Source of the DNA: Vampirovibrio chlorellavorus
GTDB taxonomy: Bacteria; Cyanobacteriota; Vampirovibrionia; Vampirovibrionales; Vampirovibrionaceae
Assembly: GCA_903866275.1 (NCBI GenBank)
Contig: CAIPMU010000016.1
Coordinates: forward strand, 62,001-126,000
Direction: 5' to 3'
Length of the DNA: 64,000 nucleotides
In this document: positions 1 to 64,000 of the stretch, in pieces
How positions within the stretch are numbered: the first letter of the stretch is position 1
How the letters are laid out: the number at the start of each line of letters is the position of its first letter
Notes under the pieces: model-generated
The model's database searches: none
Seen by the model: only the letters and a program-made list of their open reading frames with translations
Told to the model about the DNA's origin: nothing
Program-made: the position numbers and the translations under genes

Positions 1-347
1 ATTTTATCCGCATCCATATCAATCCCGATAATTTCAATATTCGGGAATAACAAGGACAAGACGTTGGTAAACACCCCATCGCCGCAACCGATTTCAATGA
101 TCCGCCGCGAACGCGCGTCGGTGTGACGCACGATAAAATCAGGAATCAGCGGGCCATTCAACCATTTCCACGGGGGCAAATCATAATGCTTTAGGCGTGG
201 ATACAAATGCAGCAGCGCCTTTTCAATAAATAAGCGCTCGGTAGGTTTTAAACCCATCTCGCCGAGTTCGTCATCCATGAAGCCTAGCGCGCCCGTTGGA
301 TTCGAGTGTTTGTCTATCGACACACTAACATCGCCTATAAAATCCAC
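1..347 (-). CDS. SAM-dependent methyltransferase, partial (C-terminus off the left edge)
   Basis: This reading frame enters from the left edge on the minus strand and is absent from the ORF track because its stop lies outside the window. The visible ~115 codons contain IEIGCGDG, the glycine-rich motif I that binds S-adenosylmethionine in class I methyltransferases, followed by an acidic strand (IIGIDMD) that would contact the ribose. The substrate cannot be told. I start it at a GTG at 347, preceded by GAAGGG and following an in-frame TGA; an internal ATG at 278 is the alternative but has no clear ribosome binding site. The methyltransferase fold call is fairly firm, the start less so. Confidence 0.72.
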   Translation of the reverse strand, partial: MDFIGDVSVSIDKHSNPTGALGFMDDELGEMGLKPTERLFIEKALLHLYPRLKHYDLPPWKWLNGPLIPDFIVRHTDARSRRIIEIGCGDGVFTNVLSLLFPNIEIIGIDMDADK

Positions 348-686
348 TCACCTGAGGCCCTTCAATTTATTTGAAAGACCTCCACTGATTGTAGCGGGGA
401 GCTCAGGGGGCTGCCCTCATCCAAATAAAGGGTTTGTGCATTGAGCCCGATGTAACCGGCAAGTCCCGTTGACCTGTAAGCCTGGCTGCACTGCTCCAGA
501 GGCGCTTCATGTGGCAGAGCATCGGTTCACACAAGGCATCAGCCGAAGCCGAAACACGCCACTCGGCCCAGCCCAATCCATGGATCAGGGGTTACTATAC
601 TGCGTTTTGAACAGCCCCTAAGCGCTGTTTACAGAACGCTCAACCGATGACCCAGCGTTCCCTGAACCCGCGATAATCTTGCAAAC
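348..686. other. Intergenic region, no gene recognised
   Basis: This 339-base stretch lies between the start of the methyltransferase and the stop of the dioxygenase-family gene, both on the minus strand. I found only short ORFs without convincing ribosome binding sites. It should hold the methyltransferase promoter, but I could not fix -35/-10 boxes. Confidence 0.4.
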
Positions 687-1481
687 TTAATCGGCGAGGG
701 GTTGTCCGCCATAGGCCACACTGCTCTCATTGGTGAGGGTGCTGCGCAGTTCCAGCAATTCCGGGAAGAAGCGGGTTTTTACGCCCTTTTGCAGCACCTG
801 ACTCGATAAGCCCTTCAGGGAGTTGGATTCCGCGCCAATGGTGCGGGCCACCAGCGCAAAGTGGTGCGCGCGCCACTTGTGAAAGAGATCGTCAAAATCC
901 ATCAGGGCTTCGGCCAAGGTGTGCATTTCGATATTTTTCTCGTAGTCCACGTAAATGGCCCGCAGATCCAGTTGTTGGCGCTGCATGAGGCCGGTAAAAT
1001 GTGCCCACAGCGAGGGGGCGGTTTCCAGCAGCCAGTTAAAGCCGGGGGATTCCATACCGCTGCCTTGCCCCAACACCGTGCGGATTTTGCCGTATTCCAC
1101 GATGCTGATATTGCGCGCAATGAGATCGACTTGCAGCATCAGCACTTGCACGCATTCATTCACCAGACGCAGGCAACGGCAAGCCATCAGGGGCTGATCA
1201 CTATCCATAAAGGCCAGCGCGCGCTTGAGTTCTATTAGCATCAGCTTCATCCACAGTTCTGAGGCCTGATGGGTGATTTGAAACAGGGGTTCTTCCGGGC
1301 TGATGGCTGATTCTACCGGGGTTTGCAGACTGAGAAGTTGCACGGTGTGCAGGTATTTTTCATAATCGGTCTTGCCTTCGCCAATGGGGAAACCCGGTAC
1401 ATAGTAGCGACCGGTCACATCGGGATGCGGCGAGGGCGTGGGGGTCTGGTACGCAGGTTCAGGTGCAGTCGAGTCATTCAC
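687..1481 (-). CDS. Tryptophan 2,3-dioxygenase family heme protein
   Basis: 264 residues, nearly all helical. The FQITHQASELWMK segment matches the TDO active-site helix that carries the distal histidine, and WRAHHFALVARTIG matches the helix with the proximal heme-ligand histidine. YEKYLHTVQLL near the N-terminus also fits the family. TDO opens the indole ring of L-tryptophan to N-formylkynurenine in the cytoplasm. The usual GTGGSSG loop after the heme helix, which contacts the substrate ammonium group, is replaced by GAESNSLKG, so another indole or amine substrate is possible. The start is GTG with GGAAGG seven bases upstream. No kynurenine-pathway gene is adjacent. Confidence 0.82.
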   Translation of the reverse strand: MNDSTAPEPAYQTPTPSPHPDVTGRYYVPGFPIGEGKTDYEKYLHTVQLLSLQTPVESAISPEEPLFQITHQASELWMKLMLIELKRALAFMDSDQPLMACRCLRLVNECVQVLMLQVDLIARNISIVEYGKIRTVLGQGSGMESPGFNWLLETAPSLWAHFTGLMQRQQLDLRAIYVDYEKNIEMHTLAEALMDFDDLFHKWRAHHFALVARTIGAESNSLKGLSSQVLQKGVKTRFFPELLELRSTLTNESSVAYGGQPLAD

Positions 1482-1764
1482 GGCAAAGCCTTCCGGTTGA
1501 GGGCAGGGATCATGGCATCATTATGCGCTAAATATCATGCCACGCCAAGGTGATTTGGGGCGTAATCCAGTAAGCCTCACCATCAGCAACCATCCAGTTA
1601 CCCTCGTGCTAGATTCGCGTGTACAAGCACTCTGATTGCCAGCAAGGGTTTCCTCGACTTAATCTAGCCACCATTATTCCAATTCAACTAGCACCTTTTC
1701 AGCTGAGCCGTTTTATTACTAACAAGATTCGTTCCCAACCCTGAACCTTTGGCAGGATCCTCTC

Positions 1765-2850
1765 ATGCAGCAGACGCCTTTCTCGCCCAGCCCGCTCTAT
1801 GCTCCATATATTCAACCCGCGTTGCCCATGAGACAAACCCTGCCGCTGCGCCCCATGCTGCCCCCTGCGTTGCAACAGCCCTTGGCGCCTTTGCCAGCCT
1901 TTCCGCAAAACCAAATTGCAGCACTGCCTTATGTCTACACGGGACAACCCGCCGCATGGCCCAATACCGCTCCGATGAATTTGGCGCCCCCGATGGGCTT
2001 GCAACCCCCAATGCCTTCGGCAATGAGCGCCCCTATGAACGCATTCACCGCGCCCAGCTTCGGGAACGCGATTCCTGATGCCGAACTGGTCAAAAGCAAA
2101 CTGACAATGGGTCAAGGGCTGAAAGAAGGCCTGAAAAGCGGCGCACTATTCAGCCTGATTGCCGGCGTTCCCATCTGGTTAATTGAAAAATTTCGGAATG
2201 ACGAAAGCCTGATTCACATGCTATCCAAAGTGATTGAAGCACCAATCAGGCGATTCAAAGGCTCTGATGAATTAAAATTCACGGATCGCATTGCAGCATT
2301 GCCCCATTTTGCACAAAGCATGGGCAGTACAGTACTAATAGGCTTAATGGCTGGCTCGGCGCTCGGGCCTTGGATCGTCAGCAGCACCAAGAAAAAATTG
2401 ATCGATATCAATCAAATGAAAACCGATCAACAGCAAGGGACATTTAAACCCAAACGCCTCAGTGTGTTACAAGCCTTGGGGTTGCAGAAAAAACCCAGCA
2501 ATGACCCGGATCAGGATTATCAAAATGTATTGCAAAATAACTTAAACAGCGATCATGCCTTTAAACAAGGCGCTACAACCGTACTCCTCGCCAAAGTCAT
2601 TCCCGGCCTCGCCAGTTTAGGCTTAACGTTAGCTTGTATTTATGGCACCCGTCGTTGGGGAAGTGACGCCGTGAAAACACAACTTCAACACATGTCGCCG
2701 GCGGGTCAAAAAATAGAAGAATATCTCAAAGAAACCATGCTACACCCAGTCATGTTGGCCAAAATGGCGGCGCTCCCGATTATGGGTGGATTTATTGCCC
2801 AGCAAACGGTGCCCTGGATGAAGCGGCAGATTGGCATTGAGAATCAATAA
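1765..2850 (+). CDS. Hypothetical proline-rich multi-pass membrane protein
   Basis: 361 residues, not recognised. The first ~105 residues are low-complexity and rich in Pro, Met, Ala and Gln. The remainder has about four hydrophobic segments (roughly 124-142, 186-206, 268-292, 328-350) separated by basic loops. The layout, a disordered N-terminus then membrane helices, resembles the two membrane proteins at 19.6-22.1 kb, though I see no clear sequence match. The ATG has AGGA seven bases upstream. It converges with recG, leaving 14 bases between stops. Function unknown; I infer an inner-membrane location. Confidence 0.72.
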   Translation: MQQTPFSPSPLYAPYIQPALPMRQTLPLRPMLPPALQQPLAPLPAFPQNQIAALPYVYTGQPAAWPNTAPMNLAPPMGLQPPMPSAMSAPMNAFTAPSFGNAIPDAELVKSKLTMGQGLKEGLKSGALFSLIAGVPIWLIEKFRNDESLIHMLSKVIEAPIRRFKGSDELKFTDRIAALPHFAQSMGSTVLIGLMAGSALGPWIVSSTKKKLIDINQMKTDQQQGTFKPKRLSVLQALGLQKKPSNDPDQDYQNVLQNNLNSDHAFKQGATTVLLAKVIPGLASLGLTLACIYGTRRWGSDAVKTQLQHMSPAGQKIEEYLKETMLHPVMLAKMAALPIMGGFIAQQTVPWMKRQIGIENQ

Positions 2851-2864
2851 AACGCGCGCTTTGC

Positions 2865-5312
2865 TTAACCGCTGCCCAGTACGCTGAAGACATCGTTGGT
2901 TTTCTGATAAACCATGTCAAACAATTGTGGGTGCTGGGGCAAGTAATCTGGATTGGCGGCGATGGCGAAGGCAGACTCGCGGGCTTTTTCCAGGATGGCT
3001 TTGTCTTCAATCAAATCGGCCAGCACAAAATCCGGCAGACCACTTTGGCGGGTGCCCAGAAACTCGCCCGGCCCGCGCAATTCCAGATCCTTCTCGGAGA
3101 TATAAAAGCCGTCTTCGCTCTCGGTCAAAATGCTCAGGCGAGTTAACGTGGCATCGGCCTTGCTATCCGATACCAGCACGCAATAGGACTGAAAACTGCT
3201 CCGGCCCACCCGACCGCGCAATTGATGCAACTGAGACAATCCAAAGCGATCGGCGTTTTCAATCACCATCACGGTGGCGTTCGGCACGTCCACGCCCACT
3301 TCCACCACGGTGGTGCTGACTAAAATTTGCAGCTCCCCGGCGGCAAAGCGCTGCATGATGGCGTCTTTTTCCTCAGGGCGCATTTTGCCGTGCAACAACC
3401 CAATGCGCAACTCCGGGAAAACCTCCTGCTGAAGGCGCTCGGCCTCGGTGGTGGCAGCTTTGGCGGCCAGCGTTTCCGATTCCTCAATCAGCGGGAAGAC
3501 CACATAGGCCTGATGCCCGCGCACGATTTCTTGCCGAATCAGGTTATAGGCCTTGGAAATTTGATTGTGTGTGAGCAGGTTGGTAATAATCGGCGAGCGG
3601 CCCGGCGGCAGCTCATCCAGAATGGAGACATCCAGATCGCCGTGCAGGGTCATGGCCAGCGAGCGGGGAATGGGCGTGGCCGTCATGGTCAACATTTCCG
3701 GGTGATTGCCCTTGCTTTTGAGCAAGGTGCGCTGGCGCACCCCGAAGCGGTGCTGTTCATCCACCACCACCACGCCGAGATTGGCGAACTCCACATCGTC
3801 CTGAATCAGCGCGTGGGTGCCCACGGCAATGTGAATTTGCCCGTTTAGCAAATTCTGGCGCAGCAGCTTACGCTCCTTCGCCCCGGACTTGCCCACAAAC
3901 AGACCCGCCTTCAGGCCCAGCGGGGTGAGCCATTCGATACACTTGCGGTAATGCTGCTCGGCCAGAATTTCGGTGGGGGCCATCAGCGCGCCCTGATAAC
4001 CGTTCTCCACGGCGGCCAACAAGGCGAGAATGGCCACAATGGTTTTTCCGCTACCCACATCGCCTTGCAGCATCCGGTACATGGGCTCATCCGAAGCAAT
4101 GTCTTTCGAAATCTCCGCCCAGACCCGCTGTTGGGCCCCCGTTAGTGCAAAGGGCAGCATGTTCTTGAGTTGCTCGGCGTACCCGCCCGCGTGATAAACC
4201 AGCGAGAGCCCCTTGACCGTGCGCTTGTACTGCTGGCGAATCAGGGCCAGCCGCAGCTGCACATAAAAGAGTTCATCAAAGACCAACCGCTCCCGTGCGG
4301 CGGTGGATTGCGCCTTGCTCTCCGGGAAATGAATTTGCTGCAAGGCCCCTTGCAGAGGCATCAGCCCGTAGCGTTTCAGAATTTCCGGCGGCATGGGATC
4401 GAGAATCGTACCCAGATAATCACTCAGGGCCTGATAGATGGCCTTGCGCAAAAAGCGCAGGCTCAAGCCTTCCGTCAGGGCGTAGATAGGCACCATGCGG
4501 CCCGCATGGAGCGAGTCCGCCTCTTGTGCGCCGCTGGCGTCCTGATAGCTCAGGATTTCAATCTGGGGGCGGTCAATGGCGGGAATGTTCTTGTAACTGT
4601 CCCACTTCACCTTGCCGGAAATCATCACGTCCGCGCCCTTGGCGTAGCGGCTCTTATAGTTTTCCAAAACAGCCTGACTGGAGCGACCGTAGAACCAGTT
4701 GGCGGTCATGGTGCCGGTTTCATCGCCAATGGTCAGGCTCACGATGGCCATATTGCCGCTTTTGGCGTTGTAGGCATTCACCGAGCGAATCACGCCGATC
4801 ACCGTGACATCCTGCCCCTGCTCCAGCTCGATAATCTTGACCCGGTTATTGTAATCCAGGTAGCGCCGGGGGAAGTAGTAGAGCAAGTTTTCCACGGTGT
4901 GAATGCCCACCTGATTGAGCAATTGCCCCTGACGCGGCCCCACGCCTTTCAGGTATTGCACCTCCATTTCAGAGATGGATTTCGCGCCAATCAGCGGTTT
5001 TTCAGTGGTCACTTTGCGCTGGGGCGGCGGGCCTTTGGCCGCCTGAATCAAATACTGCTCAATGGTTTCTATGGCGGTCATGCGCCCGCTGAGATCCATA
5101 AACCGATAGTTCTCAAACTTGCGGCGCAGGCTTTCCACCGCATCGGCGGAATCGCCCAGACTGACCGAGCCCAGCTCTTTCAGGGTGTCGCAGACAAAGC
5201 GCGAGAACGTTTTCTTGCGGCCTTGCACGTCAATGTAGCGGTGTTCTTTCTCGTAGGAAAGGGCCTGCCGCAAGTCTTTCAGTTTGAGTTGGGCCTCTTC
5301 TAGGGACAGCAA
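2865..5312 (-). CDS. recG: ATP-dependent DNA helicase RecG
   Basis: Superfamily 2 helicase that remodels stalled replication forks and Holliday junctions. Visible motifs are Walker A (GDVGSGKTIVA), the DEQH box in VVDEQHRFG, motif III TMTATPIPRSLA, motif V STTVVEVGVDVP and motif VI QLRGRVGR, after a wedge/OB domain beginning near LKGVGPRQGQLL. The N-terminus carries ~120 residues beyond enterobacterial RecG, as in cyanobacterial proteins. The track ORF begins at 5426, but that segment holds a TATAAT-like box (5385-5390, minus strand). I therefore prefer the TTG at 5312 with AGGA ten bases upstream, giving 815 residues. The function is secure; the start is inferred. Confidence 0.93.
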   Translation of the reverse strand: MLSLEEAQLKLKDLRQALSYEKEHRYIDVQGRKKTFSRFVCDTLKELGSVSLGDSADAVESLRRKFENYRFMDLSGRMTAIETIEQYLIQAAKGPPPQRKVTTEKPLIGAKSISEMEVQYLKGVGPRQGQLLNQVGIHTVENLLYYFPRRYLDYNNRVKIIELEQGQDVTVIGVIRSVNAYNAKSGNMAIVSLTIGDETGTMTANWFYGRSSQAVLENYKSRYAKGADVMISGKVKWDSYKNIPAIDRPQIEILSYQDASGAQEADSLHAGRMVPIYALTEGLSLRFLRKAIYQALSDYLGTILDPMPPEILKRYGLMPLQGALQQIHFPESKAQSTAARERLVFDELFYVQLRLALIRQQYKRTVKGLSLVYHAGGYAEQLKNMLPFALTGAQQRVWAEISKDIASDEPMYRMLQGDVGSGKTIVAILALLAAVENGYQGALMAPTEILAEQHYRKCIEWLTPLGLKAGLFVGKSGAKERKLLRQNLLNGQIHIAVGTHALIQDDVEFANLGVVVVDEQHRFGVRQRTLLKSKGNHPEMLTMTATPIPRSLAMTLHGDLDVSILDELPPGRSPIITNLLTHNQISKAYNLIRQEIVRGHQAYVVFPLIEESETLAAKAATTEAERLQQEVFPELRIGLLHGKMRPEEKDAIMQRFAAGELQILVSTTVVEVGVDVPNATVMVIENADRFGLSQLHQLRGRVGRSSFQSYCVLVSDSKADATLTRLSILTESEDGFYISEKDLELRGPGEFLGTRQSGLPDFVLADLIEDKAILEKARESAFAIAANPDYLPQHPQLFDMVYQKTNDVFSVLGSG

Positions 5313-5729
5313 AGCGAAAACATCCTGACGTGATTCAAAAACGCGGGAACCAAGCGGGTCAAGGAAAGTCCCGCACGTGTCCGTATTATATACCAACCCC
5401 TCCCCAAGATTGCAGCGCATTCCCAACTCACAAAGACCTTGAAGCTTGCCTATTCAGCAGCAGGGCGCTTTTTATGGCCTGACCAGAAGCGCTCTTTGGA
5501 TATTTGAGGTATATTGAAGGTTGAAGACCAATGAAGCGGCCCACAGGTTGTCCACGGGATCAAGAGTGATTCAGGCGTGGATCAGGACTTTTTTGAACTG
5601 AACCATTGTGCCATCATAACGTCATTCGCTTTAACGGTTCGTTTTATCCGTGATTTTGATAGAGAGTTCAACGCACGCATTTTTCAGCGAATCAGTGCAT
5701 TGAGTTAATTTAAAGGCAAAGGTTCCGTG
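5313..5729. promoter_or_regulatory. Divergent promoter region recG / TPR-propeller gene
   Basis: Contains a minus-strand TATAAT hexamer (5385-5390) that could be the -10 box of recG, without a convincing -35 box. The right half is moderately AT-rich and must drive the TPR gene. I see no further gene or strong dyad. Confidence 0.4.
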
Positions 5730-6692
5730 ATGCAAAACGCATTTAAACCCCAACGATTCCTGCTCCCCCTCCTATCGGCCGCATCGGTGGCCCTGATGCT
5801 GAGCGCTAACCCCGCTCAGGCCCAATACTCCCCGGACGCCGTGCGTCAGTACAATCAGGGGATTGAATCCTACAGTCAGGGACATGCCAGCGAGGCTTTA
5901 AAACACTTCAACAAAGCAGTGCAAATCGATCCCGGCTACGGGGACGCGTATTACAACATGGGCTCCATTTACTACCAAAGCAAGCAGTTCGCCGAAGCCT
6001 CAGACATGTTTCAAAAAGCAGTCCGGATGAACCCCACGGATGGGCAGGCCAAATACAATCTGGCCCTGACGCTGGAAAAACTGCAACGCAATGAAGAAGC
6101 CGTGGCCATTCTGGGCAAAATCCCGGCCAGCGATCCCAAATATGCGCAAGCCCGCATGAAAATGGACGAGCTGCGCCCCACTTTAAAACCGCAATCGGCG
6201 GGGGCCACCCAACCGGCGCTGGTCAAAACACCGACCACCCCCAGCACGGCGCAAAAACCGCTGGTGAGTCCGGCCAAACCGGCCACCGCAGCTGCCAGCA
6301 CCAAACTGACCGCGCAAGCGTTCTCCAAGGGCTATGATGGCCCCACCGGCATTGCCATCGGGCCCGGCGGATTTATGTATGTGGCCAACTACTCCAAAAA
6401 CATTGTTTACCGCGTGGGTGCTGGCGGCGAAAAAACCGTGTTTGCTCAGGGTGAAGGCCTTAAAGGCCCCATCGGCCTGATTTACAACGGCAAGGCCAAC
6501 GAGCTGTATGTGGCCAACTACCTGCTGGGTAGCGTGTCCCGCATCAACAGCACGGGCAAGGTCAGCACCCTGGTGAGTGGGTTGAACAAGCCTTACAACC
6601 TATTTCTGGATACGGTAAACAACACGCTCTATATTTCCGAGCAGGATCCCGCCAACCAGATTTCTCGGGTAGTGTTGCCCACGACACCTTAA
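5730..6692 (+). CDS. Secreted TPR / NHL-type beta-propeller protein
   Basis: About 320 residues. A signal peptide with basic n-region and hydrophobic core ends at an AQA|QY site near residue 33. Tetratricopeptide repeats follow (about 35-150; A.KHFNKAVQIDPGYGDAYYN and A.DMFQKAVRMNPTDGQAKYN are canonical). A Pro/Thr/Ala linker (about 150-195) leads to a C-terminal segment with repeated GP.GI/GPIGL and LYVANY strands, typical of NHL or SMP-30-like propeller blades. Only two or three blades are present, so the propeller is partial or oligomeric. Likely a periplasmic scaffold. The ATG at 5730 sits after AAAGG; the track used the GTG one codon earlier. Confidence 0.8.
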   Translation: MQNAFKPQRFLLPLLSAASVALMLSANPAQAQYSPDAVRQYNQGIESYSQGHASEALKHFNKAVQIDPGYGDAYYNMGSIYYQSKQFAEASDMFQKAVRMNPTDGQAKYNLALTLEKLQRNEEAVAILGKIPASDPKYAQARMKMDELRPTLKPQSAGATQPALVKTPTTPSTAQKPLVSPAKPATAAASTKLTAQAFSKGYDGPTGIAIGPGGFMYVANYSKNIVYRVGAGGEKTVFAQGEGLKGPIGLIYNGKANELYVANYLLGSVSRINSTGKVSTLVSGLNKPYNLFLDTVNNTLYISEQDPANQISRVVLPTTP

Positions 6693-6719
6693 AAATACGC
6701 TATAATTAAAACCCGCTTT

Positions 6720-6754
6720 TACCCCAGCCGCATTTTGAATGCTGTGCTGGGGTA
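6720..6754. other. Inverted repeat after TPR-propeller gene
   Basis: TACCCCAGC pairs with GCTGGGGTA across a 17-base loop, 28 bases past the stop codon. No T-run follows on the plus strand, so it may be an mRNA-stabilising hairpin or an imperfect terminator. Confidence 0.5.
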
Positions 6755-6781
6755 ATCCATATCCAGGCTCTCAACAAACCC

Positions 6782-6811
6782 AAAAAAAAGCCGAGAGGCA
6801 TCCCTCCCGGC
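6782..6811 (-). terminator. Rho-independent terminator for the minus-strand gene 6883-7164
   Basis: On the minus strand GCCGGGAGG, a GATG loop and CCTCTCGGC form a nine-pair stem with one mismatch, followed directly by eight Ts. It lies about 70 bases beyond the stop of the small membrane protein, which supports that ORF being real. Confidence 0.7.
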
Positions 6812-6882
6812 CGAATAGTGATTATTCCTGACCTCAACCTGGCAAGCCCTTGGAAGCAAACCCGGCATTCAATCAGAGACAG

Positions 6883-7164
6883 TCACACGGTATGACACAG
6901 GGACCTGCACAAGGCAACAGGACCCGTTTTTCTCCCCTTCAAGAAACCCAACAAAAAAGCAAACATAAACCCAAATTCCGACCCAACCTCGCCCAGTCTG
7001 TTCCATCGCCCGGCGTTGACCATATACTGATCATGCGACAGCTTTTCATCCAGCCAGCGATTCGCATCACCTTGCGCCTCGCCCCGGAGGAAATCAGCCA
7101 CCGAAGCCACTACCCCCAGGGGTTGAAGCGCGATGAATCTCAGATAGGATTTTCGGTCGGTCAT
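6883..7164 (-). CDS. Small hypothetical membrane protein
   Basis: 93 residues, not recognised. A basic N-terminus is followed by a weakly hydrophobic stretch (LRFIALQPLGVVASVADFL, about 8-26), a charged middle and a strongly hydrophobic segment (FGFMFAFLLGFL, about 64-75). The start ATG has AAGAAG immediately upstream, and a minus-strand terminator lies downstream. A plus-strand ORF over the same bases (6850-7218) has low-complexity composition and no ribosome binding site, so I take the minus strand as coding. Function unknown. Confidence 0.55.
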   Translation of the reverse strand: MTDRKSYLRFIALQPLGVVASVADFLRGEAQGDANRWLDEKLSHDQYMVNAGRWNRLGEVGSEFGFMFAFLLGFLKGRKTGPVALCRSLCHTV

Positions 7165-7454
7165 TCTTCTTTTCTCTATGCCAGCGCAAAGACAACATTG
7201 GCATCACAACGATGCTAACAATGTTTTCTTCACCTGAAACCCACTTGAATTGCTATTCTCTTTACACCCGCACTAATGAGGGTCAATTTGGTTTGTTGCT
7301 AGCTTGTTAAGAAACTGTTACAAAAAGAGGTGACTGCCTCACACGAAAGCCATCAACGACCCCGGCAAAGACCACTCATAGCCCATGTTACACCCACATG
7401 ACAATAGACCCAGTCGAAAACACACATTAAATCGATGATGAACGAAAATGAGCC

Positions 7455-9296
7455 CTACATTTTCTCCGGGGCAGAAACACCCAAAAGTTCCAGCCCCTGG
7501 GCCAACACGCTCTGGATAGCACGCACCAGCATGAGGCGCACGGTGGTGACAGCCGGATCAGGCGTCAGGATGCGGCACACATTATAAAAGGAGTGAAACT
7601 GAGCAGCCACATCCATGAGGGCTTGCGTGATGAAATGGGGCGCTCTCAGTCGAGCGGCATCTTTCACCGTGTCTTCAAAACTATCCAGAATCAACAACAG
7701 GTTGCCCAGTACCGCCCGATCACGGGGCTCGGCCAGAGAGTCGAACAGAAGCGCCAGTTTTTCTGGCGTGAGTTGAGCCTCAAATTCGGTCAAGGCTTCG
7801 GCTTGCACAAACGGCGGGTTCAGTTCGCCCGTGTCCACATTGGGCGCAGACTCCACGGCGTTACGCAGAATACTGCAGCACCGGGCGTGGGCATACTGCA
7901 CATAAAACACGGGGTTCTCACTGGTGGAAGATGCCGCCAGGTCCACGTCAAAATCGAGGGCGCTGTCGGCGGACTTAGACACCATCCAGAACCGGGTGGC
8001 ATCCACGCCCACTTCATCAATCACATCCTGAAGCGTCAGCATTTTGCGACGCTTACCCATGCGGGTGCGCTCGCCATCCACAATCAGGTTGACCAGCTGG
8101 CCCAGCAACACTTCAAACTGATCCGCGTTATGGCCGAGGGCCTGAATGGCGCCACGCATGCGGGGAATGTAGCCGTGGTGATCCGCGCCCCAGATGTCCA
8201 GAATCAGGTTATAGCCTTCCGGGCGATTAAACTTGTCGTGGTGATAGGCAATATCCGGGGTCAGATAGGTAAAACTGCCATCAGACTTGCGCAGCACCCG
8301 GTCTTTTTCATCCCCGAACTCGGTGGATTTGAACCACAGGGCATCATCCGCCTCATAAGTAAAGCCCTGCTCGCTCAATCGCTGCAAGGAAGGTGTAATC
8401 ACATCCCGATCGTACAGGTAGGCCTTTTCCGAAATCCAGCTCTCGAAGGTCACCCGCATGGTGTCCAGCAAGGCGCGTTGCACACTCAACATCCGGTCGC
8501 GCGTGAGCGTCATAATGGACTTCAGCAGGTCTGTCGGCACACTATCGCTGTGCATCGCCCACAAAATGGGACCTTCCGGGTTTGCCTGCAACAACGCTTG
8601 CCAGAATGCCAGAATCTGAGCGTTCAACTCGGGCTGATCGTCCAGTAGCTCACGCACAATGTCGGATACATAATCACCCGGATAGGGCACTTCAGCCTCC
8701 ACCCGTTGAATGTCTGCGGATAATTTTTCACGCTCCAACAACACTTCACGGGCGCGGAGCAATACGGAGAGCGCAATGTTACGCATCTGCACCCCGGCAT
8801 CGTTAATATAAAACTCGGCGGTCACCTGAGCGCCACAATGCCGCAAAATACGAACCAGCGTATCGCCCAGCGCAGCCCAGCGGCCATGCCCAATATGCAA
8901 CGGACCGGTAGGGTTGGCGGATACATACTCCACCAGAATGACTTCGCCCAGCAGGCTGGCATTTTTACCCGGCTCCGATTCTTTGAGCAACGCAGTCAAG
9001 GCCTCGCAGAATACCGTCTCACTCAGACGAAGATTGAGATAGCCACCCACCACGCTCGCCGACAGCGAAGGATCGGTCCAATGCGCCGCAATGGTTTCAG
9101 CGATTTTAGGCGGAGCCATTTTGGTGTGTCGGGCCAGAAAGGAGACATTGACGGCGTAATCGCCATGCTCCGGATTGCGAGGCCGCTCCAAGCGAAGGCC
9201 CGCCAGTACGGCGTCATCGACGCTCAGGGCGTTAAGTTGGGGCGCTGCATGCCGAAGGGCGATGCTCAATTGGTCAAGAATGCGTGTACGAATCAT
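7455..9296 (-). CDS. argS: Arginine--tRNA ligase
   Basis: 613 residues, a class I aminoacyl-tRNA synthetase charging tRNA-Arg with arginine in the cytoplasm. An Arg-tRNA-synthetase N-terminal domain (about 1-110) precedes the HIGH signature in PTGPLHIGHGRW near residue 135. The KMSK-equivalent loop is MGKRRKM, as usual for ArgRS, and a DALR-type anticodon-binding domain ends the protein. Length is somewhat above the E. coli enzyme. The ATG has GGGG just upstream. A strong terminator for the preceding minus-strand gene lies 33 bases before the start, so argS probably has its own promoter. Confidence 0.95.
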   Translation of the reverse strand: MIRTRILDQLSIALRHAAPQLNALSVDDAVLAGLRLERPRNPEHGDYAVNVSFLARHTKMAPPKIAETIAAHWTDPSLSASVVGGYLNLRLSETVFCEALTALLKESEPGKNASLLGEVILVEYVSANPTGPLHIGHGRWAALGDTLVRILRHCGAQVTAEFYINDAGVQMRNIALSVLLRAREVLLEREKLSADIQRVEAEVPYPGDYVSDIVRELLDDQPELNAQILAFWQALLQANPEGPILWAMHSDSVPTDLLKSIMTLTRDRMLSVQRALLDTMRVTFESWISEKAYLYDRDVITPSLQRLSEQGFTYEADDALWFKSTEFGDEKDRVLRKSDGSFTYLTPDIAYHHDKFNRPEGYNLILDIWGADHHGYIPRMRGAIQALGHNADQFEVLLGQLVNLIVDGERTRMGKRRKMLTLQDVIDEVGVDATRFWMVSKSADSALDFDVDLAASSTSENPVFYVQYAHARCCSILRNAVESAPNVDTGELNPPFVQAEALTEFEAQLTPEKLALLFDSLAEPRDRAVLGNLLLILDSFEDTVKDAARLRAPHFITQALMDVAAQFHSFYNVCRILTPDPAVTTVRLMLVRAIQSVLAQGLELLGVSAPEKM

Positions 9297-9328
9297 TTCC
9301 CCACTCTAGCAGAAAAATATCCCGGTAA

Positions 9329-9362
9329 AAAGAACGCCCCCATAAAATCAGGGGCGTTCTTT
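9329..9362 (-). terminator. Strong intrinsic terminator between the 9.6 kb gene and argS
   Basis: AAAGAACGCCCC and GGGGCGTTCTTT form a perfect 12-pair stem around a 10-base loop. It lies downstream of the minus-strand gene ending at 9446 and before argS, with a T-rich tail on the minus strand. Confidence 0.88.
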
Positions 9363-9445
9363 CATCGTTTCCGACCGGTTCTGACAGTCACACCAGACAA
9401 TCTCAATCCGGCAAAAACAAAACCAAAAAGGTCAGCCCAACAGCG

Positions 9446-9787
9446 CTAACCCTCTATCTCATCCACCGGGGCCGAACTGGCGTCCAGCACAGAGCCTTCC
9501 AGATAGAGCAGGATCGGCTCCTCATCTGTGTCTACCGGCATATCATCCGACGAGAGATAGGACACCTTGAGCTCCAGCTCCGACAAGTGACGACCACCTA
9601 CCGAAAATTCGGTGATGGTGTCCAGCGTGATGGTCCACAACTCCTCTTCGGAGCCATCCTTCTTATAGGATTGAATTTGCAGGCTATCCTCATCCACAGC
9701 CATCAGTTTACCTTCATAATACCGGTTGAAGGCGCCTTGGCGAACGAAGACAAACCTTTTCAACAAAGGCAGCAGCTTACGATACAT
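9446..9787 (-). CDS. Hypothetical small beta-rich protein
   Basis: About 113 residues, not recognised. The N-terminal 15-70 region alternates hydrophobic and polar residues (FVFVRQGAFNRYYEGKLMAVDEDSLQIQSY), as in Sm-like or SH3-like barrels. The C-terminus is strongly acidic (DDMPVDTDEEP, PVDEIEG). No signal peptide. I choose the ATG at 9787 because GGAG lies nine bases upstream; the track GTG at 9811 has no good spacing. A strong terminator follows, so it is probably a single-gene unit. An RNA- or protein-binding adaptor is conceivable but unproven. Confidence 0.62.
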   Translation of the reverse strand: MYRKLLPLLKRFVFVRQGAFNRYYEGKLMAVDEDSLQIQSYKKDGSEEELWTITLDTITEFSVGGRHLSELELKVSYLSSDDMPVDTDEEPILLYLEGSVLDASSAPVDEIEG

Positions 9788-10142
9788 TCCAGAGGTCTCC
9801 ATATAGCTCACTTTCCATTCTTACGCAGGGTGGCGTCGCGATTCCAAACACTTGGTTTGATACTAGTCTCTAACTAACGAGGAGTAAACGCTGAAAGCTC
9901 AGCGGTAATTTATTTCTCAGGTTCTCAGGAGAGTAAAACACCCATTATTCCTATTATACATCAAGTTTTAAAGAGACTCTAGCCCCCAAGCCCAAGGATC
10001 CTCCAAGGCACCGATCAGGTAGACCTGTCAAAAACCAGGGCGCTCTTCTATGGTTAAAACAGATCGGGCAAGCCCACCCCCTATGAGCGGTTAAATAAAG
10101 GCCTGTCATAATTTTAAGCTCATGCATTCGCGAATCATAAGA
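9788..10142. other. Intergenic region between divergent genes
   Basis: A 355-base AT-leaning stretch between the start of the small beta-rich gene and the promoter of the NarL-type regulator. No ORF with a ribosome binding site and no RNA gene could be recognised. Confidence 0.4.
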
Positions 10143-10172
10143 CTGGACGGAATTAAGCCTTCCCCCTATAAT
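10143..10172 (+). promoter_or_regulatory. Sigma70-like promoter for the NarL-type regulator
   Basis: A perfect TATAAT (10167-10172) lies 18 bases after CTGGAC, a partial -35 box. The start codon is ~60 bases downstream. The leader contains a TAG-trinucleotide run (AGTAGTAGCAGTAGTAGTAGG). Confidence 0.55.
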
Positions 10173-10233
10173 GGCGGCATGTTCTATAAGTAGTAGCAGT
10201 AGTAGTAGGTTAGTGAAGTAGGCAGGTTTAACA

Positions 10234-10920
10234 ATGTCGCAATTATCACCTCAGTTAGAAACTGGCATTATTCGGCTGGTGTTGGTCGAAGATTACAAAC
10301 TGGTCCGTATCGGTCTGCGCTCCGTGCTGAACGAAGATCCTCGCATTCAAGTGGTAGGAGAGGCCGAAACCGGCGAACAGGGCATCGAGATGATCCGCAC
10401 CCTGAAGCCGGATCTGGTTATTCTGGATTTAGGATTACCAGGCATTGACGGCATCGAAGTGACCAAGATGATCAAGGAATTTGATGACAGCATTAAAATT
10501 GTCATTCTGACCTCTCATGAGGTGGAGGACGAGGTGCTGGCCGCCCTGTCGGCAGGGGCCAATGCCTACTGCCTGAAGGAAATTACCTCCAGCCGACTGA
10601 TTGAAGTCGTGAAGTCAGTCTTTGAAGGGGCAGCCTGGCTGGATCCCGCAATTGCGGGGATGGCGCTGGAGATGTTCTCCAGTACCGGCATGAAGTCCAG
10701 AGCGAACGCACAGGGCGCTAAAAACGAATGGCAGCTTACCGAACGGGAAAATCAGGTGCTCACCCTGCTGGTTGAAGGCAAAAGCAACTCTGAAATCGCC
10801 GACTGCCTCTCCGTGAGCGTTCATACCGCCAAGGCCCATGTGTGCAGCATTCTGCAAAAGCTATCGGTGCATGACCGGGTGCAAGCTGCCGTCAAGGCGG
10901 TCAAGGAGAATCTGGTGTAA
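10234..10920 (+). CDS. NarL/FixJ-family response regulator (REC + LuxR-type HTH)
   Basis: 228 residues. The receiver domain (about 12-130) has the acidic pocket, the phospho-acceptor aspartate in VILDLGLPG and the conserved lysine in YCLKE. The C-terminal LuxR-type helix-turn-helix (about 163-225) reads LTERENQVLTLLVEGKSNSE...SVHTAKAHVCSILQKL. It should bind DNA as a dimer after phosphorylation. It precedes a receiver-only protein and a hybrid kinase on the same strand; the 237-base gap to the next gene argues against strict cotranscription, yet the same phosphorelay may serve all three. Confidence 0.92.
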   Translation: MSQLSPQLETGIIRLVLVEDYKLVRIGLRSVLNEDPRIQVVGEAETGEQGIEMIRTLKPDLVILDLGLPGIDGIEVTKMIKEFDDSIKIVILTSHEVEDEVLAALSAGANAYCLKEITSSRLIEVVKSVFEGAAWLDPAIAGMALEMFSSTGMKSRANAQGAKNEWQLTERENQVLTLLVEGKSNSEIADCLSVSVHTAKAHVCSILQKLSVHDRVQAAVKAVKENLV

Positions 10921-11157
10921 TCCCTGCGTTGGCAGCCAGAACATCTTTCCTTGCCACCGCGCCCAGAAGCCGGTGAAATCCTGGCCCCAAAATCCATGTC
11001 TCCGGGGTAACTGGGCCAGCTTTTACCACATCATATCGGATAACACTATGACTCATCGGGCAATAGCTTACGGCCTACTCGACGGAGTATCATTTTAAGC
11101 TGCGCCATTCCAAAAGCATGATACTGTTCAGCATTGGCAAACCCAGCAGGCACGCCC

Positions 11158-11649
11158 ATGAATCACACAGGAACAATCCCATTGCAACGTCCAATCAAGA
11201 GCACAAAAATTTATAACATCCTGCTTGCAGATGACGACCCTGACGATCGCTTGCTCACCAGTGAAGCGTTATCCACCACGGAACTCCCCCTTCGACTCTC
11301 TTATGTAGAAAATGGGGAAGACCTGATGCAATACCTGCAGCACACGGGAGCCTATCAAAACCCTTCTCCGGCCCGGCCCGATTTAATTCTTCTGGATTTA
11401 AGCATGCCGCAAAAAAATGGCTTTGAAGCGTTGCAAGCGATCAAATCCGATCCCAAGTTGCGACAAATTCCGGTGATTGTGCTCAGCACCTCCCGGAGCC
11501 AGGAGGACATTGGGCGATCGTATGCACTGGGGGCAAACTCCTATGTGACAAAACCCCAGAACTATGGTTCTCTAATTCATACAATACAAACGTTGGGGAA
11601 ATATTGGCTTGAAGTTGTCCAGCTGCCTTCAGATCGAAACGTCTACTGA
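11158..11649 (+). CDS. Single-domain response regulator, Rcp1-like
   Basis: About 163 residues, essentially one receiver domain. Acidic pocket residues appear in LLADDDPDDRL, the phospho-acceptor aspartate in LILLDLSMPQKNG, and the conserved threonine/lysine in VLSTSRSQED and YVTKPQNY. The spacing and the MPQKNG motif are those of Rcp1-like regulators, partners of cyanobacterial phytochrome kinases. No output domain, so it probably acts as a phosphorelay shuttle. ATG 11158 has CAGCAGG seven bases upstream and is preferred over the track TTG at 11134. Its 3' end overlaps the next gene by 41 bases, suggesting translational coupling. Confidence 0.9.
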   Translation: MNHTGTIPLQRPIKSTKIYNILLADDDPDDRLLTSEALSTTELPLRLSYVENGEDLMQYLQHTGAYQNPSPARPDLILLDLSMPQKNGFEALQAIKSDPKLRQIPVIVLSTSRSQEDIGRSYALGANSYVTKPQNYGSLIHTIQTLGKYWLEVVQLPSDRNVY

Positions 11650-12775
11650 CACCGAACAGGCACCCATCCGGGTGTTATTGGTGGATGATGATGAAGATGA
11701 GTACATTATTACTCGTCGAATTATTGCTGAAGTTGAGGGACGCAAGCACACGCTGGACTGGGCATCCAGCTATGAGGAAGGGTTGGCCATCATTGAGGAA
11801 GGCCGCCATGATATTTATCTGATTGATTACCAGCTGGATGAAAAAAACGGCCTGGATCTCCTTCGGGAAGCCATTAGCGATGGGTGCACCCAGCCCATGA
11901 TTCTGCTCACCGGACAAGAGGACCGGGAAGTGGATATTCAGGCCATGAAACTGGGCGCCTGGGATTATCTGGTCAAGGGACGGATCGATGCGTCCGCGCT
12001 GGAGCGGGCCATTCGCTATACGCTGGAACATAAAAAAGTGGTGGACGTGCTGCTGGAAGTCCAAAAACAGCGCGAAAAATTTGTCGCCACCCTAACGCAC
12101 GATTTAAAGACCCCCATTAAAGCCGAGTTCCGAATCTTTGAGTTGCTGATGCAAGAGCGTTTTGGCCCACTCACAGAAGATCAGCAGTTGGTCATTCACG
12201 AAATGCTGCGCTCCAACCGGTTTATGTACCAAATGGTTGATAATTTACTGACCGCCTTCAAGTTTGAAGAGGGCCAAATGGTGCTGCGGATGGAAACCCT
12301 GGACCTGAACGAACTGGTCTCGGATGCCATATCGATTGATCTCAGCGGGCTGGCGCAAGAAAAAGATCAGATTCTGACACTGTCCTTGCAGCCCGGCATC
12401 CCGTTAATTCCGGCGGATGCACTGGAAGTGAAGCGCGTGATTTACAATCTGGTGCAGAACGCCATTAATTTCACCCCCAAAAAGGGAAAAATTAAAATCA
12501 ACACCGAATTCAGGGATCATAAAGTCTTTGTGAGTGTGGAAGACACCGGCCCCGGCATTGAAGAGGTGATTCAAAAAAATCTCTTTGCCCCGTATGCCTC
12601 GATGTCCAAACGGTATCGCCATATTGGCACAGGTCTGGGTCTCTACATCTCCAAAAAAATTGTGGAAGCCCATCAGGGTGAGTTAACAGTAGACAGCCGA
12701 CTGGGTGAGGGCAGCCGCTTTACGTTCACCTTGCCCGATCAGCAGAGTGAAAAAAGTCGTCAGGTCAGCCTGTAA
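11609..12775 (+). CDS. Hybrid histidine kinase: N-terminal receiver + HisKA + HATPase
   Basis: About 388 residues. The order is unusual: a receiver domain comes first (about 20-140; VLLVDDDEDEY, YLIDYQLDEKNG, LVKGRID). A HisKA dimerisation domain follows, with the phospho-accepting histidine in ATLTHDLKTPIKAEF, then the ATPase domain (N box VQNAINF, G1 EDTGPGIEE, G2 GTGLGLYISKKI). No membrane segment, PAS or GAF domain, so input must come through phosphorylation of its own receiver, plausibly involving the upstream Rcp1-like protein. The start is TTG inside the preceding gene with GGGGAAA eight bases upstream; some later start is possible because the receiver begins at residue ~20. Confidence 0.9.
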   Translation: MKLSSCLQIETSTDTEQAPIRVLLVDDDEDEYIITRRIIAEVEGRKHTLDWASSYEEGLAIIEEGRHDIYLIDYQLDEKNGLDLLREAISDGCTQPMILLTGQEDREVDIQAMKLGAWDYLVKGRIDASALERAIRYTLEHKKVVDVLLEVQKQREKFVATLTHDLKTPIKAEFRIFELLMQERFGPLTEDQQLVIHEMLRSNRFMYQMVDNLLTAFKFEEGQMVLRMETLDLNELVSDAISIDLSGLAQEKDQILTLSLQPGIPLIPADALEVKRVIYNLVQNAINFTPKKGKIKINTEFRDHKVFVSVEDTGPGIEEVIQKNLFAPYASMSKRYRHIGTGLGLYISKKIVEAHQGELTVDSRLGEGSRFTFTLPDQQSEKSRQVSL

Positions 12776-13114
12776 AGCAGCTGAGCCCCCTCATTCGCCG
12801 CGACATCGCCATCAAGGGCCCCTGAGCTCAACGCCAGAGTTAACAGAGAAACGCGCTCTAGCCAGCGTCCATCTAAAAACCGCTGCAGGTTCGTGTCAAA
12901 CAACACCAGGTGGCTAGCATGACTTTCCCTCCAATGGGGAATAGTGAGGCTATTTATGAGTTGTTATATTAATCACTGAAGGGATAAACATCCCCTCTCT
13001 TTATCACAGAGAACGATGTACTGATTTTTTGCTTCAGACGATTCAAAACGTTTGCCCTGAAGCTCCAACAACCTACGCGAGTGACTTTGTAACCACCCAA
13101 ACGGAGGCCAATTT
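12776..13114. other. Intergenic region, no gene recognised
   Basis: A 339-base gap between the hybrid kinase and the small acidic protein. Only ORFs without ribosome binding sites are present. The last 120 bases become AT-rich and probably carry the promoter of the 13.1 kb gene. Confidence 0.35.
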
Positions 13115-13357
13115 GTGATGTCCATGTCGAATATCGAATACTCTTCCCTGAAAAAGAAAGCCGGATTGCATAATCGAGGCTACATTTCCCCACAACAGGA
13201 ATTTGACTTTGATGTAGACACGTTCGAGGCCGCCGGTTCTGACAAAAGCGATGCGGACAGCATCGATCTGGAAAACAGCTTTATTGGAGGCTCTCCAGAA
13301 CTGTTACACCAGAATGGGTTTGGCGAGTATTACGCCTTACAGGATTATGAAGAATAA
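13115..13357 (+). CDS. Small acidic hypothetical protein
   Basis: 80 residues, not recognised. Rich in Asp, Glu and Ser, with aromatic residues spaced through the chain (FDFDVDTFEAA, GFGEYYALQDYEE), no membrane segment and probably partly disordered. A strong GGAGG stands seven bases before the GTG start (a second start, ATG, is one codon on), and a clear terminator follows 17 bases after the stop, so it looks like an independently transcribed, well-translated gene. Function unknown. Confidence 0.65.
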   Translation: MMSMSNIEYSSLKKKAGLHNRGYISPQQEFDFDVDTFEAAGSDKSDADSIDLENSFIGGSPELLHQNGFGEYYALQDYEE

Positions 13358-13373
13358 TCCCCCAGATTTTACT

Positions 13374-13408
13374 GAAAAATACCTTCCTTATATATAGAAG
13401 GCTTTTTC
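13374..13408 (+). terminator. Intrinsic terminator after the small acidic protein gene
   Basis: GAAAAA..CCTTC, a CTTATATATA loop, then GAAGG..TTTTTC: a five-pair GC-containing core extended by an A/T stem and a T-run on the plus strand. Confidence 0.75.
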
Positions 13409-13484
13409 ACGATACAAGCCAACCGGACAGGCCAGTGAAATGCGACAGGCAGGACACTGGCCTGTTTGCATTCTTATCTCAAAA

Positions 13485-13800
13485 TTACAGCAGGCGAATG
13501 GTTTCAAAGACCGCAACAGGTTCTAATCGACCCTTGAGCCTCACCATCCCACACGAACGGTGCAATACGATCCTTAACCTATCTATATGTGCTGACCGAG
13601 ATCAGAATCTGCGAGCCAAACTCCCGATTGAGGCTTTCCAGTCGGACGGCCACGTTCACCGCATCGCCAATAACCGTCAAGTCCATAAAATCATCGGACC
13701 CAATGTGGCCAACCGTGACCGGACCAATGTTGATCCCCATCCCGATACTGATGGGCTAAGCGCCTTCCTGTTGAAGCCAATGCTTCTGCTACCGTTTTTT
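13485..13800 (-). pseudogene. Decayed class III adenylate/guanylate cyclase (C-terminal remnant)
   Basis: On the minus strand the bases still encode the cyclase catalytic core: ISIGMGINIGPVTVGHIGS, then DFMDLTVIGDAVNVAVRLE, then SLNREFGSQILIS, matching the conserved GI.I.TGPV.VGNIGS...DYTVIGD.VN.A.RLE block of class III cyclases. The frame is broken by TAG at 13789-13791, 13756-13758 and 13579-13581. The normal C-terminal ending (LKGRLEPVAVFETIRLL then TAA at 13485) is one base out of frame with the core, so there is also a frameshift. The N-terminal half and any regulatory domains are gone. The plus-strand ORF 13435-13803 is its antisense shadow. It once made cyclic nucleotide; it cannot now. 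Confidence 0.85.
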
Positions 13801-13972
13801 TGAACTCTACAGTGTGGAGGTACCGGTAAAAGCCCGGAAAACAGGCTCCCAGACTAAACACAGGACAAATAAGATTTCAGGCAGATTAGTCAGCCATCAG
13901 GACACGCTATCCTCCATCGTGAAAAATCTCGATTTTACCCTTGCCTCTGCAGCCCCCTTGAAAAGAACGCCC

Positions 13973-15175
13973 TTACCGGGGATACCAATCCAGATAACCC
14001 TGATGATAGGCTTTGGCCACCGTTTGGGCAAAGTTCCGGGGCTTCTTCCAGTACCAGCTGTGCGCGTTAATAAACGTCGCGCCACCCCCCAGATAGAGGT
14101 AGTTCTCCACAAAGCCCCCGTTTAACACTGGCGGCTTCGCCAGCCGGGTGCTCATCACACTCAGGATTCTGGCCTTATTGGGCATGGGGAGGGCAATAAA
14201 GTCATCCCAATGGTTTACATGCAACCACACCATATTGTGAGACAACATGTAACTCACCATGCTGGAGACCAGATAGCTCTCATCTTTCTCCGGGTTCGCC
14301 ACCAAGGAATAAAACAAAGCCAACGGGCTCCCAAAAGTAACCATCCCGCGCACTTTGTTTTCCGGTAAACAGTACTGTCGGGTATAATCGGGCAGACTGG
14401 TCATCCAGTTCCGGCGATAAATCGCCAGCAGGTCCGGGGGAATTTGTGGCTCAATCCCGGAGAAAAAAGGCGCCAACTTGCCCTGTGCATCATAACGAAT
14501 GCCGGAAGAACTCAACAGGGCTTCCAGGCAGGTGTACTGCTCACCTTTCTCTTGCAATTGGGCCATCACCACGGGATCAGCCCGCAAATCCCTGGCGAAA
14601 TCCTGAATATTCAGGTACGGCAAACGATACATCAGAAAATCGAAGGCCACCAGTGAACCTGCACTATGGCCCATCAGCATGATCGGTTGATGACCAGTGT
14701 GGCTGACCGCATCAAACAGCTCACCCACAATGGCTTTCTTGTTGGTTTGTTGCTCCACCCAAATCGCATCATGCAGAGTATAAGCCAATTTCTCTCGGGC
14801 CCGTTCGCCCAACCTTAACCATCCTCGACTCAGCAACGGATTGGCAATATTTCGTTTTACAGCGGCAATGGACAAATGACTTTTATCCCCCCAAAAGAAG
14901 TTAATTGTCTGTGGTGAAATGCCCAGGGTGCCCTTCTCTAAAAGATGTTCACTGGCCAAGGGTTCTTTGATCAGCGCCGCCCGAATGTAAGGGTGCAGTT
15001 TGGTCACCCGCCCATTAAAAGCATCCTGACTGGTGGGCGAATTCTGGTTGGTGCCGTGAATATACACAAACTGCAGTTCCTCTGCATACACACCAACTGC
15101 TCCAAAACTTAAAAACGCCCCAACCAGCATTCCCAACCCGGCCCGGACTTGATTCCACCTACTGAATCTCCTCAC
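13973..15175 (-). CDS. Secreted alpha/beta hydrolase (lipase/esterase-like)
   Basis: About 400 residues. The signal peptide (RRFSRWNQVR, then hydrophobic LGMLVGAFLSFGAVGVYA) ends near an AEE site. The mature chain begins LQFVYIHGTNQNSP, a typical hydrolase strand with an oxyanion HG, and has the nucleophile elbow GHSAG in MLMGHSAGSLVAFDF. The catalytic acid is unassigned; HVNHWDD near the C-terminus is a candidate acid/His segment. I start at GTG 15175 because GAGAGGGG lies seven bases upstream and a signal peptide follows directly; the track ORF adds 60 unlikely residues. Substrate unknown; exported to the periplasm or beyond. Confidence 0.78.
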   Translation of the reverse strand: MRRFSRWNQVRAGLGMLVGAFLSFGAVGVYAEELQFVYIHGTNQNSPTSQDAFNGRVTKLHPYIRAALIKEPLASEHLLEKGTLGISPQTINFFWGDKSHLSIAAVKRNIANPLLSRGWLRLGERAREKLAYTLHDAIWVEQQTNKKAIVGELFDAVSHTGHQPIMLMGHSAGSLVAFDFLMYRLPYLNIQDFARDLRADPVVMAQLQEKGEQYTCLEALLSSSGIRYDAQGKLAPFFSGIEPQIPPDLLAIYRRNWMTSLPDYTRQYCLPENKVRGMVTFGSPLALFYSLVANPEKDESYLVSSMVSYMLSHNMVWLHVNHWDDFIALPMPNKARILSVMSTRLAKPPVLNGGFVENYLYLGGGATFINAHSWYWKKPRNFAQTVAKAYHQGYLDWYPR

Positions 15176-15403
15176 AGCGAAACCCCTCTCATTGATCACC
15201 CTCTGAATCCCACAGGCTAATGCAAAGTCCGAGCCAACGCCATTCCACAGGCTGGCATCCATCCTAATCACTCGACCACTGGACAAGCCCAAACCACCAG
15301 CCAAAATGCCTGCAGGCGGGACGCAGCGCCAACGCATACTGGTTTTTCTGTTCAAAAAGCGTTACACTGGGCAAAGTCTTGAGATTGGCGAAAGGGAGGG
15401 GTC

Positions 15404-15775
15404 ATGGCACCCAAAAAAACCAGCGACGATAGCTCCAAAGCAGGCACAAAAAAGTCGGTGAATATTGAGCCACAATCCGATAGCGGTTTTGTGCAGAAAC
15501 AAGGCTCTGCCCAACGTCAAAAAAAACGCTTTGAAAGCGATCTGGCAGCCGAGATTATTGATGAACTCTACCCCTTGCTACTGGATAACTGCACCGATGA
15601 AGACGACGAAGTAGACACACAGGCAGTCTTTGAGAGCCTGGCGGGGTTATTGGGTCTCTTTATCGCGGATTATCACGAGGGGTATGGCCCCCAAAAAGCA
15701 CAGGCGGCCTTTCAGGATCTGATCGATCTGGCCGTGAATTTATATGAAGAACGCGTTGCCAACGCCACTGAATAA
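15404..15775 (+). CDS. Small hypothetical acidic protein
   Basis: 123 residues, not recognised. The first 40 residues are Lys/Ser/Gln-rich and probably disordered; from about residue 45 it looks helical and acidic (DLAAEIIDELYPLLLDNCTDEDDEVD, FESLAGLLGLFIADYHEGYGP). No signal peptide or membrane helix. The ribosome binding site is strong (GGGAGGGG just before the ATG). It is divergent from the secreted hydrolase, with a ~230-base shared upstream region, and converges with the DUF2145-like gene. Function unknown. Confidence 0.62.
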   Translation: MAPKKTSDDSSKAGTKKSVNIEPQSDSGFVQKQGSAQRQKKRFESDLAAEIIDELYPLLLDNCTDEDDEVDTQAVFESLAGLLGLFIADYHEGYGPQKAQAAFQDLIDLAVNLYEERVANATE

Positions 15776-15807
15776 ACCGCCCCAGTTCTGAATTGAACAA
15801 TTGACCT

Positions 15808-16848
15808 TCAGCCAACTGAATCCAGCGATTTACCCGAATAAAACGCGCGCTTCTCAAACAGGGGCGATCGATACAGACTCTCAACCGTCACGGTTTTGAT
15901 TGGGTCCACGTGCGGCACCTCTTCCTGCAGCACTGTAGGATGCTGTTTGGCAATATGTCTTAACATCGGATGAATATTAATCACTGCAGGCTCAAACAAA
16001 TGATCGATGGCCTCAATGACTTTAGCCGGATCATAACTACCAATTTTAGCAGCGACCACATTCATCAACACCCATTTATTGCAATTTAAACTATTTCTAG
16101 AATTATAGGTCGTCACTAAATTATAATCCCGGGTGAAGTATAACTGTTTGTATTGACCTTTCAGCATCGCCTCTCGCATAGCCTTACGCAGTTTAAGTTC
16201 CGGAATCATCACCAGTGCATCCCAGTCATAATTGGGCTGTGAGTAGAAAAAATCCACCGGATCATTACGCCATAAATCCGCGCGCTGTGGATAAGCGCAA
16301 TCATTATTGACGAGATCATAAATTACCCAGCGTTTGAGCTTGGGATCATAGATCAGAATCCCCGCATGCTCCATATAGGTGCGATCCTGCGTTTTTGTTT
16401 GCCAGGTCCCACCACGGGCAACCACGGCCACGGAAACCTTTTGCTTCTGCATTTCGGAGATCAACCAGTCAGAGAGTTGCTGAGCCATTTCCAGCTTTTT
16501 TTTGTCTGTTCTTTGCACCACCCTGAACGCCAGTGGTTCATCCGGATCCAGAGACAGCGGCATTGGACATGGCTTTTTAAGCTGCAGATTTTTGATGGCA
16601 AAACTGATTGGCGCCAGCGCCTCCAGAAAACGCTGTTTCAGATCAAAACCACCGTTACCCATGCCATGCGGCTGTACCTGCCAACGTCTGGCATGGACCA
16701 ACTGATTGGGCACCTCCTGCGATAAGGCAGCCCGCCTGACATGCGTATCTCCTATCACGCCAGGCGTTACTCTGGAACGCGGTGTGCTCTCCGCTTTTTT
16801 TGCAAACACGAAAGCGGGAGATTGAGTAGAACAGATCGATGCTATCAC
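15808..16848 (-). CDS. DUF2145-like protein, possible cysteine-hydrolase fold
   Basis: 346 residues. The central region carries VAVVARGGTW, a histidine in TYMEHAGILIYD and an NCNKW motif in TYNSRNSLNCNKWVLMN, the pattern I associate with the DUF2145 family and related permuted NlpC/P60 folds with Cys and His catalytic residues. That assignment is by eye. The N-terminus begins with a short hydrophobic stretch (IASICSTQSPAFVFA), perhaps an export signal, and then ~60 low-complexity residues. GTG start with AAGGAG seven bases upstream. If the fold is right it would cut or transfer peptides or amides in the envelope; no substrate can be proposed. Confidence 0.6.
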   Translation of the reverse strand: MIASICSTQSPAFVFAKKAESTPRSRVTPGVIGDTHVRRAALSQEVPNQLVHARRWQVQPHGMGNGGFDLKQRFLEALAPISFAIKNLQLKKPCPMPLSLDPDEPLAFRVVQRTDKKKLEMAQQLSDWLISEMQKQKVSVAVVARGGTWQTKTQDRTYMEHAGILIYDPKLKRWVIYDLVNNDCAYPQRADLWRNDPVDFFYSQPNYDWDALVMIPELKLRKAMREAMLKGQYKQLYFTRDYNLVTTYNSRNSLNCNKWVLMNVVAAKIGSYDPAKVIEAIDHLFEPAVINIHPMLRHIAKQHPTVLQEEVPHVDPIKTVTVESLYRSPLFEKRAFYSGKSLDSVG

Positions 16849-17152
16849 CCTAACTCTCCTTATAGAAACCCTGGCATCGAAACCCTATTGAATCACTTGA
16901 ATTTGAAGATGGCTTGATTATATATCAATATCCAGAAAAATGAAGGCCTCAATATCAAAAAAATATAAACAATTATTATTGTGCTTCCAATTTAATTGTT
17001 GATAGAACCATTTGACACTATCACGTGAAACCTATACAATAACTGAATTAATTTTATTTCATGACATGCACTCAGTCTATCTACAATTCAAGTGACTCAA
17101 GTGGGTAATCGACATACAAAATTGAATAGGTAGCTTCTTTTAAGGGGGTTTC
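16849..17152. promoter_or_regulatory. AT-rich divergent promoter region
   Basis: A 304-base, clearly AT-rich intergenic stretch between the DUF2145-like gene (minus) and the repeat protein (plus). It contains several TATA-like hexamers and the dyad AACAATTATTATTGT. Individual promoters could not be fixed. AAGGGGG stands four bases before the downstream ATG. Confidence 0.4.
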
Positions 17153-17983
17153 ATGCCGTTAAGATTGCTTTCTGCTCCAACAAGAGCAGGCATTAGTGAT
17201 TCCAAAAATAATCTAGCCAGCAGCAAGCCTGTGCCGACACGTCCAAAATTGTTGCAAGGTTTAAAAAAATCTGCCCATGCACATCCCAAACATCATTTCA
17301 GTCGGCACGCCCAGCCACCCAGCTGTACCATCAGTTACGATGAAGCAGAACTATTGGCCAATCATGCCATTCTGGATGCCCCGCTCGACAACAAGCAGGA
17401 TATTTTCGCCCGGATTGAATCCCCCTCTGATATTTTAAGATCCAATCTGGCAGCAGCAAACTTACTAGAGGTAATCAATCAGGGCGCCACCGAAGAAGAG
17501 CAACGCCGCAATCAGCTTAAAGCACTCTTCCTATGGGATAAGGTGGGCCAGGCTGTTGTCAATGAAACCTTGAAAACATGGCAAGATAAAATCAACTGCG
17601 CCAAAGAAATTATCCAGTGCTTGCCCGAAGAAATGGCCAGCCTGGTTAAGCCCAAGCCGCCCAAAAATCTAACACCTTTGAGCAAGCATGACGCCTACCT
17701 GTTGGCAGAAAGCATCCTGCTCAAAACACCGCTCGAAAACGCCCCGGCCATTCTGAGACAGGTTGTTTCGGCACGAGATCTGGTGAAGGTTGATATTGCG
17801 GCCACCAAAATACTGGCCAAAATGAACGAAAACAAATCAGAAGACGAGATACGGGTAAACAATTTACGCTATTTGTTTCTGATGCATAAAATTGGGGTGC
17901 AGGTCACAGAAACCATGCTCACCACCTGTGAGGACTACCGCATGTATGCCGTGCATCTTTTCAAGACAATCATCGGTAAATAA
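17153..17983 (+). CDS. Hypothetical protein with two ~95-residue tandem repeats
   Basis: 276 residues, not recognised. A basic low-complexity N-terminus (about 1-57) precedes two homologous helical units at about 60-157 and 175-274. Corresponding pieces are EAELLANHAILDAPLDN / DAYLLAESILLKTPLEN, SDILRSNLAAANLLEVIN / RDLVKVDIAATKILAKMN and RRNQLKALFLWDKVGQAVVNETL / RVNNLRYLFLMHKIGVQVTETML. An internal duplication followed by divergence is evident. No signal peptide or membrane helix. Its N-terminus resembles that of the next gene in composition. A structural or effector-like role is possible but not shown. Confidence 0.72.
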   Translation: MPLRLLSAPTRAGISDSKNNLASSKPVPTRPKLLQGLKKSAHAHPKHHFSRHAQPPSCTISYDEAELLANHAILDAPLDNKQDIFARIESPSDILRSNLAAANLLEVINQGATEEEQRRNQLKALFLWDKVGQAVVNETLKTWQDKINCAKEIIQCLPEEMASLVKPKPPKNLTPLSKHDAYLLAESILLKTPLENAPAILRQVVSARDLVKVDIAATKILAKMNENKSEDEIRVNNLRYLFLMHKIGVQVTETMLTTCEDYRMYAVHLFKTIIGK

Positions 17984-18246
17984 TTCTCAGTGTTCCGCTT
18001 TTATTTCTTATAGTCCTCTCTAAAATTCAATGGTTTCATATCATTCAGATATTTTTCTGACGAAAAATATTGCGCCTCAATCAATCAGCAGCTGCCGAAG
18101 GATGATTCTGACGTGTCAAACAAACCCTTAAACCAGCCAAAATGGCGCAGTGTCAACCCTGATACGCTTCATAGAACCTGGCATACTACCGCCTGGTGGA
18201 CTCGTGGGGTCAGCCGAATGATGCGGCTCAGGATAGGGCGCTAGAA

Positions 18247-19344
18247 ATGCCGCTTTCCCTGAAGCCAGTCTCTGCAGCTTTACACAAGCCCGGTCAGGCA
18301 GTGTCTCGATCAGTCCTACACAGGGCCTCGCTGACCCCACCCAAAATTACCGATCGCTTTGTATCCAGCGCCAGAAAAACCCAAAGCGCGATACAATCCA
18401 GCGCGCCACATGCAGAATTTGCCACCACATATCCACCTTTCAGTAAAGCAACTTTACCCCGACTAAAAGAATGGCCGGGGAAAAAAATGATTCCATCCAT
18501 CCAGGCCCCCCTTCGTCATCACGAAGATGGCCAGTTGGAGGAATTGAGCCATGAACTGGCCAGTCACTACCAGTTACATCTGGCCGGAGCGCACCAACAA
18601 ATGACCGAGTTGCTGGGATCTTATGGCACGGTCACCGGTCGCGCCAAAACCGCAGACTCCATTTTAGATAAACTGACAGATTGGCACGTCAGCCCACCTC
18701 CAAAAAACGCCCCCTTAATTTCCGATGGTATTGGTACACGGCTGATTCTATCCCACGGGCATCCCGGAAAGGTGGAGGCCGTTGTGCAAAAAATCAGCCA
18801 GGCCGTGCAAAGCGGAAAACTGAAAATTAAATCCATCCATAATTATCGGGGAAAACACACCGAAGCCTATCTCCAGCCGGAACAAATCCAAAGCTTAATC
18901 AAAGCCACCCAACACGCCAAGCAGGAACGTCACTTCATCGGCGTCAACAATGGCCCCGAGGCAATAAAAGCATCGGGTTACACGGCACTGCAGCTGAAAC
19001 TCATCTATCACAATGGCATCCACGGTGAGCTACAGGTTCGTGGGCCTCTGGTGAACGCCGTCGCGGAGCGGGAGCATCAACTCTACGCCATTCGGGAAGG
19101 TAAAACGCAACAGCCGGCCAACCCGTTTCGCACCACCCGCCCGCTGGAAAAAACGCTCCAGCAGCTTTCATCGAGTGAACAGGCCGATTACCTCTCCTAC
19201 ATACATCAACATTACGAAAATGCCCGCAAACTGGAAATGGGGCCGGTTATCGTGGAAACGCCGCAGTTTCCCAAATCACTCAGCCATACCCCCGCTCTCC
19301 AGTGGACAGAAACCTTGCCTGTCAGAGCAAGCCATCGACGCTGA
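18247..19344 (+). CDS. RelA/SpoT-like nucleotidyltransferase domain protein
   Basis: 365 residues from the ATG at 18247 (GGATAGGG eight bases upstream; the track GTG at 18196 lacks a site). A basic, disordered N-terminus of ~90 residues is followed by a domain with the landmarks of the (p)ppGpp synthetase fold: GRAKTADSILDKL (GR.K...S...K), ISDGIGTRLIL (I.D.IG.R) near residue 160, GYTALQLKLI near 244 (canonical GY.S.H, with His replaced by Gln) and GELQVRGPL...AEREHQLY near 260-280 (E.QVR and the final E). HD hydrolase, TGS and ACT domains are absent, so it is a small synthetase-like protein. Alarmone synthesis, toxic nucleotide chemistry or loss of activity all remain possible. Confidence 0.72.
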   Translation: MPLSLKPVSAALHKPGQAVSRSVLHRASLTPPKITDRFVSSARKTQSAIQSSAPHAEFATTYPPFSKATLPRLKEWPGKKMIPSIQAPLRHHEDGQLEELSHELASHYQLHLAGAHQQMTELLGSYGTVTGRAKTADSILDKLTDWHVSPPPKNAPLISDGIGTRLILSHGHPGKVEAVVQKISQAVQSGKLKIKSIHNYRGKHTEAYLQPEQIQSLIKATQHAKQERHFIGVNNGPEAIKASGYTALQLKLIYHNGIHGELQVRGPLVNAVAEREHQLYAIREGKTQQPANPFRTTRPLEKTLQQLSSSEQADYLSYIHQHYENARKLEMGPVIVETPQFPKSLSHTPALQWTETLPVRASHRR

Positions 19345-19368
19345 AAGGATTGGCACGGGCTCACCATG

Positions 19369-19388
19369 GTGTAACGTTCACGTTACAC
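19369..19388. promoter_or_regulatory. Perfect 9+2+9 dyad, candidate operator
   Basis: GTGTAACGT-TC-ACGTTACAC, a perfect inverted repeat with a two-base centre, 24 bases after the RelA/SpoT-like stop codon. A two-base loop is poor for an RNA hairpin, so a dimeric DNA-binding protein site is more likely. No regulator gene of matching type is adjacent. Confidence 0.55.
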
Positions 19389-19510
19389 TATCGGCTTAAA
19401 CAGGAAATACTTGCCAGCCTTTTACTTTTTATGTATTTACTAGTAACAGTACGTTATACAGGTTTTTTATCCGAATGAACTTTGAATTAGTCATCAGCGT
19501 TTGTTGTACG

Positions 19511-19613
19511 GGCCTCTTCCGGAAGGACAGGCCAGATTGCTGTACGAATTAAATCCCTGATCACTGAATCAAACAGCAAAAGAGTCGACCTTCCGTAAGA
19601 GGCCGACTCTTTT
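19511..19613 (+). ncRNA. Candidate attenuator/riboregulator with mutually exclusive hairpins
   Basis: GGCCTCTTCCGGAAGGAC (19511-19528) is complementary at 16 of 18 positions to GACCTTCCGTAAGAGGCC (19587-19604). The second arm forms the whole loop of a perfect 10-pair terminator stem, AAAAGAGTCG (19578-19587) with CGACTCTTTT (19604-19613), and the first arm can fold on itself (GGCCT..CTTCCGGAAG..AGGCC). Folding is therefore either terminator plus local hairpin or one long-range helix that overlaps the ends of the terminator stem. It lies 30 bases before the 19.6 kb gene. Whether it is a leader attenuator or an independent small RNA is unknown. Confidence 0.55.
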
Positions 19614-19617
19614 GTTT
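19578..19617 (+). terminator. Intrinsic terminator upstream of the 19.6 kb membrane gene
   Basis: AAAAGAGTCG/CGACTCTTTT perfect stem, 16-base loop, followed by GTTTT. It ends ~28 bases before the next start codon and ~230 bases after the previous stop, so it either ends a small transcript or controls entry into the downstream operon. Confidence 0.8.
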
Positions 19618-19644
19618 TACCTGCTTTTTAGGACTTCTATCGCC

Positions 19645-21162
19645 ATGTCAGTAGCTCCCACGCTTCCAGTATCACCCGGACCCACGCACTACCGTTCTCT
19701 CCAGAGCGCAACACAGCCAGCCCAGTCACGCCATCGCGAGGTGCAATTTCAGGGGGTGGGTGATGCAGTGTCCTCTTTTATCAGCCTGATTGACCGAAAT
19801 CGGGCCATAGAATTGGCGGCTTCTGACGGGTTGGGCATGCTGGCCCCGAGAACCGCAATGGCCACAGGGTTTCGCGGCGTTGATGATGGCCGGGAAACCC
19901 TGATTCGGGAAGGGGCGGGCCTGTTCTGCGTGGCCCTGCTGGCGGGGGTGAGCAACCAGTTCATGACCCGTGTTCTGGGGAATCGGGTGAATTTTTACAA
20001 TCCCCACGGCACGCCAGCCAGAGCCTGGATTGGCGCCAAAACCCTGAACATATACAGCCAACTCTATCATCAGGCCCTCCAGACAGCTCAATCACCACAG
20101 GATGCGCGCGCGACTTTTATTGAAAGCGTTCTTAACGGCTTAGAATCCGGCGATCGACAATTAAGCATCGATGGCGTATTAAGCAACCTCAAAACACTGA
20201 GCCAGAAACCCGAAAACAAAGGCATCGTGGAAAAAGCCATGACCCAGATGCTCACCGCGAGCGACGGCAAACCCGTTGCTCCAACCGTGCTAGAGGCCCA
20301 CTTCAACGCCCTCACCGAAGGAAAAACGACAACCCTGCGCGACACCTTACTGACAAAGGGCTGGGGAGAACTCAGCCAAACGGGCAAGCAGGAACTGCGG
20401 CAATGGTTCCAGCCCATAAACCCCAAGAGCGACCCATTGAAAGGAACGCAAAATTTTGACTGTCAAGCCTGGGAACGCATTGCCGAATTGGAACAACAAC
20501 AGCCTCTGGCCAATCGTGATGCAAAATTTATTGAAGAGCGCCTCAAACTCAGCCTGACACATTTGGGCAGCGAAGACGCACGTTTCATCAAAGCGGTTGA
20601 TGAACTGGCTCTGAATCACGGGCTGACCAGCGTGGTGCATTTAAAAAGAACCCCGCATGCTGAGGCAAACGCGACGAAACATGGAGAAAAAACAGTCCTG
20701 CTGGCGGAGCAATCGCGACAAACTTTGCTGAAGGAGCTGAAATATTTTCTGGAACACTTTGTAGATCGGGCCAGTGATGTGGCCCAAACCGCACAACCCC
20801 AGTGGGCCCAGCAACGGGCGCTGATTCAACAAACCCTGTTTGCACCCGCCAAATCAGGATGGCGGGGGTTGATTCCCCACGCTGAGGAGGGGCTGGTCAC
20901 TGCCGCACTCAAGAGCAAAACGGGCTATACGGTCATTCCCATTGGCATTGCGATTGCAGCCAACTTCATCACCACGTTCATGAACAACTACATCACGCAG
21001 AAAAAACATTTTGGACGCGTCTTCTTCCCCGGCGAAGAGGCGGCACTGAAGTTATCCACTCAGATGACCAACGCCCTCAGCAGCCACAACGTGAATCCAT
21101 TCTCCGGGATTTCCCAGACCCCCTTCAATCCTGCGCTTTCCCAGAAAGGTTTTATCGCATGA
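19645..21162 (+). CDS. Hypothetical membrane protein, first of a coupled pair
   Basis: 505 residues from the ATG at 19645 (the track start lies inside the terminator). Not recognised. The low-complexity N-terminus ends in REVQFQGVG near residue 37. A hydrophobic segment follows (LFCVALLAGVSNQFMT, about 92-107), then a long soluble helical region (about 120-410) rich in Gln, Leu and Lys, and a C-terminal hydrophobic hairpin (TVIPIGIAIAANFITTFMNNYIT). The stop overlaps the next ATG (ATGA), so the two are translationally coupled. Function unknown; probably envelope-associated. Confidence 0.75.
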   Translation: MSVAPTLPVSPGPTHYRSLQSATQPAQSRHREVQFQGVGDAVSSFISLIDRNRAIELAASDGLGMLAPRTAMATGFRGVDDGRETLIREGAGLFCVALLAGVSNQFMTRVLGNRVNFYNPHGTPARAWIGAKTLNIYSQLYHQALQTAQSPQDARATFIESVLNGLESGDRQLSIDGVLSNLKTLSQKPENKGIVEKAMTQMLTASDGKPVAPTVLEAHFNALTEGKTTTLRDTLLTKGWGELSQTGKQELRQWFQPINPKSDPLKGTQNFDCQAWERIAELEQQQPLANRDAKFIEERLKLSLTHLGSEDARFIKAVDELALNHGLTSVVHLKRTPHAEANATKHGEKTVLLAEQSRQTLLKELKYFLEHFVDRASDVAQTAQPQWAQQRALIQQTLFAPAKSGWRGLIPHAEEGLVTAALKSKTGYTVIPIGIAIAANFITTFMNNYITQKKHFGRVFFPGEEAALKLSTQMTNALSSHNVNPFSGISQTPFNPALSQKGFIA

Positions 21163-22079
21163 GTACCCTGACACCCTGGTCATCGGCCAAGAACATGCAG
21201 CGAACGCCCGCATTACCGGCTGCAGGCGCCCTTAAAACCGGCCATGCAGACGTTAAGTTCGGAGGATTAGCCCCACACGTCAGCCCGGTTCAAGCCCGAC
21301 AGTGGGTAGAACATCTCGACTTTACCAGCCTTGGGACCTCGCCGGTCAAACAGATTGGCCTGATTTTTTCCAGCCTAATCACCTGGCGGTTACTGGCCGC
21401 CAATGAACGCCGCCGGGCCAGCGTATCCAAACGCTGGAACGAATTGCGCGAAAACCTGATGCGCGACCTGTTAAGTTTCGCCTTCTGGTTTTTGGGCGTG
21501 CCTGTTTTGCAACGCCTGTATTTGCGCACCGTGGCCAAGCGAAATCCCCAACTGCAGAATATCTTAATTCAGCGAAGCCAGGCGCAAGCCACAAATGGCA
21601 AAGGGGCACTTCACTGGTTAAAATCCAACAACCCCATTCATAACTGGTACATCCCCAGCAGCCAGCAGGTCAAGGATCAAATGCATCAGGCCCTGCAAAC
21701 GCTCAGCAAGGCAGGGGTCAAACCGGAAGCCGACGTCTATCGCCAGACTGAAGCCACTTACCTCAACCTCATCAAACACCGGAATTTGGCCACGGCGTTG
21801 GGGTTGGGTTCTACCATTCTCCTGTTGGGCGTGGGCATTAACCTGCTGAATTTTTACCTGACCCAGAAAAATATTATTCAGAATCAACAAGGCCCACAAC
21901 CCTTTCCCCCAGCCACTTTACCAACGATGCCAAAAGCACTAGTTCCACAACCCTTGTTTTCCCAGCAATTTAGCGGCCAGTCCGCCACCCCGTTGACGCC
22001 CCGGCCCGCCCTTGCCTTTTCGGCCCAGGCGTTAACGGGGACTTTTGTCCCCCCGGTCAATCCCTTTCTGCGACGGTAA
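21159..22079 (+). CDS. Hypothetical membrane protein, second of a coupled pair
   Basis: 306 residues, not recognised. It shares with its upstream partner a short N-terminal ...V.F.G motif (ADVKFGG here, REVQFQG there) near residue 30-37 and a C-terminal membrane segment ending in a similar NF..T...Y.TQK phrase (GVGINLLNFYLTQK here, NFITTFMNNYITQK there). Two further hydrophobic segments occur near residues 66-78 and 102-117. The last ~75 residues are Pro/Ala/Gln-rich. The shared features suggest common ancestry or joint assembly. Overlap by ATGA implies cotranslation. Confidence 0.73.
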   Translation: MSTLTPWSSAKNMQRTPALPAAGALKTGHADVKFGGLAPHVSPVQARQWVEHLDFTSLGTSPVKQIGLIFSSLITWRLLAANERRRASVSKRWNELRENLMRDLLSFAFWFLGVPVLQRLYLRTVAKRNPQLQNILIQRSQAQATNGKGALHWLKSNNPIHNWYIPSSQQVKDQMHQALQTLSKAGVKPEADVYRQTEATYLNLIKHRNLATALGLGSTILLLGVGINLLNFYLTQKNIIQNQQGPQPFPPATLPTMPKALVPQPLFSQQFSGQSATPLTPRPALAFSAQALTGTFVPPVNPFLRR

Positions 22080-22395
22080 ACTGTTGTTGAACTACGAATT
22101 TAATTGTTCGACTTCAGTATGACTGGCTTCCTCAGAGGTTGGGCATTGCCCAGTTTTTGGCCAGCAGGATAGAGAAATCAAAGAGAAAACTCAATCCGTC
22201 AGACTGATGGAAATTTAAATTATTCCAACCTGTCAGCCAACAATGATTTAATCAACAAAGTATCATTCTGTTTATTATAGGGTACGATTTGCCTGACAGG
22301 TCAATGAATAAATAGGTACTGAAAATAATTAAGTTGCTCAATCCCAAATCCATCGGTATACTGAGCAGGTGAGTGTCTAGATTAGGTGAGTGAGC
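22080..22395. promoter_or_regulatory. Intergenic region with weak terminator and AT-rich promoter
   Basis: A short hairpin TGGGC-ATT-GCCCA followed by GTTTTTGG (22140-22158) is a weak terminator candidate for the membrane pair. The AT-rich part (22200-22350) should carry the promoter of the EEP-family gene. No other gene seen. Confidence 0.4.
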
Positions 22396-23355
22396 ATGCA
22401 GAAACCCTCCCTTCAGAATATAGCCAAGATCATGGCTTGCCTGATATTTTCAGTGGCTTTGTGTGTTTCTGTATTGGCCTGCTTTAGTGTTGGGAATGCG
22501 AAGTTTGAATTACTGTGTCACTTCAAAATGCATTATTTTATTCTGAGTTTAATGCTATTAGTCATTTCACTATTCAAGAGAAAACCCGCTTGGATTGTGG
22601 TTGCTTTGTCATGGTTCATTTTCAACACACTGCCCGTCATTCCTTATTATCTACCTGTAAAGCCCGCTGAAACAGCCTTGCACCGCAAGATAAAACTCAT
22701 GCAGCTCAATGTGTTACTGACGAATCAGAGTCATGACAAAGTCCTCGCCCTGATTCAAAAAGAAAAACCCGATATTATTGGGCTGGAAGAATTCACCTTT
22801 CAATGGGCGGCAAAGCTAAAACCCATTGAACAAGAATACCCCTACCATGTCATTGAGCCTCAGAATTGGGCTTTTGGCGTTGCTCTATATAGCAAATTTC
22901 CCTTAACCGATACGCATATTAAAAACTTTGGCCCAGTCTTGAAAAATCTGCCCGCAAAGATACCCTCAATCGTGACATCGTTTCAATTGGAGAAACAACC
23001 CGTAACACTCATTGTCACCCATCCGGTTCCACCCACACTGTTTGACTTGAGAAACAGCGAACTTGACGGTATGGGGCAAGCCAGAAGCCGATTCAATAAA
23101 AATCTGATCATCATGGGGGATCTGAATTCAACCCAATGGTCGCCTTACTTTCAGAAGTTACTCCAGCAAACCGGACTGCGGGATAGCCAGCTTGGTTTTG
23201 GGGTTCAGCCCTCCTGGCAATCCACGGACTGGTTATTGCGCATCCCGATTGATCACATTTTAATCAGCCCCAATATCGCCGTCCTCAATCGATATATCGG
23301 CCCTTCCATCGATTCGGATCACTTGCCTGTTTTCGCGGAAATTGCCTTAAAATAA
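22396..23355 (+). CDS. Membrane-anchored endonuclease/exonuclease/phosphatase family protein
   Basis: 319 residues. Three hydrophobic segments occupy residues ~12-90, so the catalytic domain is tethered to the membrane. The EEP fold (Mg-dependent phosphodiesterases such as DNase I, sphingomyelinase and YafD-like proteins) is seen in MQLNVLL, the metal-binding glutamate in IIGLEEFT, the histidine in IVTHPVPP, MGDLNSTQWSP and the closing SDHLPV. With that tether a lipid or nucleotide phosphodiester outside the cytoplasm is a more likely substrate than chromosomal DNA. ATG 22396 has AGGTGA six bases upstream; the track GTG is two codons earlier. Base composition is more AT-rich than its neighbours. 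Confidence 0.82.
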   Translation: MQKPSLQNIAKIMACLIFSVALCVSVLACFSVGNAKFELLCHFKMHYFILSLMLLVISLFKRKPAWIVVALSWFIFNTLPVIPYYLPVKPAETALHRKIKLMQLNVLLTNQSHDKVLALIQKEKPDIIGLEEFTFQWAAKLKPIEQEYPYHVIEPQNWAFGVALYSKFPLTDTHIKNFGPVLKNLPAKIPSIVTSFQLEKQPVTLIVTHPVPPTLFDLRNSELDGMGQARSRFNKNLIIMGDLNSTQWSPYFQKLLQQTGLRDSQLGFGVQPSWQSTDWLLRIPIDHILISPNIAVLNRYIGPSIDSDHLPVFAEIALK

Positions 23356-23375
23356 GCAGCTTTCCCAGTCATCTG

Positions 23376-23831
23376 CTAAAACTGTTGAATTAAAAACACG
23401 CCACCCATCACCAGAACGGCGCCCAGAAAACGCAATAGCGACAGCGGATGCTGGGGAAAACCCAACACCCCAAAGTGATCAAAAATCAGCGATGCCAGCA
23501 TTTGCCCGGCAATCACCAGGCTTAACATGGTAGTCGCACCCAGTCGAGGCGCTAATAATACCAGTGAGGTCACAAACAGCGCGCCAAAAAAACCACCCGT
23601 CCACATCCACCAGGGAATCCCTGCCAAACGGGAAGCTGAAGGCCAAACGGTGGGATTGATCAGGGTAAATACACCCACGGACAATAAACCAATCGAAAAG
23701 GACGCCAGACTGGCCAGATACGGCTCGCCCAGATTTTTGCCCAATTGGGAATTCAGGCCCGCTTGCGTGGGAACCGTCATGCCCACCAGAATAGCCGCCA
23801 GCATTAATCCGTAAAGCCCTGTTGATTCCAC
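23376..23831 (-). CDS. DMT-superfamily transporter, YdcZ (DUF606) type
   Basis: 151 residues with five hydrophobic segments and little else, the size and layout of the half-length drug/metabolite transporters of the YdcZ/DUF606 family. The family signature of an N-terminal G..VP.Q...N..LG is visible (GMTVPTQAGLNSQLGKNLG), followed by FFGALFVTS and the GQM.AS..FDHFG.LG stretch. These proteins are thought to dimerise in the inner membrane; substrate unknown. GTG start with AGGA eight bases upstream. Converges with the EEP gene, 20 bases apart. Confidence 0.85.
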   Translation of the reverse strand: MESTGLYGLMLAAILVGMTVPTQAGLNSQLGKNLGEPYLASLASFSIGLLSVGVFTLINPTVWPSASRLAGIPWWMWTGGFFGALFVTSLVLLAPRLGATTMLSLVIAGQMLASLIFDHFGVLGFPQHPLSLLRFLGAVLVMGGVFLIQQF

Positions 23832-24092
23832 GCAATTTGTCCTTAATCATCAGTGTCGTCAGGCTATTGTAGTACAGACAAGCTGCGCTTCAAAGTCCCT
23901 TTCAGGCAGATTGACTTTGCACTGGTTTATTTATACGATACATGGGCCTTTCGAGCACGATTAAAACAACTTTACTGGTAAAAATGGGTTTCAAAAAGAG
24001 CAATTATTCACTAACCAGCCCTAACCCTGCTTTCTCCACACCCAGCCGACACGACCAGAAATTCCAGCGACATTCGCCTGAGGAGGCCCGAA

Positions 24093-25646
24093 GTGATTGA
24101 GCATTTAAAAGATAACTGGCAGGCTGAACGCTTGCAATCGTTGACCGCGACCCTTCAGCAGGCAGCCTCTGAGACGAGCAAGCCGATTGTGGTTCAGAAT
24201 TTTATTGACGGAAAATGGCTGCCTTCACGGGGTCAGGAAACCGTGGAAATCATCAACCCGGCCAATGGCGCTGTTTTGGGCTATACCCCATTGGGCACCG
24301 CTGAAGATATTGAATTGGCCGTGCAAGCGGCTAAAAAAGCATTCAAAACATGGCGTGAAACCCCCGTGATTGATCGGGTCCAAGTACTCTTCCGCCTGAA
24401 AACCCTGCTGGAAGCGCATGTGGAAGAACTCGCCGAACTCATCACTTTAGAGAACGGGAAAACCATCGGGGAGGCCCGTGGTGATATTCGCCGGGGGATT
24501 CAAATGGTGGAAACCGCTTGCGGCATGCCGCTCATGCTCAAAGGGCAGGTTTCGGAAGACATAGCAGCCGGGATCGACTGCCACGCCATTCGTCGCCCGA
24601 TGGGGGTTTTTGCGGCCATTACCCCCTTTAACTTTCCGGCGATGGTGCCCTTCTGGTTCTGGCCTTATGCCATTGCCTCGGGCAACACGTTTGTGCTAAA
24701 ACCCAGCGAGCGCGTGCCTCTCACCCAAGTTCGCCTGTTTGAACTCATCGAGCAGGCGGGCATGCCCAAGGGCGTGCTCAATATGGTTCAAGGCGGTAAA
24801 GACACCGTCAACGCGCTCATCGCTCACCCGGACATTTCTGGAATCTCCTTTGTGGGCTCCACGCCGGTTGCCAAATATGTCTACCAGACCGCATCCGCAA
24901 ACGGCAAACGGGTACAAGCCCTGGGCGGAGCCAAAAACTTTATGGTGGTACTCCCCGATGCCCAAATGGACGCAGCGGTACGCACCGTGCTGGATTCCTG
25001 CATTGGTTGTGCCGGTCAGCGTTGCCTGGCGGGCTCGCTCATTTTAAGCGTGGCCGAAGCGTATCCTGCCATTGAAGCCGGTATTATCAACACCGCCAAA
25101 CACATTCAGGTGGGTAATGGACTGGATCCCGCCACCGGCGTGGGGCCGCTCATCTCCCAAGCAGCGCTGGATCGGGTGAAAGGGCTCATTCAATCCGCCA
25201 TTGATGAAGGTGCCACGGTGCTGGTGGATGGTCGCCATTCGGAGAATCTCCCAAACCAAGGCTACTACCTTGGCCCGACGGTGATCACGGGCATTCAACC
25301 CCATATGCGGATTGCTCAGGAAGAAGTCTTCGGGCCGGTCATCCTATTGGGCCAAGTCGGCACGCTGGATGAGGCCATTCACTGGCTGAACAGCTCCGAG
25401 TTTGCCAACACCACGACCCTCTTTACCGCGTCCGGCGCGGCGGCCCGCAAGTTCTCCTACGAAGTCGATCCCAGCATGATCGGCATCAATATTGGCGTGC
25501 CCGCCCCGATGGCCTTTTTCTCCTTCGGGGGGAGCAAGCACTCCTTCTTTGGGGACATCAAGGCACACGGGCAAGCGTCCGTGGACTTTTACACCGACAC
25601 CAAGGTCACGGTAGAACGCTGGTTCAAGGATTCCAGTATCTGGTAA
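24093..25646 (+). CDS. mmsA: CoA-acylating (methyl)malonate-semialdehyde dehydrogenase
   Basis: 517 residues. Aldehyde dehydrogenase fold with the MMSDH hallmarks: catalytic cysteine in GCAGQRCLAGS, ALGGAKNFMVV instead of the usual glutamate motif, GVPAPMAFFSF and the ending GQASVDFYTDTKV. It oxidises malonate or methylmalonate semialdehyde with CoA and NAD to acetyl- or propionyl-CoA plus CO2. Here it is first in a pyrimidine degradation cluster, so the likely substrate is malonate semialdehyde from beta-alanine. GTG start with GAGGAGG six bases upstream. The next gene starts 47 bases downstream. Confidence 0.93.
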   Translation: MIEHLKDNWQAERLQSLTATLQQAASETSKPIVVQNFIDGKWLPSRGQETVEIINPANGAVLGYTPLGTAEDIELAVQAAKKAFKTWRETPVIDRVQVLFRLKTLLEAHVEELAELITLENGKTIGEARGDIRRGIQMVETACGMPLMLKGQVSEDIAAGIDCHAIRRPMGVFAAITPFNFPAMVPFWFWPYAIASGNTFVLKPSERVPLTQVRLFELIEQAGMPKGVLNMVQGGKDTVNALIAHPDISGISFVGSTPVAKYVYQTASANGKRVQALGGAKNFMVVLPDAQMDAAVRTVLDSCIGCAGQRCLAGSLILSVAEAYPAIEAGIINTAKHIQVGNGLDPATGVGPLISQAALDRVKGLIQSAIDEGATVLVDGRHSENLPNQGYYLGPTVITGIQPHMRIAQEEVFGPVILLGQVGTLDEAIHWLNSSEFANTTTLFTASGAAARKFSYEVDPSMIGINIGVPAPMAFFSFGGSKHSFFGDIKAHGQASVDFYTDTKVTVERWFKDSSIW

Positions 25647-25693
25647 ACTATTCCCCGAAAGCATCTAAAATTCATGAGAAGAGGTAGTTTCGC

Positions 25694-27127
25694 ATGACCA
25701 CTCGCACCTTACTCATTCAAAATGGAACCGTCGTGACCGCCACCGAGCACATGGTGGCCGATGTCTACATCGTGGGCGAGACGGTGCAAGCCATCGGGCG
25801 GCAGCTCCCAATCGCACCCGAACAGGTCGATACAGTGATTGACGCCACCGGGCATTACCTCTTTCCGGGCGGGATTGACGCGCACACGCACATGGAACTA
25901 CCCTTTATGGGCACCTTTGCCAGCGACACCTTTGAAACCGGCACGCTGGCGGGCCTCCATGGCGGCACCACCACCATCGTGGATTTTGCCATTCAGCGGC
26001 AGGGCGATTCGCTCAATGCAGCGCTGGATGATTGGCATCGCAAGGCCGATGGCCACGCGGTGTGCGATTATGCGTTCCATCTGGGGGTGACTGATTTTAA
26101 CCCCAACACCCGCGCGGAAATTAAAGACATTATTACCCGGCGCGGTGTAAGCTCTTTTAAAACCTTTATGGCCTACAAAGGCGCCCTGATGGTGGATGAT
26201 CGCCAGATGCTTAGCCTGATGAACGAGGCCGGGCAGTTTGGCGGCATGGTCACCGCCCACTGTGAAAACGGCGATATGATTGATGAACTGGTCACGCAGC
26301 ACCGCGCAGCCGGGCATACCGCCCCTCGCTATCACGCCATTTGTCACCCGGAAATCGCCGAAACTGAAGCGACGGGCCGCTTTATTGATCTGGCCTGGCA
26401 AGGAAAGCACCCCTGCTATGTGGTGCATTTAACTTGTGAAGGCGCGTTAAACCGAGTGCGGGAAGCCACCCGTCGCAATCAGCAAGTGAACGTGGAAACC
26501 TGTATTCAGTACCTATTACTGGATGACAGCCTCTACGACAAGCCCGGTTTTGAAGGCGCGAAATGGGTATTCAGCCCGCCCTTGCGTAAACCAAAAGACC
26601 AGGAAGCCCTGTGGAGCGGCATTCAGCAAGGTTTAATTCACCATGTGGCCACCGATCACTGCCCCTTCTGCATGGATCAAAAACGCATGGGTGAAGCGGA
26701 TTTCAGCAAAATTCCCAACGGCGCACCGGGCATTGAAAACCGGGTCGAATTGCTCTATTCCGAAGGCGTGGCCAAAGGTCGCATTTCGCTGAATACCTTT
26801 GTGGATTTAATGTCCACGCGCGCCGCCAAAATATTCGGCATGTTCCCCAAAAAGGGTACCATTGCGGTGGGTTCGGATGCCGACATTGTGATTTTTAATC
26901 CCGACGTGCAGCATACACTGTCAGTCAAAACTCAGCACATGAACGTGGATTATAACGCCTATGAAGGCTGGCCCGTCCAAGGCAAAGTCCGCACGGTGCT
27001 GCTGCGTGGCACCGTGGCGATTGATCAGGGTGAGGCCAAAATCGGCAAAGGATTTGGTCAGTATATTGCCAGAGCACCCTACCAGCAGGCATTAAGCAAT
27101 CCCTTGCAGGTGCTGACACCGGCCTGA
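25694..27127 (+). CDS. hydA: Dihydropyrimidinase
   Basis: 477 residues, amidohydrolase superfamily. It hydrolyses dihydrouracil or dihydrothymine to the N-carbamoyl-beta-amino acid. The binuclear metal site is complete: DAHTHMELPF (HxH), the carboxylated lysine in SFKTFMAYKG, histidines in VTAHCENGD and VVHLTCEGA, and the aspartate in ATDHCPF. The family-typical NGAPGIENRVELLYSEGV also occurs. Length is normal. AAGAGG precedes the ATG. It lies second in the cluster and feeds the ureidopropionase gene that follows. Confidence 0.95.
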   Translation: MTTRTLLIQNGTVVTATEHMVADVYIVGETVQAIGRQLPIAPEQVDTVIDATGHYLFPGGIDAHTHMELPFMGTFASDTFETGTLAGLHGGTTTIVDFAIQRQGDSLNAALDDWHRKADGHAVCDYAFHLGVTDFNPNTRAEIKDIITRRGVSSFKTFMAYKGALMVDDRQMLSLMNEAGQFGGMVTAHCENGDMIDELVTQHRAAGHTAPRYHAICHPEIAETEATGRFIDLAWQGKHPCYVVHLTCEGALNRVREATRRNQQVNVETCIQYLLLDDSLYDKPGFEGAKWVFSPPLRKPKDQEALWSGIQQGLIHHVATDHCPFCMDQKRMGEADFSKIPNGAPGIENRVELLYSEGVAKGRISLNTFVDLMSTRAAKIFGMFPKKGTIAVGSDADIVIFNPDVQHTLSVKTQHMNVDYNAYEGWPVQGKVRTVLLRGTVAIDQGEAKIGKGFGQYIARAPYQQALSNPLQVLTPA

Positions 27128-27232
27128 TAGTTAATCACAGCGCCATCCAAACTTTGAAGATAAAAAACATACACCCAATGATTTAATGATTTGAATTAAA
27201 CTAATTCACAACTTTCCGAAGGAGTACCCCGA

Positions 27233-28099
27233 ATGTCCAGAATGGTTCGAGCCGCCGTCATTCAACTCGCCAACCGCCTCCCCGCTGAGGCCGCTTGCGA
27301 GGAACATCGTGAAGCGATGATTGCGGCGCATTTACCCTACATCGAGCAGGCTGCCCAGCAGGGCGTACAGATGCTCTGCTTTCAGGAAATTTTCACGGGC
27401 CCCTATTTTTGCCCGTCGCAGGACACCAAGTGGTACGGGCTGGCCGAGGCCATTCCCGACGGCCCCACCACGCAGCTCATGATGAAGCTGGCCAAGCAGC
27501 ACAACATGGTCATTATCGTTCCCATTTACGAAATGGAAATGACGGGGGTCTATTACAACACCGCCGCCGTGATCGACGCCGATGGGACGTATCTGGGTAA
27601 ATATCGCAAAAATCACATTCCTCAGGTGCAAGGCTTCTGGGAGAAGTTTTTCTTTAAGCCCGGAAATTTGGGCTATCCGGTCTTTAACACCCGCTACGGG
27701 AAAGTCGGGGTTTATATTTGCTACGATCGCCACTTCCCGGATGGCGCGCGTTGCCTGGGATTAAACGGAGCCGAAATTGTATTTAATCCTTCAGCCACCG
27801 TGGCAGGATTATCCGAGTATTTATGGAAAGTGGAGCAGCCCGCGCACGCTGTAGCCAATGGTTATTTTGTCGCCGCCATTAACCGGGTCGGCACTGAGGC
27901 TCCTTGGGGCATTGGCGAATTTTACGGGCAATCGTATTTCGTGGGGCCGCGCGGCAATATGATTCAACAGGCCTCCCGCGATCAGGATGAATTATTAATT
28001 GCCGATCTTGATTTCGATGAAATTAAAGAAGTCCGTGACCTGTGGCAATTCTACCGGGATCGCCGCCCCGAAACTTACAAAGAATTGGTGGCACTCTAA
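27233..28099 (+). CDS. Beta-ureidopropionase (N-carbamoyl-beta-alanine amidohydrolase), nitrilase fold
   Basis: 288 residues of the carbon-nitrogen hydrolase superfamily. The catalytic triad is visible: Glu in CFQEIFTGPYF, Lys in YRKNHIP and Cys in VYICYDRHFPDGAR. CFQEIFTGPYF and the HFPDGARCLGLNGAE stretch favour ureidopropionase over general nitrilases. It converts N-carbamoyl-beta-alanine to beta-alanine, CO2 and ammonia. AAGGAG stands before the ATG. Its place between dihydropyrimidinase and a class III aminotransferase agrees with the reaction order. Confidence 0.92.
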   Translation: MSRMVRAAVIQLANRLPAEAACEEHREAMIAAHLPYIEQAAQQGVQMLCFQEIFTGPYFCPSQDTKWYGLAEAIPDGPTTQLMMKLAKQHNMVIIVPIYEMEMTGVYYNTAAVIDADGTYLGKYRKNHIPQVQGFWEKFFFKPGNLGYPVFNTRYGKVGVYICYDRHFPDGARCLGLNGAEIVFNPSATVAGLSEYLWKVEQPAHAVANGYFVAAINRVGTEAPWGIGEFYGQSYFVGPRGNMIQQASRDQDELLIADLDFDEIKEVRDLWQFYRDRRPETYKELVAL

Positions 28100-28183
28100 C
28101 CCAATAGTTATGACTAAAAAATTGTCTTAATTAAAATTCAATCGAACTCAGTATTTTAACCCACCCAACTGAAGGAGTCCGCG

Positions 28184-29539
28184 ATGAGTCTCGCAGCAGA
28201 GCCCGGAACCCATAAGCCACTGGATATAATTGAATCCAACGAGCAGTTGCTGGCCACCCGAAAAGCGCATTTTCCACCCACAGCGGTGCATTATTACCAG
28301 AAACCGCTGCATTTGGTGCGCGCCAAAGGCTGTAACGTCTACGATGAACAGGGCCGGGAATATCTGGATGTGATTGGGGGCATCGTCTGCATTTCAGCGG
28401 GACATAATCACCCCAAAATTCAACAGCGTATGCTAGCGATGATTCAAAACGACGAAATCCAGCACACCACCACGTTATACCTGAATCGCTACGCCACGCG
28501 CCTGGCCGAAAAATTAGCGCAAGCCGCGCCAGCGGGCATCGATAAAGTTGCATTCACCAACTCAGGCTCCGAGGCCAATGAGGTGGCCCTGATGGCCGCT
28601 CGACATGCCACGGGCGAAACCACCGTGATGAGCCTGCAACACGGCTATCACGGCGGCACACTGGGTACTTTGGCACATTGCGGTCATGCCTCCTGGCGAT
28701 TTAAAGCGCAACCGGTCGCACACACGGTGGCGGCGCTGGCGCCCAACTGCTACCGCTGCCCGTTTAAACAGGAGCCCACCACTTGCCATTTGGAATGCGC
28801 CACGCATGTGGAAGAAACCATCCAGACCACCACGCACGGCAAGCTGGCCGCCTTCATCGCGGAACCCGTGATGGGTGTGGGCGGCTTTATCACCCCGCCC
28901 GAGGCCTATTTTCACCAGGTCGCGAAAATTGTAAAAAAATACGGCGCCAAATATATCAGTGATGAAGTGCAAACCGGCGCAGGTCGCTGCGGGGAAGCTT
29001 TTCTGGCTACAAAATCCATGCAGATTGACGCGGACATTATCACCATGGCCAAGGGCTTTGGCAACGGGGCCGCTGCAGGGGCCACCCTCATGCGCGACGA
29101 GATTGCAGCTTCGCTCAGTGGAAAATTCCACTTCAACACCTTTGCTGGCGACCCGTTTCAGGCCATGCAAGCACTGACCACCATGGAAATTATTGAAGAT
29201 GAACAGTTAATTGAAAACGCACGGGCAATGGGAGAATATCTCATTGAACAACTGAAGGCACTACAAAGCCGTCACCCACTGATTGGGGATGTGCGGGGCC
29301 GTGGTTTATTAATCGGCGTGGAACTGGTCAAAGACCGCATTACCAAAGACTATGCCACCGCCGAAACCAACCAGCTCATGGAATTAACCCAAGAGCGCGG
29401 CGTCTTAATTGGGAAAGGCGGCCTGTTTGGCAACGTGGTCCGCATTGCGCCTGCGTTATCCATTAGCCGAACACAATGCGATCAGCTGGTTCAGGCTCTG
29501 GATGAATCGCTCACCGTGATTGAAAAGAGCAACGCATGA
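28184..29539 (+). CDS. Class III aminotransferase (AGXT2 / beta-alanine--pyruvate type)
   Basis: 451 residues, PLP-dependent. The cofactor aspartate lies in ISDEVQTGAGRCG and the Schiff-base lysine in TMAKGFGNGAAAGA. FTNSGSEANE binds the PLP phosphate, and IAEPVMGVGGF is also present. The sequence best resembles AGXT2-like enzymes, which move the amino group of beta-alanine or beta-aminoisobutyrate to pyruvate or glyoxylate. In context it should yield malonate semialdehyde for MmsA. AAGGAG precedes the ATG. The stop overlaps the permease ATG (ATGA). Confidence 0.92.
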   Translation: MSLAAEPGTHKPLDIIESNEQLLATRKAHFPPTAVHYYQKPLHLVRAKGCNVYDEQGREYLDVIGGIVCISAGHNHPKIQQRMLAMIQNDEIQHTTTLYLNRYATRLAEKLAQAAPAGIDKVAFTNSGSEANEVALMAARHATGETTVMSLQHGYHGGTLGTLAHCGHASWRFKAQPVAHTVAALAPNCYRCPFKQEPTTCHLECATHVEETIQTTTHGKLAAFIAEPVMGVGGFITPPEAYFHQVAKIVKKYGAKYISDEVQTGAGRCGEAFLATKSMQIDADIITMAKGFGNGAAAGATLMRDEIAASLSGKFHFNTFAGDPFQAMQALTTMEIIEDEQLIENARAMGEYLIEQLKALQSRHPLIGDVRGRGLLIGVELVKDRITKDYATAETNQLMELTQERGVLIGKGGLFGNVVRIAPALSISRTQCDQLVQALDESLTVIEKSNA

Positions 29540-31110
29540 ACGCCCGTTACGATGTGGAATTGACCAATCACGACCTGATGCCTGTTCCGCCAGCGGGGCG
29601 CACCTGGTCGGTGCTGCACTTTATGTCGCTCTGGATTGGCATGTGCATTTGCATTCCCTCCTACATGATTGCCTCCTCCCTGATTGAAGGCGGTATGAAC
29701 GTCCCTCAGGCGCTGTTCACCGTATTTCTGGGGAATGTGATTGTGTTGATTCCCATGATTTTAAATGGGCATGTGGGCGTAAAATACGGCATTCCATTTC
29801 CCATTTATGCGCGGTTGAGTTTTGGGGTTAAAGGGGCGAATATTCCAGCCTTGCTGCGTGCCATTGTGGCCTGTGGCTGGTTTGGCATTCAATGCTGGAT
29901 TGGCGGTACGGCCTTGTGCGCCATGCTGATCGCGATTTGGCCACAGGCGGCCAATTTACCCACCATTTTGCCCGAATGGATGGGCGTGAAGTTATTGCCC
30001 TTCCTCTGCTTTTTTGGCTTTTGGGGCATTAATTTATGGCTGATTCACAAGGGCATTGAATCGATTAAAAAACTGGAGAGCTTCTGCGCGCCCGTCTTGA
30101 TTCTCAGCGGATTGGGCCTGTTGATTTGGGCGGGAAATGCAGCAGGCGGTTTTCAAAGCATGCTGAGTGCGCCGTCCCAATTTAAAACCTCCGCTGAATT
30201 CTGGGCCTTTTTCATCCCCTCGCTCACAGGGATGGTCGGCTTTTGGGCCACTTTGAGTTTAAACATTCCCGATTTCACCCGCTACGCCAAAGATCAACGG
30301 TCGCAAATCTGGGGACAGGCACTCGGTTTGCCCACCACCATGACCCTCATCGCCTTTATTGGCGTAGCCGTGACCAGCGCCAGTTTTCATATTTTCGGCA
30401 CCCGCATTTGGGATCCCATTGCGCTAGTGGGAAAATTTGAAAACCCACTCATTATTTTTAGCGCGATGCTCTTAATTGGCGTGGCCACATTGGCCATGAA
30501 TGTGGCTGCAAACGTGGTCGCCCCAGCCAATGATTTCGCCAATTTAGCCCCCCGGCACATTGATTTTAAACGCGGCGGCACCCTCACAGCCCTGATTGGC
30601 TTAGTGATTATGCCCTGGAAACTGATCGCCGATCCCACAGGCTATATTTTCACCTGGCTGGTGGGCTATTCGGCTTTACTGGGGCCAGTAGCAGGCATTC
30701 TGCTCACGGATTATTTCTGGGTGCGGCGCTCGCAAGTGAATGTAGACGATCTTTATCGTCAAGTGGGTCAATATACTTACGTCAATGGCTACAATCCCGT
30801 CGCGCTGGTGGCATTGGCTGCGGGTGTTCTACCTAACATTCCCGGCTTTTTGGTCCAAATTAATGCATTAAATGCGTCTTTAGTACCCGGATTTTTCATT
30901 GAACTGTATCACTATGCCTGGTTCGCAGGATTGGCCATCGCGGGGCTGTTCTATGCCCTATTGATGAAACCGCAGCATCAACCCGCTCCCACATTCAACG
31001 CCAATTTAGCGGAACAAACGCTGCCTTTTGAATTAAGCCCCAGCGGGTTACCTGCATTGAACGCTTCGCAAGAACCCTGTCCCGTGGAGATTCACCATGC
31101 CCCAGAATAA
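29536..31110 (+). CDS. NCS1-family nucleobase/hydantoin/allantoin permease
   Basis: 524 residues with about twelve hydrophobic segments. The N-terminus (DLMPVPPAGRTWSVLHFMSLWIGMC) and the LGNVIVLIPMILNGHVGVKYGIPFP stretch are NCS1 signatures, as are CGWFGIQCWIGG and SLNIPDFTRYAK. These carriers import nucleobases or hydantoins with sodium or protons across the inner membrane. Gene context points to uracil, thymine or a dihydropyrimidine. Translationally coupled to the aminotransferase and overlaps preT by 14 bases. Confidence 0.92.
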   Translation: MNARYDVELTNHDLMPVPPAGRTWSVLHFMSLWIGMCICIPSYMIASSLIEGGMNVPQALFTVFLGNVIVLIPMILNGHVGVKYGIPFPIYARLSFGVKGANIPALLRAIVACGWFGIQCWIGGTALCAMLIAIWPQAANLPTILPEWMGVKLLPFLCFFGFWGINLWLIHKGIESIKKLESFCAPVLILSGLGLLIWAGNAAGGFQSMLSAPSQFKTSAEFWAFFIPSLTGMVGFWATLSLNIPDFTRYAKDQRSQIWGQALGLPTTMTLIAFIGVAVTSASFHIFGTRIWDPIALVGKFENPLIIFSAMLLIGVATLAMNVAANVVAPANDFANLAPRHIDFKRGGTLTALIGLVIMPWKLIADPTGYIFTWLVGYSALLGPVAGILLTDYFWVRRSQVNVDDLYRQVGQYTYVNGYNPVALVALAAGVLPNIPGFLVQINALNASLVPGFFIELYHYAWFAGLAIAGLFYALLMKPQHQPAPTFNANLAEQTLPFELSPSGLPALNASQEPCPVEIHHAPE

Positions 31111-32497
31111 TGCACTACTGACGCCCCTTGATGTGGAAACACTGACTACCCAGTTTACAGCTATCAAGCCGCCCATGAGTAGCAATGAGGCGCTGATTGA
31201 AGCTTCCCGCTGCCTGTTTTGCCATGATGCGCCCTGTACGATTGCCTGCCCGTCGGATATTGATATTCCCATGTTTATTCGCCAGATTGCCAGTCAAAAT
31301 ACGCAAGGCGCGGCCAAAACGATTTTCACACAGAATATTTTAGGCAAGAGTTGCGCCACCGTTTGCCCCACGGAAGTGCTCTGCGAGGGCAGTTGCGTCT
31401 ATCACGGCCTCAACGAAAAGCCGATTGACATTGGGCGCTTGCAAGGTTACGCCACCGATTTCGCCATTGAACACAATATTCGCTTTTTTAAAGCCGGTCA
31501 ATCCACCGGAAAAAAAGTGGCCGTGATTGGCGGCGGCCCGGCGGGTTTAAGCTGCGCTCACGAATTAACCCGGCTGGGGCATGCCGTGGTGGTCTTTGAA
31601 GGTAGCCCGGCAGCGGGCGGATTAAATCGCTACGGGGTTGCACCGTATAAGTTCAGCAACGCCGATGTTGAACGCGAAGTCGATTATGTTTCAGAAATTG
31701 GTTTTGAGATACGAACCGGCACTCGGGTGCTCACCGAGCGCAGCTCCGAAAGCAATGCAACTCAGCCTTTACTCAGCGAACTGGAATCAAAATTTGACGC
31801 TCTGTTCCTCAGTATCGGCTTGGGACAATCCCACCGGCCGGGCATTCCGGGCGAGCAGTTGCCTGAAGTACAAGGCGCTGCGGAATTTATCTACCAATTG
31901 CGCGAGCAGAATATACGGGTGCCCGTGGGTCGCCGCGTGGTGGTGGTCGGTGCTGGGAATACGGCCATTGATGCCGCCGTGGAATGCGCCAAACTGGGCG
32001 CAGAAGTAACTGTGATTTACCGCCGTCGTCCCGAAGATCAATCGGCGTATGGGTTTGAAGTGGACCACGCTAAATTGGCCGGGGTGAACTTTCTTTACCT
32101 AACCAGCCCGGTGGAAATTGTTGGCGAGCAGCATGTGGAAGGCCTGCGCTGCGTACACAATGAAGTCAGTTCAACCACCACTCCTGACGCAAACCTCTTC
32201 TCATCCCCTCCCGGAAAAGTGGACATTCAACCCATTGCGAATTCAGAATTCATCTTGCCTTGCGATATGGTAATTTTTGCCACGGGACAGGAAAAAATGG
32301 TGGACTTTTATAGCCAAATTCCCGGCCTCAAGCTGGAGCGAGGCAAAGTGGACGTGAACGCCCAATTTCAAACCGGCAACCCCAAATATTTTGCCGGTGG
32401 CGATTGCGTAAATGGCGGCAAAGAAGTGGTCAATGCCGTGGCCCACGGCCGTGATGCGGCACGCGGCATCGATCAGTTTTTAATGGGAGGAGCCTAA
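31097..32497 (+). CDS. preT: NAD(P)H-dependent dihydropyrimidine dehydrogenase subunit PreT
   Basis: 466 residues. The N-terminal domain carries cysteines for two [4Fe-4S] clusters (CLFCHDAPCTIACP and CATVCPTEVLCEGSC). Then come an FAD-binding Rossmann motif (VAVIGGGPAGLSCAHEL) and an NAD(P)H-binding one (VVVVGAGNTAIDAAVECA), as in GltD-like flavoproteins and the N-terminal half of mammalian DPD. It passes electrons from NAD(P)H to PreA. The start lies inside the permease gene. PreA begins just after the stop, so the two subunits are made together. Confidence 0.94.
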   Translation: MPQNNALLTPLDVETLTTQFTAIKPPMSSNEALIEASRCLFCHDAPCTIACPSDIDIPMFIRQIASQNTQGAAKTIFTQNILGKSCATVCPTEVLCEGSCVYHGLNEKPIDIGRLQGYATDFAIEHNIRFFKAGQSTGKKVAVIGGGPAGLSCAHELTRLGHAVVVFEGSPAAGGLNRYGVAPYKFSNADVEREVDYVSEIGFEIRTGTRVLTERSSESNATQPLLSELESKFDALFLSIGLGQSHRPGIPGEQLPEVQGAAEFIYQLREQNIRVPVGRRVVVVGAGNTAIDAAVECAKLGAEVTVIYRRRPEDQSAYGFEVDHAKLAGVNFLYLTSPVEIVGEQHVEGLRCVHNEVSSTTTPDANLFSSPPGKVDIQPIANSEFILPCDMVIFATGQEKMVDFYSQIPGLKLERGKVDVNAQFQTGNPKYFAGGDCVNGGKEVVNAVAHGRDAARGIDQFLMGGA

Positions 32498-32499
32498 AA

Positions 32500-33762
32500 A
32501 TGGCGGATTTAAGGGTCAACTTCGCAGGTATTGATGCCCCGAACCCATTTTGGCTGGCCTCCGCGCCGCCAACGAACACCGGTTATCAGGTGCAAAATGC
32601 CTTTCGGGCGGGCTGGGGTGGCGCGGTCTGGAAGACTTTAGGGCAGCCCATTGTCAACGTGTCCAGCCGCTATGGGGCGATGCGCTATAAAAATATGCGC
32701 ATTGCCGGGCTGAATAACATTGAGCTGATCACCGATCGCTCGCTGGAAACCAATTTAGCCGAGATGAAAACGGTGAAGGAAAACTTCCCCAACCACGCGC
32801 TGATTGCCTCCATGATGTGGGAAACGCGCGAGGAGTGGCACCACGGCGTGAAAGCCTGCGAGGACATTGGGGTCGATGGATTTGAACTCAATTTTGGTTG
32901 CCCCCACGGCATGTGTGAACGCGGCATGGGCTCCGCGGTAGGGCAGAATCCAGCGGTGGCGGAACGCATTACCGGCTGGGTGAAAGAAGTGGCCACCAAG
33001 CCGGTCATCGTCAAATTAACCCCCAATATCACGGATATTACAGTAGCCGGATTGGCGGCCCAGCGGGGTGGCGCGGACGCGGTTTCGTTGATCAACACCA
33101 TCAATTCCGTGACCGGCATTAATTTGGACACCATGACCCCCAACCCTTCAGTGGATGGACTTTCCAGTCACGGGGGCTATTGCGGCCCGGCGGTTAAACC
33201 CATTGCCTTGAATATGGTTTCGGAGCTTTACAATCATCCGGATTTTCACCTGCCTATTTCAGGAATAGGCGGGATTGAAACCTGGCAAGACGCTTCCGAG
33301 TTCTTGTTAATGGGCGCATCCTCGGTGCAAGTGTGTACAGCGGTCATGCATTACGGTTACCGCATTGTGGATGAATTAATCTCGGGGCTCAGCAATTATC
33401 TGGATCAGCAGGGCATGCAGACCCCTACGGATTTAACGGGCATCGCGGCCCGAAAATTGCGCCGCTGGGAACAACTGGATTTAAATTACAAAGTCATCGC
33501 GGCCATTGATGCTGAGAAATGCATTGGCTGCCAGCTTTGTTATATTGCCTGCGAAGACGGGGCGCATCAGTCGATTGCCCTGCAAGCACATACTCGAGTG
33601 CCCAAAATTAAGGAAGACGACTGCGTGGGATGTAACTTATGCAGTCTGGTTTGCCCGGTGGATGAGTGCATCACCATGACTCCGGTTCCCCAAGGCAACG
33701 GGCAACTCACCTGGCCGGAGCACCCCGCCAACCCCAACCGTAAACAAGCCGCACTGCATTAA
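32500..33762 (+). CDS. preA: Dihydropyrimidine dehydrogenase catalytic subunit PreA
   Basis: 420 residues. A dihydroorotate-dehydrogenase-like FMN barrel (about 1-320) carries the active-site cysteine in NFGCPHGMCERGMG. A C-terminal ferredoxin domain has two C-x2-C-x2-C-x3-C motifs (CIGCQLCYIAC, CVGCNLCSLVCP). It reduces uracil and thymine to the dihydro forms, the first committed step of reductive pyrimidine degradation. GGAGGAG precedes the ATG. Last gene of the cluster; the next gene is convergent. Confidence 0.95.
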   Translation: MADLRVNFAGIDAPNPFWLASAPPTNTGYQVQNAFRAGWGGAVWKTLGQPIVNVSSRYGAMRYKNMRIAGLNNIELITDRSLETNLAEMKTVKENFPNHALIASMMWETREEWHHGVKACEDIGVDGFELNFGCPHGMCERGMGSAVGQNPAVAERITGWVKEVATKPVIVKLTPNITDITVAGLAAQRGGADAVSLINTINSVTGINLDTMTPNPSVDGLSSHGGYCGPAVKPIALNMVSELYNHPDFHLPISGIGGIETWQDASEFLLMGASSVQVCTAVMHYGYRIVDELISGLSNYLDQQGMQTPTDLTGIAARKLRRWEQLDLNYKVIAAIDAEKCIGCQLCYIACEDGAHQSIALQAHTRVPKIKEDDCVGCNLCSLVCPVDECITMTPVPQGNGQLTWPEHPANPNRKQAALH

Positions 33763-33828
33763 AGAAAAAGAATTCCTCAATAAGCTTTGAATTCAAGCTG
33801 AAATAATTTTGGTTTATCGAGTTTGAAG

Positions 33829-34509
33829 CTAAGGCACATGATCGTCGGGGCAATTAAAACGTAAATAAATGCGGTCGCCCGCGCCCACCAAAACGTTGTT
33901 GTAATGATACTGTTCGATAAACGAATCGGTTGTAATGTCCGGAATAACATTCTCTCGAATGCCCAGCATGGATGCCCAAACGGAGCGATCCGTGCCAAGG
34001 CGGCGCTGAACCATGTTATTCAACAGGCGCGTGGAACGCGATAAAGACACTTGCCAAACAGACGTGTTCGCATCCTGAGGCAACAGCCAGCCCCCTTCGG
34101 TATCGGGCGCTGCCCACACGGGGATCACACCGACATCCAGCGTGCTGGCCTTGGTGAACTGAATCCGGATTTTACCGGGAGGGCCGGTGCGCTCTCCCAC
34201 TTTAACGCCCGTCACCCGGCCTTGCAGCATGGTGCCCGAGGGCAACGTCAGGGCTTCATTCAGCGCCAGCGGATGCTCCAGTACGCCCTGAACCGGTTCG
34301 CCCAAACGGTACAACCGGGAAGAAAGGGGCGTGGACATCAACACGCCCGCCCGCTGCGGCAAGCACTCAGCAAAAGCTTGCCCGGCCCAAAGCACCATTA
34401 AACACAAACCCGGCAACAATCCGATCAAGCATCCGCGAAAGACCGCCAGCCAACCCCAGTCAGGCTGAGCCGATGTGCTTCGATTGATCAAAATCCGATC
34501 AACATACAT
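33829..34509 (-). CDS. Hypothetical exported protein
   Basis: About 226 residues from the ATG at 34509, which has AAGGAG nine bases upstream; the track start adds nine residues. A long n-region precedes a hydrophobic segment (LIGLLPGLCLMVLWAGQAFA) with an AFA|EC site near residue 51, so it is exported; the following Cys is not in a lipobox. The mature part is beta-rich with Gly and Pro (LPSGTMLQGRVTGVKVGER). Not recognised, though the L...GT.L.G.V...K recalls proteins that set envelope or secretion properties. Converges with preA. Confidence 0.68.
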   Translation of the reverse strand: MYVDRILINRSTSAQPDWGWLAVFRGCLIGLLPGLCLMVLWAGQAFAECLPQRAGVLMSTPLSSRLYRLGEPVQGVLEHPLALNEALTLPSGTMLQGRVTGVKVGERTGPPGKIRIQFTKASTLDVGVIPVWAAPDTEGGWLLPQDANTSVWQVSLSRSTRLLNNMVQRRLGTDRSVWASMLGIRENVIPDITTDSFIEQYHYNNVLVGAGDRIYLRFNCPDDHVP

Positions 34510-34660
34510 GCCCAACCGCTCCTTCTGCAAACGCAATGATTCACTTATTCCGCAAAACCAGTTTCATCGTAAAGCAATTGCAGTCATTCGCCAAGCTTAG
34601 GCCCAAGAAACTGAACCGTTCACGCCCAGCAGAATACACTCGCTGCCACCGCTCAAACTC

Positions 34661-34717
34661 ACTGTTGGCCATCTCATCTCAACAAGTGGAAATGAGATGG
34701 CCAACAGTCCAACTTTT
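34661..34717 (+). terminator. Perfect 17-bp hairpin followed by a T-run
   Basis: ACTGTTGGCCATCTCAT (34661-34677) pairs fully with ATGAGATGGCCAACAGT (34692-34708) around a 14-base loop; CCAACTTTTT follows. No annotated plus-strand gene lies upstream, and the next ATG is 25 bases downstream, so it may be a leader attenuator or end a short transcript. Confidence 0.7.
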
Positions 34718-34733
34718 TCGATATGATTACGGC

Positions 34734-35030
34734 ATGAGCCTCACAGACATCCCACAGGAATATCACGCGTTTTACCAGAGCCTTAGCCCGCTGGAACAGT
34801 CAGCTTGGCATCGTTTGTATGCTGTCTTTCAATGCGTGCAACCTCAAAAACCGGAAAAAGGGATCAAAACCCTGATTTTACGAGCCCGCGACATGGCCAG
34901 CCAGCAAAACATTGCGTTGGCTATCGCACTGGAAAGCATACTGGCCGGGGCCACCGAGCGCACTGAACGGCGGGTTCAACTGCTAAAACAGTGCCGCTTA
35001 AAAGCAGCACCCGCTAACGATTTGAATTAA
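34734..35030 (+). CDS. Small helical hypothetical protein
   Basis: 98 residues from the ATG at 34734. The track ORF begins 66 codons earlier, but that part reads through a 17-pair hairpin and looks non-coding. The chain is mostly helical with aromatic residues early (EYHAFYQSLSPLEQSAWHRLYAVF) and a basic C-terminus (RRVQLLKQCRLKA). No export signal. No clear ribosome binding site, which lowers confidence in the exact start. Not recognised. It precedes another small unknown gene by 43 bases and may be cotranscribed with it. Confidence 0.58.
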   Translation: MSLTDIPQEYHAFYQSLSPLEQSAWHRLYAVFQCVQPQKPEKGIKTLILRARDMASQQNIALAIALESILAGATERTERRVQLLKQCRLKAAPANDLN

Positions 35031-35073
35031 AGCCCCCTGCTCAACTATTTTATGAATTCATGGAAAATTCGTG

Positions 35074-35421
35074 ATGGATCTCAATAAATTACTCGCCGCA
35101 CTGAAAGCCCCCACGACCATTCAGGAACACCCGGACTGGGCTGAATTTAAAACGCGCAAATTTCCCAAAACGGTCAGCTTCTATTACACCACTCAGGACG
35201 GTCAGGAAGCCTACTGGGATCAGGCCCGGATTATTAAACTCGATTTAAAGCGGCTGCACCTGATTATTGAAGGGGCGCATCAGGATCCCCTCAAGTTTGA
35301 AATCTCCAAGATCATGCACTGCAAAGACGCGCAAACCGGCGAAAAAGTGCAGGATATTTTCTTTGAACTCACGCGCATGTGGCGAGAAGTCTATGAACCA
35401 GCAATGGACGAATTGCCCTAG
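35074..35421 (+). CDS. Small hypothetical cytoplasmic protein
   Basis: 115 residues, not recognised. Mixed alpha/beta, with a probable sheet in the middle (SFYYTTQDGQEAYWDQARIIKLDLKRLHLIIE) and a helical acidic C-terminus. No signal peptide or membrane helix. The alternating YYTTQDGQEAYWDQARIIKLD and KRLHLIIEG phrasing resembles small barrel folds such as the 9.6 kb protein, but I cannot show homology. The track start is the GTG one codon upstream. A strong bidirectional terminator follows. Confidence 0.62.
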   Translation: MDLNKLLAALKAPTTIQEHPDWAEFKTRKFPKTVSFYYTTQDGQEAYWDQARIIKLDLKRLHLIIEGAHQDPLKFEISKIMHCKDAQTGEKVQDIFFELTRMWREVYEPAMDELP

Positions 35422-35458
35422 AAAAACCCTTGGCACAAGCTCTGAAATTTACGCTCCA

Positions 35459-35497
35459 AAAATGAATGGCTCCGTTAATAACGGAGCCATTCATTTT
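35459..35497. terminator. Bidirectional intrinsic terminator
   Basis: AAAATGAATGGCTCCGTT and AACGGAGCCATTCATTTT form a perfect 18-pair stem with an AAT loop. It lies between convergent stops at 35421 and 35518 and has A/T-rich flanks on both sides, serving both genes. Confidence 0.92.
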
Positions 35498-35517
35498 ATC
35501 CGTTTTTTTATGCGGTT

Positions 35518-35970
35518 CTAATCGCCATCCCCATCCCAATCGCGGTGGTGTCCATGGCCATAGTGGTGCCCTCGGCCATGTCGGCCATATCCGGGATTTC
35601 CATAAAATCCCTGATTCCTATAATTACCCGCGTTGTTATACCTGGGTGCATAACCGCCATAACGATTCTGAGAGGTGAGATACTGATACCCCACGCCTGC
35701 CGCACTGCCCAGCAAGGCCCCTTTCACCCCGGCTCCAACGGGATCACGTCGCGACAATAGCCCACCGGCCACCGCCCCGATACCACCACCTATCAACGCT
35801 TTTTGAATATATGGATGGTAGTTAGACCCATAACCTCCCTGATCCCGATAGGGGTAATAACGCGCCTGGGCAGGCATCATGCCAAGGGTGTTCGCAGCGA
35901 GGAGCAAGCCCAAAAGCCCCCACGCCATCCGGGCTCTGATTTGAATAAACGGTTGCATCAAAGCATTCAT
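35518..35970 (-). CDS. Exported glycine-zipper protein with Gly/Tyr/His-rich tail
   Basis: 150 residues. A signal peptide (MAWGLLGLLLAANTLGMMPAQA) is followed by a glycine-zipper stretch (LIGGGIGAVAGGLLSR, then GAGVKGALLGSAAGVGY), a motif that packs helices in outer-membrane or envelope proteins. The last 50 residues are low-complexity Gly, Tyr, Asn, Arg and His (GRHGRGHHYGHGHH) ending in an acidic DWDGDGD that could bind metal. No lipobox. Divergent from the TetR-RND genes. Envelope location is inferred; the role is unknown. Confidence 0.78.
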   Translation of the reverse strand: MNALMQPFIQIRARMAWGLLGLLLAANTLGMMPAQARYYPYRDQGGYGSNYHPYIQKALIGGGIGAVAGGLLSRRDPVGAGVKGALLGSAAGVGYQYLTSQNRYGGYAPRYNNAGNYRNQGFYGNPGYGRHGRGHHYGHGHHRDWDGDGD

Positions 35971-36278
35971 GATTTTAAACCTCCGATTTCAGTGTGCTGC
36001 AATAACATGGGGTCAGAACAACCAACCTGACGGTGTCGTGTGATTTTTTTATTCTCTTTTGGTTCAGATTACTGCCAGTAGACGCGAAGCTCTGATATAA
36101 GTTCCGGCACAGTTTATGTAACGAAACTGGCGCTTATAGGGCTCTCTAAAAGTTATCCTACGTTATCCATTTTCATGCAGCATGACAAGCCTGTTTCTTG
36201 ACCAAAACCAGAAGTCAGTCAACAATAGGGACAACTGCCAAAACTCAAAACTTCAGCCCGCAATATGGACGATGAATC
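35971..36278. promoter_or_regulatory. Divergent promoter region, glycine-zipper gene / TetR-RND operon
   Basis: A 308-base AT-leaning stretch with the dyad described separately near its middle. No gene seen. Confidence 0.45.
36096..36138. promoter_or_regulatory. Imperfect dyad, candidate operator for the TetR regulator
   Basis: Left arm TATAAG...CAGTTT, centre ATGTAACG, right arm AAACTG...CTTATA. The outer and inner hexamers are perfectly complementary, with unequal spacers (8 and 3 bases). It lies 140 bases before the TetR gene, where an autoregulatory site would be expected. Confidence 0.45.
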
Positions 36279-36890
36279 ATGGGCCGAAAAAAAATACTCC
36301 ACAACCGGGACAGTCTCATTTTAGATGCGGCCTGCTTGCTGTTCTCCAAAACCAGCTATGAGCGAACCACGCTGGATGACATCGCATTTCAGGCGGGCAT
36401 TAGCAAAGGCAGCATTTATCTGGAATTTCCAAGTAAAGAGGAAATTCTGTACCAGTTGTTGCAACGCTTTAAAGCACAAGAGCTGGCCGACATGCGTCGC
36501 ATTGCGGCCAAAAAATCAGGCTCACCGCTGGGCCAGCTGAAAACCATGCTCGTTCATAACATGGGCACCATTTACGATTCCATGCAGCAAACCCAACTCA
36601 GCATGGAGGATCTCATGCAGAGCCGCGAACATTTGTATGAGAGACTAAAACCCTTTATTGAGGCGCGCCTGAGCCTGATTGAAAGCCTGCTGGAACGCGC
36701 CGAAACAGCCGGAGAAATTCCCCCACTCAATGGGCAGCAGGCTCATAAAGCCCATCTGATCATGTTGGCCCTGCGCGGGGTTTTACCGCCCTATCGCGAG
36801 GGCACTCCACGGAATCATTTACAAGCCGAAGGCGCTGAATTACTCGATTTAGTTTTGAATGGACTACGACATCATGCCGCAACCGTATAA
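36279..36890 (+). CDS. TetR/AcrR-family transcriptional regulator
   Basis: 203 residues. The N-terminal helix-turn-helix (about 10-55) has the family pattern ILDAACLLFSKTSYERTTLDDIAFQAGISKGSIYLEFPSKEE, and the C-terminal domain is helical and ligand-binding. It is the first gene of the RND efflux cluster; its 3' end overlaps the adaptor gene by 32 bases. It most likely represses this pump and itself and is released by a pump substrate; the dyad at 36096-36138 is a candidate site. Confidence 0.93.
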   Translation: MGRKKILHNRDSLILDAACLLFSKTSYERTTLDDIAFQAGISKGSIYLEFPSKEEILYQLLQRFKAQELADMRRIAAKKSGSPLGQLKTMLVHNMGTIYDSMQQTQLSMEDLMQSREHLYERLKPFIEARLSLIESLLERAETAGEIPPLNGQQAHKAHLIMLALRGVLPPYREGTPRNHLQAEGAELLDLVLNGLRHHAATV

Positions 36891-38232
36891 TGGGTCGCAA
36901 AGCAATCAATCACCGAGCACCAGTTCCGGTGGGAAGGCCTCTCGCTGGCTGTTGGCGGTCGTGCTGCTTTCAATACTGGGGCTGATTTACTGGTTTTTTC
37001 ATCAACCCACCACACCGGAAGCCCAACCGGGACAGGCCAAAAAGCCACCCACCCCGGTCGTCTTAACCCCGGTAACCACACAAACGGCTCCGTTGGAACT
37101 CAAAACCATCGGCAACGTGGAAAGCATTTCATCCGTCAGCCTAAAATCTCAAATAGACGGCATTATTACCAGCATTCGCATTAAAGAAGGCGATTCGGTT
37201 CAGCGGGGTCAATTGCTGTTTACACTCGATACCCGCCCGGTTGAGGCTGAGATTGCCCAAGCACAAGCCACGGTCAGCAAAGATCAGGCACAAGTGGCCC
37301 AGGCTCAGGCACAACTCAGCAAGGATGAGGCGCAAGTGCGTCAGGCCCGAGCCAACATCCGGCGCGATCAGGCGCAAGAAGAATTTGCCCACGCACAGGA
37401 AAAACGCTACGCCTCCCTGCTGGCTCAGCAGTTTGTTTCATCGAGTGAAGCCGAACAGGCCGTCGCCGCTAGCCGTTCCGCCGAACAGACCGTGGTGGCC
37501 GATCGCGCCGCGCTACAAAACAGCAAGGCCATTCTGGATGCGGACAAGGCGGCCATTGCCAGCGCCCAAGCCACGGTTCAGGCCGATCAAGCCAATCTGG
37601 AGAGCAGCAGGATCAAGCTGACCTACTGCTATATTCGCGCGCCGTTTAGCGGACGCACGGGCAGTTTAAAAGTCCATGTGGGCGATACAGTTCAGACCAA
37701 CAGCACCCCGCTGCTGATGCTATCCCAGTTAAACCCCATCGAAGTCGGCTTTTCCATCCCGGAGCAAGCCATCGAAAGCATCCGCAATCACGCCAAAGGC
37801 AAGCCCTTCCCGGTTTCCGTGATCACCCGCGAGAACCCGCCCACTCGGCTGACGGGTTATTTAAAATTCGTGGAAAACAGCGTCGATACCAGCACCGGCA
37901 CCTTGCGACTCAAGGCCATCTTTGCCAATGAAAACCACCTGTGGCCGGGGCAGTTCGTGGACGTCAGCCTGCAACTGGCCCAACAGCCCAACGCGCTGGT
38001 CATTCCATCCCAGGCAATTCAGAATGGACAAAAAGGTGATTACGTCTTTATCAATCAGGGTGGCAAGGCCGTGATGCGTGCCGTGATTGTGGATCGGGTA
38101 GTCAACGACATGGCCGTCATTCGCGCCGGTCTTTCGCTGGGAGATTCCGTAGTGACCGACGGGCAATTCCAGCTCACGCCCAATGCGCCCATTCGGCCAA
38201 CCGGTAGCCCCGGCCGAGGACAATCGCGATGA
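36859..38232 (+). CDS. RND efflux periplasmic adaptor (membrane fusion protein)
   Basis: 457 residues. A single N-terminal membrane anchor (WLLAVVLLSILGLIYWFF, about 29-46) is followed by beta-strand and half-lipoyl pieces (GNVESISSVSLKSQIDGII, IKEGDSVQRGQLLFTLD), a long Gln/Ala-rich coiled-coil hairpin (about 130-240), the second lipoyl half (IRAPFSGRTGSLKVHVGD) and a membrane-proximal barrel (VENSVDTSTGTLRLKA, VIPSQAI). It bridges the RND pump to an outer-membrane channel. The stop overlaps the permease start (ATGA). Start uncertain: ATG 36859 lies in the TetR gene, ATG 36874 is the alternative. Confidence 0.93.
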   Translation: MDYDIMPQPYNGSQSNQSPSTSSGGKASRWLLAVVLLSILGLIYWFFHQPTTPEAQPGQAKKPPTPVVLTPVTTQTAPLELKTIGNVESISSVSLKSQIDGIITSIRIKEGDSVQRGQLLFTLDTRPVEAEIAQAQATVSKDQAQVAQAQAQLSKDEAQVRQARANIRRDQAQEEFAHAQEKRYASLLAQQFVSSSEAEQAVAASRSAEQTVVADRAALQNSKAILDADKAAIASAQATVQADQANLESSRIKLTYCYIRAPFSGRTGSLKVHVGDTVQTNSTPLLMLSQLNPIEVGFSIPEQAIESIRNHAKGKPFPVSVITRENPPTRLTGYLKFVENSVDTSTGTLRLKAIFANENHLWPGQFVDVSLQLAQQPNALVIPSQAIQNGQKGDYVFINQGGKAVMRAVIVDRVVNDMAVIRAGLSLGDSVVTDGQFQLTPNAPIRPTGSPGRGQSR

Positions 38233-41200
38233 ACTTTACCCGGCTCTTTATCAGTCGACCGATCATGACCACGCTGGTGATGGTGGGCATTCTGCTGTTT
38301 GGCCTGCTCGGCTACCGGCAGCTCCCCGTGAGCGATTTGCCCAACGTGGACTTTCCCACCATTGTGATCAGTGCCAGCCTGCCCGGCGCCAGCCCGGATA
38401 CCATGGCTTCTTCGGTGGCCACGCCGCTGGAACAGCAATTTACCACTATCGCGGGCATCGACAGCATGAGCTCGTCTAGCGCGCTGGGGAGTACGTCGAT
38501 CACCCTGCAATTTAACCTGACCCGCAGCATTGACGCCGCCGCGCAAGACGTACAAGCCGCCATCTCCACGGCCCTGCGCAAACTACCCAAGGACATGCCC
38601 ACCCCGCCCTCCCTGCGCAAGGTCAACCCCGCCGATCAACCCATCATCTATCTGGCGCTTAGCTCCAGCTATCTGCCGCTGTCTAAAGTGGATGAATACG
38701 CGGAGCAAGTGATAGCCCAACGAATTTCGATGGTAAACGGCGTGGCGCAAGTCTCCGTGTTTGGTTCCCAAAAGTATGCCGTGCGCATTCAGGCTGACCC
38801 CAAGGCGCTCTTCAGCCGAAACATTGGGCTGGATGAACTGGCCACAGTGATTGCCTCCAGCAACGTGAACTTACCCACGGGCGTGTTGTATGGGACACAT
38901 CGTACCTTTACAGTTAAAGCCAACGGCCAGCTCATGGACGCGGCGGCCTATAATCCCTTGCTCATCGCTTATCGCAACGGCTCGCCGGTGTATCTTCGCG
39001 ATTTGGCCACGGTGACGGATAGCGTTGAAAATAATAAAGTCGCCAGCTGGTTCAACGGCACCCGAGGCATTATTCTGGCCGTGCAGCGCCAACCGGGCAC
39101 CAACACCATCGCCATCACCGATCAAATCAAGGCGCTCTTGCCCGACTTTCAAAGCATCCTCCCCTCCGGCGTCAAACTGGATGTGCTGTTCGATCGCTCC
39201 GCGGGCGTGCGCCGCTCAGTGGACGATGTGCAATTCACGCTCGGGCTGACCGTGACGTTGGTCATTTTGGTGATCATGCTCTTTCTACGCAGTGGGCGCG
39301 CCACCATTATTTCCGGTCTGGCGCTGCCGATGTCCATCATTGGTACTTTTGCGGTGATGGCCATGCTGGGCTACAGTCTGGACAACTTATCTCTGATGGC
39401 CATGACACTGGCCACCGGCTTTGTGGTCGATGACGCCATCGTGGTATTGGAAAACATCACCCGCCACATGGAGATGGGCAAACCGGCCCTGGAGGCGGCC
39501 ATTGCAGGGGCCACCGAAATCAGTTTTACCGTGCTCTCCATGACCATTTCGCTGGTGGCCGTGTTCATCCCCATTCTGTTTATGGGCGGCCTCATCGGGC
39601 GGCTATTCAACGAGTTCGCCATGACCATCACCATTTCCATCCTCATCTCCGGCTTTATCTCGTTGAGCCTGACGCCCATGCTGTGCAGCCGTTTTTTGAA
39701 AGTGGAGCACGGAGCCAGCAAGAATCCCATTTTCCAGTTATCCGAACGCTTTTTTGACGGCATGACCAACCTCTACCGCTGGACGCTGGAGCAGGCGCTG
39801 GCCATGCGTCCCCTGATTCTGGGGCTGTTTTTTGCGTTGGTGCTGTTGACCGGATTCATGTTTAATGTGGTGCAAAAAGGCTTTATGCCCACCGAGGACA
39901 CCGGTCAGCTGTTCGGGGCCACCGAAGGCCCACAGGGGATCTCGTTTGACGATATGGTTCGCCATCAGCAGAAACTGGCCGCCATTGTGGCCAAAAACCC
40001 CAATGTATTCTCGGTGATGTCCAGCGTGGATAACGGCAACACGGGCCGCATTTTTGCCGTCCTCAAACCATTTTCCGAACGCAAGGAACGGGTGCCCCAA
40101 ATCATTCAGGCATTACGCCCCAAGCTGGGCCGAGTGCCGGGCATCCGCATTTATCTGCAAGCGCCGCCTTCGATTCGCATGGGCGGACAACTGACCAAAA
40201 GTCTTTACCAGTTCACGCTGCAAAGCCCGGATACAAAAGCGCTGTATCAGGCCACCAACGCCCTGAAAGACAAAATGGACACCATCCCCGGCTTGCAGGA
40301 TGTGAACTCAGATTTGCAGATCACCAACCCGCAGCTCAACGTGGATATCGATCGCGACAAGGCAGCCAGTCTGGGCGTCACCCCGGAACAAATTGAACTG
40401 GCGCTCAGCAACGCCTACGGCACGCGGCAAATTTCCACGATTTACGGCCCCAACAATTACTATCAGGTCATTTTAGAACTTCTACCCCAATACCAAAAGG
40501 ACATTCAGGATCTCACCACGATTTATGTGCGCGGCACCGGGGGCAGCCTCGTTCCGCTGAACGCGGTAGCCCGCATGGTACGCGCCGTGGGGCCGCTTTC
40601 CGTCAACCATTTGGGGCAGTTCCCGGCCACGACCATTTCCTTCAACCTGCAACCCGGCGTTTCACTGGGCCAAAAAACGCAGGAGATCCAGCAACTGGCC
40701 CAATCGCTCTTGCCGCCGTCAGTCAAGAGCAGTTTTCAGGGGAGCGCCCAGGCGTTTCAATCGTCCACCCAAGGGATGGGCTTCCTGCTGATCGTGGCCA
40801 TTCTGGTGATTTATCTGGTGCTGGGCATGTTGTACGAAAGCTTTATTCATCCGGTCACCATTCTCTCCGGCTTGCCCCCCGCCGGACTGGGCGCCTTGCT
40901 CACCCTCTACCTCTTCCACAAGGATTTGGATATTTACGGGTTTCTGGGGCTGATCATGCTGATTGGGATCGTCAAGAAGAACGCCATAATGATGATCGAC
41001 TTCGCGCTGGATGCCCAACGGCAACAGCAAAAAACCGCGGAAGCCGCGATTTATGAAGCCTGTCTGGTTCGGTTCAGACCCATTATGATGACCACTCTGG
41101 CCGCCCTGATGGGGGCGCTCCCATTGGCCATCGGGCTGGGGGCCGGATCGGAATCCCGACAAACCTTAGGCTTGGCCGTCTTTGGTGGCCTGCTGGTGTC

Positions 41201-41309
41201 CCAGTTGCTCACGCTATACATTACCCCGGTCCTTTATATTTATCTGGATCATCTGGGTCAGCGTTTCTCACGCCCATCGAAACGCATGATGGCCGCTGTT
41301 CAGCCTTAA
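38229..41309 (+). CDS. RND-family efflux permease (MdtB/MdtC-AcrB type)
   Basis: 1026 residues, a full-length trimeric drug:proton antiporter. Twelve membrane segments with two large periplasmic loops are seen. Proton-relay aspartates are in TM4 (GFVVDDAIVVLEN) and the lysine in TM10 (IGIVKKNAIMMIDFA). The N-terminal FISRPIMTTLVMVGILLFGLLGYRQLPVSDLPNVDFPTI resembles the MdtB/MdtC branch more than AcrB. The outer-membrane channel (TolC type) is not encoded here. Presence of an RND pump supports a two-membrane envelope. Confidence 0.95.
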   Translation: MNFTRLFISRPIMTTLVMVGILLFGLLGYRQLPVSDLPNVDFPTIVISASLPGASPDTMASSVATPLEQQFTTIAGIDSMSSSSALGSTSITLQFNLTRSIDAAAQDVQAAISTALRKLPKDMPTPPSLRKVNPADQPIIYLALSSSYLPLSKVDEYAEQVIAQRISMVNGVAQVSVFGSQKYAVRIQADPKALFSRNIGLDELATVIASSNVNLPTGVLYGTHRTFTVKANGQLMDAAAYNPLLIAYRNGSPVYLRDLATVTDSVENNKVASWFNGTRGIILAVQRQPGTNTIAITDQIKALLPDFQSILPSGVKLDVLFDRSAGVRRSVDDVQFTLGLTVTLVILVIMLFLRSGRATIISGLALPMSIIGTFAVMAMLGYSLDNLSLMAMTLATGFVVDDAIVVLENITRHMEMGKPALEAAIAGATEISFTVLSMTISLVAVFIPILFMGGLIGRLFNEFAMTITISILISGFISLSLTPMLCSRFLKVEHGASKNPIFQLSERFFDGMTNLYRWTLEQALAMRPLILGLFFALVLLTGFMFNVVQKGFMPTEDTGQLFGATEGPQGISFDDMVRHQQKLAAIVAKNPNVFSVMSSVDNGNTGRIFAVLKPFSERKERVPQIIQALRPKLGRVPGIRIYLQAPPSIRMGGQLTKSLYQFTLQSPDTKALYQATNALKDKMDTIPGLQDVNSDLQITNPQLNVDIDRDKAASLGVTPEQIELALSNAYGTRQISTIYGPNNYYQVILELLPQYQKDIQDLTTIYVRGTGGSLVPLNAVARMVRAVGPLSVNHLGQFPATTISFNLQPGVSLGQKTQEIQQLAQSLLPPSVKSSFQGSAQAFQSSTQGMGFLLIVAILVIYLVLGMLYESFIHPVTILSGLPPAGLGALLTLYLFHKDLDIYGFLGLIMLIGIVKKNAIMMIDFALDAQRQQQKTAEAAIYEACLVRFRPIMMTTLAALMGALPLAIGLGAGSESRQTLGLAVFGGLLVSQLLTLYITPVLYIYLDHLGQRFSRPSKRMMAAVQP

Positions 41310-41548
41310 TCCATGTTTCGCCTCATTATATACTGGACAGCTTGAGCAGACCTCTCTATCATTTGTATAAATTATGTTTAAAACCTAATCTCTGCACTGT
41401 AACAAAAGCCCACATAAAACTTGACCTTAGTTCTTCAGACGATATTATTTAATGGAATCCTTAAACTCGTCCATCTTTTAAGTTCGTTTTTTACCATCCG
41501 TCATATATCTTAAATGCCACAATTTAATATAAGGGATATTCCAAACCA

Positions 41549-42289
41549 ATGTCTCTACTCGACGTCGCCGCGCCACAAATCCGGCTGAAAACGCCATTAG
41601 TTGATCCATTTATCAATGAACAACTTCGCCAGAACGAAGATCCTTATCAACTCTCCCGCGAACTGAACTGTTCTGTGGATAAGCCTATTCAATGGTTTTT
41701 TAAACGGGTGCTGGATTACAGCCTGGGCCTGACCGCTTTGCTCCTATCCGCGCCCCTGTTGCTGCTCATCGCCATTGGCATCAAGCTGGATTCCCCCGGC
41801 CCCATTCTGTTTAAACAGACCCGCATCGGCATGAACGGTCGCCGGTTCGATATGTTCAAATTCCGCAGCATGTACACCGATGCGGAACAACGGCTTGAAA
41901 AGCTGATGGCTCAGAACGAATCGGGCAATGGTATGTTCAAAATGGCCAACGATCCCCGCGTGACCCGCTTGGGCAACGTCCTGCGCAAATTCAGCCTGGA
42001 TGAACTGCCACAGATTTTCAACGTGCTGCGCGGCGAGATGAGTCTGGTCGGCCCCCGTCCGCCCCTGCTGCGCGAACTAGAATTCTACGAACCGTGGCAC
42101 TACGTCCGTTTCGGTTCACTACCCGGCATGACCGGCCTGTGGCAAGTCAGCGGGCGCTCCAACATCAAAAACTTCGATCAAGTGGTGCAACTCGATTACC
42201 AATACATCAGCCAATGGCACTTCCCGCTGGATTTGAAACTCATCCTGAAAACCATCCCGGCGGTGCTTTTTGCCAAGGGCGCGCATTAA
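41549..42289 (+). CDS. Polyprenyl-phosphate sugar-1-phosphate transferase (bacterial sugar transferase, WcaJ-type)
   Basis: 246 residues. One membrane helix ([25 protein letters not shown]) leads into the catalytic domain with the family motifs [59 protein letters not shown] and [14 protein letters not shown]. It transfers a sugar-1-phosphate from a nucleotide sugar onto undecaprenyl phosphate, starting exopolysaccharide or O-antigen repeat units on the inner face of the membrane. It is the short form, without the four N-terminal helices of WcaJ. Followed by a WecG/TagA glycosyltransferase. Confidence 0.94.
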
Positions 42290-42330
42290 TCAAATCGTAT
42301 TGAGTCAATTTTTGAATGACTCCCATCTTT

Positions 42331-42368
42331 ATTGCTGAACGCCCTCGGAGTGGATGGCGTTCAGCAAT
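42331..42368. other. Perfect 13-bp inverted repeat between glycosyltransferase genes
   Basis: ATTGCTGAACGCC and GGCGTTCAGCAAT pair fully around a 12-base loop. No T-run follows on either strand, so RNA processing, partial termination or stabilisation of the upstream mRNA are possible. Confidence 0.6.
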
Positions 42369-42410
42369 CCCAATTTATTAACCCGCCAATTAATGAATCA
42401 GAGAGTACCG

Positions 42411-43265
42411 ATGTCGATCCTCACGCCTATCGCCCCGCCCAAACCCCAGGAAGAATTGAAAGTCGCCCCGAAAGCCCGTCAGGTGATGATTGAATCCATC
42501 CCGGTGACGGATTACCCCACCCGCGAAGCGTTACTGCAAGCCATTGTGGACGAGGCCAAGCGGCCTGGCACGAGCGTGTGCCTGGGCATGAACGCCCACA
42601 ACGCCAACATGGCGCACAAAAATCTCTTCCTGAAAAAACTCTACCAGCGCGCGGAAATTGTGTATTGCGATGGGGCGGGCGTCATTTTGGCCTCCAAACT
42701 GCTGGGCGATAAAATCCCGGTGCGCTATGCCAACGGGGACTGGTTCTTTGAAATGTGGGATTATTTTGCCGCGCAAAACTGCACCACCTATTATCTGGGC
42801 AGCGCGCCGGGCATTGCCCTGAAGGGGCTGAATATGTACGAGGCCACCCGCAGCAAGCACACCGTGCTGGGCGTGCATCACGGCTATGTGCTGAACGATC
42901 CCGAACTGGAAGCGCAAGTGATTGCCGAAATTAACGCCCTAAAACCGGATGTGCTTTTTGTCGGTTTTGGCTGCCCCTTGCAAGAAGAATGGATTGCCAA
43001 GCACTTGCATGAGCTGAACGTAGGCCTGTGCTACGCCATTGGGGCCAGCATGGATTACGTGGTGGGCGTGAAACCGCGCCCACCCGAGTGGCTGGGCAAT
43101 ATCGGCGGCGAATGGCTGTTCCGCCTCTTCTGCGAACCCAAACGCCTGTACCACCGATATTTGGTGGGCAACCCCTGGTTTCTGGGCCGCGTGGCCCTCA
43201 GCGCCGTAGGACAAAAATTAACGGGCAGCATCAAAGCGCCACTCACCCCCGCCGCTCGCCATTAA
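42411..43265 (+). CDS. WecG/TagA/CpsF-family glycosyltransferase
   Basis: 284 residues from the ATG at 42411 (GAGAG just upstream; the track start lies inside an inverted repeat). The GT26-family signatures are VYCDGAGVILASKLLGDKIPVRYANGDWFF, the YYLGSAPGIA strand, and GFGCPLQEEWI (canonical G.G.P.QE). These enzymes add N-acetylmannosaminuronate, N-acetylmannosamine or a similar sugar to a polyprenyl-linked acceptor. Next to a sugar-transferase gene, it likely adds the second residue of the same surface polysaccharide. A strong terminator follows. Confidence 0.92.
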   Translation: MSILTPIAPPKPQEELKVAPKARQVMIESIPVTDYPTREALLQAIVDEAKRPGTSVCLGMNAHNANMAHKNLFLKKLYQRAEIVYCDGAGVILASKLLGDKIPVRYANGDWFFEMWDYFAAQNCTTYYLGSAPGIALKGLNMYEATRSKHTVLGVHHGYVLNDPELEAQVIAEINALKPDVLFVGFGCPLQEEWIAKHLHELNVGLCYAIGASMDYVVGVKPRPPEWLGNIGGEWLFRLFCEPKRLYHRYLVGNPWFLGRVALSAVGQKLTGSIKAPLTPAARH

Positions 43266-43312
43266 CGGGCCCATTCAGCGCTTAACGCGGTTCAAAACAT
43301 TTAACCATTACC

Positions 43313-43346
43313 AAACAGGATGCAGCCCAAGTTGCATCCTGTTTTT
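43313..43346 (+). terminator. Strong intrinsic terminator of the glycosyltransferase unit
   Basis: AAACAGGATGCA and TGCATCCTGTTT form a perfect 12-pair stem, GCCCAAGT loop, with a T-run continuing to 43346. It is ~48 bases after the stop. Confidence 0.92.
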
Positions 43347-43576
43347 GATGAGTCCACCAATCGTGCGGCATCATTGGGCTTGATATGCTGAAAAATCATT
43401 GTTTTACTTCGCTATGCTTTCAATCAATGCAATGTTAAATTGGCCTGAGGGCTTCATAATTGAATTTTATAAAAACTACGAATTTTAAAATCTCCATTTT
43501 TAAAATCGCCACTTTATAATTCATACTCAGGTAGCCTCCGCACCTTACCCCACAAAAAAGGAAAAGGTCTGTCAGC
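43347..43576. other. AT-rich intergenic region before the acetyltransferase
   Basis: Markedly AT-rich (runs such as AATTTTAAAA and TTTTTAAAA), without an ORF; probably the promoter region of the GNAT gene. AAAAGG lies nine bases before its TTG start. Confidence 0.35.
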
Positions 43577-44140
43577 TTGAAGCGTTTCAATGACCAAAAT
43601 CAACCCATCCAACCGCTGCCACTTCGCCAAATTGCAATTGGCAATGCGGCTGAATTTGAACGCTACAAACCCGGCATTCAAGCCTTGCTCGCCATTTACC
43701 AAAAGGTGCTATTGGATGATTTCTGCAATCCCAATCCGACGTTATTGGTAGACAATGTGGGCACTTATGTCCCCTGGTTGTGGATTTTAGCAGATGCGAA
43801 TGAGCGCGTTTACGCCATTGGGGGCTTGAGCCCTATTATTCCCGGCCGCCATGCCTATGTGCATGGGGTGAGCCACCCCGACAGCCGAAGACACCCCGCC
43901 GTGCGAGCCTTGGGAGAATGGATTTTAAACGTGGCTTTTACCGAATTAAACGTCCATAAAGTCAAAGCCGAAATAGAGGCGACTAATTGGGGGGCCAAAG
44001 GGTTTTGCCGCCGCATGGGCTTTATCCGCGAGGCGCACTTTCGCCGCGACAACCTCGTCAACGGCCAGTGGCAGGATGTGCTGATTTACTCGCTCTTTGC
44101 CGAACAGTGGCAGTCCCATAGGTCGCCAGTAGCCAGATAG
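43577..44140 (+). CDS. GNAT-family N-acetyltransferase
   Basis: 187 residues. The acyl-CoA-binding core shows strand beta4 (AYVHGVSHPDSR), the basic turn-like RRHPAVRALGEWILNVAFTEL in place of a perfect Q/RxxGxG/A motif, and the terminal NWGAKGFCRRMGFIREAHFR with the NxxA.. and GF.REG-like ending of RimJ-type enzymes. It transfers an acetyl group to an amine; the acceptor is unknown. TTG start, since no ATG occurs before the domain. Proximity to polysaccharide genes allows a sugar-acetylating role, but a terminator separates them. Confidence 0.82.
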   Translation: MKRFNDQNQPIQPLPLRQIAIGNAAEFERYKPGIQALLAIYQKVLLDDFCNPNPTLLVDNVGTYVPWLWILADANERVYAIGGLSPIIPGRHAYVHGVSHPDSRRHPAVRALGEWILNVAFTELNVHKVKAEIEATNWGAKGFCRRMGFIREAHFRRDNLVNGQWQDVLIYSLFAEQWQSHRSPVAR

Positions 44141-44290
44141 AGCCAGCTAGATCAATCAGCAGCATGTTCACCCTTACGCCATTAAGTTTGCCGGGCCGCC
44201 TAATCACCTTTACACGGAAACCGGGCTTTGCTACAGTAGACGCAGGATTTGCCCCTTTCCAGAAACTTCCCAGAACTTGAGCCTGCGACT

Positions 44291-44983
44291 ATGTCCTCCC
44301 CCGCCCAGCCCACTCAGCCTTATCTTGCCCCCGAAGCGATGGCCGCCACTCCGTTGGCCCTGCGCCAAAGCGTGGCAGAAGCCGCGCGCACCATGCACGC
44401 CTGGGGCTGCACACCGGCCACTAGTTCCAATTTTTCGGCCCGCGAAATGGGGAGCGCGCACTTTGCCATCTCAGTCTCAGGGCTGCACAAAAGCAAATTA
44501 ACCGCCGAAGACTTCCTGGAAGTGGACTTCCAAGGGACGATCCTCAACCCGGAGCAAGCCCATTTACGTCCTTCCGCCGAAACCTTGCTGCATGCGCTAG
44601 TGTACCAGCAATTCCCGGAAACCCAAACGGTGCTGCACAGCCATTCGGTCAATTGCACGGTGCTATCCAAGCTCTACGAAGCCGACGGTGGCGTGTGGCT
44701 GAAGCAATTTGAACTGCTCAAGGCCTTTGAAGGCATCACCACGCACGATATCGCGCTATGGCTGCCCATTTTCCCCAATAGCCAGGATATGCCTGCGCTG
44801 GCGCAAACAGTTCGCACCGCTCTGCCAGAGTGCCTGCCGGTTTACGGTTTTCTGCTGGCGGGCCACGGGCTGTACACCTGGGGAGCGTCCCCGGCCCAAG
44901 CCCTGCGCCACGCGGAAGCCTTCGAGTTCCTGTTTGAATCCATCCTGAAATTGAGGTCTCATGGCTACGCTGACTATTCCTGA
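44291..44983 (+). CDS. mtnB: Methylthioribulose-1-phosphate dehydratase
   Basis: 230 residues from the ATG at 44291; the track TTG is 14 codons earlier. Class II aldolase fold with zinc histidines in LHSHSVNCTVL and LAGHGLYTWG, and the substrate-binding GCTPATSSNFSAR and SGLHKSKLTAEDF. It dehydrates 5-methylthioribulose-1-phosphate to the diketo compound in the methionine salvage pathway. Overlaps mtnD by 23 bases, so the two are translationally linked, and mtnC follows. Confidence 0.93.
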   Translation: MSSPAQPTQPYLAPEAMAATPLALRQSVAEAARTMHAWGCTPATSSNFSAREMGSAHFAISVSGLHKSKLTAEDFLEVDFQGTILNPEQAHLRPSAETLLHALVYQQFPETQTVLHSHSVNCTVLSKLYEADGGVWLKQFELLKAFEGITTHDIALWLPIFPNSQDMPALAQTVRTALPECLPVYGFLLAGHGLYTWGASPAQALRHAEAFEFLFESILKLRSHGYADYS

Positions 44984-45509
44984 TCAACAAAGCACCCTCA
45001 CCGCGTTTGAAGACATTCGCGCTTATTTGGCCGCACGCGGCGTGTGGATCGATCGCTGGACTGCCAGCCATCCCTTTGCCGATGATGCCAGTCAGGATGA
45101 GATTTTGGCGGCATACGCGCATGTGTTGCAGCCCTTGATGGCCCAGCACGGCTACCAGACCGCCGATGTCATTTCGGTGCATGCCCAAACGCCTAATTTG
45201 CCCGAAATTCGGGCCAAGTTTTTGCGAGAGCACACCCACACCGAAGACGAAGTGCGCTTTTTCGTGGACGGACAAGGCTACTTCTGGTTTAACCTGCCGG
45301 AAGCTGAGAACGGCCCGGAGCCGGTATTTTGCGTGAAGTGCGAGGCCGGAGATATTTTATCAGTGCCCGCCAACGTGAAACACTGGTTTGATTTAGGCCC
45401 GGTCGCCTTTGTAAAAACCATCCGCATTTTCACGGATTCATCAGGCTGGACGCCCCATTACACCGATTCGGGTGTAGATGCCCGTTATCTGGGCGCTGCC
45501 GTAGGTTAG
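44961..45509 (+). CDS. mtnD: Acireductone dioxygenase
   Basis: 182 residues, cupin fold. The metal site EHTHTEDEVRFFVDG (H-x-H-x3-E) and the later histidine in NVKHWFDLG are complete. It oxidises acireductone with O2; with Fe it gives the keto acid precursor of methionine and formate, with Ni an off-pathway product. An oxygen-using enzyme here fits an aerobic or microaerophilic life. The start ATG has GAGG four bases upstream, within mtnB. Confidence 0.95.
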   Translation: MATLTIPDQQSTLTAFEDIRAYLAARGVWIDRWTASHPFADDASQDEILAAYAHVLQPLMAQHGYQTADVISVHAQTPNLPEIRAKFLREHTHTEDEVRFFVDGQGYFWFNLPEAENGPEPVFCVKCEAGDILSVPANVKHWFDLGPVAFVKTIRIFTDSSGWTPHYTDSGVDARYLGAAVG

Positions 45510-45674
45510 CCGTATTCACTGTTTAAATTCATTGAATTAAAATAGTGAAAACTGAAAACGTTAAATTGAAGATGGTTTGAATAAAGCACTAAAATGAACC
45601 CCTTCAATTTCCTCATCGAACATTATATTTAAACACCCTGAGAAACCGACTGACTTTAAAGGACGCCCGCGCGC

Positions 45675-46376
45675 ATGATTCGCTTTATTTTGACGGATAT
45701 TGAAGGCACCACCACCGAGATCAACTTTGTGCATCAGGTGCTGTTTCCCTATGCCGCAGAGCGCTTGGCCGATTTTGTGAACGCGCATGCCCACGACCCG
45801 GCGGTGCAGCAATGCCTCACCCGCGTGAAAGAAACGGTAGAGGCCGAGGATCAGCGGCCCATTGGCAAGGCGGAAGCCATTGAAACCCTACTACACTGGA
45901 TTCAAACGGATCGCAAGCACACCGCGCTCAAGCTCTTGCAAGGCATGATCTGGAAAACAGGATTTGAGGAAGGACACTACCAAGGACACCTCTACCCGGA
46001 TGTCCCCGTGGCGCTGGAACGCTGGAAGCAACAAGGTTTGGGGCTGGGCATTTATTCCTCCGGTTCGGTGCAGGCCCAGCAGTTGCTGTTTGCCCATTCC
46101 GTGGCTGGCGATTTAACCCCTTATTTCTCGCATTATTTTGATACCGAAGTGGGCGGCAAAAAAGAGGTGCTCTCTTATCAGAATATCGCCCAAACGCTCA
46201 ATTTAGCGCCGCAGGAAATTCTATTTCTCTCCGATGTGGTGGCCGAACTCGATGCCGCCAAAGCCGCCGAGTTTCAGGTCACCCAACTGGTGCGGGAGTG
46301 CAACATGCAAACCGGCGCTCACCCCACAGCCAGCGATTTTTCCAACTTGCTGGCGACCCCGGCCAATTCCATTTAA
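45675..46376 (+). CDS. mtnC: Enolase-phosphatase E1 (2,3-diketo-5-methylthiopentyl-1-P enolase/phosphatase)
   Basis: 233 residues, HAD superfamily. The nucleophile motif is TDIEGTTTEINFVHQVLFPYA, as usual for MtnC (D.EGT), motif II is YSSGSVQAQQLLF and the acidic motif is LFLSDVVAELDAAK. It enolises and dephosphorylates the MtnB product to acireductone, the MtnD substrate. The ATG follows AAAGGA at eleven bases. Together mtnB, mtnD and mtnC cover the middle of methionine salvage; mtnA, mtnP and the final transaminase are not in this window. Confidence 0.94.
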   Translation: MIRFILTDIEGTTTEINFVHQVLFPYAAERLADFVNAHAHDPAVQQCLTRVKETVEAEDQRPIGKAEAIETLLHWIQTDRKHTALKLLQGMIWKTGFEEGHYQGHLYPDVPVALERWKQQGLGLGIYSSGSVQAQQLLFAHSVAGDLTPYFSHYFDTEVGGKKEVLSYQNIAQTLNLAPQEILFLSDVVAELDAAKAAEFQVTQLVRECNMQTGAHPTASDFSNLLATPANSI

Positions 46377-46413
46377 TTGAGATCCACTGAACTGAAAATT
46401 AACGACAAAATAA

Positions 46414-47352
46414 CTAACCCGCTTCGCGGGAAATATCGCCGGGGGAGAACATGTTTTTAATGATATGCCAGGCCAGCGCCGGGTTTTCTTTCAGGCGGCG
46501 CAGGGAATAGGCGTACCATTGCTGGCCAAAGGGCACATAAACGCGCAATCGATGCCCGCCATCCAGAATAATATTGCGCAATTCAGGATCCACACCCAAC
46601 AGCATCTGGAATTCGTATTCCTCTTTTTTGGAATGATGCAGATCAATCAGGCGCATAGCCTCCCAGACCAGTTCTTCGTTGTGGGTGGCGATGCCCACAT
46701 AGGCGCGGTTCTTCAGCATGTCTTCCAGAATCAGGGTGTAATTTTTATTGATCAACGCGTGATCTTTAAAGGCAATTTGCCGGGGCTCCACATAAATGCC
46801 CTTGCACAGCCGGAAGTTGGCTTTCACGCCCAGCCGTTCCAGATCGTTGCACACTTGGCGGGTATCGCCCAGAGTGCGGCGCAAATAGGCTTGCAGCACC
46901 ACGCCCACGTTATCGTACTTGCGGCGCAGTTTTAAATAAATATTCAAAGTGTCCGAGGTGCAGGCGGAATCTTCCATGTCGATGCGCACAAAATTCCGAT
47001 ACTTCGCCGCCGTGGAGACCAGGTCTTCCATAATTTCGATGCACAGCGTTTGATCCAACAGCAGGCCCATTTGCGAGAGCTTGACCGAAATGTTGGCATC
47101 GAGCCCTTCTTTGGCCAAGGCCCCCAGAATGGATTTATACTCCTGAGCCGCTTGCAGGGCCTCTTCCCGGTGATGAATAAACTCGCCCAACACATCCACG
47201 GTGGCCAACATGCCCTGCTGATTCAGACGGCGCACGGTATCGAGCATCTGCGCCTGGGTTTCCCCGGCCACGTAACGCGCCGCAAAGCGCTTCACCAAGG
47301 GCTTGGGAGCCAAGGGCAACAACATCACCACCAACTGATTAAACCAATGCAC
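46414..47352 (-). CDS. Proline dehydrogenase (monofunctional, FAD)
   Basis: 312 residues of the PRODH TIM-barrel family. Conserved segments are ISVKLSQMG (substrate lysine region), VRIDMEDS, VVLQAYLRRT, FRLCKGIYVEP, ATHNEELV and the C-terminal RLRVYVPFGQQWYAYSLRRLKENP that binds proline carboxylate. It oxidises L-proline to pyrroline-5-carboxylate and passes electrons to quinones. The pyrroline-5-carboxylate dehydrogenase domain of PutA is absent and not nearby. Last in a minus-strand run with the acyl-CoA dehydrogenase upstream. Confidence 0.94.
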   Translation of the reverse strand: MHWFNQLVVMLLPLAPKPLVKRFAARYVAGETQAQMLDTVRRLNQQGMLATVDVLGEFIHHREEALQAAQEYKSILGALAKEGLDANISVKLSQMGLLLDQTLCIEIMEDLVSTAAKYRNFVRIDMEDSACTSDTLNIYLKLRRKYDNVGVVLQAYLRRTLGDTRQVCNDLERLGVKANFRLCKGIYVEPRQIAFKDHALINKNYTLILEDMLKNRAYVGIATHNEELVWEAMRLIDLHHSKKEEYEFQMLLGVDPELRNIILDGGHRLRVYVPFGQQWYAYSLRRLKENPALAWHIIKNMFSPGDISREAG

Positions 47353-47453
47353 AACAGGCCTCTATCTCTAACGTTCCATCACCACGGCAATTGCACTCAT
47401 CATACCTAAAAAACCACGAACTGGGCACCAAGCCGTGCAAAATCACTCTAGAC

Positions 47454-47481
47454 TGTGATTCCCGTTAAATCGGGAATCACA
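47454..47481. terminator. Hairpin between acyl-CoA dehydrogenase and proline dehydrogenase
   Basis: TGTGATTCCCG and CGGGAATCACA pair perfectly around TTAAAT, 34 bases past the acyl-CoA dehydrogenase stop. No T-run follows on the minus strand, so termination may be partial. Confidence 0.55.
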
Positions 47482-47514
47482 ATCCATTAATGCAATTGAA
47501 CGCTGAACGCCCTG

Positions 47515-48717
47515 CTAGCTGCGGGCCGAGAGGCGCTCAATGGGGGTCATGGGGCTGCCAGGGCCGTTGGCCGGACGAATCCCCAACTCATCCTGAGACA
47601 GTATGATGCGGTGGATCTGGCTAGTACCCTCGTACAGGTTTAACACGCGGCCATCGCGGTAATAGCGCGCCGCCGGGTATTCCTCGGAGAAGCCGTAGCC
47701 GCCGAAGATCTGCACCGCACTGTTGGTGGCCCGAATGGCCGCCTCAGAGCAGAATAGTTTGGCCATCGAGGTTTCCCGAGTGTTGCGCACGCCCTTGTCT
47801 TTTAAATGGGCCGCGCGGAGGACTAAAAAGCGTCCCGCTTCGCAGTCGGCGGCCATATCGGCGATCATGTGCTGAATCATCTGGAATTCGCCGATTTTCT
47901 GGCCAAAGGCTTCGCGCTCCATGGCATACTTGGTAGAAATATCGATACAGGCCTGATTCACGCCCACCGCGCCCGCAGCGACGCTAAAGCGCCCTTGATC
48001 CAGGCTGTACATGGCGATTTTAAAACCATCGCCAAACTTGCCCAGCATTTGCGATTTATGCACCCGCACGTTGTCAAAAAACAGCTCGGAGGTCACTGAG
48101 GCATGCAGGCCCAGCTTGGGTTTAATCTCGCGGGTGGTGAAGCCAGGTGTATCCGTCTCCACCAGAAAGGCGCAGATCCCTTTGTGACCCTTGGACTTAT
48201 CGGCTTGGGCAATGACCAGCGCCAATTGGGAGATACACCCGTTGGAAATCCAGGTTTTCTGCCCGTTGAGGACATAATAATCGCCGTCTTCGGTGGCGGT
48301 GGTTTGCTGATTCCCGGCATCGCTGCCCGCGTTGGGCTCGGTCAGGCCAAAGCAGCCAATCAGTTCACCCGTGGCCATGCGGGGCAGGTACTTCATCTTC
48401 TGTTCTTCAGTGCCGTATTCCAGAATGGGTTTTTCCACCAGCGAAATTTGCACCGAAAACAGGGTGCGCGTGGATGAGCAAACCCGCGCGATTTCCTCGG
48501 TCATCAAGGCGTAAGAGATGTGATCAATGCCCTGTCCGCCATATTTTTCGGGCAAAATGGCGCTGAAAAAGCCTTGCTCGCCGATTTTTTTGAGCAGGTC
48601 AAAGTCAAACCGGCAAGCCTGATCGTTGGCCGCAGCCACGGGGGCAATCTCGCTATCGGCAAAATCCTTGGCCCACTGCCAAATCTGCCGTTGCTCCTCG
48701 GTTAAATCAAAATTCAT
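47515..48717 (-). CDS. Acyl-CoA dehydrogenase (short-chain/butyryl type)
   Basis: 400 residues, FAD-dependent. It introduces the alpha-beta double bond into an acyl-CoA. Family signatures are CFGLTEPNAGSDAGNQQT, KTWISNGCISQLALV, QMIQHMIADMA and QIFGGYGFSEEYPAARYYRDGRV. The catalytic base is the glutamate in LNLYEGTSQIHR, the position used by short- and medium-chain enzymes. No electron-transfer flavoprotein or other beta-oxidation gene is adjacent. Branched-chain or butyryl-CoA substrates are both possible. Confidence 0.93.
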   Translation of the reverse strand: MNFDLTEEQRQIWQWAKDFADSEIAPVAAANDQACRFDFDLLKKIGEQGFFSAILPEKYGGQGIDHISYALMTEEIARVCSSTRTLFSVQISLVEKPILEYGTEEQKMKYLPRMATGELIGCFGLTEPNAGSDAGNQQTTATEDGDYYVLNGQKTWISNGCISQLALVIAQADKSKGHKGICAFLVETDTPGFTTREIKPKLGLHASVTSELFFDNVRVHKSQMLGKFGDGFKIAMYSLDQGRFSVAAGAVGVNQACIDISTKYAMEREAFGQKIGEFQMIQHMIADMAADCEAGRFLVLRAAHLKDKGVRNTRETSMAKLFCSEAAIRATNSAVQIFGGYGFSEEYPAARYYRDGRVLNLYEGTSQIHRIILSQDELGIRPANGPGSPMTPIERLSARS

Positions 48718-49115
48718 GATGATGGCCCCCTATGCACTACTATATTTTCCACCTGTACGCCATTGGATAAATTTTTTGGATGATTTTTACTTTCCTCTCC
48801 AAATTATAGCCAAAAAAAGCAAAGGGTGTATAGGAATCTACCTGCAAAACCCCGACCTTCAGGCACAGCCAACCTCCATCTCATCCAGTCCCTTCATGGG
48901 AATGGGCGCTGATGAACCCCATCCGCGATTTCTGAATATCGGAAACCGCCCTCCACAGATCGGAGGAGGAAGCCCCCTGCGAAATCCGTTAGTCTGAAGA
49001 AGGTTCCAGAGAAGATCTCAAAAGTAGATCTCAAAAGAAGTTAAAAACCGGTTCATTCAGAGATTCATCACATCAGAAATTCATCAGATGTTTCATTCAA
49101 TGAAGGTGTATACGC
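48718..49115. promoter_or_regulatory. Divergent promoter region, acyl-CoA dehydrogenase / flagellar motor genes
   Basis: 398 bases without a convincing gene. Near the right end a 12-base direct repeat AGATCTCAAAAG occurs twice with one base between (49013-49024 and 49026-49037), followed by several ATTCATCA/TTCATCAGA repeats. These may be sites for a flagellar regulator; no sigma28 or sigma54 box could be assigned. Confidence 0.45.
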
Positions 49116-50039
49116 ATGGATTTTTCAACCATTCTGGGCCTTGGTCTGGGGCTGGCGATTCTCATATCGGCCCTGTGCCTCGGGCACGTCCCCTACAGCA
49201 CATTGCTCAACCCGGAAGCCTTGCTGATTGTGTTTGGTGGCACGTTGACCGCCACCACGGTCAGCTTTAGCCAAAGCACCCTGTTGCAAACCATTGGTGC
49301 GCTTAAGGGCGGCAACGCGGAAAGCCGTCTGGACCCGCGCGATACCATTCATTACATTATGGACGTGGTGGGCTTTGTGCGCGATGCAGGCATTTTAGCC
49401 CTGCAACCCATGCTGGACAGCGTGGAAATCCCCTTCTTTAAAAAGGGCCTGAATCTGGTGCTGGACAACCGCACCGAAAAATTCATCCGGGACAGTTTAT
49501 CCACCGAGATCGAAGTGATCTATCGCCAAACCATGGATTACGCCCGCGTGTTTGAAACCGCCGGGGGCTTTGCGCCCACCATGGGTATCATTGGCGCGGT
49601 GATTGGCCTGATTCACACCGTGGATGCCTTCCATGACCCCACCCGGTTAGGCAGTGGCGTGGCCAGCGCCTTTAGTGCGACCTTGTATGGCGTGGCCTTC
49701 GCCAATTTATTTTTACTGCCGCTGGCGGGCAAAATGCGCCAACGGGCCCGCGATGAATGGTTCATGCGCACCCTACTCCTAGAAGCCGTGCTGAGCATCC
49801 GCTCCGGGGAGCATCCCATGCTGATTGAAGAACGCCTGAACGCCTTTATTCAACTGCCCGGCGAGCAGGACGAAGAGTATGCCGAGCTGCCCACAAAGGC
49901 GCAAAAACAATACGCCAGCAATCCGGGGCAGGCCCATCAGGCACCAGAAGCCACTCGCCAGCACCGCCATACCGCCATTCTCCCCACCAAGGCCATCTTT
50001 CAGGAAGATTACCTGCAAGTCGGCAACCGCAACTATTAA
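49116..50039 (+). CDS. motA: Flagellar motor stator protein MotA
   Basis: 307 residues. Four hydrophobic segments at about 5-22, 30-50, 148-170 and 180-202 fit MotA topology, with a cytoplasmic loop between the second and third that carries charged residues facing FliG. Recognisable phrases are LLIVFGGTLTATTVSFS, FETAGGFAPTMGIIGAVIGLIHTVDAFHDP and ATLYGVAFANLFLLPLAGKMRQRA. It forms the proton or sodium channel with MotB in the inner membrane. A His/Arg/Gln-rich C-terminal tail of ~40 residues is longer than usual. AAGG nine bases before the ATG. First of five flagellar genes on this strand. Confidence 0.95.
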   Translation: MDFSTILGLGLGLAILISALCLGHVPYSTLLNPEALLIVFGGTLTATTVSFSQSTLLQTIGALKGGNAESRLDPRDTIHYIMDVVGFVRDAGILALQPMLDSVEIPFFKKGLNLVLDNRTEKFIRDSLSTEIEVIYRQTMDYARVFETAGGFAPTMGIIGAVIGLIHTVDAFHDPTRLGSGVASAFSATLYGVAFANLFLLPLAGKMRQRARDEWFMRTLLLEAVLSIRSGEHPMLIEERLNAFIQLPGEQDEEYAELPTKAQKQYASNPGQAHQAPEATRQHRHTAILPTKAIFQEDYLQVGNRNY

Positions 50040-50193
50040 GGCGGTAAATTGCTCTCCTTGCCACTGATATTACCACTCCCATTAACGATTCTGTCATGCC
50101 TGCGAACGCAGACACCCATCGCGCCTGTTACCTGAAATAGGCCACGCCCCTTTTATTGATTGGCCGAGCCTGGCCGCACCGGAGGTCTGAACG

Positions 50194-51078
50194 TTGCCAA
50201 CCCGCACCCCCATAAAACCATCCGCCACTTGCCCGGAAGAAACTTCCACACAATCAAGCGTGCGCCAGCTCATGCAAAAACTGGAAAGTCTGGAGCAGGG
50301 GTCGGATAGTCATGGGCATCAGGGGCACAACCGCTGGATGGTGCCCTACGCCGATTTACTTACCCTGCTGCTAGGCCTATTTTTGGTGTTGTTCAGCGCG
50401 GCCCCCAAGCCCACCGGGGCCATCGCGGGGCCAGCGGCCAAACCCAACAAGCCGTCCACGCAAGCGCAACCTGCAGTCGCTGCTCAGATTGCAAATCAGC
50501 AGAGCAAAACCAGCAACGCGCGAGATTTGGCACTGGCTAAGCAACTCCAGCAGAAGATGAGCGCCCATGTGCCCATGCAGGGCATTGAAATCCGTCAGCA
50601 GGAACGCGGCGTGGTGATTTCTTTGAAAGATAGCATTTTATTCACCCCCGGCAACGCCGAGTTAAGTCCCGCCGCCCGCCATACGCTGGATGGATTAATG
50701 CAACAACTTCAGAAGGCCTTAGGGGGAGAATCTCGTGCGATCAGAGTAGAAGGGCACACTGACAACAGCCCCATCGCCACCCGCAAATTCCCCTCCAACT
50801 GGGAGCTTTCCACCGCGCGCGCCACAACCATCGTGCGCGCCATGATCAGCAGCCACCGCTTCCCGCCACAAATGCTCTCTGCAGCGGGTTACGGCGAATT
50901 CAAACCAGTGAAAGACAATTACTCCATCGAAGGGAAACAGAAAAACCGCCGAGTCGATATAGTAGTATTGAAGCCCGATTTGGCTCAACAGGAGCCTCCG
51001 GCCCTGAATGACCCCACCGCCCCAAACGGCGGCCCGGTCGAGCAGCAAGCAGCACCGGTATACATAACAAAGGATTAA
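50194..51078 (+). CDS. motB: Flagellar motor stator protein MotB
   Basis: 294 residues. An N-terminal plug region precedes the single membrane helix with the ion-binding aspartate in WMVPYADLLTLLLGLFLVLF. A Pro/Ala/Gln linker leads to the periplasmic OmpA-like domain that grips peptidoglycan (IRVEGHTDNSPI, NWELSTARATTIVRAMI, AAGYGEFKPV, NRRVDIVVLK). Start is TTG with GGAGG eight bases upstream. A 154-base gap separates it from motA and six bases from fliL. Confidence 0.95.
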   Translation: MPTRTPIKPSATCPEETSTQSSVRQLMQKLESLEQGSDSHGHQGHNRWMVPYADLLTLLLGLFLVLFSAAPKPTGAIAGPAAKPNKPSTQAQPAVAAQIANQQSKTSNARDLALAKQLQQKMSAHVPMQGIEIRQQERGVVISLKDSILFTPGNAELSPAARHTLDGLMQQLQKALGGESRAIRVEGHTDNSPIATRKFPSNWELSTARATTIVRAMISSHRFPPQMLSAAGYGEFKPVKDNYSIEGKQKNRRVDIVVLKPDLAQQEPPALNDPTAPNGGPVEQQAAPVYITKD

Positions 51079-51084
51079 GCGCCA

Positions 51085-51837
51085 ATGGCCAAGCCCACCA
51101 AGCCCAAAGATTTAAAGCCTAAAGTGGAAGGCGAAATTGCCGATGCGCCCACAGCAGCAGGCGGTGGCGGCGGTGGGCTGGATATTAAATTTATCATTAT
51201 GATCGTGGTGGTTCTGGTCGCCACAATAGCAGGCTCCATTGGTTCAGCCTACCTGATGACCACCATGTTTGTGGTGCCCGAAATTGGCAAAATCGCCAAA
51301 ACGGCGGGTGCAGCCCATGCAGAAGGCGGAGAGCCCACTGGCACCGATCCGGCCTCCACCGAAACACCGGCCAATGCCGTGGGCATGAACCTGGAACTCG
51401 ACGAATTTACGGTCAATCTCAAATCCGATCCCAACACAGACGGCAGCCAGTACCTGCGCGCCAAAATGGCCCTGAGCATTGAAGTGCCTGAAAAGGAAAA
51501 CTGCTATCTGGAACCGCACAAAGCCATGCTGCCAGACGAAATGGTACCGGGCGGTAAAGTGGTTGGTGCCGCCGTCTCCGTGGATCGCACCCTGATTGCG
51601 GAAGAAAGCGCAGGCCCCTCCTGCGAGCAAATTTTCAAAAATAATATGTCCAAGTATGTGCCCACCATTCGGGACGTGATCAACGCGGCCCTGATGAAAC
51701 GCACCGCCAACTCGCTGGCCACCCTCGAAGGTCAGGAGTCCCTGAAAGATGAGATCAAGGACCAGCTCAGCCAGATTCTGGCCCCCAACTATAAAGTGCT
51801 ACGGGTCAACTTCCAGGACTTCATCATCCAGAAGTAA
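51085..51837 (+). CDS. fliL: Flagellar basal-body-associated protein FliL
   Basis: 250 residues. A basic cytoplasmic tail with a GGGGGG linker is followed by one membrane helix (FIIMIVVVLVATIAGSIGSAYLM, about 34-57) and a periplasmic domain with the FliL pattern (ELDEFTVNLKSDPNTDGSQYLRAKMALSIEV ... IRDVINAALMKRTANSLATLEGQESLKDEI ... VLRVNFQDFIIQ). It supports stator-rotor coupling. Between the domain halves lies an insertion of ~45 residues with two cysteines (NCYLEPHKAM...GPSCEQIF) absent from standard FliL. Six bases after motB. Confidence 0.92.
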   Translation: MAKPTKPKDLKPKVEGEIADAPTAAGGGGGGLDIKFIIMIVVVLVATIAGSIGSAYLMTTMFVVPEIGKIAKTAGAAHAEGGEPTGTDPASTETPANAVGMNLELDEFTVNLKSDPNTDGSQYLRAKMALSIEVPEKENCYLEPHKAMLPDEMVPGGKVVGAAVSVDRTLIAEESAGPSCEQIFKNNMSKYVPTIRDVINAALMKRTANSLATLEGQESLKDEIKDQLSQILAPNYKVLRVNFQDFIIQK

Positions 51838-52091
51838 AGCCCACCCGTTCATTGGGGTGAGTGAAACCCAACCTTATCCCAGGTCAAACGCAAGCAGAAG
51901 GGTTATTCAGGATTGATCCCCTGCCAATCCGGGAATAATAAACCAACAGCATCCAGAAGACCCCAAGTAAGCAGCAGGAAAAAGAGAGTTTAAGCCAACT
52001 GATTCAAGGCATCGGCCATGCGGGTTGCAGATTGCCCCCTGAATCAGACCGTAACCCAGATTAACCCTATTCCGAGGTTCATTGACGCAGT

Positions 52092-53141
52092 ATGTTATCG
52101 CAAGAAGAAATTGATAGCCTACTATCCTCCCTATCCGTAGGGCTGGATGCGCCAGCTGCCGCCCCCAAACCGGCGCAGACGGAGAGCACCTCGAAGCAAA
52201 CCAAGGCTGAACCGCCAGCGGAAAAAAAGAATTACAAACTTTATAACTTTCGCCGTCCGGACAAATTCTCCAAAGATCACCTGCGCGCCTTGCAAACCAT
52301 CCACGAGGGGTTTGCCCGTCAATTGGGCCTAGTGCTGACCGCTTACTTGCGAATGACCGTAGAAATCGACGTGGTTTCCGTTGACCAGCTCACCTATGAC
52401 GAATTTATCCGATCCATGCCCAGCCCCATGACGGTTGGCATTATCGAACTGGATCCCTTGCCGGGACAAATCCTGTTCGGGCTGGGACACGAAGTCACCT
52501 CCAGCATCATCGACCGTATGCTAGGCGGTTCAGGAACCTCGGAAACCCGCCCCAGAGAACTGACAGACATCGAGCAATCCCTGATTCGCCGGGTGATCGA
52601 TCGCTCCAACGTTTGCCTGGAAGAAGCCTGGCAATCCGTGATGAACGTGAACATCAACATGGTCGGCATGGAAGAGAGCTACGCCCTGATTCAGGTGGCC
52701 ACACCCGGCGAAATCGTCGCGCTAATCACCTTTGAAGTCACCGTAGGCGCAAAAAACTCCGGCCTGATCAGCCTGTGCCTCCCTTACCCCGTTCTGGAAG
52801 GTGTGATTAGCCAACTCAGCGCCCAGCATATCTTCCACCGCCAACAGGCCACGGTTCCGTTTGAAGAGCAGGAAAAGATTCTCAGAAAACTCAACTACGC
52901 CAAGGTTCCCATTCAGGTACTGCTTGGCGGCACAACGCTTTGCGTCAGGGACTTACTCGATTTAAGTCCGGGAGACGTGATCCGCCTGGATCGAAAAGCA
53001 TCGGATAATTTGCTGGCATGCGTCAACGGCCTCCCCAAGTTCTACTGCCGTCCCGGCAGAGTGAGAGACAAACTGGCCGTGTATGTCTATGAGAATGTAG
53101 AGAATATGGAATCGATAGAGGGATTTGGCCTAGATGACTAA
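52092..53141 (+). CDS. fliM: Flagellar motor switch protein FliM
   Basis: 349 residues. It opens with LSQEEIDSLLSSL, the CheY-P-binding peptide of FliM, then an Ala/Pro/Lys linker. The CheC-like middle domain follows (YNFRRPDKFSKDHLRALQTIHEGFARQL, GQILFGLGHEVTSSIIDRMLGG, DIEQSLIRRVIDRS), with a C-terminal SpoA domain (VPIQVLLGGTTLCVRDLLDLSPGDVIRLDRK). It forms the C-ring and receives the chemotaxis signal. 254 bases separate it from fliL; fliY overlaps its end by eight bases. Confidence 0.95.
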   Translation: MLSQEEIDSLLSSLSVGLDAPAAAPKPAQTESTSKQTKAEPPAEKKNYKLYNFRRPDKFSKDHLRALQTIHEGFARQLGLVLTAYLRMTVEIDVVSVDQLTYDEFIRSMPSPMTVGIIELDPLPGQILFGLGHEVTSSIIDRMLGGSGTSETRPRELTDIEQSLIRRVIDRSNVCLEEAWQSVMNVNINMVGMEESYALIQVATPGEIVALITFEVTVGAKNSGLISLCLPYPVLEGVISQLSAQHIFHRQQATVPFEEQEKILRKLNYAKVPIQVLLGGTTLCVRDLLDLSPGDVIRLDRKASDNLLACVNGLPKFYCRPGRVRDKLAVYVYENVENMESIEGFGLDD

Positions 53142-54234
53142 CCAGAATGACGACGCATTACAAAGCGCCTTGCTAACCCCTGAAGAACGCGACACCGTTT
53201 GCGAAATGACCAGTATCGCAATGGGCGCGGCCGGTTCCACCCTGAGCATGATGCTGGGCAATGAAGTGGATGTCCCCACACCGGAAATCCACGAGTACGG
53301 TAGCCTGGCCGAAATGGATGTCCCTTTTGGGGAAAATCCCAAAATGTTGGTCGCGGTCAACTTTGGCAAAGGAATCAAGGCCACATCGCTGTTTATTATT
53401 CAGGATTCGGCCAGCCGGGCCCTGGCCAGCAGCATGATGGGCGGCGCGGAATCCAAGGAAGGCGAACCGCTGACCGAGCTGGAATCCGGCGCACTGGGCG
53501 AACTGATGAACCAGATGATGAATGCGGCAGCCACCGGACTGGCTTCCATCATTCAGGAACCTGTAGATGCACAAAGCCCTCAGGTGATTCCCTACACCAG
53601 TGACGCACTGGCGGAAGCCATGCCCCAGATGCTCACAGAACCCTTTATCGGCATTCATATCAAGCTAAAAAGCGGCGATATGACCCCCATCGAGCTGATT
53701 GAACTACGCATGACCAGTGAAATCAAGACGCATGTGGCCAAGCTGATGTCCCTGCAACCCGACAGCACCGAAATTGATCTCGGCCTGTCCCAGGAACTGA
53801 GCGAAACCATGAGTCTGGACGATCTGATGGCCAGCTTTGCCGAACCCGCCATGGCCGGTGCTGGTGCAACGTCTTCAGCCAGAGAGGCCCACGGCAATCA
53901 GGTAGACCCGGTCACTGTGCGCCCCGTGGAGTTCGCCTCATTTGATCAGCAACCCCATATTTTTGGCGAGGAAAACAAAAACCTGGCCCTGGTCATGGAT
54001 GTACACCTGAACCTGAGCGTTGAACTGGGCAAAACCGATCTCTCCATCAAGGAAGTCCTGGAGCTCACCCGAGGGTCAGTGATTGAACTGGACCGCATTG
54101 CGGGAGAGCCCGTAGACTTGATGGCCAACGGCAAGCTCATCGCCAAGGGCGAGGTCGTGGTTATCGAAGACAACTTTGGACTGCGGATCACCAGCATCGT
54201 CTCCCCAGCCGACCGCTTGCGCGGCTTACAGTAA
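53134..54234 (+). CDS. fliY: Flagellar motor switch protein FliY (FliN-type, with CheC-like domain)
   Basis: 366 residues. The N-terminal CheC-like domain contains two CheC phosphatase-type segments, CEMTSIAMGAAGSTLSMMLGN and ELESGALGELMNQMMNAA. The second keeps the E..N pair used in CheY-P dephosphorylation; in the first, the asparagine position is serine or another residue. A flexible linker (about 215-275) precedes the SpoA/FliN domain (LNLSVELGKTDLSIKEVLELTRGSVIELDRIAGEPVDLMANG). It completes the C-ring and may act as a CheY phosphatase, as in Bacillus. Converges with a hypothetical gene. Confidence 0.93.
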   Translation: MTNQNDDALQSALLTPEERDTVCEMTSIAMGAAGSTLSMMLGNEVDVPTPEIHEYGSLAEMDVPFGENPKMLVAVNFGKGIKATSLFIIQDSASRALASSMMGGAESKEGEPLTELESGALGELMNQMMNAAATGLASIIQEPVDAQSPQVIPYTSDALAEAMPQMLTEPFIGIHIKLKSGDMTPIELIELRMTSEIKTHVAKLMSLQPDSTEIDLGLSQELSETMSLDDLMASFAEPAMAGAGATSSAREAHGNQVDPVTVRPVEFASFDQQPHIFGEENKNLALVMDVHLNLSVELGKTDLSIKEVLELTRGSVIELDRIAGEPVDLMANGKLIAKGEVVVIEDNFGLRITSIVSPADRLRGLQ

Positions 54235-54295
54235 GCCTCTGGTTCAGATTTCGCAAACGTATTAAGCAATCAGGAAAGCTGCTCACCCCGAAGCT

Positions 54296-55633
54296 TTAAT
54301 CCGGGCAAGGCAGATCTTTGGCCTGATAATACGCCTTCACCAGAGGCAGTTCGGCGGTGTAAGCACGCCATATATCCACATAACCGTTTTTAGGAAGACG
54401 CGGCCAGGGGGCCCGAGGCAAAATCTGGAAGTACTCATAGGGCGCCAGTGGAATCGTCTTCCCCAGATTAATCAGTGTCTGCGGCAAGCCGGTTTCCTGC
54501 AAGGGCGAATGCTGATCGTGGGCATGCGCCACCCAGACTCGTTGGGTTTTGTCCTGAACATAATAGGTCCACCAAAGCTTACCATCGCGGGAAGCGTACA
54601 CTTCCCCCCGCAGATTGCCGTATAGACTATTTTTCAACCCATACGCCATGGCCTGATAGCGAAAATTCGGCATCGCCTCCTCAGGCAAGCTAAACCGCTC
54701 CGGCGGAAAGGGAAACATAACCGGAGAATCAATGCGAGCCCCAGGGTACAAATGCTCCAGACGCATACTGGCGTGGTGCGATGCATGCACACAAGCCAAC
54801 GCATTCTCCCGGTGACGATTTAAAACCAGCCCGGACCATGCCTTCACCGCCGCCATCGGATCCTTTTTCACGGCCTCATTTTCAAGCGGCTTCTGTCCAG
54901 CCGGAAAATCGCGCTCTATCCAGTTAGCCTGTTGCTCAACTTCATCCTGAGCTTCTCTCATGGCCAAAAACTGCTGGATCATCGGTGACAAGGCCGTCTC
55001 GGTCTTGCCTCGCCCCCCCATGCCCTTCCCCAGATAATCCAAGGTCCAGGCCAAAGTCCGGGGGTCCGTGGTGTGCTGCACGAAGTTGGGGGCCTGCCAA
55101 CTGCCATGCGAACTGCTCTGGTAAATGGGGCAGGGCACATAATGGCCCAGCCGGGCAGGAACGTACATGACCCGCCCAATCCGCTCCGGGGTAATCTGAA
55201 TCGCTCGGGAAAATAATAGTGGCAATTTCAAATCCAAGAGTTGCAAGGCCGACTCAGGCAATAATGCCAGCCGCTTTAAATCGTCATACTGGACCTGCTG
55301 GACTTTCCCCCACAAGGGCACCGCCCCTCGCAAAGGCCGCAATGAAACCTGAAAGGGAGAAAGGCTGAAAGCAGGATCCACCCCGGGCCACGCCTTTCCC
55401 ACGGTGTCTGGCGTCTGTGCCGATAAAACAACAGGCGCGTTGCGTCGGGACATGGAAAAGGAATCCATGCCAGCGCCCCAGACATGCACCCCTGTCGCCA
55501 AACCCACGCCATCCAATCCAGCCGGTAAATGCCGTTTGGGCCTGTGAATACCCAATCGATAAGCCTTGGACTGCTGCCAGGCTGAAATTGCCGGAGTCTG
55601 CGATCCTTGAACCACGAAATGAACCCACTCCAA
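54296..55633 (-). CDS. Hypothetical protein, ~440 residues
   Basis: Not recognised. Coding potential is good (long ORF, family-like codon use, no better frame). No membrane helices; many Trp, Pro, His and Arg. Motif-like phrases are YVPARLGHYVPCPIYQSSSHGSWQAPNF, ACVHASHHASMRLEHLYPGARIDSP, VYASRDGKLWWTYYVQDKT and WVAHAHDQHSP. Clustered histidines and Cys-His pairs suggest metal or heme binding, but this is only a guess. The track start is TTG at 55633; GTG 55615, with GGAGTGGG eight bases upstream, is at least as good. Convergent with fliY. Confidence 0.65.
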   Translation of the reverse strand: MEWVHFVVQGSQTPAISAWQQSKAYRLGIHRPKRHLPAGLDGVGLATGVHVWGAGMDSFSMSRRNAPVVLSAQTPDTVGKAWPGVDPAFSLSPFQVSLRPLRGAVPLWGKVQQVQYDDLKRLALLPESALQLLDLKLPLLFSRAIQITPERIGRVMYVPARLGHYVPCPIYQSSSHGSWQAPNFVQHTTDPRTLAWTLDYLGKGMGGRGKTETALSPMIQQFLAMREAQDEVEQQANWIERDFPAGQKPLENEAVKKDPMAAVKAWSGLVLNRHRENALACVHASHHASMRLEHLYPGARIDSPVMFPFPPERFSLPEEAMPNFRYQAMAYGLKNSLYGNLRGEVYASRDGKLWWTYYVQDKTQRVWVAHAHDQHSPLQETGLPQTLINLGKTIPLAPYEYFQILPRAPWPRLPKNGYVDIWRAYTAELPLVKAYYQAKDLPCPD

Positions 55634-55813
55634 TTACTACAACACTAAAAATTATTTCACCACAAACAACGCCCCTGAAAAGCCATCATTTGTTTTTCAA
55701 AGAAACAGCTCACTCACATCAGGCTCAAAAACCACTCAGGAATACACAGCACGCGGGTAACATGACACAGCAAGCGGACTGACTAGCGGACCAGACACAC
55801 CCTACACGCCCAA

Positions 55814-55848
55814 TGGCCTGTCCTCGCACAGAAAGAGAGAACAGGCCA
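55814..55848. terminator. Inverted repeat downstream of fabI
   Basis: TGGCCTGT pairs with ACAGGCCA over a 19-base loop, 28 bases past the fabI stop. No T-run, so a weak terminator at best. Confidence 0.35.
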
Positions 55849-55875
55849 GTCAGACGTTTGAAATGTTCAGGTTTT

Positions 55876-56706
55876 CTAGAAGCCCATGATATGGAAACCA
55901 GCATCCACGTGCAGCACTTCACCGGTAATACCGCGAGACAGCGGGCTGGCCAGGAACAGGGCCGTATCGCCCACTTCGGCGGCTTCCACGTTGCGGCGCA
56001 TGGGGGTATGCTCTTCCATATAGCCCAGAATATTGCTAAACCCGGAAATACCACGGGCAGCCAGCGTTTTGATGGGACCAGCGGAAATGGCGTTCACGCG
56101 GATATTCTTCGCGCCCAGATCGGCCGCCAGATAACGCACGCTCATCTCGAGGGCGGCTTTGGCCACGCCCATCACGTTGTAATTTTCCACCACGCGCTCC
56201 CCACCCAGATAGGTCAGGGTGATCACGCTGCCGCCACCGGCTTTTTCAAAGAGGGGCAGAGCGCCACGGGTCAAGACGGTTAAAGAGTAAGAGCTGATGT
56301 CCTGAGCCAGCAGGTAGCCATCGCGGGAGGTGTCTACAAAAGCGCCAGCCAGATCTTCTTTTTTGGCAAAGGCCACACTGTGCACCAGGGTGTCCAGCCG
56401 ACCGAACTCGCTGCCGACTTCATCGTAGACGGCTTGCACTTCGGCATCGTTGGTCACATCGCAAGGCAAAATCAAGGAGCCTTCCAGCGTTTCGGCCAGC
56501 TCGCGCACGTTCTTTTCCAGACGCTCGCCCTGATAGGTAAAGGCCAAACGCATTCCTGCATTCGACAAGGCCTGAGCAATGGCCCAGGCGATACTGGTTT
56601 TATGGGCCACACCAAAAATCAGACCGGTTTTACCAGCCAATAAGCCTTTGCAAGCCAGTTGAGTCGATTCCTGAAGATCGGTATTAGGCAGTTCAGTCAC
56701 GGGCAT
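55876..56706 (-). CDS. fabI: Enoyl-[acyl-carrier-protein] reductase (NADH), FabI
   Basis: 276 residues, short-chain dehydrogenase fold of the FabI type. The NADH site reads IFGVAHKTSIAWAIAQAL, with LILPCDVTND and LVHSVAFA as expected. The catalytic Tyr and Lys are in VVENYNVMGVAKAALE (Y-x6-K), and the substrate loop is AGPIKTLAARGISGF. It carries out the last reduction in each cycle of type II fatty acid synthesis and is the known target of triclosan and isoniazid-class inhibitors. About 20 residues precede the usual N-terminus. engB lies upstream on the same strand. Confidence 0.96.
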   Translation of the reverse strand: MPVTELPNTDLQESTQLACKGLLAGKTGLIFGVAHKTSIAWAIAQALSNAGMRLAFTYQGERLEKNVRELAETLEGSLILPCDVTNDAEVQAVYDEVGSEFGRLDTLVHSVAFAKKEDLAGAFVDTSRDGYLLAQDISSYSLTVLTRGALPLFEKAGGGSVITLTYLGGERVVENYNVMGVAKAALEMSVRYLAADLGAKNIRVNAISAGPIKTLAARGISGFSNILGYMEEHTPMRRNVEAAEVGDTALFLASPLSRGITGEVLHVDAGFHIMGF

Positions 56707-56809
56707 TGTGCATCCTTTCCTGCGGTCACTGATAAAATTTCTAAAACTTGTAACAGGCTAGCCGGAACACAGCGTTTTTTCAATGCCAGCCACTGGCTTC
56801 CAGCCTATA

Positions 56810-57577
56810 CTAGTCAGCAGACTGCAAGGGCTTGCCAAACTCGGGGAAGGCCCCGTAATCTCCCGCTTCGGGCGACAGATAACCCTCATCCTCGTTGCCC
56901 TCTTCTGCAACGGGCTCAAAGGGGAGCGCCGGGGCGGCAAGCACAGACTGCAGGGTCTGCCAGGCCTTATCCCGCCCCAAATGGGTTTCGGCGGAGTAGG
57001 TAATCACGTCCTCGGGCGTGGTATCCAGCAGACGGGCCGTTTGGGCCACGGATTTAGCGATTTCGTTCTTGGAGAGCTTATCAATCTTGGTGAGCACCAC
57101 TTGCACCCGCCGCCCGTGGAACTGTAACCACTCGTGCATCTGAATATCGTTGTTCTGCGGGCCATGACGCCCATCGATCATCTGAATCACCAGACGAATG
57201 CTGGCCCGTTTGCCCAGATAGGCTTCCAGATTCTGGCGCCACTTCTCCTGCTCCGCCTTGGAGATTTTGGCGTAGCCATAACCGGGCAAATCCACAAAGA
57301 GGAGTTTATCCGAGCCCGATTTACCGTACACAATGCTGTAAAAGTTGATATAACGGGTTTTCCCCGGGGTGTTGCTGGTGCGGGCCAGGTTTTTGCGCTG
57401 GGTCATGCTGTTGATAAACGACGACTTACCCACATTAGAACGCCCCACCAGCACCATCTCGGGTGTCCCCTGAAAATCGGGGCATTCCTTCAGGCTGGGG
57501 GCACTGGTGATATAATCGGCGGTAAAAATTTTCACGGGCGAGGGGCTTTCCAGAATAGAGGCAAGTAAAATGGACAC
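56810..57577 (-). CDS. engB: Ribosome biogenesis GTPase EngB (YihA/YsxC)
   Basis: About 255 residues from a GTG at 57577; the track ORF carries 51 more residues that look non-coding. TRAFAC-class GTPase with G1 (GRSNVGKSSF), G2 threonine in TSNTPGKT, G3 (FVDLPGYGYAK), G4 (LTKIDKL) and G5 region (YSAETHLG). FTADYI.SAP near the N-terminus is a family signature. It helps assemble the 50S subunit. The acidic ~55-residue C-terminal tail (EEGNEDEGYLSPEAGDYG) is an extension. Start not supported by a strong ribosome binding site. Lies upstream of fabI, 103 bases apart. Confidence 0.93.
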   Translation of the reverse strand: MSILLASILESPSPVKIFTADYITSAPSLKECPDFQGTPEMVLVGRSNVGKSSFINSMTQRKNLARTSNTPGKTRYINFYSIVYGKSGSDKLLFVDLPGYGYAKISKAEQEKWRQNLEAYLGKRASIRLVIQMIDGRHGPQNNDIQMHEWLQFHGRRVQVVLTKIDKLSKNEIAKSVAQTARLLDTTPEDVITYSAETHLGRDKAWQTLQSVLAAPALPFEPVAEEGNEDEGYLSPEAGDYGAFPEFGKPLQSAD

Positions 57578-57855
57578 GATACAGCCAGAACCGCCGGGGT
57601 CAGCATACCCGACACAGGGGCTTCGGGTTTGATCTCCCCTAGCTAATGGTAGCCTGCACAAGGGCCACAAGGCATAATGGGAGAATCCAGACACAACGCA
57701 CAACGCAATGGCTGACGACCATAGTAGCAAGCCCCCAGCCAGAAGTCGATCATTCCAGCCAAACTGAACTTTAGCCCAATCTGAACTTTACAAAAAATGG
57801 ATCGTCATCCTGATCCAAAGCCCCATTTCATAAGGCCAATTTCATAAGGTTTTTT

Positions 57856-58788
57856 ATGCCACAAGACCCTTGCAATCAACCCCAAACCACCAACGTGCCC
57901 TTTGCCAGACGGCCTTTCCGGCTCATTGGCGGCTTGAGTCTGGCGCTGAGTGGGCTACTGCTCACCGGCTTTTGCCTGGAGGCCATCACCTGTCCGCCCA
58001 GCGCGCAGGCCCAACTGAGCAGCTTCGGCTTTGCCCCGCAACGGTACAAGGACGGAGTCAACTACGGAAACGGCATTTACTTTGCCCCTTACGTCTTCAG
58101 CATTTACAGCGAGCCCAGCGAGCATTCGCCGCTGATTGGCGAGTTTCACTGGAGCCGAAAAACGAACAGCAGCAATATCGCGGTGAACACGGCCAACGCC
58201 GAACGCCGTAATATCAGCGCCGAGCAGGTTTTTTTCAGCTTTTACCCCCAACTGGACGTGGCCATGATGGCCGTGATCGGTGAAAACGGCGAAGGCTGGG
58301 TGGAAGTGATTTACGATCAGGCGCACAAGAAGTCCGGCTGGGTGCGATTAAAAGAGCAGCCAGAACCCAATCCGGCAAGCTCAAAACGCACCGGTCAAGC
58401 CGCATCATCCGACCACAACCCCACCAACCTGACCCCCTTGAGTGATAGTCACCCCGGTGACCCGCCACACTTTGGCGTGTACCAGACCTGGCCGGAATTT
58501 ATGAAGCTGAATGCCAAGGGCAACGGGATTTATTGGCTCAGCGGCGTGAAAGAGTACAACCGCACCATCCGCAGCTCGGATTCGGATGACGCCAAACTGT
58601 TGCCCGTGACGATTATCCGGCACATGACCGTCAAGCACCTGCGCGGCAACTGGCTGCTGGTGGAAGTGCTGGACTTTGAAAACAACACACCCATCGGCTG
58701 GATTCGCTGGCGCGACGATGACGGGAACCTCATGGCCTTCCCCAATATCAACCAGCAATACCACCCGGTGATCATGGGTAGTTTTTAG
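57856..58788 (+). CDS. Exported SH3-like hypothetical protein
   Basis: 310 residues. A signal peptide (FRLIGGLSLALSGLLLTGFCLEAITC) ends near AQA|QL at about residue 54. Two similar beta-rich units follow. Each has an aromatic pocket-like stretch ending in a GW.R.K/W phrase: VYDQAHKKSGWVRLK (about 150-165) and FENNTPIGWIRWRDDDGN (about 275-292), separated by a Ser/Pro linker. This fits bacterial SH3-type repeats that bind peptidoglycan, though I cannot confirm it. ATG with no strong ribosome binding site. A hairpin with a T-run (about 58824-58860) may end the transcript. Confidence 0.68.
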   Translation: MPQDPCNQPQTTNVPFARRPFRLIGGLSLALSGLLLTGFCLEAITCPPSAQAQLSSFGFAPQRYKDGVNYGNGIYFAPYVFSIYSEPSEHSPLIGEFHWSRKTNSSNIAVNTANAERRNISAEQVFFSFYPQLDVAMMAVIGENGEGWVEVIYDQAHKKSGWVRLKEQPEPNPASSKRTGQAASSDHNPTNLTPLSDSHPGDPPHFGVYQTWPEFMKLNAKGNGIYWLSGVKEYNRTIRSSDSDDAKLLPVTIIRHMTVKHLRGNWLLVEVLDFENNTPIGWIRWRDDDGNLMAFPNINQQYHPVIMGSF

Positions 58789-58863
58789 TGGTTCTTCGGC
58801 AATCTCCTGATAAAAACCCTCACACTGGCAAAGGGGACACCTTATGGGGTGGTGGCTTTTTGA

Positions 58864-58947
58864 TTACCAGCTAAACCAGGAGGGATCATGACCGGAGGCC
58901 GGGCCATAGGTTCCTGAGGTACAAGTACTACTGGGTTTTAATTTATC
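58864..58947 (-). pseudogene. C-terminal fragment of a third prepilin
   Basis: 28 codons on the minus strand ending SSTCTSGTYGPASGHDPSWFSW-stop. The last 24 bases (GATCCCTCCTGGTTTAGCTGGTAA) are identical to the end of the prepilin gene at 59775, and the upstream residues align with its TTSSCCSYGPLPAADPSWFSW ending with substitutions. An in-frame TGA sits just upstream and no N-terminus is present. It lies immediately downstream of the 58979 prepilin. Confidence 0.75.
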
Positions 58948-58978
58948 TCAATGCGTGAACAGAGAGAAGAGATAGGCT

Positions 58979-59632
58979 CTAAAAGCTAAACCAATCAGGG
59001 TCATCTGCTGTATTGTTTGTTCCAAAACAGCTATATGTTCTGGATCCGATGCGCCCTTCATAGGTTAGAGTTAATATTAATGAGTTTGGTACACCAGAAT
59101 AATAACCATCTGGATCCAGTACATAATTGACCAATCCGTTAGGCGGACAAGTTGCCGACTGTGCAGAAAAAGAGCTATTGATGGGAGCTAGAACAGCTCC
59201 ATTATGCAGTTTGATGCAATTCGCACAAGTAAATGAGGTAAGAACATGATTGGGGCGGTAATCTAGCACCGTAGCGAATGGAACAGGTGCCACATAATTC
59301 ATATACTGGGTTAAGTCTTGAGGTAGTGTGTTCGGACTAAGCGTGCCATTCAGTTTGGCAGCTTGATAAGCGTTGCTGATAGTAGCCATAGCCTCTTTGG
59401 CAATAGCGTTATAGTTTGAATTTCGTTGATTTTGAACAATTTTCGGGATGATAAACGTTGCAATCACGCCCAAAATGGCCAAACTGATCAACAACTCGGC
59501 CAGCGTGAAGCCTGCCAAGGCCCTTTTATGACAAGCCGATGGCAGCCAGCCCAAATCCCGGCGGGCTTTCTCCATCAGCCACGGACTGGGCTTCAGACAG
59601 AGTGAGGCGCAACAAGCCAGCCAAAGTCTCAT
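58979..59632 (-). CDS. Type IV prepilin-like protein with long leader
   Basis: Up to 217 residues. The prepilin peptidase site is ALAG|FTLAELLISLAILGVIATFIIPKI, a class III leader with F+1 and E5 and the hydrophobic helix that packs in the pilus core. The globular part has several cysteines (FTCANCIKLH) and ends DDPDWFSF. The leader predicted from ATG 59632 is 42 residues and rich in Trp and Cys, so it looks like frame-shifted or read-through sequence; ATG about 59575 (MEKARRD, 22-residue leader) is an alternative start. Immediately upstream is a C-tract that may switch its frame. Probably a minor pilin or major pilin of a type IV pilus or competence system. Confidence 0.82.
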   Translation of the reverse strand: MRLWLACCASLCLKPSPWLMEKARRDLGWLPSACHKRALAGFTLAELLISLAILGVIATFIIPKIVQNQRNSNYNAIAKEAMATISNAYQAAKLNGTLSPNTLPQDLTQYMNYVAPVPFATVLDYRPNHVLTSFTCANCIKLHNGAVLAPINSSFSAQSATCPPNGLVNYVLDPDGYYSGVPNSLILTLTYEGRIGSRTYSCFGTNNTADDPDWFSF

Positions 59633-59681
59633 ATCGATTGATGCGCCGGGGTTTGACGATTTCGGGGGGGGGGGGGTACAT
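59526..59681 (-). CDS. Possible 51-residue leader ORF containing the C-tract
   Basis: With the 13 Cs in this sequence, ATG at 59681 opens MYPPPPEIVKPRRINRYETL and continues to TAA at 59526-59528. The start has AGGAG seven bases upstream, a better ribosome binding site than any near the prepilin frame. Composition (no Trp or Cys) looks more like protein than the overlapping prepilin leader does. It ends 12 bases before the prepilin KRALAG codons. With 12 or 15 Cs the same start would run into the prepilin frame. Shorter than the track limit. Confidence 0.45.
   Translation of the reverse strand: MYPPPPEIVKPRRINRYETLAGLLRLTLSEAQSVADGESPPGFGLAAIGLS
59664..59676. repeat. Homopolymer of 13 G (C on coding strand)
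   Basis: An uninterrupted 13-base G tract, the longest homopolymer I noticed in this window. It sits three to four bases inside a start codon that has a strong Shine-Dalgarno (minus strand), the usual architecture of slipped-strand phase-variable genes. Confidence 0.85.
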
Positions 59682-59774
59682 TAAACCGCTCCTGTGGTCA
59701 ATGGGCTACCTGTCTGTTATCGGATAGATTTCGGAAAACTTGAGGATTTAGATTCAACTCGCCTGACAACTGGC

Positions 59775-60320
59775 TTACCAGCTAAACCAGGAGGGATCGG
59801 CAGCAGGAAGAGGCCCGTAAGAGCAACAGCTACTGGTGGTACCGACTTTAACCTGACCACGGGTGGTTATAAATCCATTGAAATAAAGATCAAATTGTAC
59901 TCCCGATGGAGGGGGAGAACTACGAGCATTGGGAATAAAGTGAAACTCAATAGCGTTTAAATTGCTTGTGCCTGCGAAGTTATAGTTACTAAACCAAAGC
60001 AATCCACCATTATGTAGCCATATACAAGGTGAAGAGTTGTTACATGTTAGGGTATTAATTACAAGGCCAGATGTATCATACGTAAGATAATTTATATAGG
60101 GGCGTAAAGCCGCTGGCGTAGTCGATGAGGTAATGATGCCGTCATTTTGGGCTTTTTGATAGGCTGAGGTGATCATGGCAGCAATTTCGTGGGCTTGGGC
60201 GTTATATGAAGAGGTCTGCTGGCTGCCAATGAGCTTAACAATGGTGAATGTGGCAATCACACCCAGAATGGCCATACCAATCAACAATTCTGCCAGGGTA
60301 AAGCCTTTGGAGCGACGCAT
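59775..60320 (-). CDS. Type IV prepilin-like protein
   Basis: 181 residues. Short basic leader MRRSKG|FTLAELLIGMAILGVIATFTIVKL with a canonical G-1/F+1/E5 prepilin peptidase site and a hydrophobic helix. The remaining domain is Ser/Asn/Thr-rich with cysteine pairs (LTCNNSSPC, SSCCSYG) and ends DPSWFSW. It shares the Q..Y.A.A.E..A.I..AYQ.A..NG helix and ending with the 58979 prepilin, so the two are paralogues. It would be assembled into a type IV pilus or pseudopilus. The C-terminal bases are duplicated at 58864-58887. Confidence 0.87.
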   Translation of the reverse strand: MRRSKGFTLAELLIGMAILGVIATFTIVKLIGSQQTSSYNAQAHEIAAMITSAYQKAQNDGIITSSTTPAALRPYINYLTYDTSGLVINTLTCNNSSPCIWLHNGGLLWFSNYNFAGTSNLNAIEFHFIPNARSSPPPSGVQFDLYFNGFITTRGQVKVGTTSSCCSYGPLPAADPSWFSW

Positions 60321-60587
60321 ACGTTTTCTCTACCTCGATGTTACTGCACACAACGAATCCATCTCAATCCGCTAGCGTGAATCATAAGAATATTATAGGG
60401 GACTTTTGATTCAAGCATTGATCCCAGCGCTATTATCGATCAGTTGTTTAAATACTTTTGAAGAGGGGTAAAACTGTAATATTTCTTAACTACAGTGATT
60501 TCACATCGAAACCTGCACTTCATGAACCTTACAGAACACCTATCTTGCGATGCCAGCACAAGATAGAAGCGAGCCGACAAACAGAAA

Positions 60588-61172
60588 TCAGGCGAGCCGG
60601 TTGAACACTTGTCCCACGGGGTGCAATGGCGTTGAGGCCAACAGTGGCACAGGCGTCAGCGCAGGCAATGGCCTCACATCACCCAATGGCGAGACGCCCA
60701 CATTGGGTTTGTACGCGCCCTGCATCGAGGTTGCTGGAGCCGAATCGCGGTTCTCCGAATTACTGTTGCTCCCCTGATTCAAGACATCCCGAATAACACG
60801 GGGGCCTTCGGTTTTTACCGGATCGACCAGTTCACTGGCGGCACCGCCAAGGGATTTATGCAGGGTATTTGCCATACTGGCCATTGCGGGTCGCGCCATC
60901 ATCCAGGTACTCGCATAAGCGGCAGGCGTTATCGAAGGCGGAGAGGATGCCGAAAAAGCGGCGGGTAAAGGTAAACCAGACGGTATCTGATTTTTTTGCG
61001 CCTGCAAGCGGTCTTCATCCGCATCGTCGGGCACACGAGGTAATAGATCCCCATTGAGCATATCGGGCGAGAGCGACTGCTGGGACAGGTTACGCCACTG
61101 ACGCTGGGCATCATCGGATAACGGCTTCACCGCATCGGTGATGGCATTCGTAATGGTGCTCTGAATGGTCAT
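60588..61172 (-). CDS. Hypothetical Pro/Ala/Ser-rich protein
   Basis: 194 residues, not recognised. The first 50 residues are predicted helical (TITNAITDAVKPLSDDAQRQWRNLSQQ), the remainder low-complexity and disordered, with Ala/Met-rich stretches (ASTWMMARPAMASMANTLHKSLGGAASELVD). No signal peptide. Good ORF length for the region. A similar N-terminal composition occurs in the island proteins at 17-22 kb. Could be a small effector or structural protein; evidence is weak. Confidence 0.6.
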   Translation of the reverse strand: MTIQSTITNAITDAVKPLSDDAQRQWRNLSQQSLSPDMLNGDLLPRVPDDADEDRLQAQKNQIPSGLPLPAAFSASSPPSITPAAYASTWMMARPAMASMANTLHKSLGGAASELVDPVKTEGPRVIRDVLNQGSNSNSENRDSAPATSMQGAYKPNVGVSPLGDVRPLPALTPVPLLASTPLHPVGQVFNRLA

Positions 61173-61469
61173 AACGGCATACCTGATAGGTCATTGCATT
61201 GCGATGTCCCGGCGCTCGGGGTTTCCGGGCTAGTGGCCAGCGTTGATTCCAACAAAAAGGCCTACCCGTTCACCCGATTTTGCGAAGGCTCGCGTTGCTG
61301 GTTTAAAACCAGTGAAGTCCAAAAAGTGCTACCAGACACTCAAAAAACATCTCAAACTCAACACGAAAGCCCAATAGCAAAGCAATAGCCCGTTCCCCAA
61401 AGTCAAAGCCCTGACTCAAGACCAATGAGCCACTTGCATGGGCGCTGCCCAACACAGAATAGTCATTTG

Positions 61470-61766
61470 CTAAAACAGATAACCGTTCTGAATGCGTTGG
61501 GCCCGACGTTCCATCTCTTTCTTCTGGTTGCTCATCCCTGCATCCTGCATGGCCAGCCCCACTTCGTAGTTGGTTTTAGCCATTGCACTGTGCAGGGCCA
61601 ACGCTTTATCCTGCGCCGCAATGGACGCGATTTCGGCTGGCGTTTCGTTGCCAGTGACCTGATTGGCCAGGGCCACGCGCGCATCATCGTCGCCCATAAA
61701 GCCTGCCGCCGAATTAAAACTTAAACTGGCACCCGACATGCCACCAAAAACAGGACCAATCATCAC
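61470..61766 (-). CDS. Hypothetical small helical protein
   Basis: 98 residues, not recognised. Gly/Ser/Ala/Met-rich start (IGPVFGGMSGASLSFNSAAGFMG), then a predicted amphipathic helix (ARVALANQVTGNE, AEIASIAAQDKALALHSAMAKTNYEVGLAMQ) and a basic C-terminus. No export signal. The track start is GTG, with ATG one codon later preceded by GGAAAA. Together with 60588-61172 it may form a small operon, about 300 bases apart, but no terminator or shared promoter was found. Confidence 0.55.
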   Translation of the reverse strand: MMIGPVFGGMSGASLSFNSAAGFMGDDDARVALANQVTGNETPAEIASIAAQDKALALHSAMAKTNYEVGLAMQDAGMSNQKKEMERRAQRIQNGYLF

Positions 61767-61987
61767 AATTTTCCTTCAGCAGCCCGTGCTACAAACAACA
61801 CAAAACGCAACATGCGCCTCGGTGATTCAGTCTTCCTATACTTCCCAAAAACCCGGCAGCATGCAAAATCACACTGCTTATGAGTCTCTATTGAGATAAA
61901 ACCCGCAACGGCTCAATTTGTGCTAATCCAAACGCAATTCAAGGGACTATTTTACAGAAGCCCGCCTACGGTCTATGATGAACCATG

Positions 61988-62360
61988 AAAAGAGACGGAC
62001 AGACGATCGCGGGCGCGCTGAAACGCGTCTGAGGAAAGTCCGGGCACCGTAGAGCATGTTGCCGGCTAACGCCCGGTGCGGGCGACCGCGAGGACAGTGC
62101 CACAGAAATGTTGACCGCCGATGGCCCCGAAATCTTTTAAGACAAGGAGCACAGGCAAGGGTGCAACGGTGGGGTAAGAGCCCACCGGCAAGGCCGAAAG
62201 ACCTTGGCCAGGTAAACCCCGACAGGTGCAAGGTGTGGAAGCCGTATTCAGTTACAAGGGCTGCTCGTCCGCTTCCCGTATCCCGCTAGAGCCTTTTGGA
62301 GACAAAAGGTCGAGACAGATGATCGTCCAGAACAGAACCCGGCTTACGGCCGTCTCTTTT
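61988..62360 (+). ncRNA. rnpB: RNase P RNA (bacterial class A)
   Basis: The catalytic core is recognisable: GAGGAAAGTCCGGGC (P4 5' side), ACAGAAA...GACCGCC, the GGGTGCAACGGTGGGGTAAGAGCCCACC segment and GAGACAGATGATCGTCC..ACAGAACCCGGCTTA near the 3' end. AAAAGAGACGG at the 5' end pairs perfectly with CCGTCTCTTTT at the 3' end (P1), and the latter runs into Ts that can serve as a terminator. It cleaves 5' leaders from pre-tRNAs. Confidence 0.95.
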
Positions 62361-62470
62361 CGCTGCCGACCGTTGGCACGAATTAGCCGGGCAACCTGAC
62401 CTTGCCCATCGGCTGAAACATTGCGAAAATGGCCATATTGATGAAGACAGGGATAAATGCAGGGTTGGGC

Positions 62471-64000
62471 GTGAAAGCACGATTACAGACCTTCTATTAC
62501 GCGGGCTCGGCCTTTTGCGTGTGCTGGCTGGCGCTGGTGCCCGCGCAACTGGCCGACCCGGATCTTTGGGGACGGCTCTCTGTGGCGGCCTTATGGTTGG
62601 CCCGAGGGCAATTTCCTTATCAGGATGTCTTTTCCTTCACCGCCTATCATCACCCGTGGATTGACCACGAGTGGCTGGCAGGTGTGCTCTTTTACGCCGC
62701 ACTCTGGCTGGGCGGCGAATTCGGCCTGCACATGCTCAAGTACAGCCTGATCCTGAGCCTGTTTTACATGGTTTTTTCCCTGAGTCGCAGGGTGTTGCCC
62801 CGGCAGCCATTGGCCCCGTTGTTACTCTTTTGTGGACTGTTTCTGTTGTTTCCCATCTATGGCGATGCGTTTTATCCCACCGTGCGGGCGCAACTGTTTT
62901 CGCTGCTGGGTTTCGCCTGTTTTGTGCGGCAACTGGAACAAACGCGCCTGAATCAAAACCCCATTGAGCCTCTCAGCCTTCAGCCCCTCTGGGTTCTCCT
63001 GCCGTTGGGGGTACTCTGGGCCAATGCGCACGGCGGCTTTATTTTGGGGCTCATTTTACTGCTGCTTTACGCGCTGGGGGACGCTCTGGAAAGCAAAAAC
63101 ATCCGGGCCGCCCGACCCTATCTCCTCACCGCCGTGGGCATGACCCTGGCTATCGCCATTCTCAATCCCTACGGGCTGGCCTACTGGCCGTTTATCCTGC
63201 ATGCCCTGACCATGCCCCGGCCCTTTATCCCGGAATGGAACCCCCTGCCGCTTTTTTCAGCGGATTACTGGGAAACCAAACTGCTCATGCTGGCATTAGG
63301 CCTCGCACTCGTACTCACCGGCTGGCGACCATTCAAAACGCGGCAGGGGCAAACTGAGCGCCTCACGCCCGCGTTGGTGCTGGTGTTTTTAATCGGGCTA
63401 GCCCTCAAGGGAATACGCTTCAAGGCCTTTCTGGGGCTGGGCGCCCTGTTGTATCTGCCCAGCCTCCTGCAAGGCTGGCTCCAACCAGATTTTCCCAAGC
63501 CAGAAAACCAGTCATCCCCGCCCGATCGAATCTCCCGCTTACCGGGAGTCATTGGGGTGAGCGCCCTGCTGGTTTTGTTTACCTGCTACAACCCCTACTT
63601 CTTAGCCCGCACCGTCGTGCAGGATGGCCCGTTCGCTCAAACCCGGGGGCTGATTCCCTTTCCGCTGGCAGCCGTCCGCTATCTTCAGAAATCCCCCTAC
63701 CGGGGCAAGCTGATCAACCCGTTCACCTGGGGAGAGTTTCTGGCATGGGAGCTTTATCCCCGTTTTCAAATTGCCTGGGATGGCCGCTATGAAGAGGTTT
63801 ATACCAACGCCGAATTCACCCCCCTCACTGAGCTGTATGCTTTGCCGCATACCCACAACCCCGAGCACTTTCGGGCGCTGTTAAATCAAACCGGCGGCGA
63901 TTTCCTGTTGATTGAAGTCATCTCGCCCAATCAGTCCCTCATAACGAAATATCCCGATTGGCAACTGTTGTATCGTGACGACTTCTATTTTCTCTATGGT
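62471..64000 (+). CDS. Large multi-pass membrane protein, partial (right edge)
   Basis: Open to the window edge (510 codons, no stop), so absent from the ORF track. Ten or so hydrophobic segments. Early DPDLWGRLSVAALWLARG, FPYQDVFSFTAYHHPWIDHEWLAG and later NPYGLAYWPFILHAL, GVLWANAHGGFILG match a widespread family of predicted polyisoprenyl-linked-sugar or mannosyltransferase-like membrane proteins (GT-C type). The acidic DP and HEWL phrases are candidate catalytic or metal-binding sites. A soluble C-terminal domain begins near residue 400 (FAQTRGLIPFPLAAVRYLQKSP). I start at GTG 62471 with AGGG six bases upstream; ATG 62441 or 62429 are in frame. Confidence 0.7.
   Translation, partial: MKARLQTFYYAGSAFCVCWLALVPAQLADPDLWGRLSVAALWLARGQFPYQDVFSFTAYHHPWIDHEWLAGVLFYAALWLGGEFGLHMLKYSLILSLFYMVFSLSRRVLPRQPLAPLLLFCGLFLLFPIYGDAFYPTVRAQLFSLLGFACFVRQLEQTRLNQNPIEPLSLQPLWVLLPLGVLWANAHGGFILGLILLLLYALGDALESKNIRAARPYLLTAVGMTLAIAILNPYGLAYWPFILHALTMPRPFIPEWNPLPLFSADYWETKLLMLALGLALVLTGWRPFKTRQGQTERLTPALVLVFLIGLALKGIRFKAFLGLGALLYLPSLLQGWLQPDFPKPENQSSPPDRISRLPGVIGVSALLVLFTCYNPYFLARTVVQDGPFAQTRGLIPFPLAAVRYLQKSPYRGKLINPFTWGEFLAWELYPRFQIAWDGRYEEVYTNAEFTPLTELYALPHTHNPEHFRALLNQTGGDFLLIEVISPNQSLITKYPDWQLLYRDDFYFLYG

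Follow-up and report, generated by a model that had tools for sequence, protein, structure and literature searches.

A prepilin gene in the window is probably subject to slipped-strand phase variation as one member of a multigene prepilin family, and this copy, with 13 C after its start codon, reads as OFF in the genome as sequenced. The window is a 64,000-nucleotide stretch of a contig from a relative of the algae-killing Vampirovibrio. Phase variation is the best explanation of the sequence pattern among those weighed below. The first-pass annotation had proposed a phase-variable prepilin from this locus alone, and the case is now much stronger than that reader could know, since the tract is common to paralogues, varies in length, falls in all three phases and recurs in a second Vampirovibrio species.

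The proposed mechanism is as follows. The ribosome binding site and the comparison of copies suggest that translation starts at the ATG just 5' of the C-tract, and slipped-strand mispairing during replication would alter the number of C residues (n). At the window, n = 0 mod 3 would give a prepilin with a leader of about 60 residues that the type IV prepilin peptidase could cut off ahead of FTLAELL, and with any other n translation would end after a short peptide. If the approximately dozen copies vary independently, each cell would have its own small combination of pilins. That the slippage occurs in replication, is reversible and is used in predation is what we infer from these features.

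Structure of the window locus

The elements of the locus are as follows.

58979..59632, minus strand: prepilin reading frame, whose listed start is an internal ATG lacking a Shine-Dalgarno (SD) sequence; the PF07963 motif G^FTLAELL begins at 59512
59513..59662, minus strand: conserved 50-codon leader in the prepilin frame (KSSNPGASIDMRLWLACC...CHKRALA)
59526..59681, minus strand: 51-residue out-of-frame product of the C13 (OFF) state, from the list of open reading frames, frame 0 from the ATG
59664..59676, minus strand: C13 tract, the proposed slippage site; ON if n = 0 mod 3, OFF at n = 13
59681-59679, minus strand: ATG start of the switchable frame; paralogues, including in-frame copies with a broken tract, use the same start
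59693-59689, minus strand: AGGAG ribosome binding site, read from the sequence; AAGGAGCGGTTTA-ATG is kept in paralogues
59716..59743, minus strand: sigma28 (FliA)-like promoter TCAAGTTT-N11-TCCGATAA(C), with 0 mismatches to the pattern shared by prepilin promoters
59775..60320, minus strand: neighbouring prepilin paralogue (open reading frame and PF07963) without a tract, not switchable by tract slippage

On the minus strand a 7-nt spacer, CGGTTTA, separates AGGAG from the ATG, which is followed by TA, by the C13 tract at 59676-59664 and by GAAATC. The earlier description of AGGAG, seven bases, ATG TAC and C13 is right in every detail checked. The prepilin reading frame (59632-58979) is offset from ATG 59681 by 49 bases, or 1 mod 3, and the loss of one C or the gain of two brings the tract start into frame with the prepilin, so that gain and loss of single homopolymer units changes the frame. 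Computation of the frames agrees with the first-pass statement that 13 C encode a 51-residue peptide while 12 or 15 C lead into the prepilin; 12 or 15 C (also 9 or 18) fuse ATG 59681 to ..KSSNPGASIDMRLWLACC..RALAG^FTLAELL. By its frame, the C13 copy in the window is OFF as sequenced.

The window gene product matches PF07963 with 25.3 bits (cut-off 21.2), and has the methylation motif after the glycine followed by a hydrophobic helix. Its structure model consists of a long N-terminal helix and then strands (pLDDT 71). The best PDB match of this model in a fold search is a type IV pilus, with a weak E value of 0.5. One prepilin peptidase (PF01478) is found per genome, both here (C16:250907 in genome G000) and in V. 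chlorellavorus. The two pilins of the window have in common a C-terminal DPxWFSW-like ending (58979-59040 and 59775-59800) and a KLHNG...DPDG core. No known family was found for their mature part.

The pattern shared by prepilin promoters has three matches in the window against 0.24 expected. A second sigma28-like element, at 60432-60459, would serve the neighbouring paralogue. Compared with TAAAGTTT-N11-GCCGATAA, which we take to be the sigma28 (FliA) consensus, the element of the window gene scores 14 out of 16. Elements scoring at least 12 out of 16 lie upstream of 25 of the 42 prepilins in the genome, with one on the reverse strand and two in shuffled sequences. A sigma-70 promoter scan stayed at chance level. 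The family is seemingly transcribed from sigma28-type promoters. Two papers on Bdellovibrio (PMC3627812, PMC5430801) describe a FliA-type sequence that marks attack-phase promoters, and control of pilin genes by FliA. By analogy, promoters of this type would place the Vampirovibrio pilin set in the motile, prey-seeking stage.

C-tracts across the prepilin family

The genome of the window (2,997,741 bases in 20 contigs) contains only four C or G runs of 13 or more, where a first-order Markov estimate expects 0.4. Each of the four is found on the 5' side of a prepilin gene. Three directly follow the start codon, and the fourth, a C18 run at C20:126906, lies outside the reading frame, 5' of a prepilin's sigma28-like promoter, and could act on transcription. 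The string ATG-NNN-C8 occurs seven times and its reversed control not once. Of the 53 runs of at least 8, ten have one of the 42 PF07963 places no more than 230 nt downstream on the same strand (0.085 expected, Poisson P ~5e-18, with the 230-nt limit picked after the family was seen). In the window gene, too, the homopolymer at the 5' end of the coding sequence goes beyond chance. Most other C8-9 runs, which have no prepilin, look like background. A point against phase variation is that MutL is present in the genome, so a general repair defect does not explain tract instability. In a different genome of the comparison (G025), a repeated CTTCCTGACCTC..TAGCCGAG-ATGTG-C-run sequence has no link to prepilins.

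At least 11 prepilin genes, including the window gene, have a long C-run of variable length right after the start codon. One module recurs in the window gene and the paralogues closest to it: AAGGAGCGGTTTA-ATG-TA-Cn-GAAATC with a leader of about 50 codons, in which n is 13 (window), 8, 8, 7, 10, 12 and 10. Tract prepilins with other leaders have C13, C13, C12 and C10, the last in the gene at C7:49157. The window copy and the copy at C16:181006 agree in 51 consecutive bases 3' of the tract and in 149 of 165 bases overall, but have C13 and C8. Tract length, taken from assemblies with one genome per species, therefore varies (C7-C13 among these paralogues) while the flanks are conserved, both between copies and between species.

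Three of the tract starts in this genome are ON and eight are OFF, five in one phase and three in the other. All three copies with interrupted or short tracts (C7:89746, C20:50630 with a TTG start, and C11:282669) are in frame from the same start. A broken run thus goes with a preserved frame, and a long run with a frame that looks random, in small numbers of copies. Three copies with C7-C8 may be nearly stable. Two further tract starts lie at contig ends, at C3:158 (C10) and at the end of C9. Contig C9 stops inside a C-tract after ATGTATCTTA and contig C12 starts within a leader of the same type, which suggests that the assembly may break at a tract.

Tracts in other Vampirovibrio and in gut relatives

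The genome of the window belongs to a species other than V. chlorellavorus NCIMB 11383 (G004, LAPX01), in the same GTDB genus. In NCIMB 11383, runs of 26, 14, 13, 11, 10 and 9 C stand directly before prepilins; one of these six prepilins has the orthologous long leader, and the offsets are distributed about 2, 2 and 2 over the phases. It counts weakly against phase variation that the NCIMB 11383 assembly was described as free of microheterogeneity, indels included (PMC4451040). Three more genomes of the genus (G001-G003) gave no match to the tract-plus-prepilin patterns apart from a single weak case in G003. Across the class, 32 of the 382 genomes have C8 with GFTLAE close behind it, while none has the reversed control.

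The strongest alternative to phase variation is programmed slippage. RNA polymerase or the ribosome would slip on the C-run, and prepilin would be made at any genomic length, which makes the run an expression device and no genetic switch. Transcriptional slippage with a function is known from A/T runs of nine (PMC1088944), and two genomes (G060 and G083) assigned to Gastranaerophilaceae, a presumptive family name, also speak for it. These contain 77 and 176 runs of at least 9 against 97 and at least 146 PF07963 places, approximately one run per prepilin. We sampled 400 kb of stretches around long runs, chosen regardless of frame or orientation. Here 51 of 61 runs precede a prepilin in open frame, 50 of the 51 are exactly ten bases long, and in 49 of 50 scored copies the prepilin has the same -1 offset relative to the SD-supported ATG. 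The codon phase is not fixed; among the copies with this offset, 22, 25 and 2 have a tract that begins at codon position 1, 2 and 3, respectively. An SD-supported start in the prepilin frame is lacking in 50 of the 51 tract prepilins of the sample, while its tract-less prepilins are in frame in 4 of 4 cases. In a wider set of 107 C-run starts the offsets are 79, 17 and 10.

A fixed ten-base run with a constant -1 offset is predicted by programmed slippage and not by free phase variation, and the Gastranaerophilaceae design looks, from these sequences, like programmed slippage of a whole prepilin gene family. If true, tens to more than 100 prepilin genes per genome would have a run of exactly ten and all stand one base out of frame, and no such prepilin could be made unless the transcript slipped by +1 (or the ribosome by -1). 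The runs in these genomes are C or G in the gene, with one strand polarity per 20-kb stretch whatever the gene direction; in G060, which has a clear GC skew, the G-run is mostly on the skew-positive strand, while the skew of G083 is weak.

Slippage of the Gastranaerophilaceae kind could still operate in the window gene. However, programmed slippage predicts a conserved run length and offset, and Vampirovibrio tracts range from C7 to C26 with offsets in all frames; the copies with broken tracts, in addition, are all in frame. For the window gene we consider programmed slippage unlikely, and slipped-strand phase variation the better account. Tentatively, C/G-runs in prepilin leaders may be an ancestral Vampirovibrionia device that works in two ways: Vampirovibrio would vary phase freely, and programmed slippage would be obligatory in the gut Gastranaerophilaceae. 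To this idea we give rather less than even weight.

Translation of the leader and start site

The leader is, on sequence comparison, translated in the prepilin frame under purifying selection. In ten copies the prepilin frame gives a dN/dS of 0.20, against 1.15 and 2.31 for the other two. The prepilin frame has no stop in any of the ten, while the other two are stopped in 9 and 6 copies. Codons 12-50 of the leader hold the excess of third-position changes, and codons 1-11 by themselves are uninformative.

A start downstream of the tract could in principle make the prepilin, leaving tract and 51-residue reading frame irrelevant. An in-frame ATG at 59632 is present, as is a TTG just 5' of the motif, near 59518. 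ATG 59632 has no SD sequence and is ATA in 3 of 10 copies, and so it is not the start of the family. Purifying selection acts on the leader upstream of the TTG, and tract-broken copies keep the frame of the upstream start. On these three grounds (the ATG without SD, the selected leader and the preserved frame) we reject a downstream start, which we regard as very improbable.

Even less probable is that the tract lengths are errors of sequencing or assembly and the genes are all in frame. Homopolymers are error-prone and one contig ends in a tract, but in NCIMB 11383 Illumina data gave assembled runs up to C26, and error cannot itself account for a long run recurring at no fewer than 11 prepilin starts. 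On these two points we reject assembly error as a full explanation. The least credible alternative, offered in the first-pass annotation, is that the 51-residue frame is a genuine small gene that overlaps the prepilin; the SD sequence and start do belong to it, but we rejected it on the lack of purifying selection in its frame, the stops that interrupt it in most paralogues and the absence of any Pfam match in a profile search.

Comparison with known systems and implications

Phase variation of the Vampirovibrio prepilins, as proposed here, would resemble several known systems in part. As in Neisseria opa, near-identical surface-protein genes have a 5' coding repeat that sets the frame, and cells express combinations; the opa repeats are CTTCT pentamers (PMC5953494) and the products outer membrane adhesins, whereas in Vampirovibrio the repeat is a mononucleotide C-run and the products are prepilins. 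Neisseria pilC1/pilC2 (homopolymer G/C of 9-20, PMC5953494) also link homopolymer phase variation to type IV pili, but PilC is a pilus-associated protein and not a prepilin, and variation of pilE itself comes chiefly from recombination with pilS. In Bifidobacterium breve, replication slippage at an intragenic G-tract controls a pilus, and only some lengths fuse two open reading frames (PMC9187656); those pili are sortase-dependent, Gram-positive and encoded at two loci. Bdellovibrio, another predator, has pilin genes under the flagellar sigma factor with a CCGATA-type -10 box, and the excerpts of its FliA pilin papers (PMC5430801, PMC3627812) describe no tract-based switch.

The literature searched contains no paper on poly-C prepilins and no report of phase variation in Vampirovibrio, which does not prove absence; one flagellin paper merely names the genus. 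As far as this search found, a trick known from animal pathogens is apparently unreported in the Vampirovibrio lineage. If the proposal is true, a mononucleotide phasome acts directly on a large prepilin family in a predatory, non-photosynthetic relative of Cyanobacteria. Set beside the gut genomes, whose runs are frozen at ten bases, Vampirovibrio would then present a contrast between replication slippage and programmed slippage within one bacterial class. The proposal also predicts that cultures of this algal-pond predator would be mixtures of pilin types, which bears on its attachment to prey.
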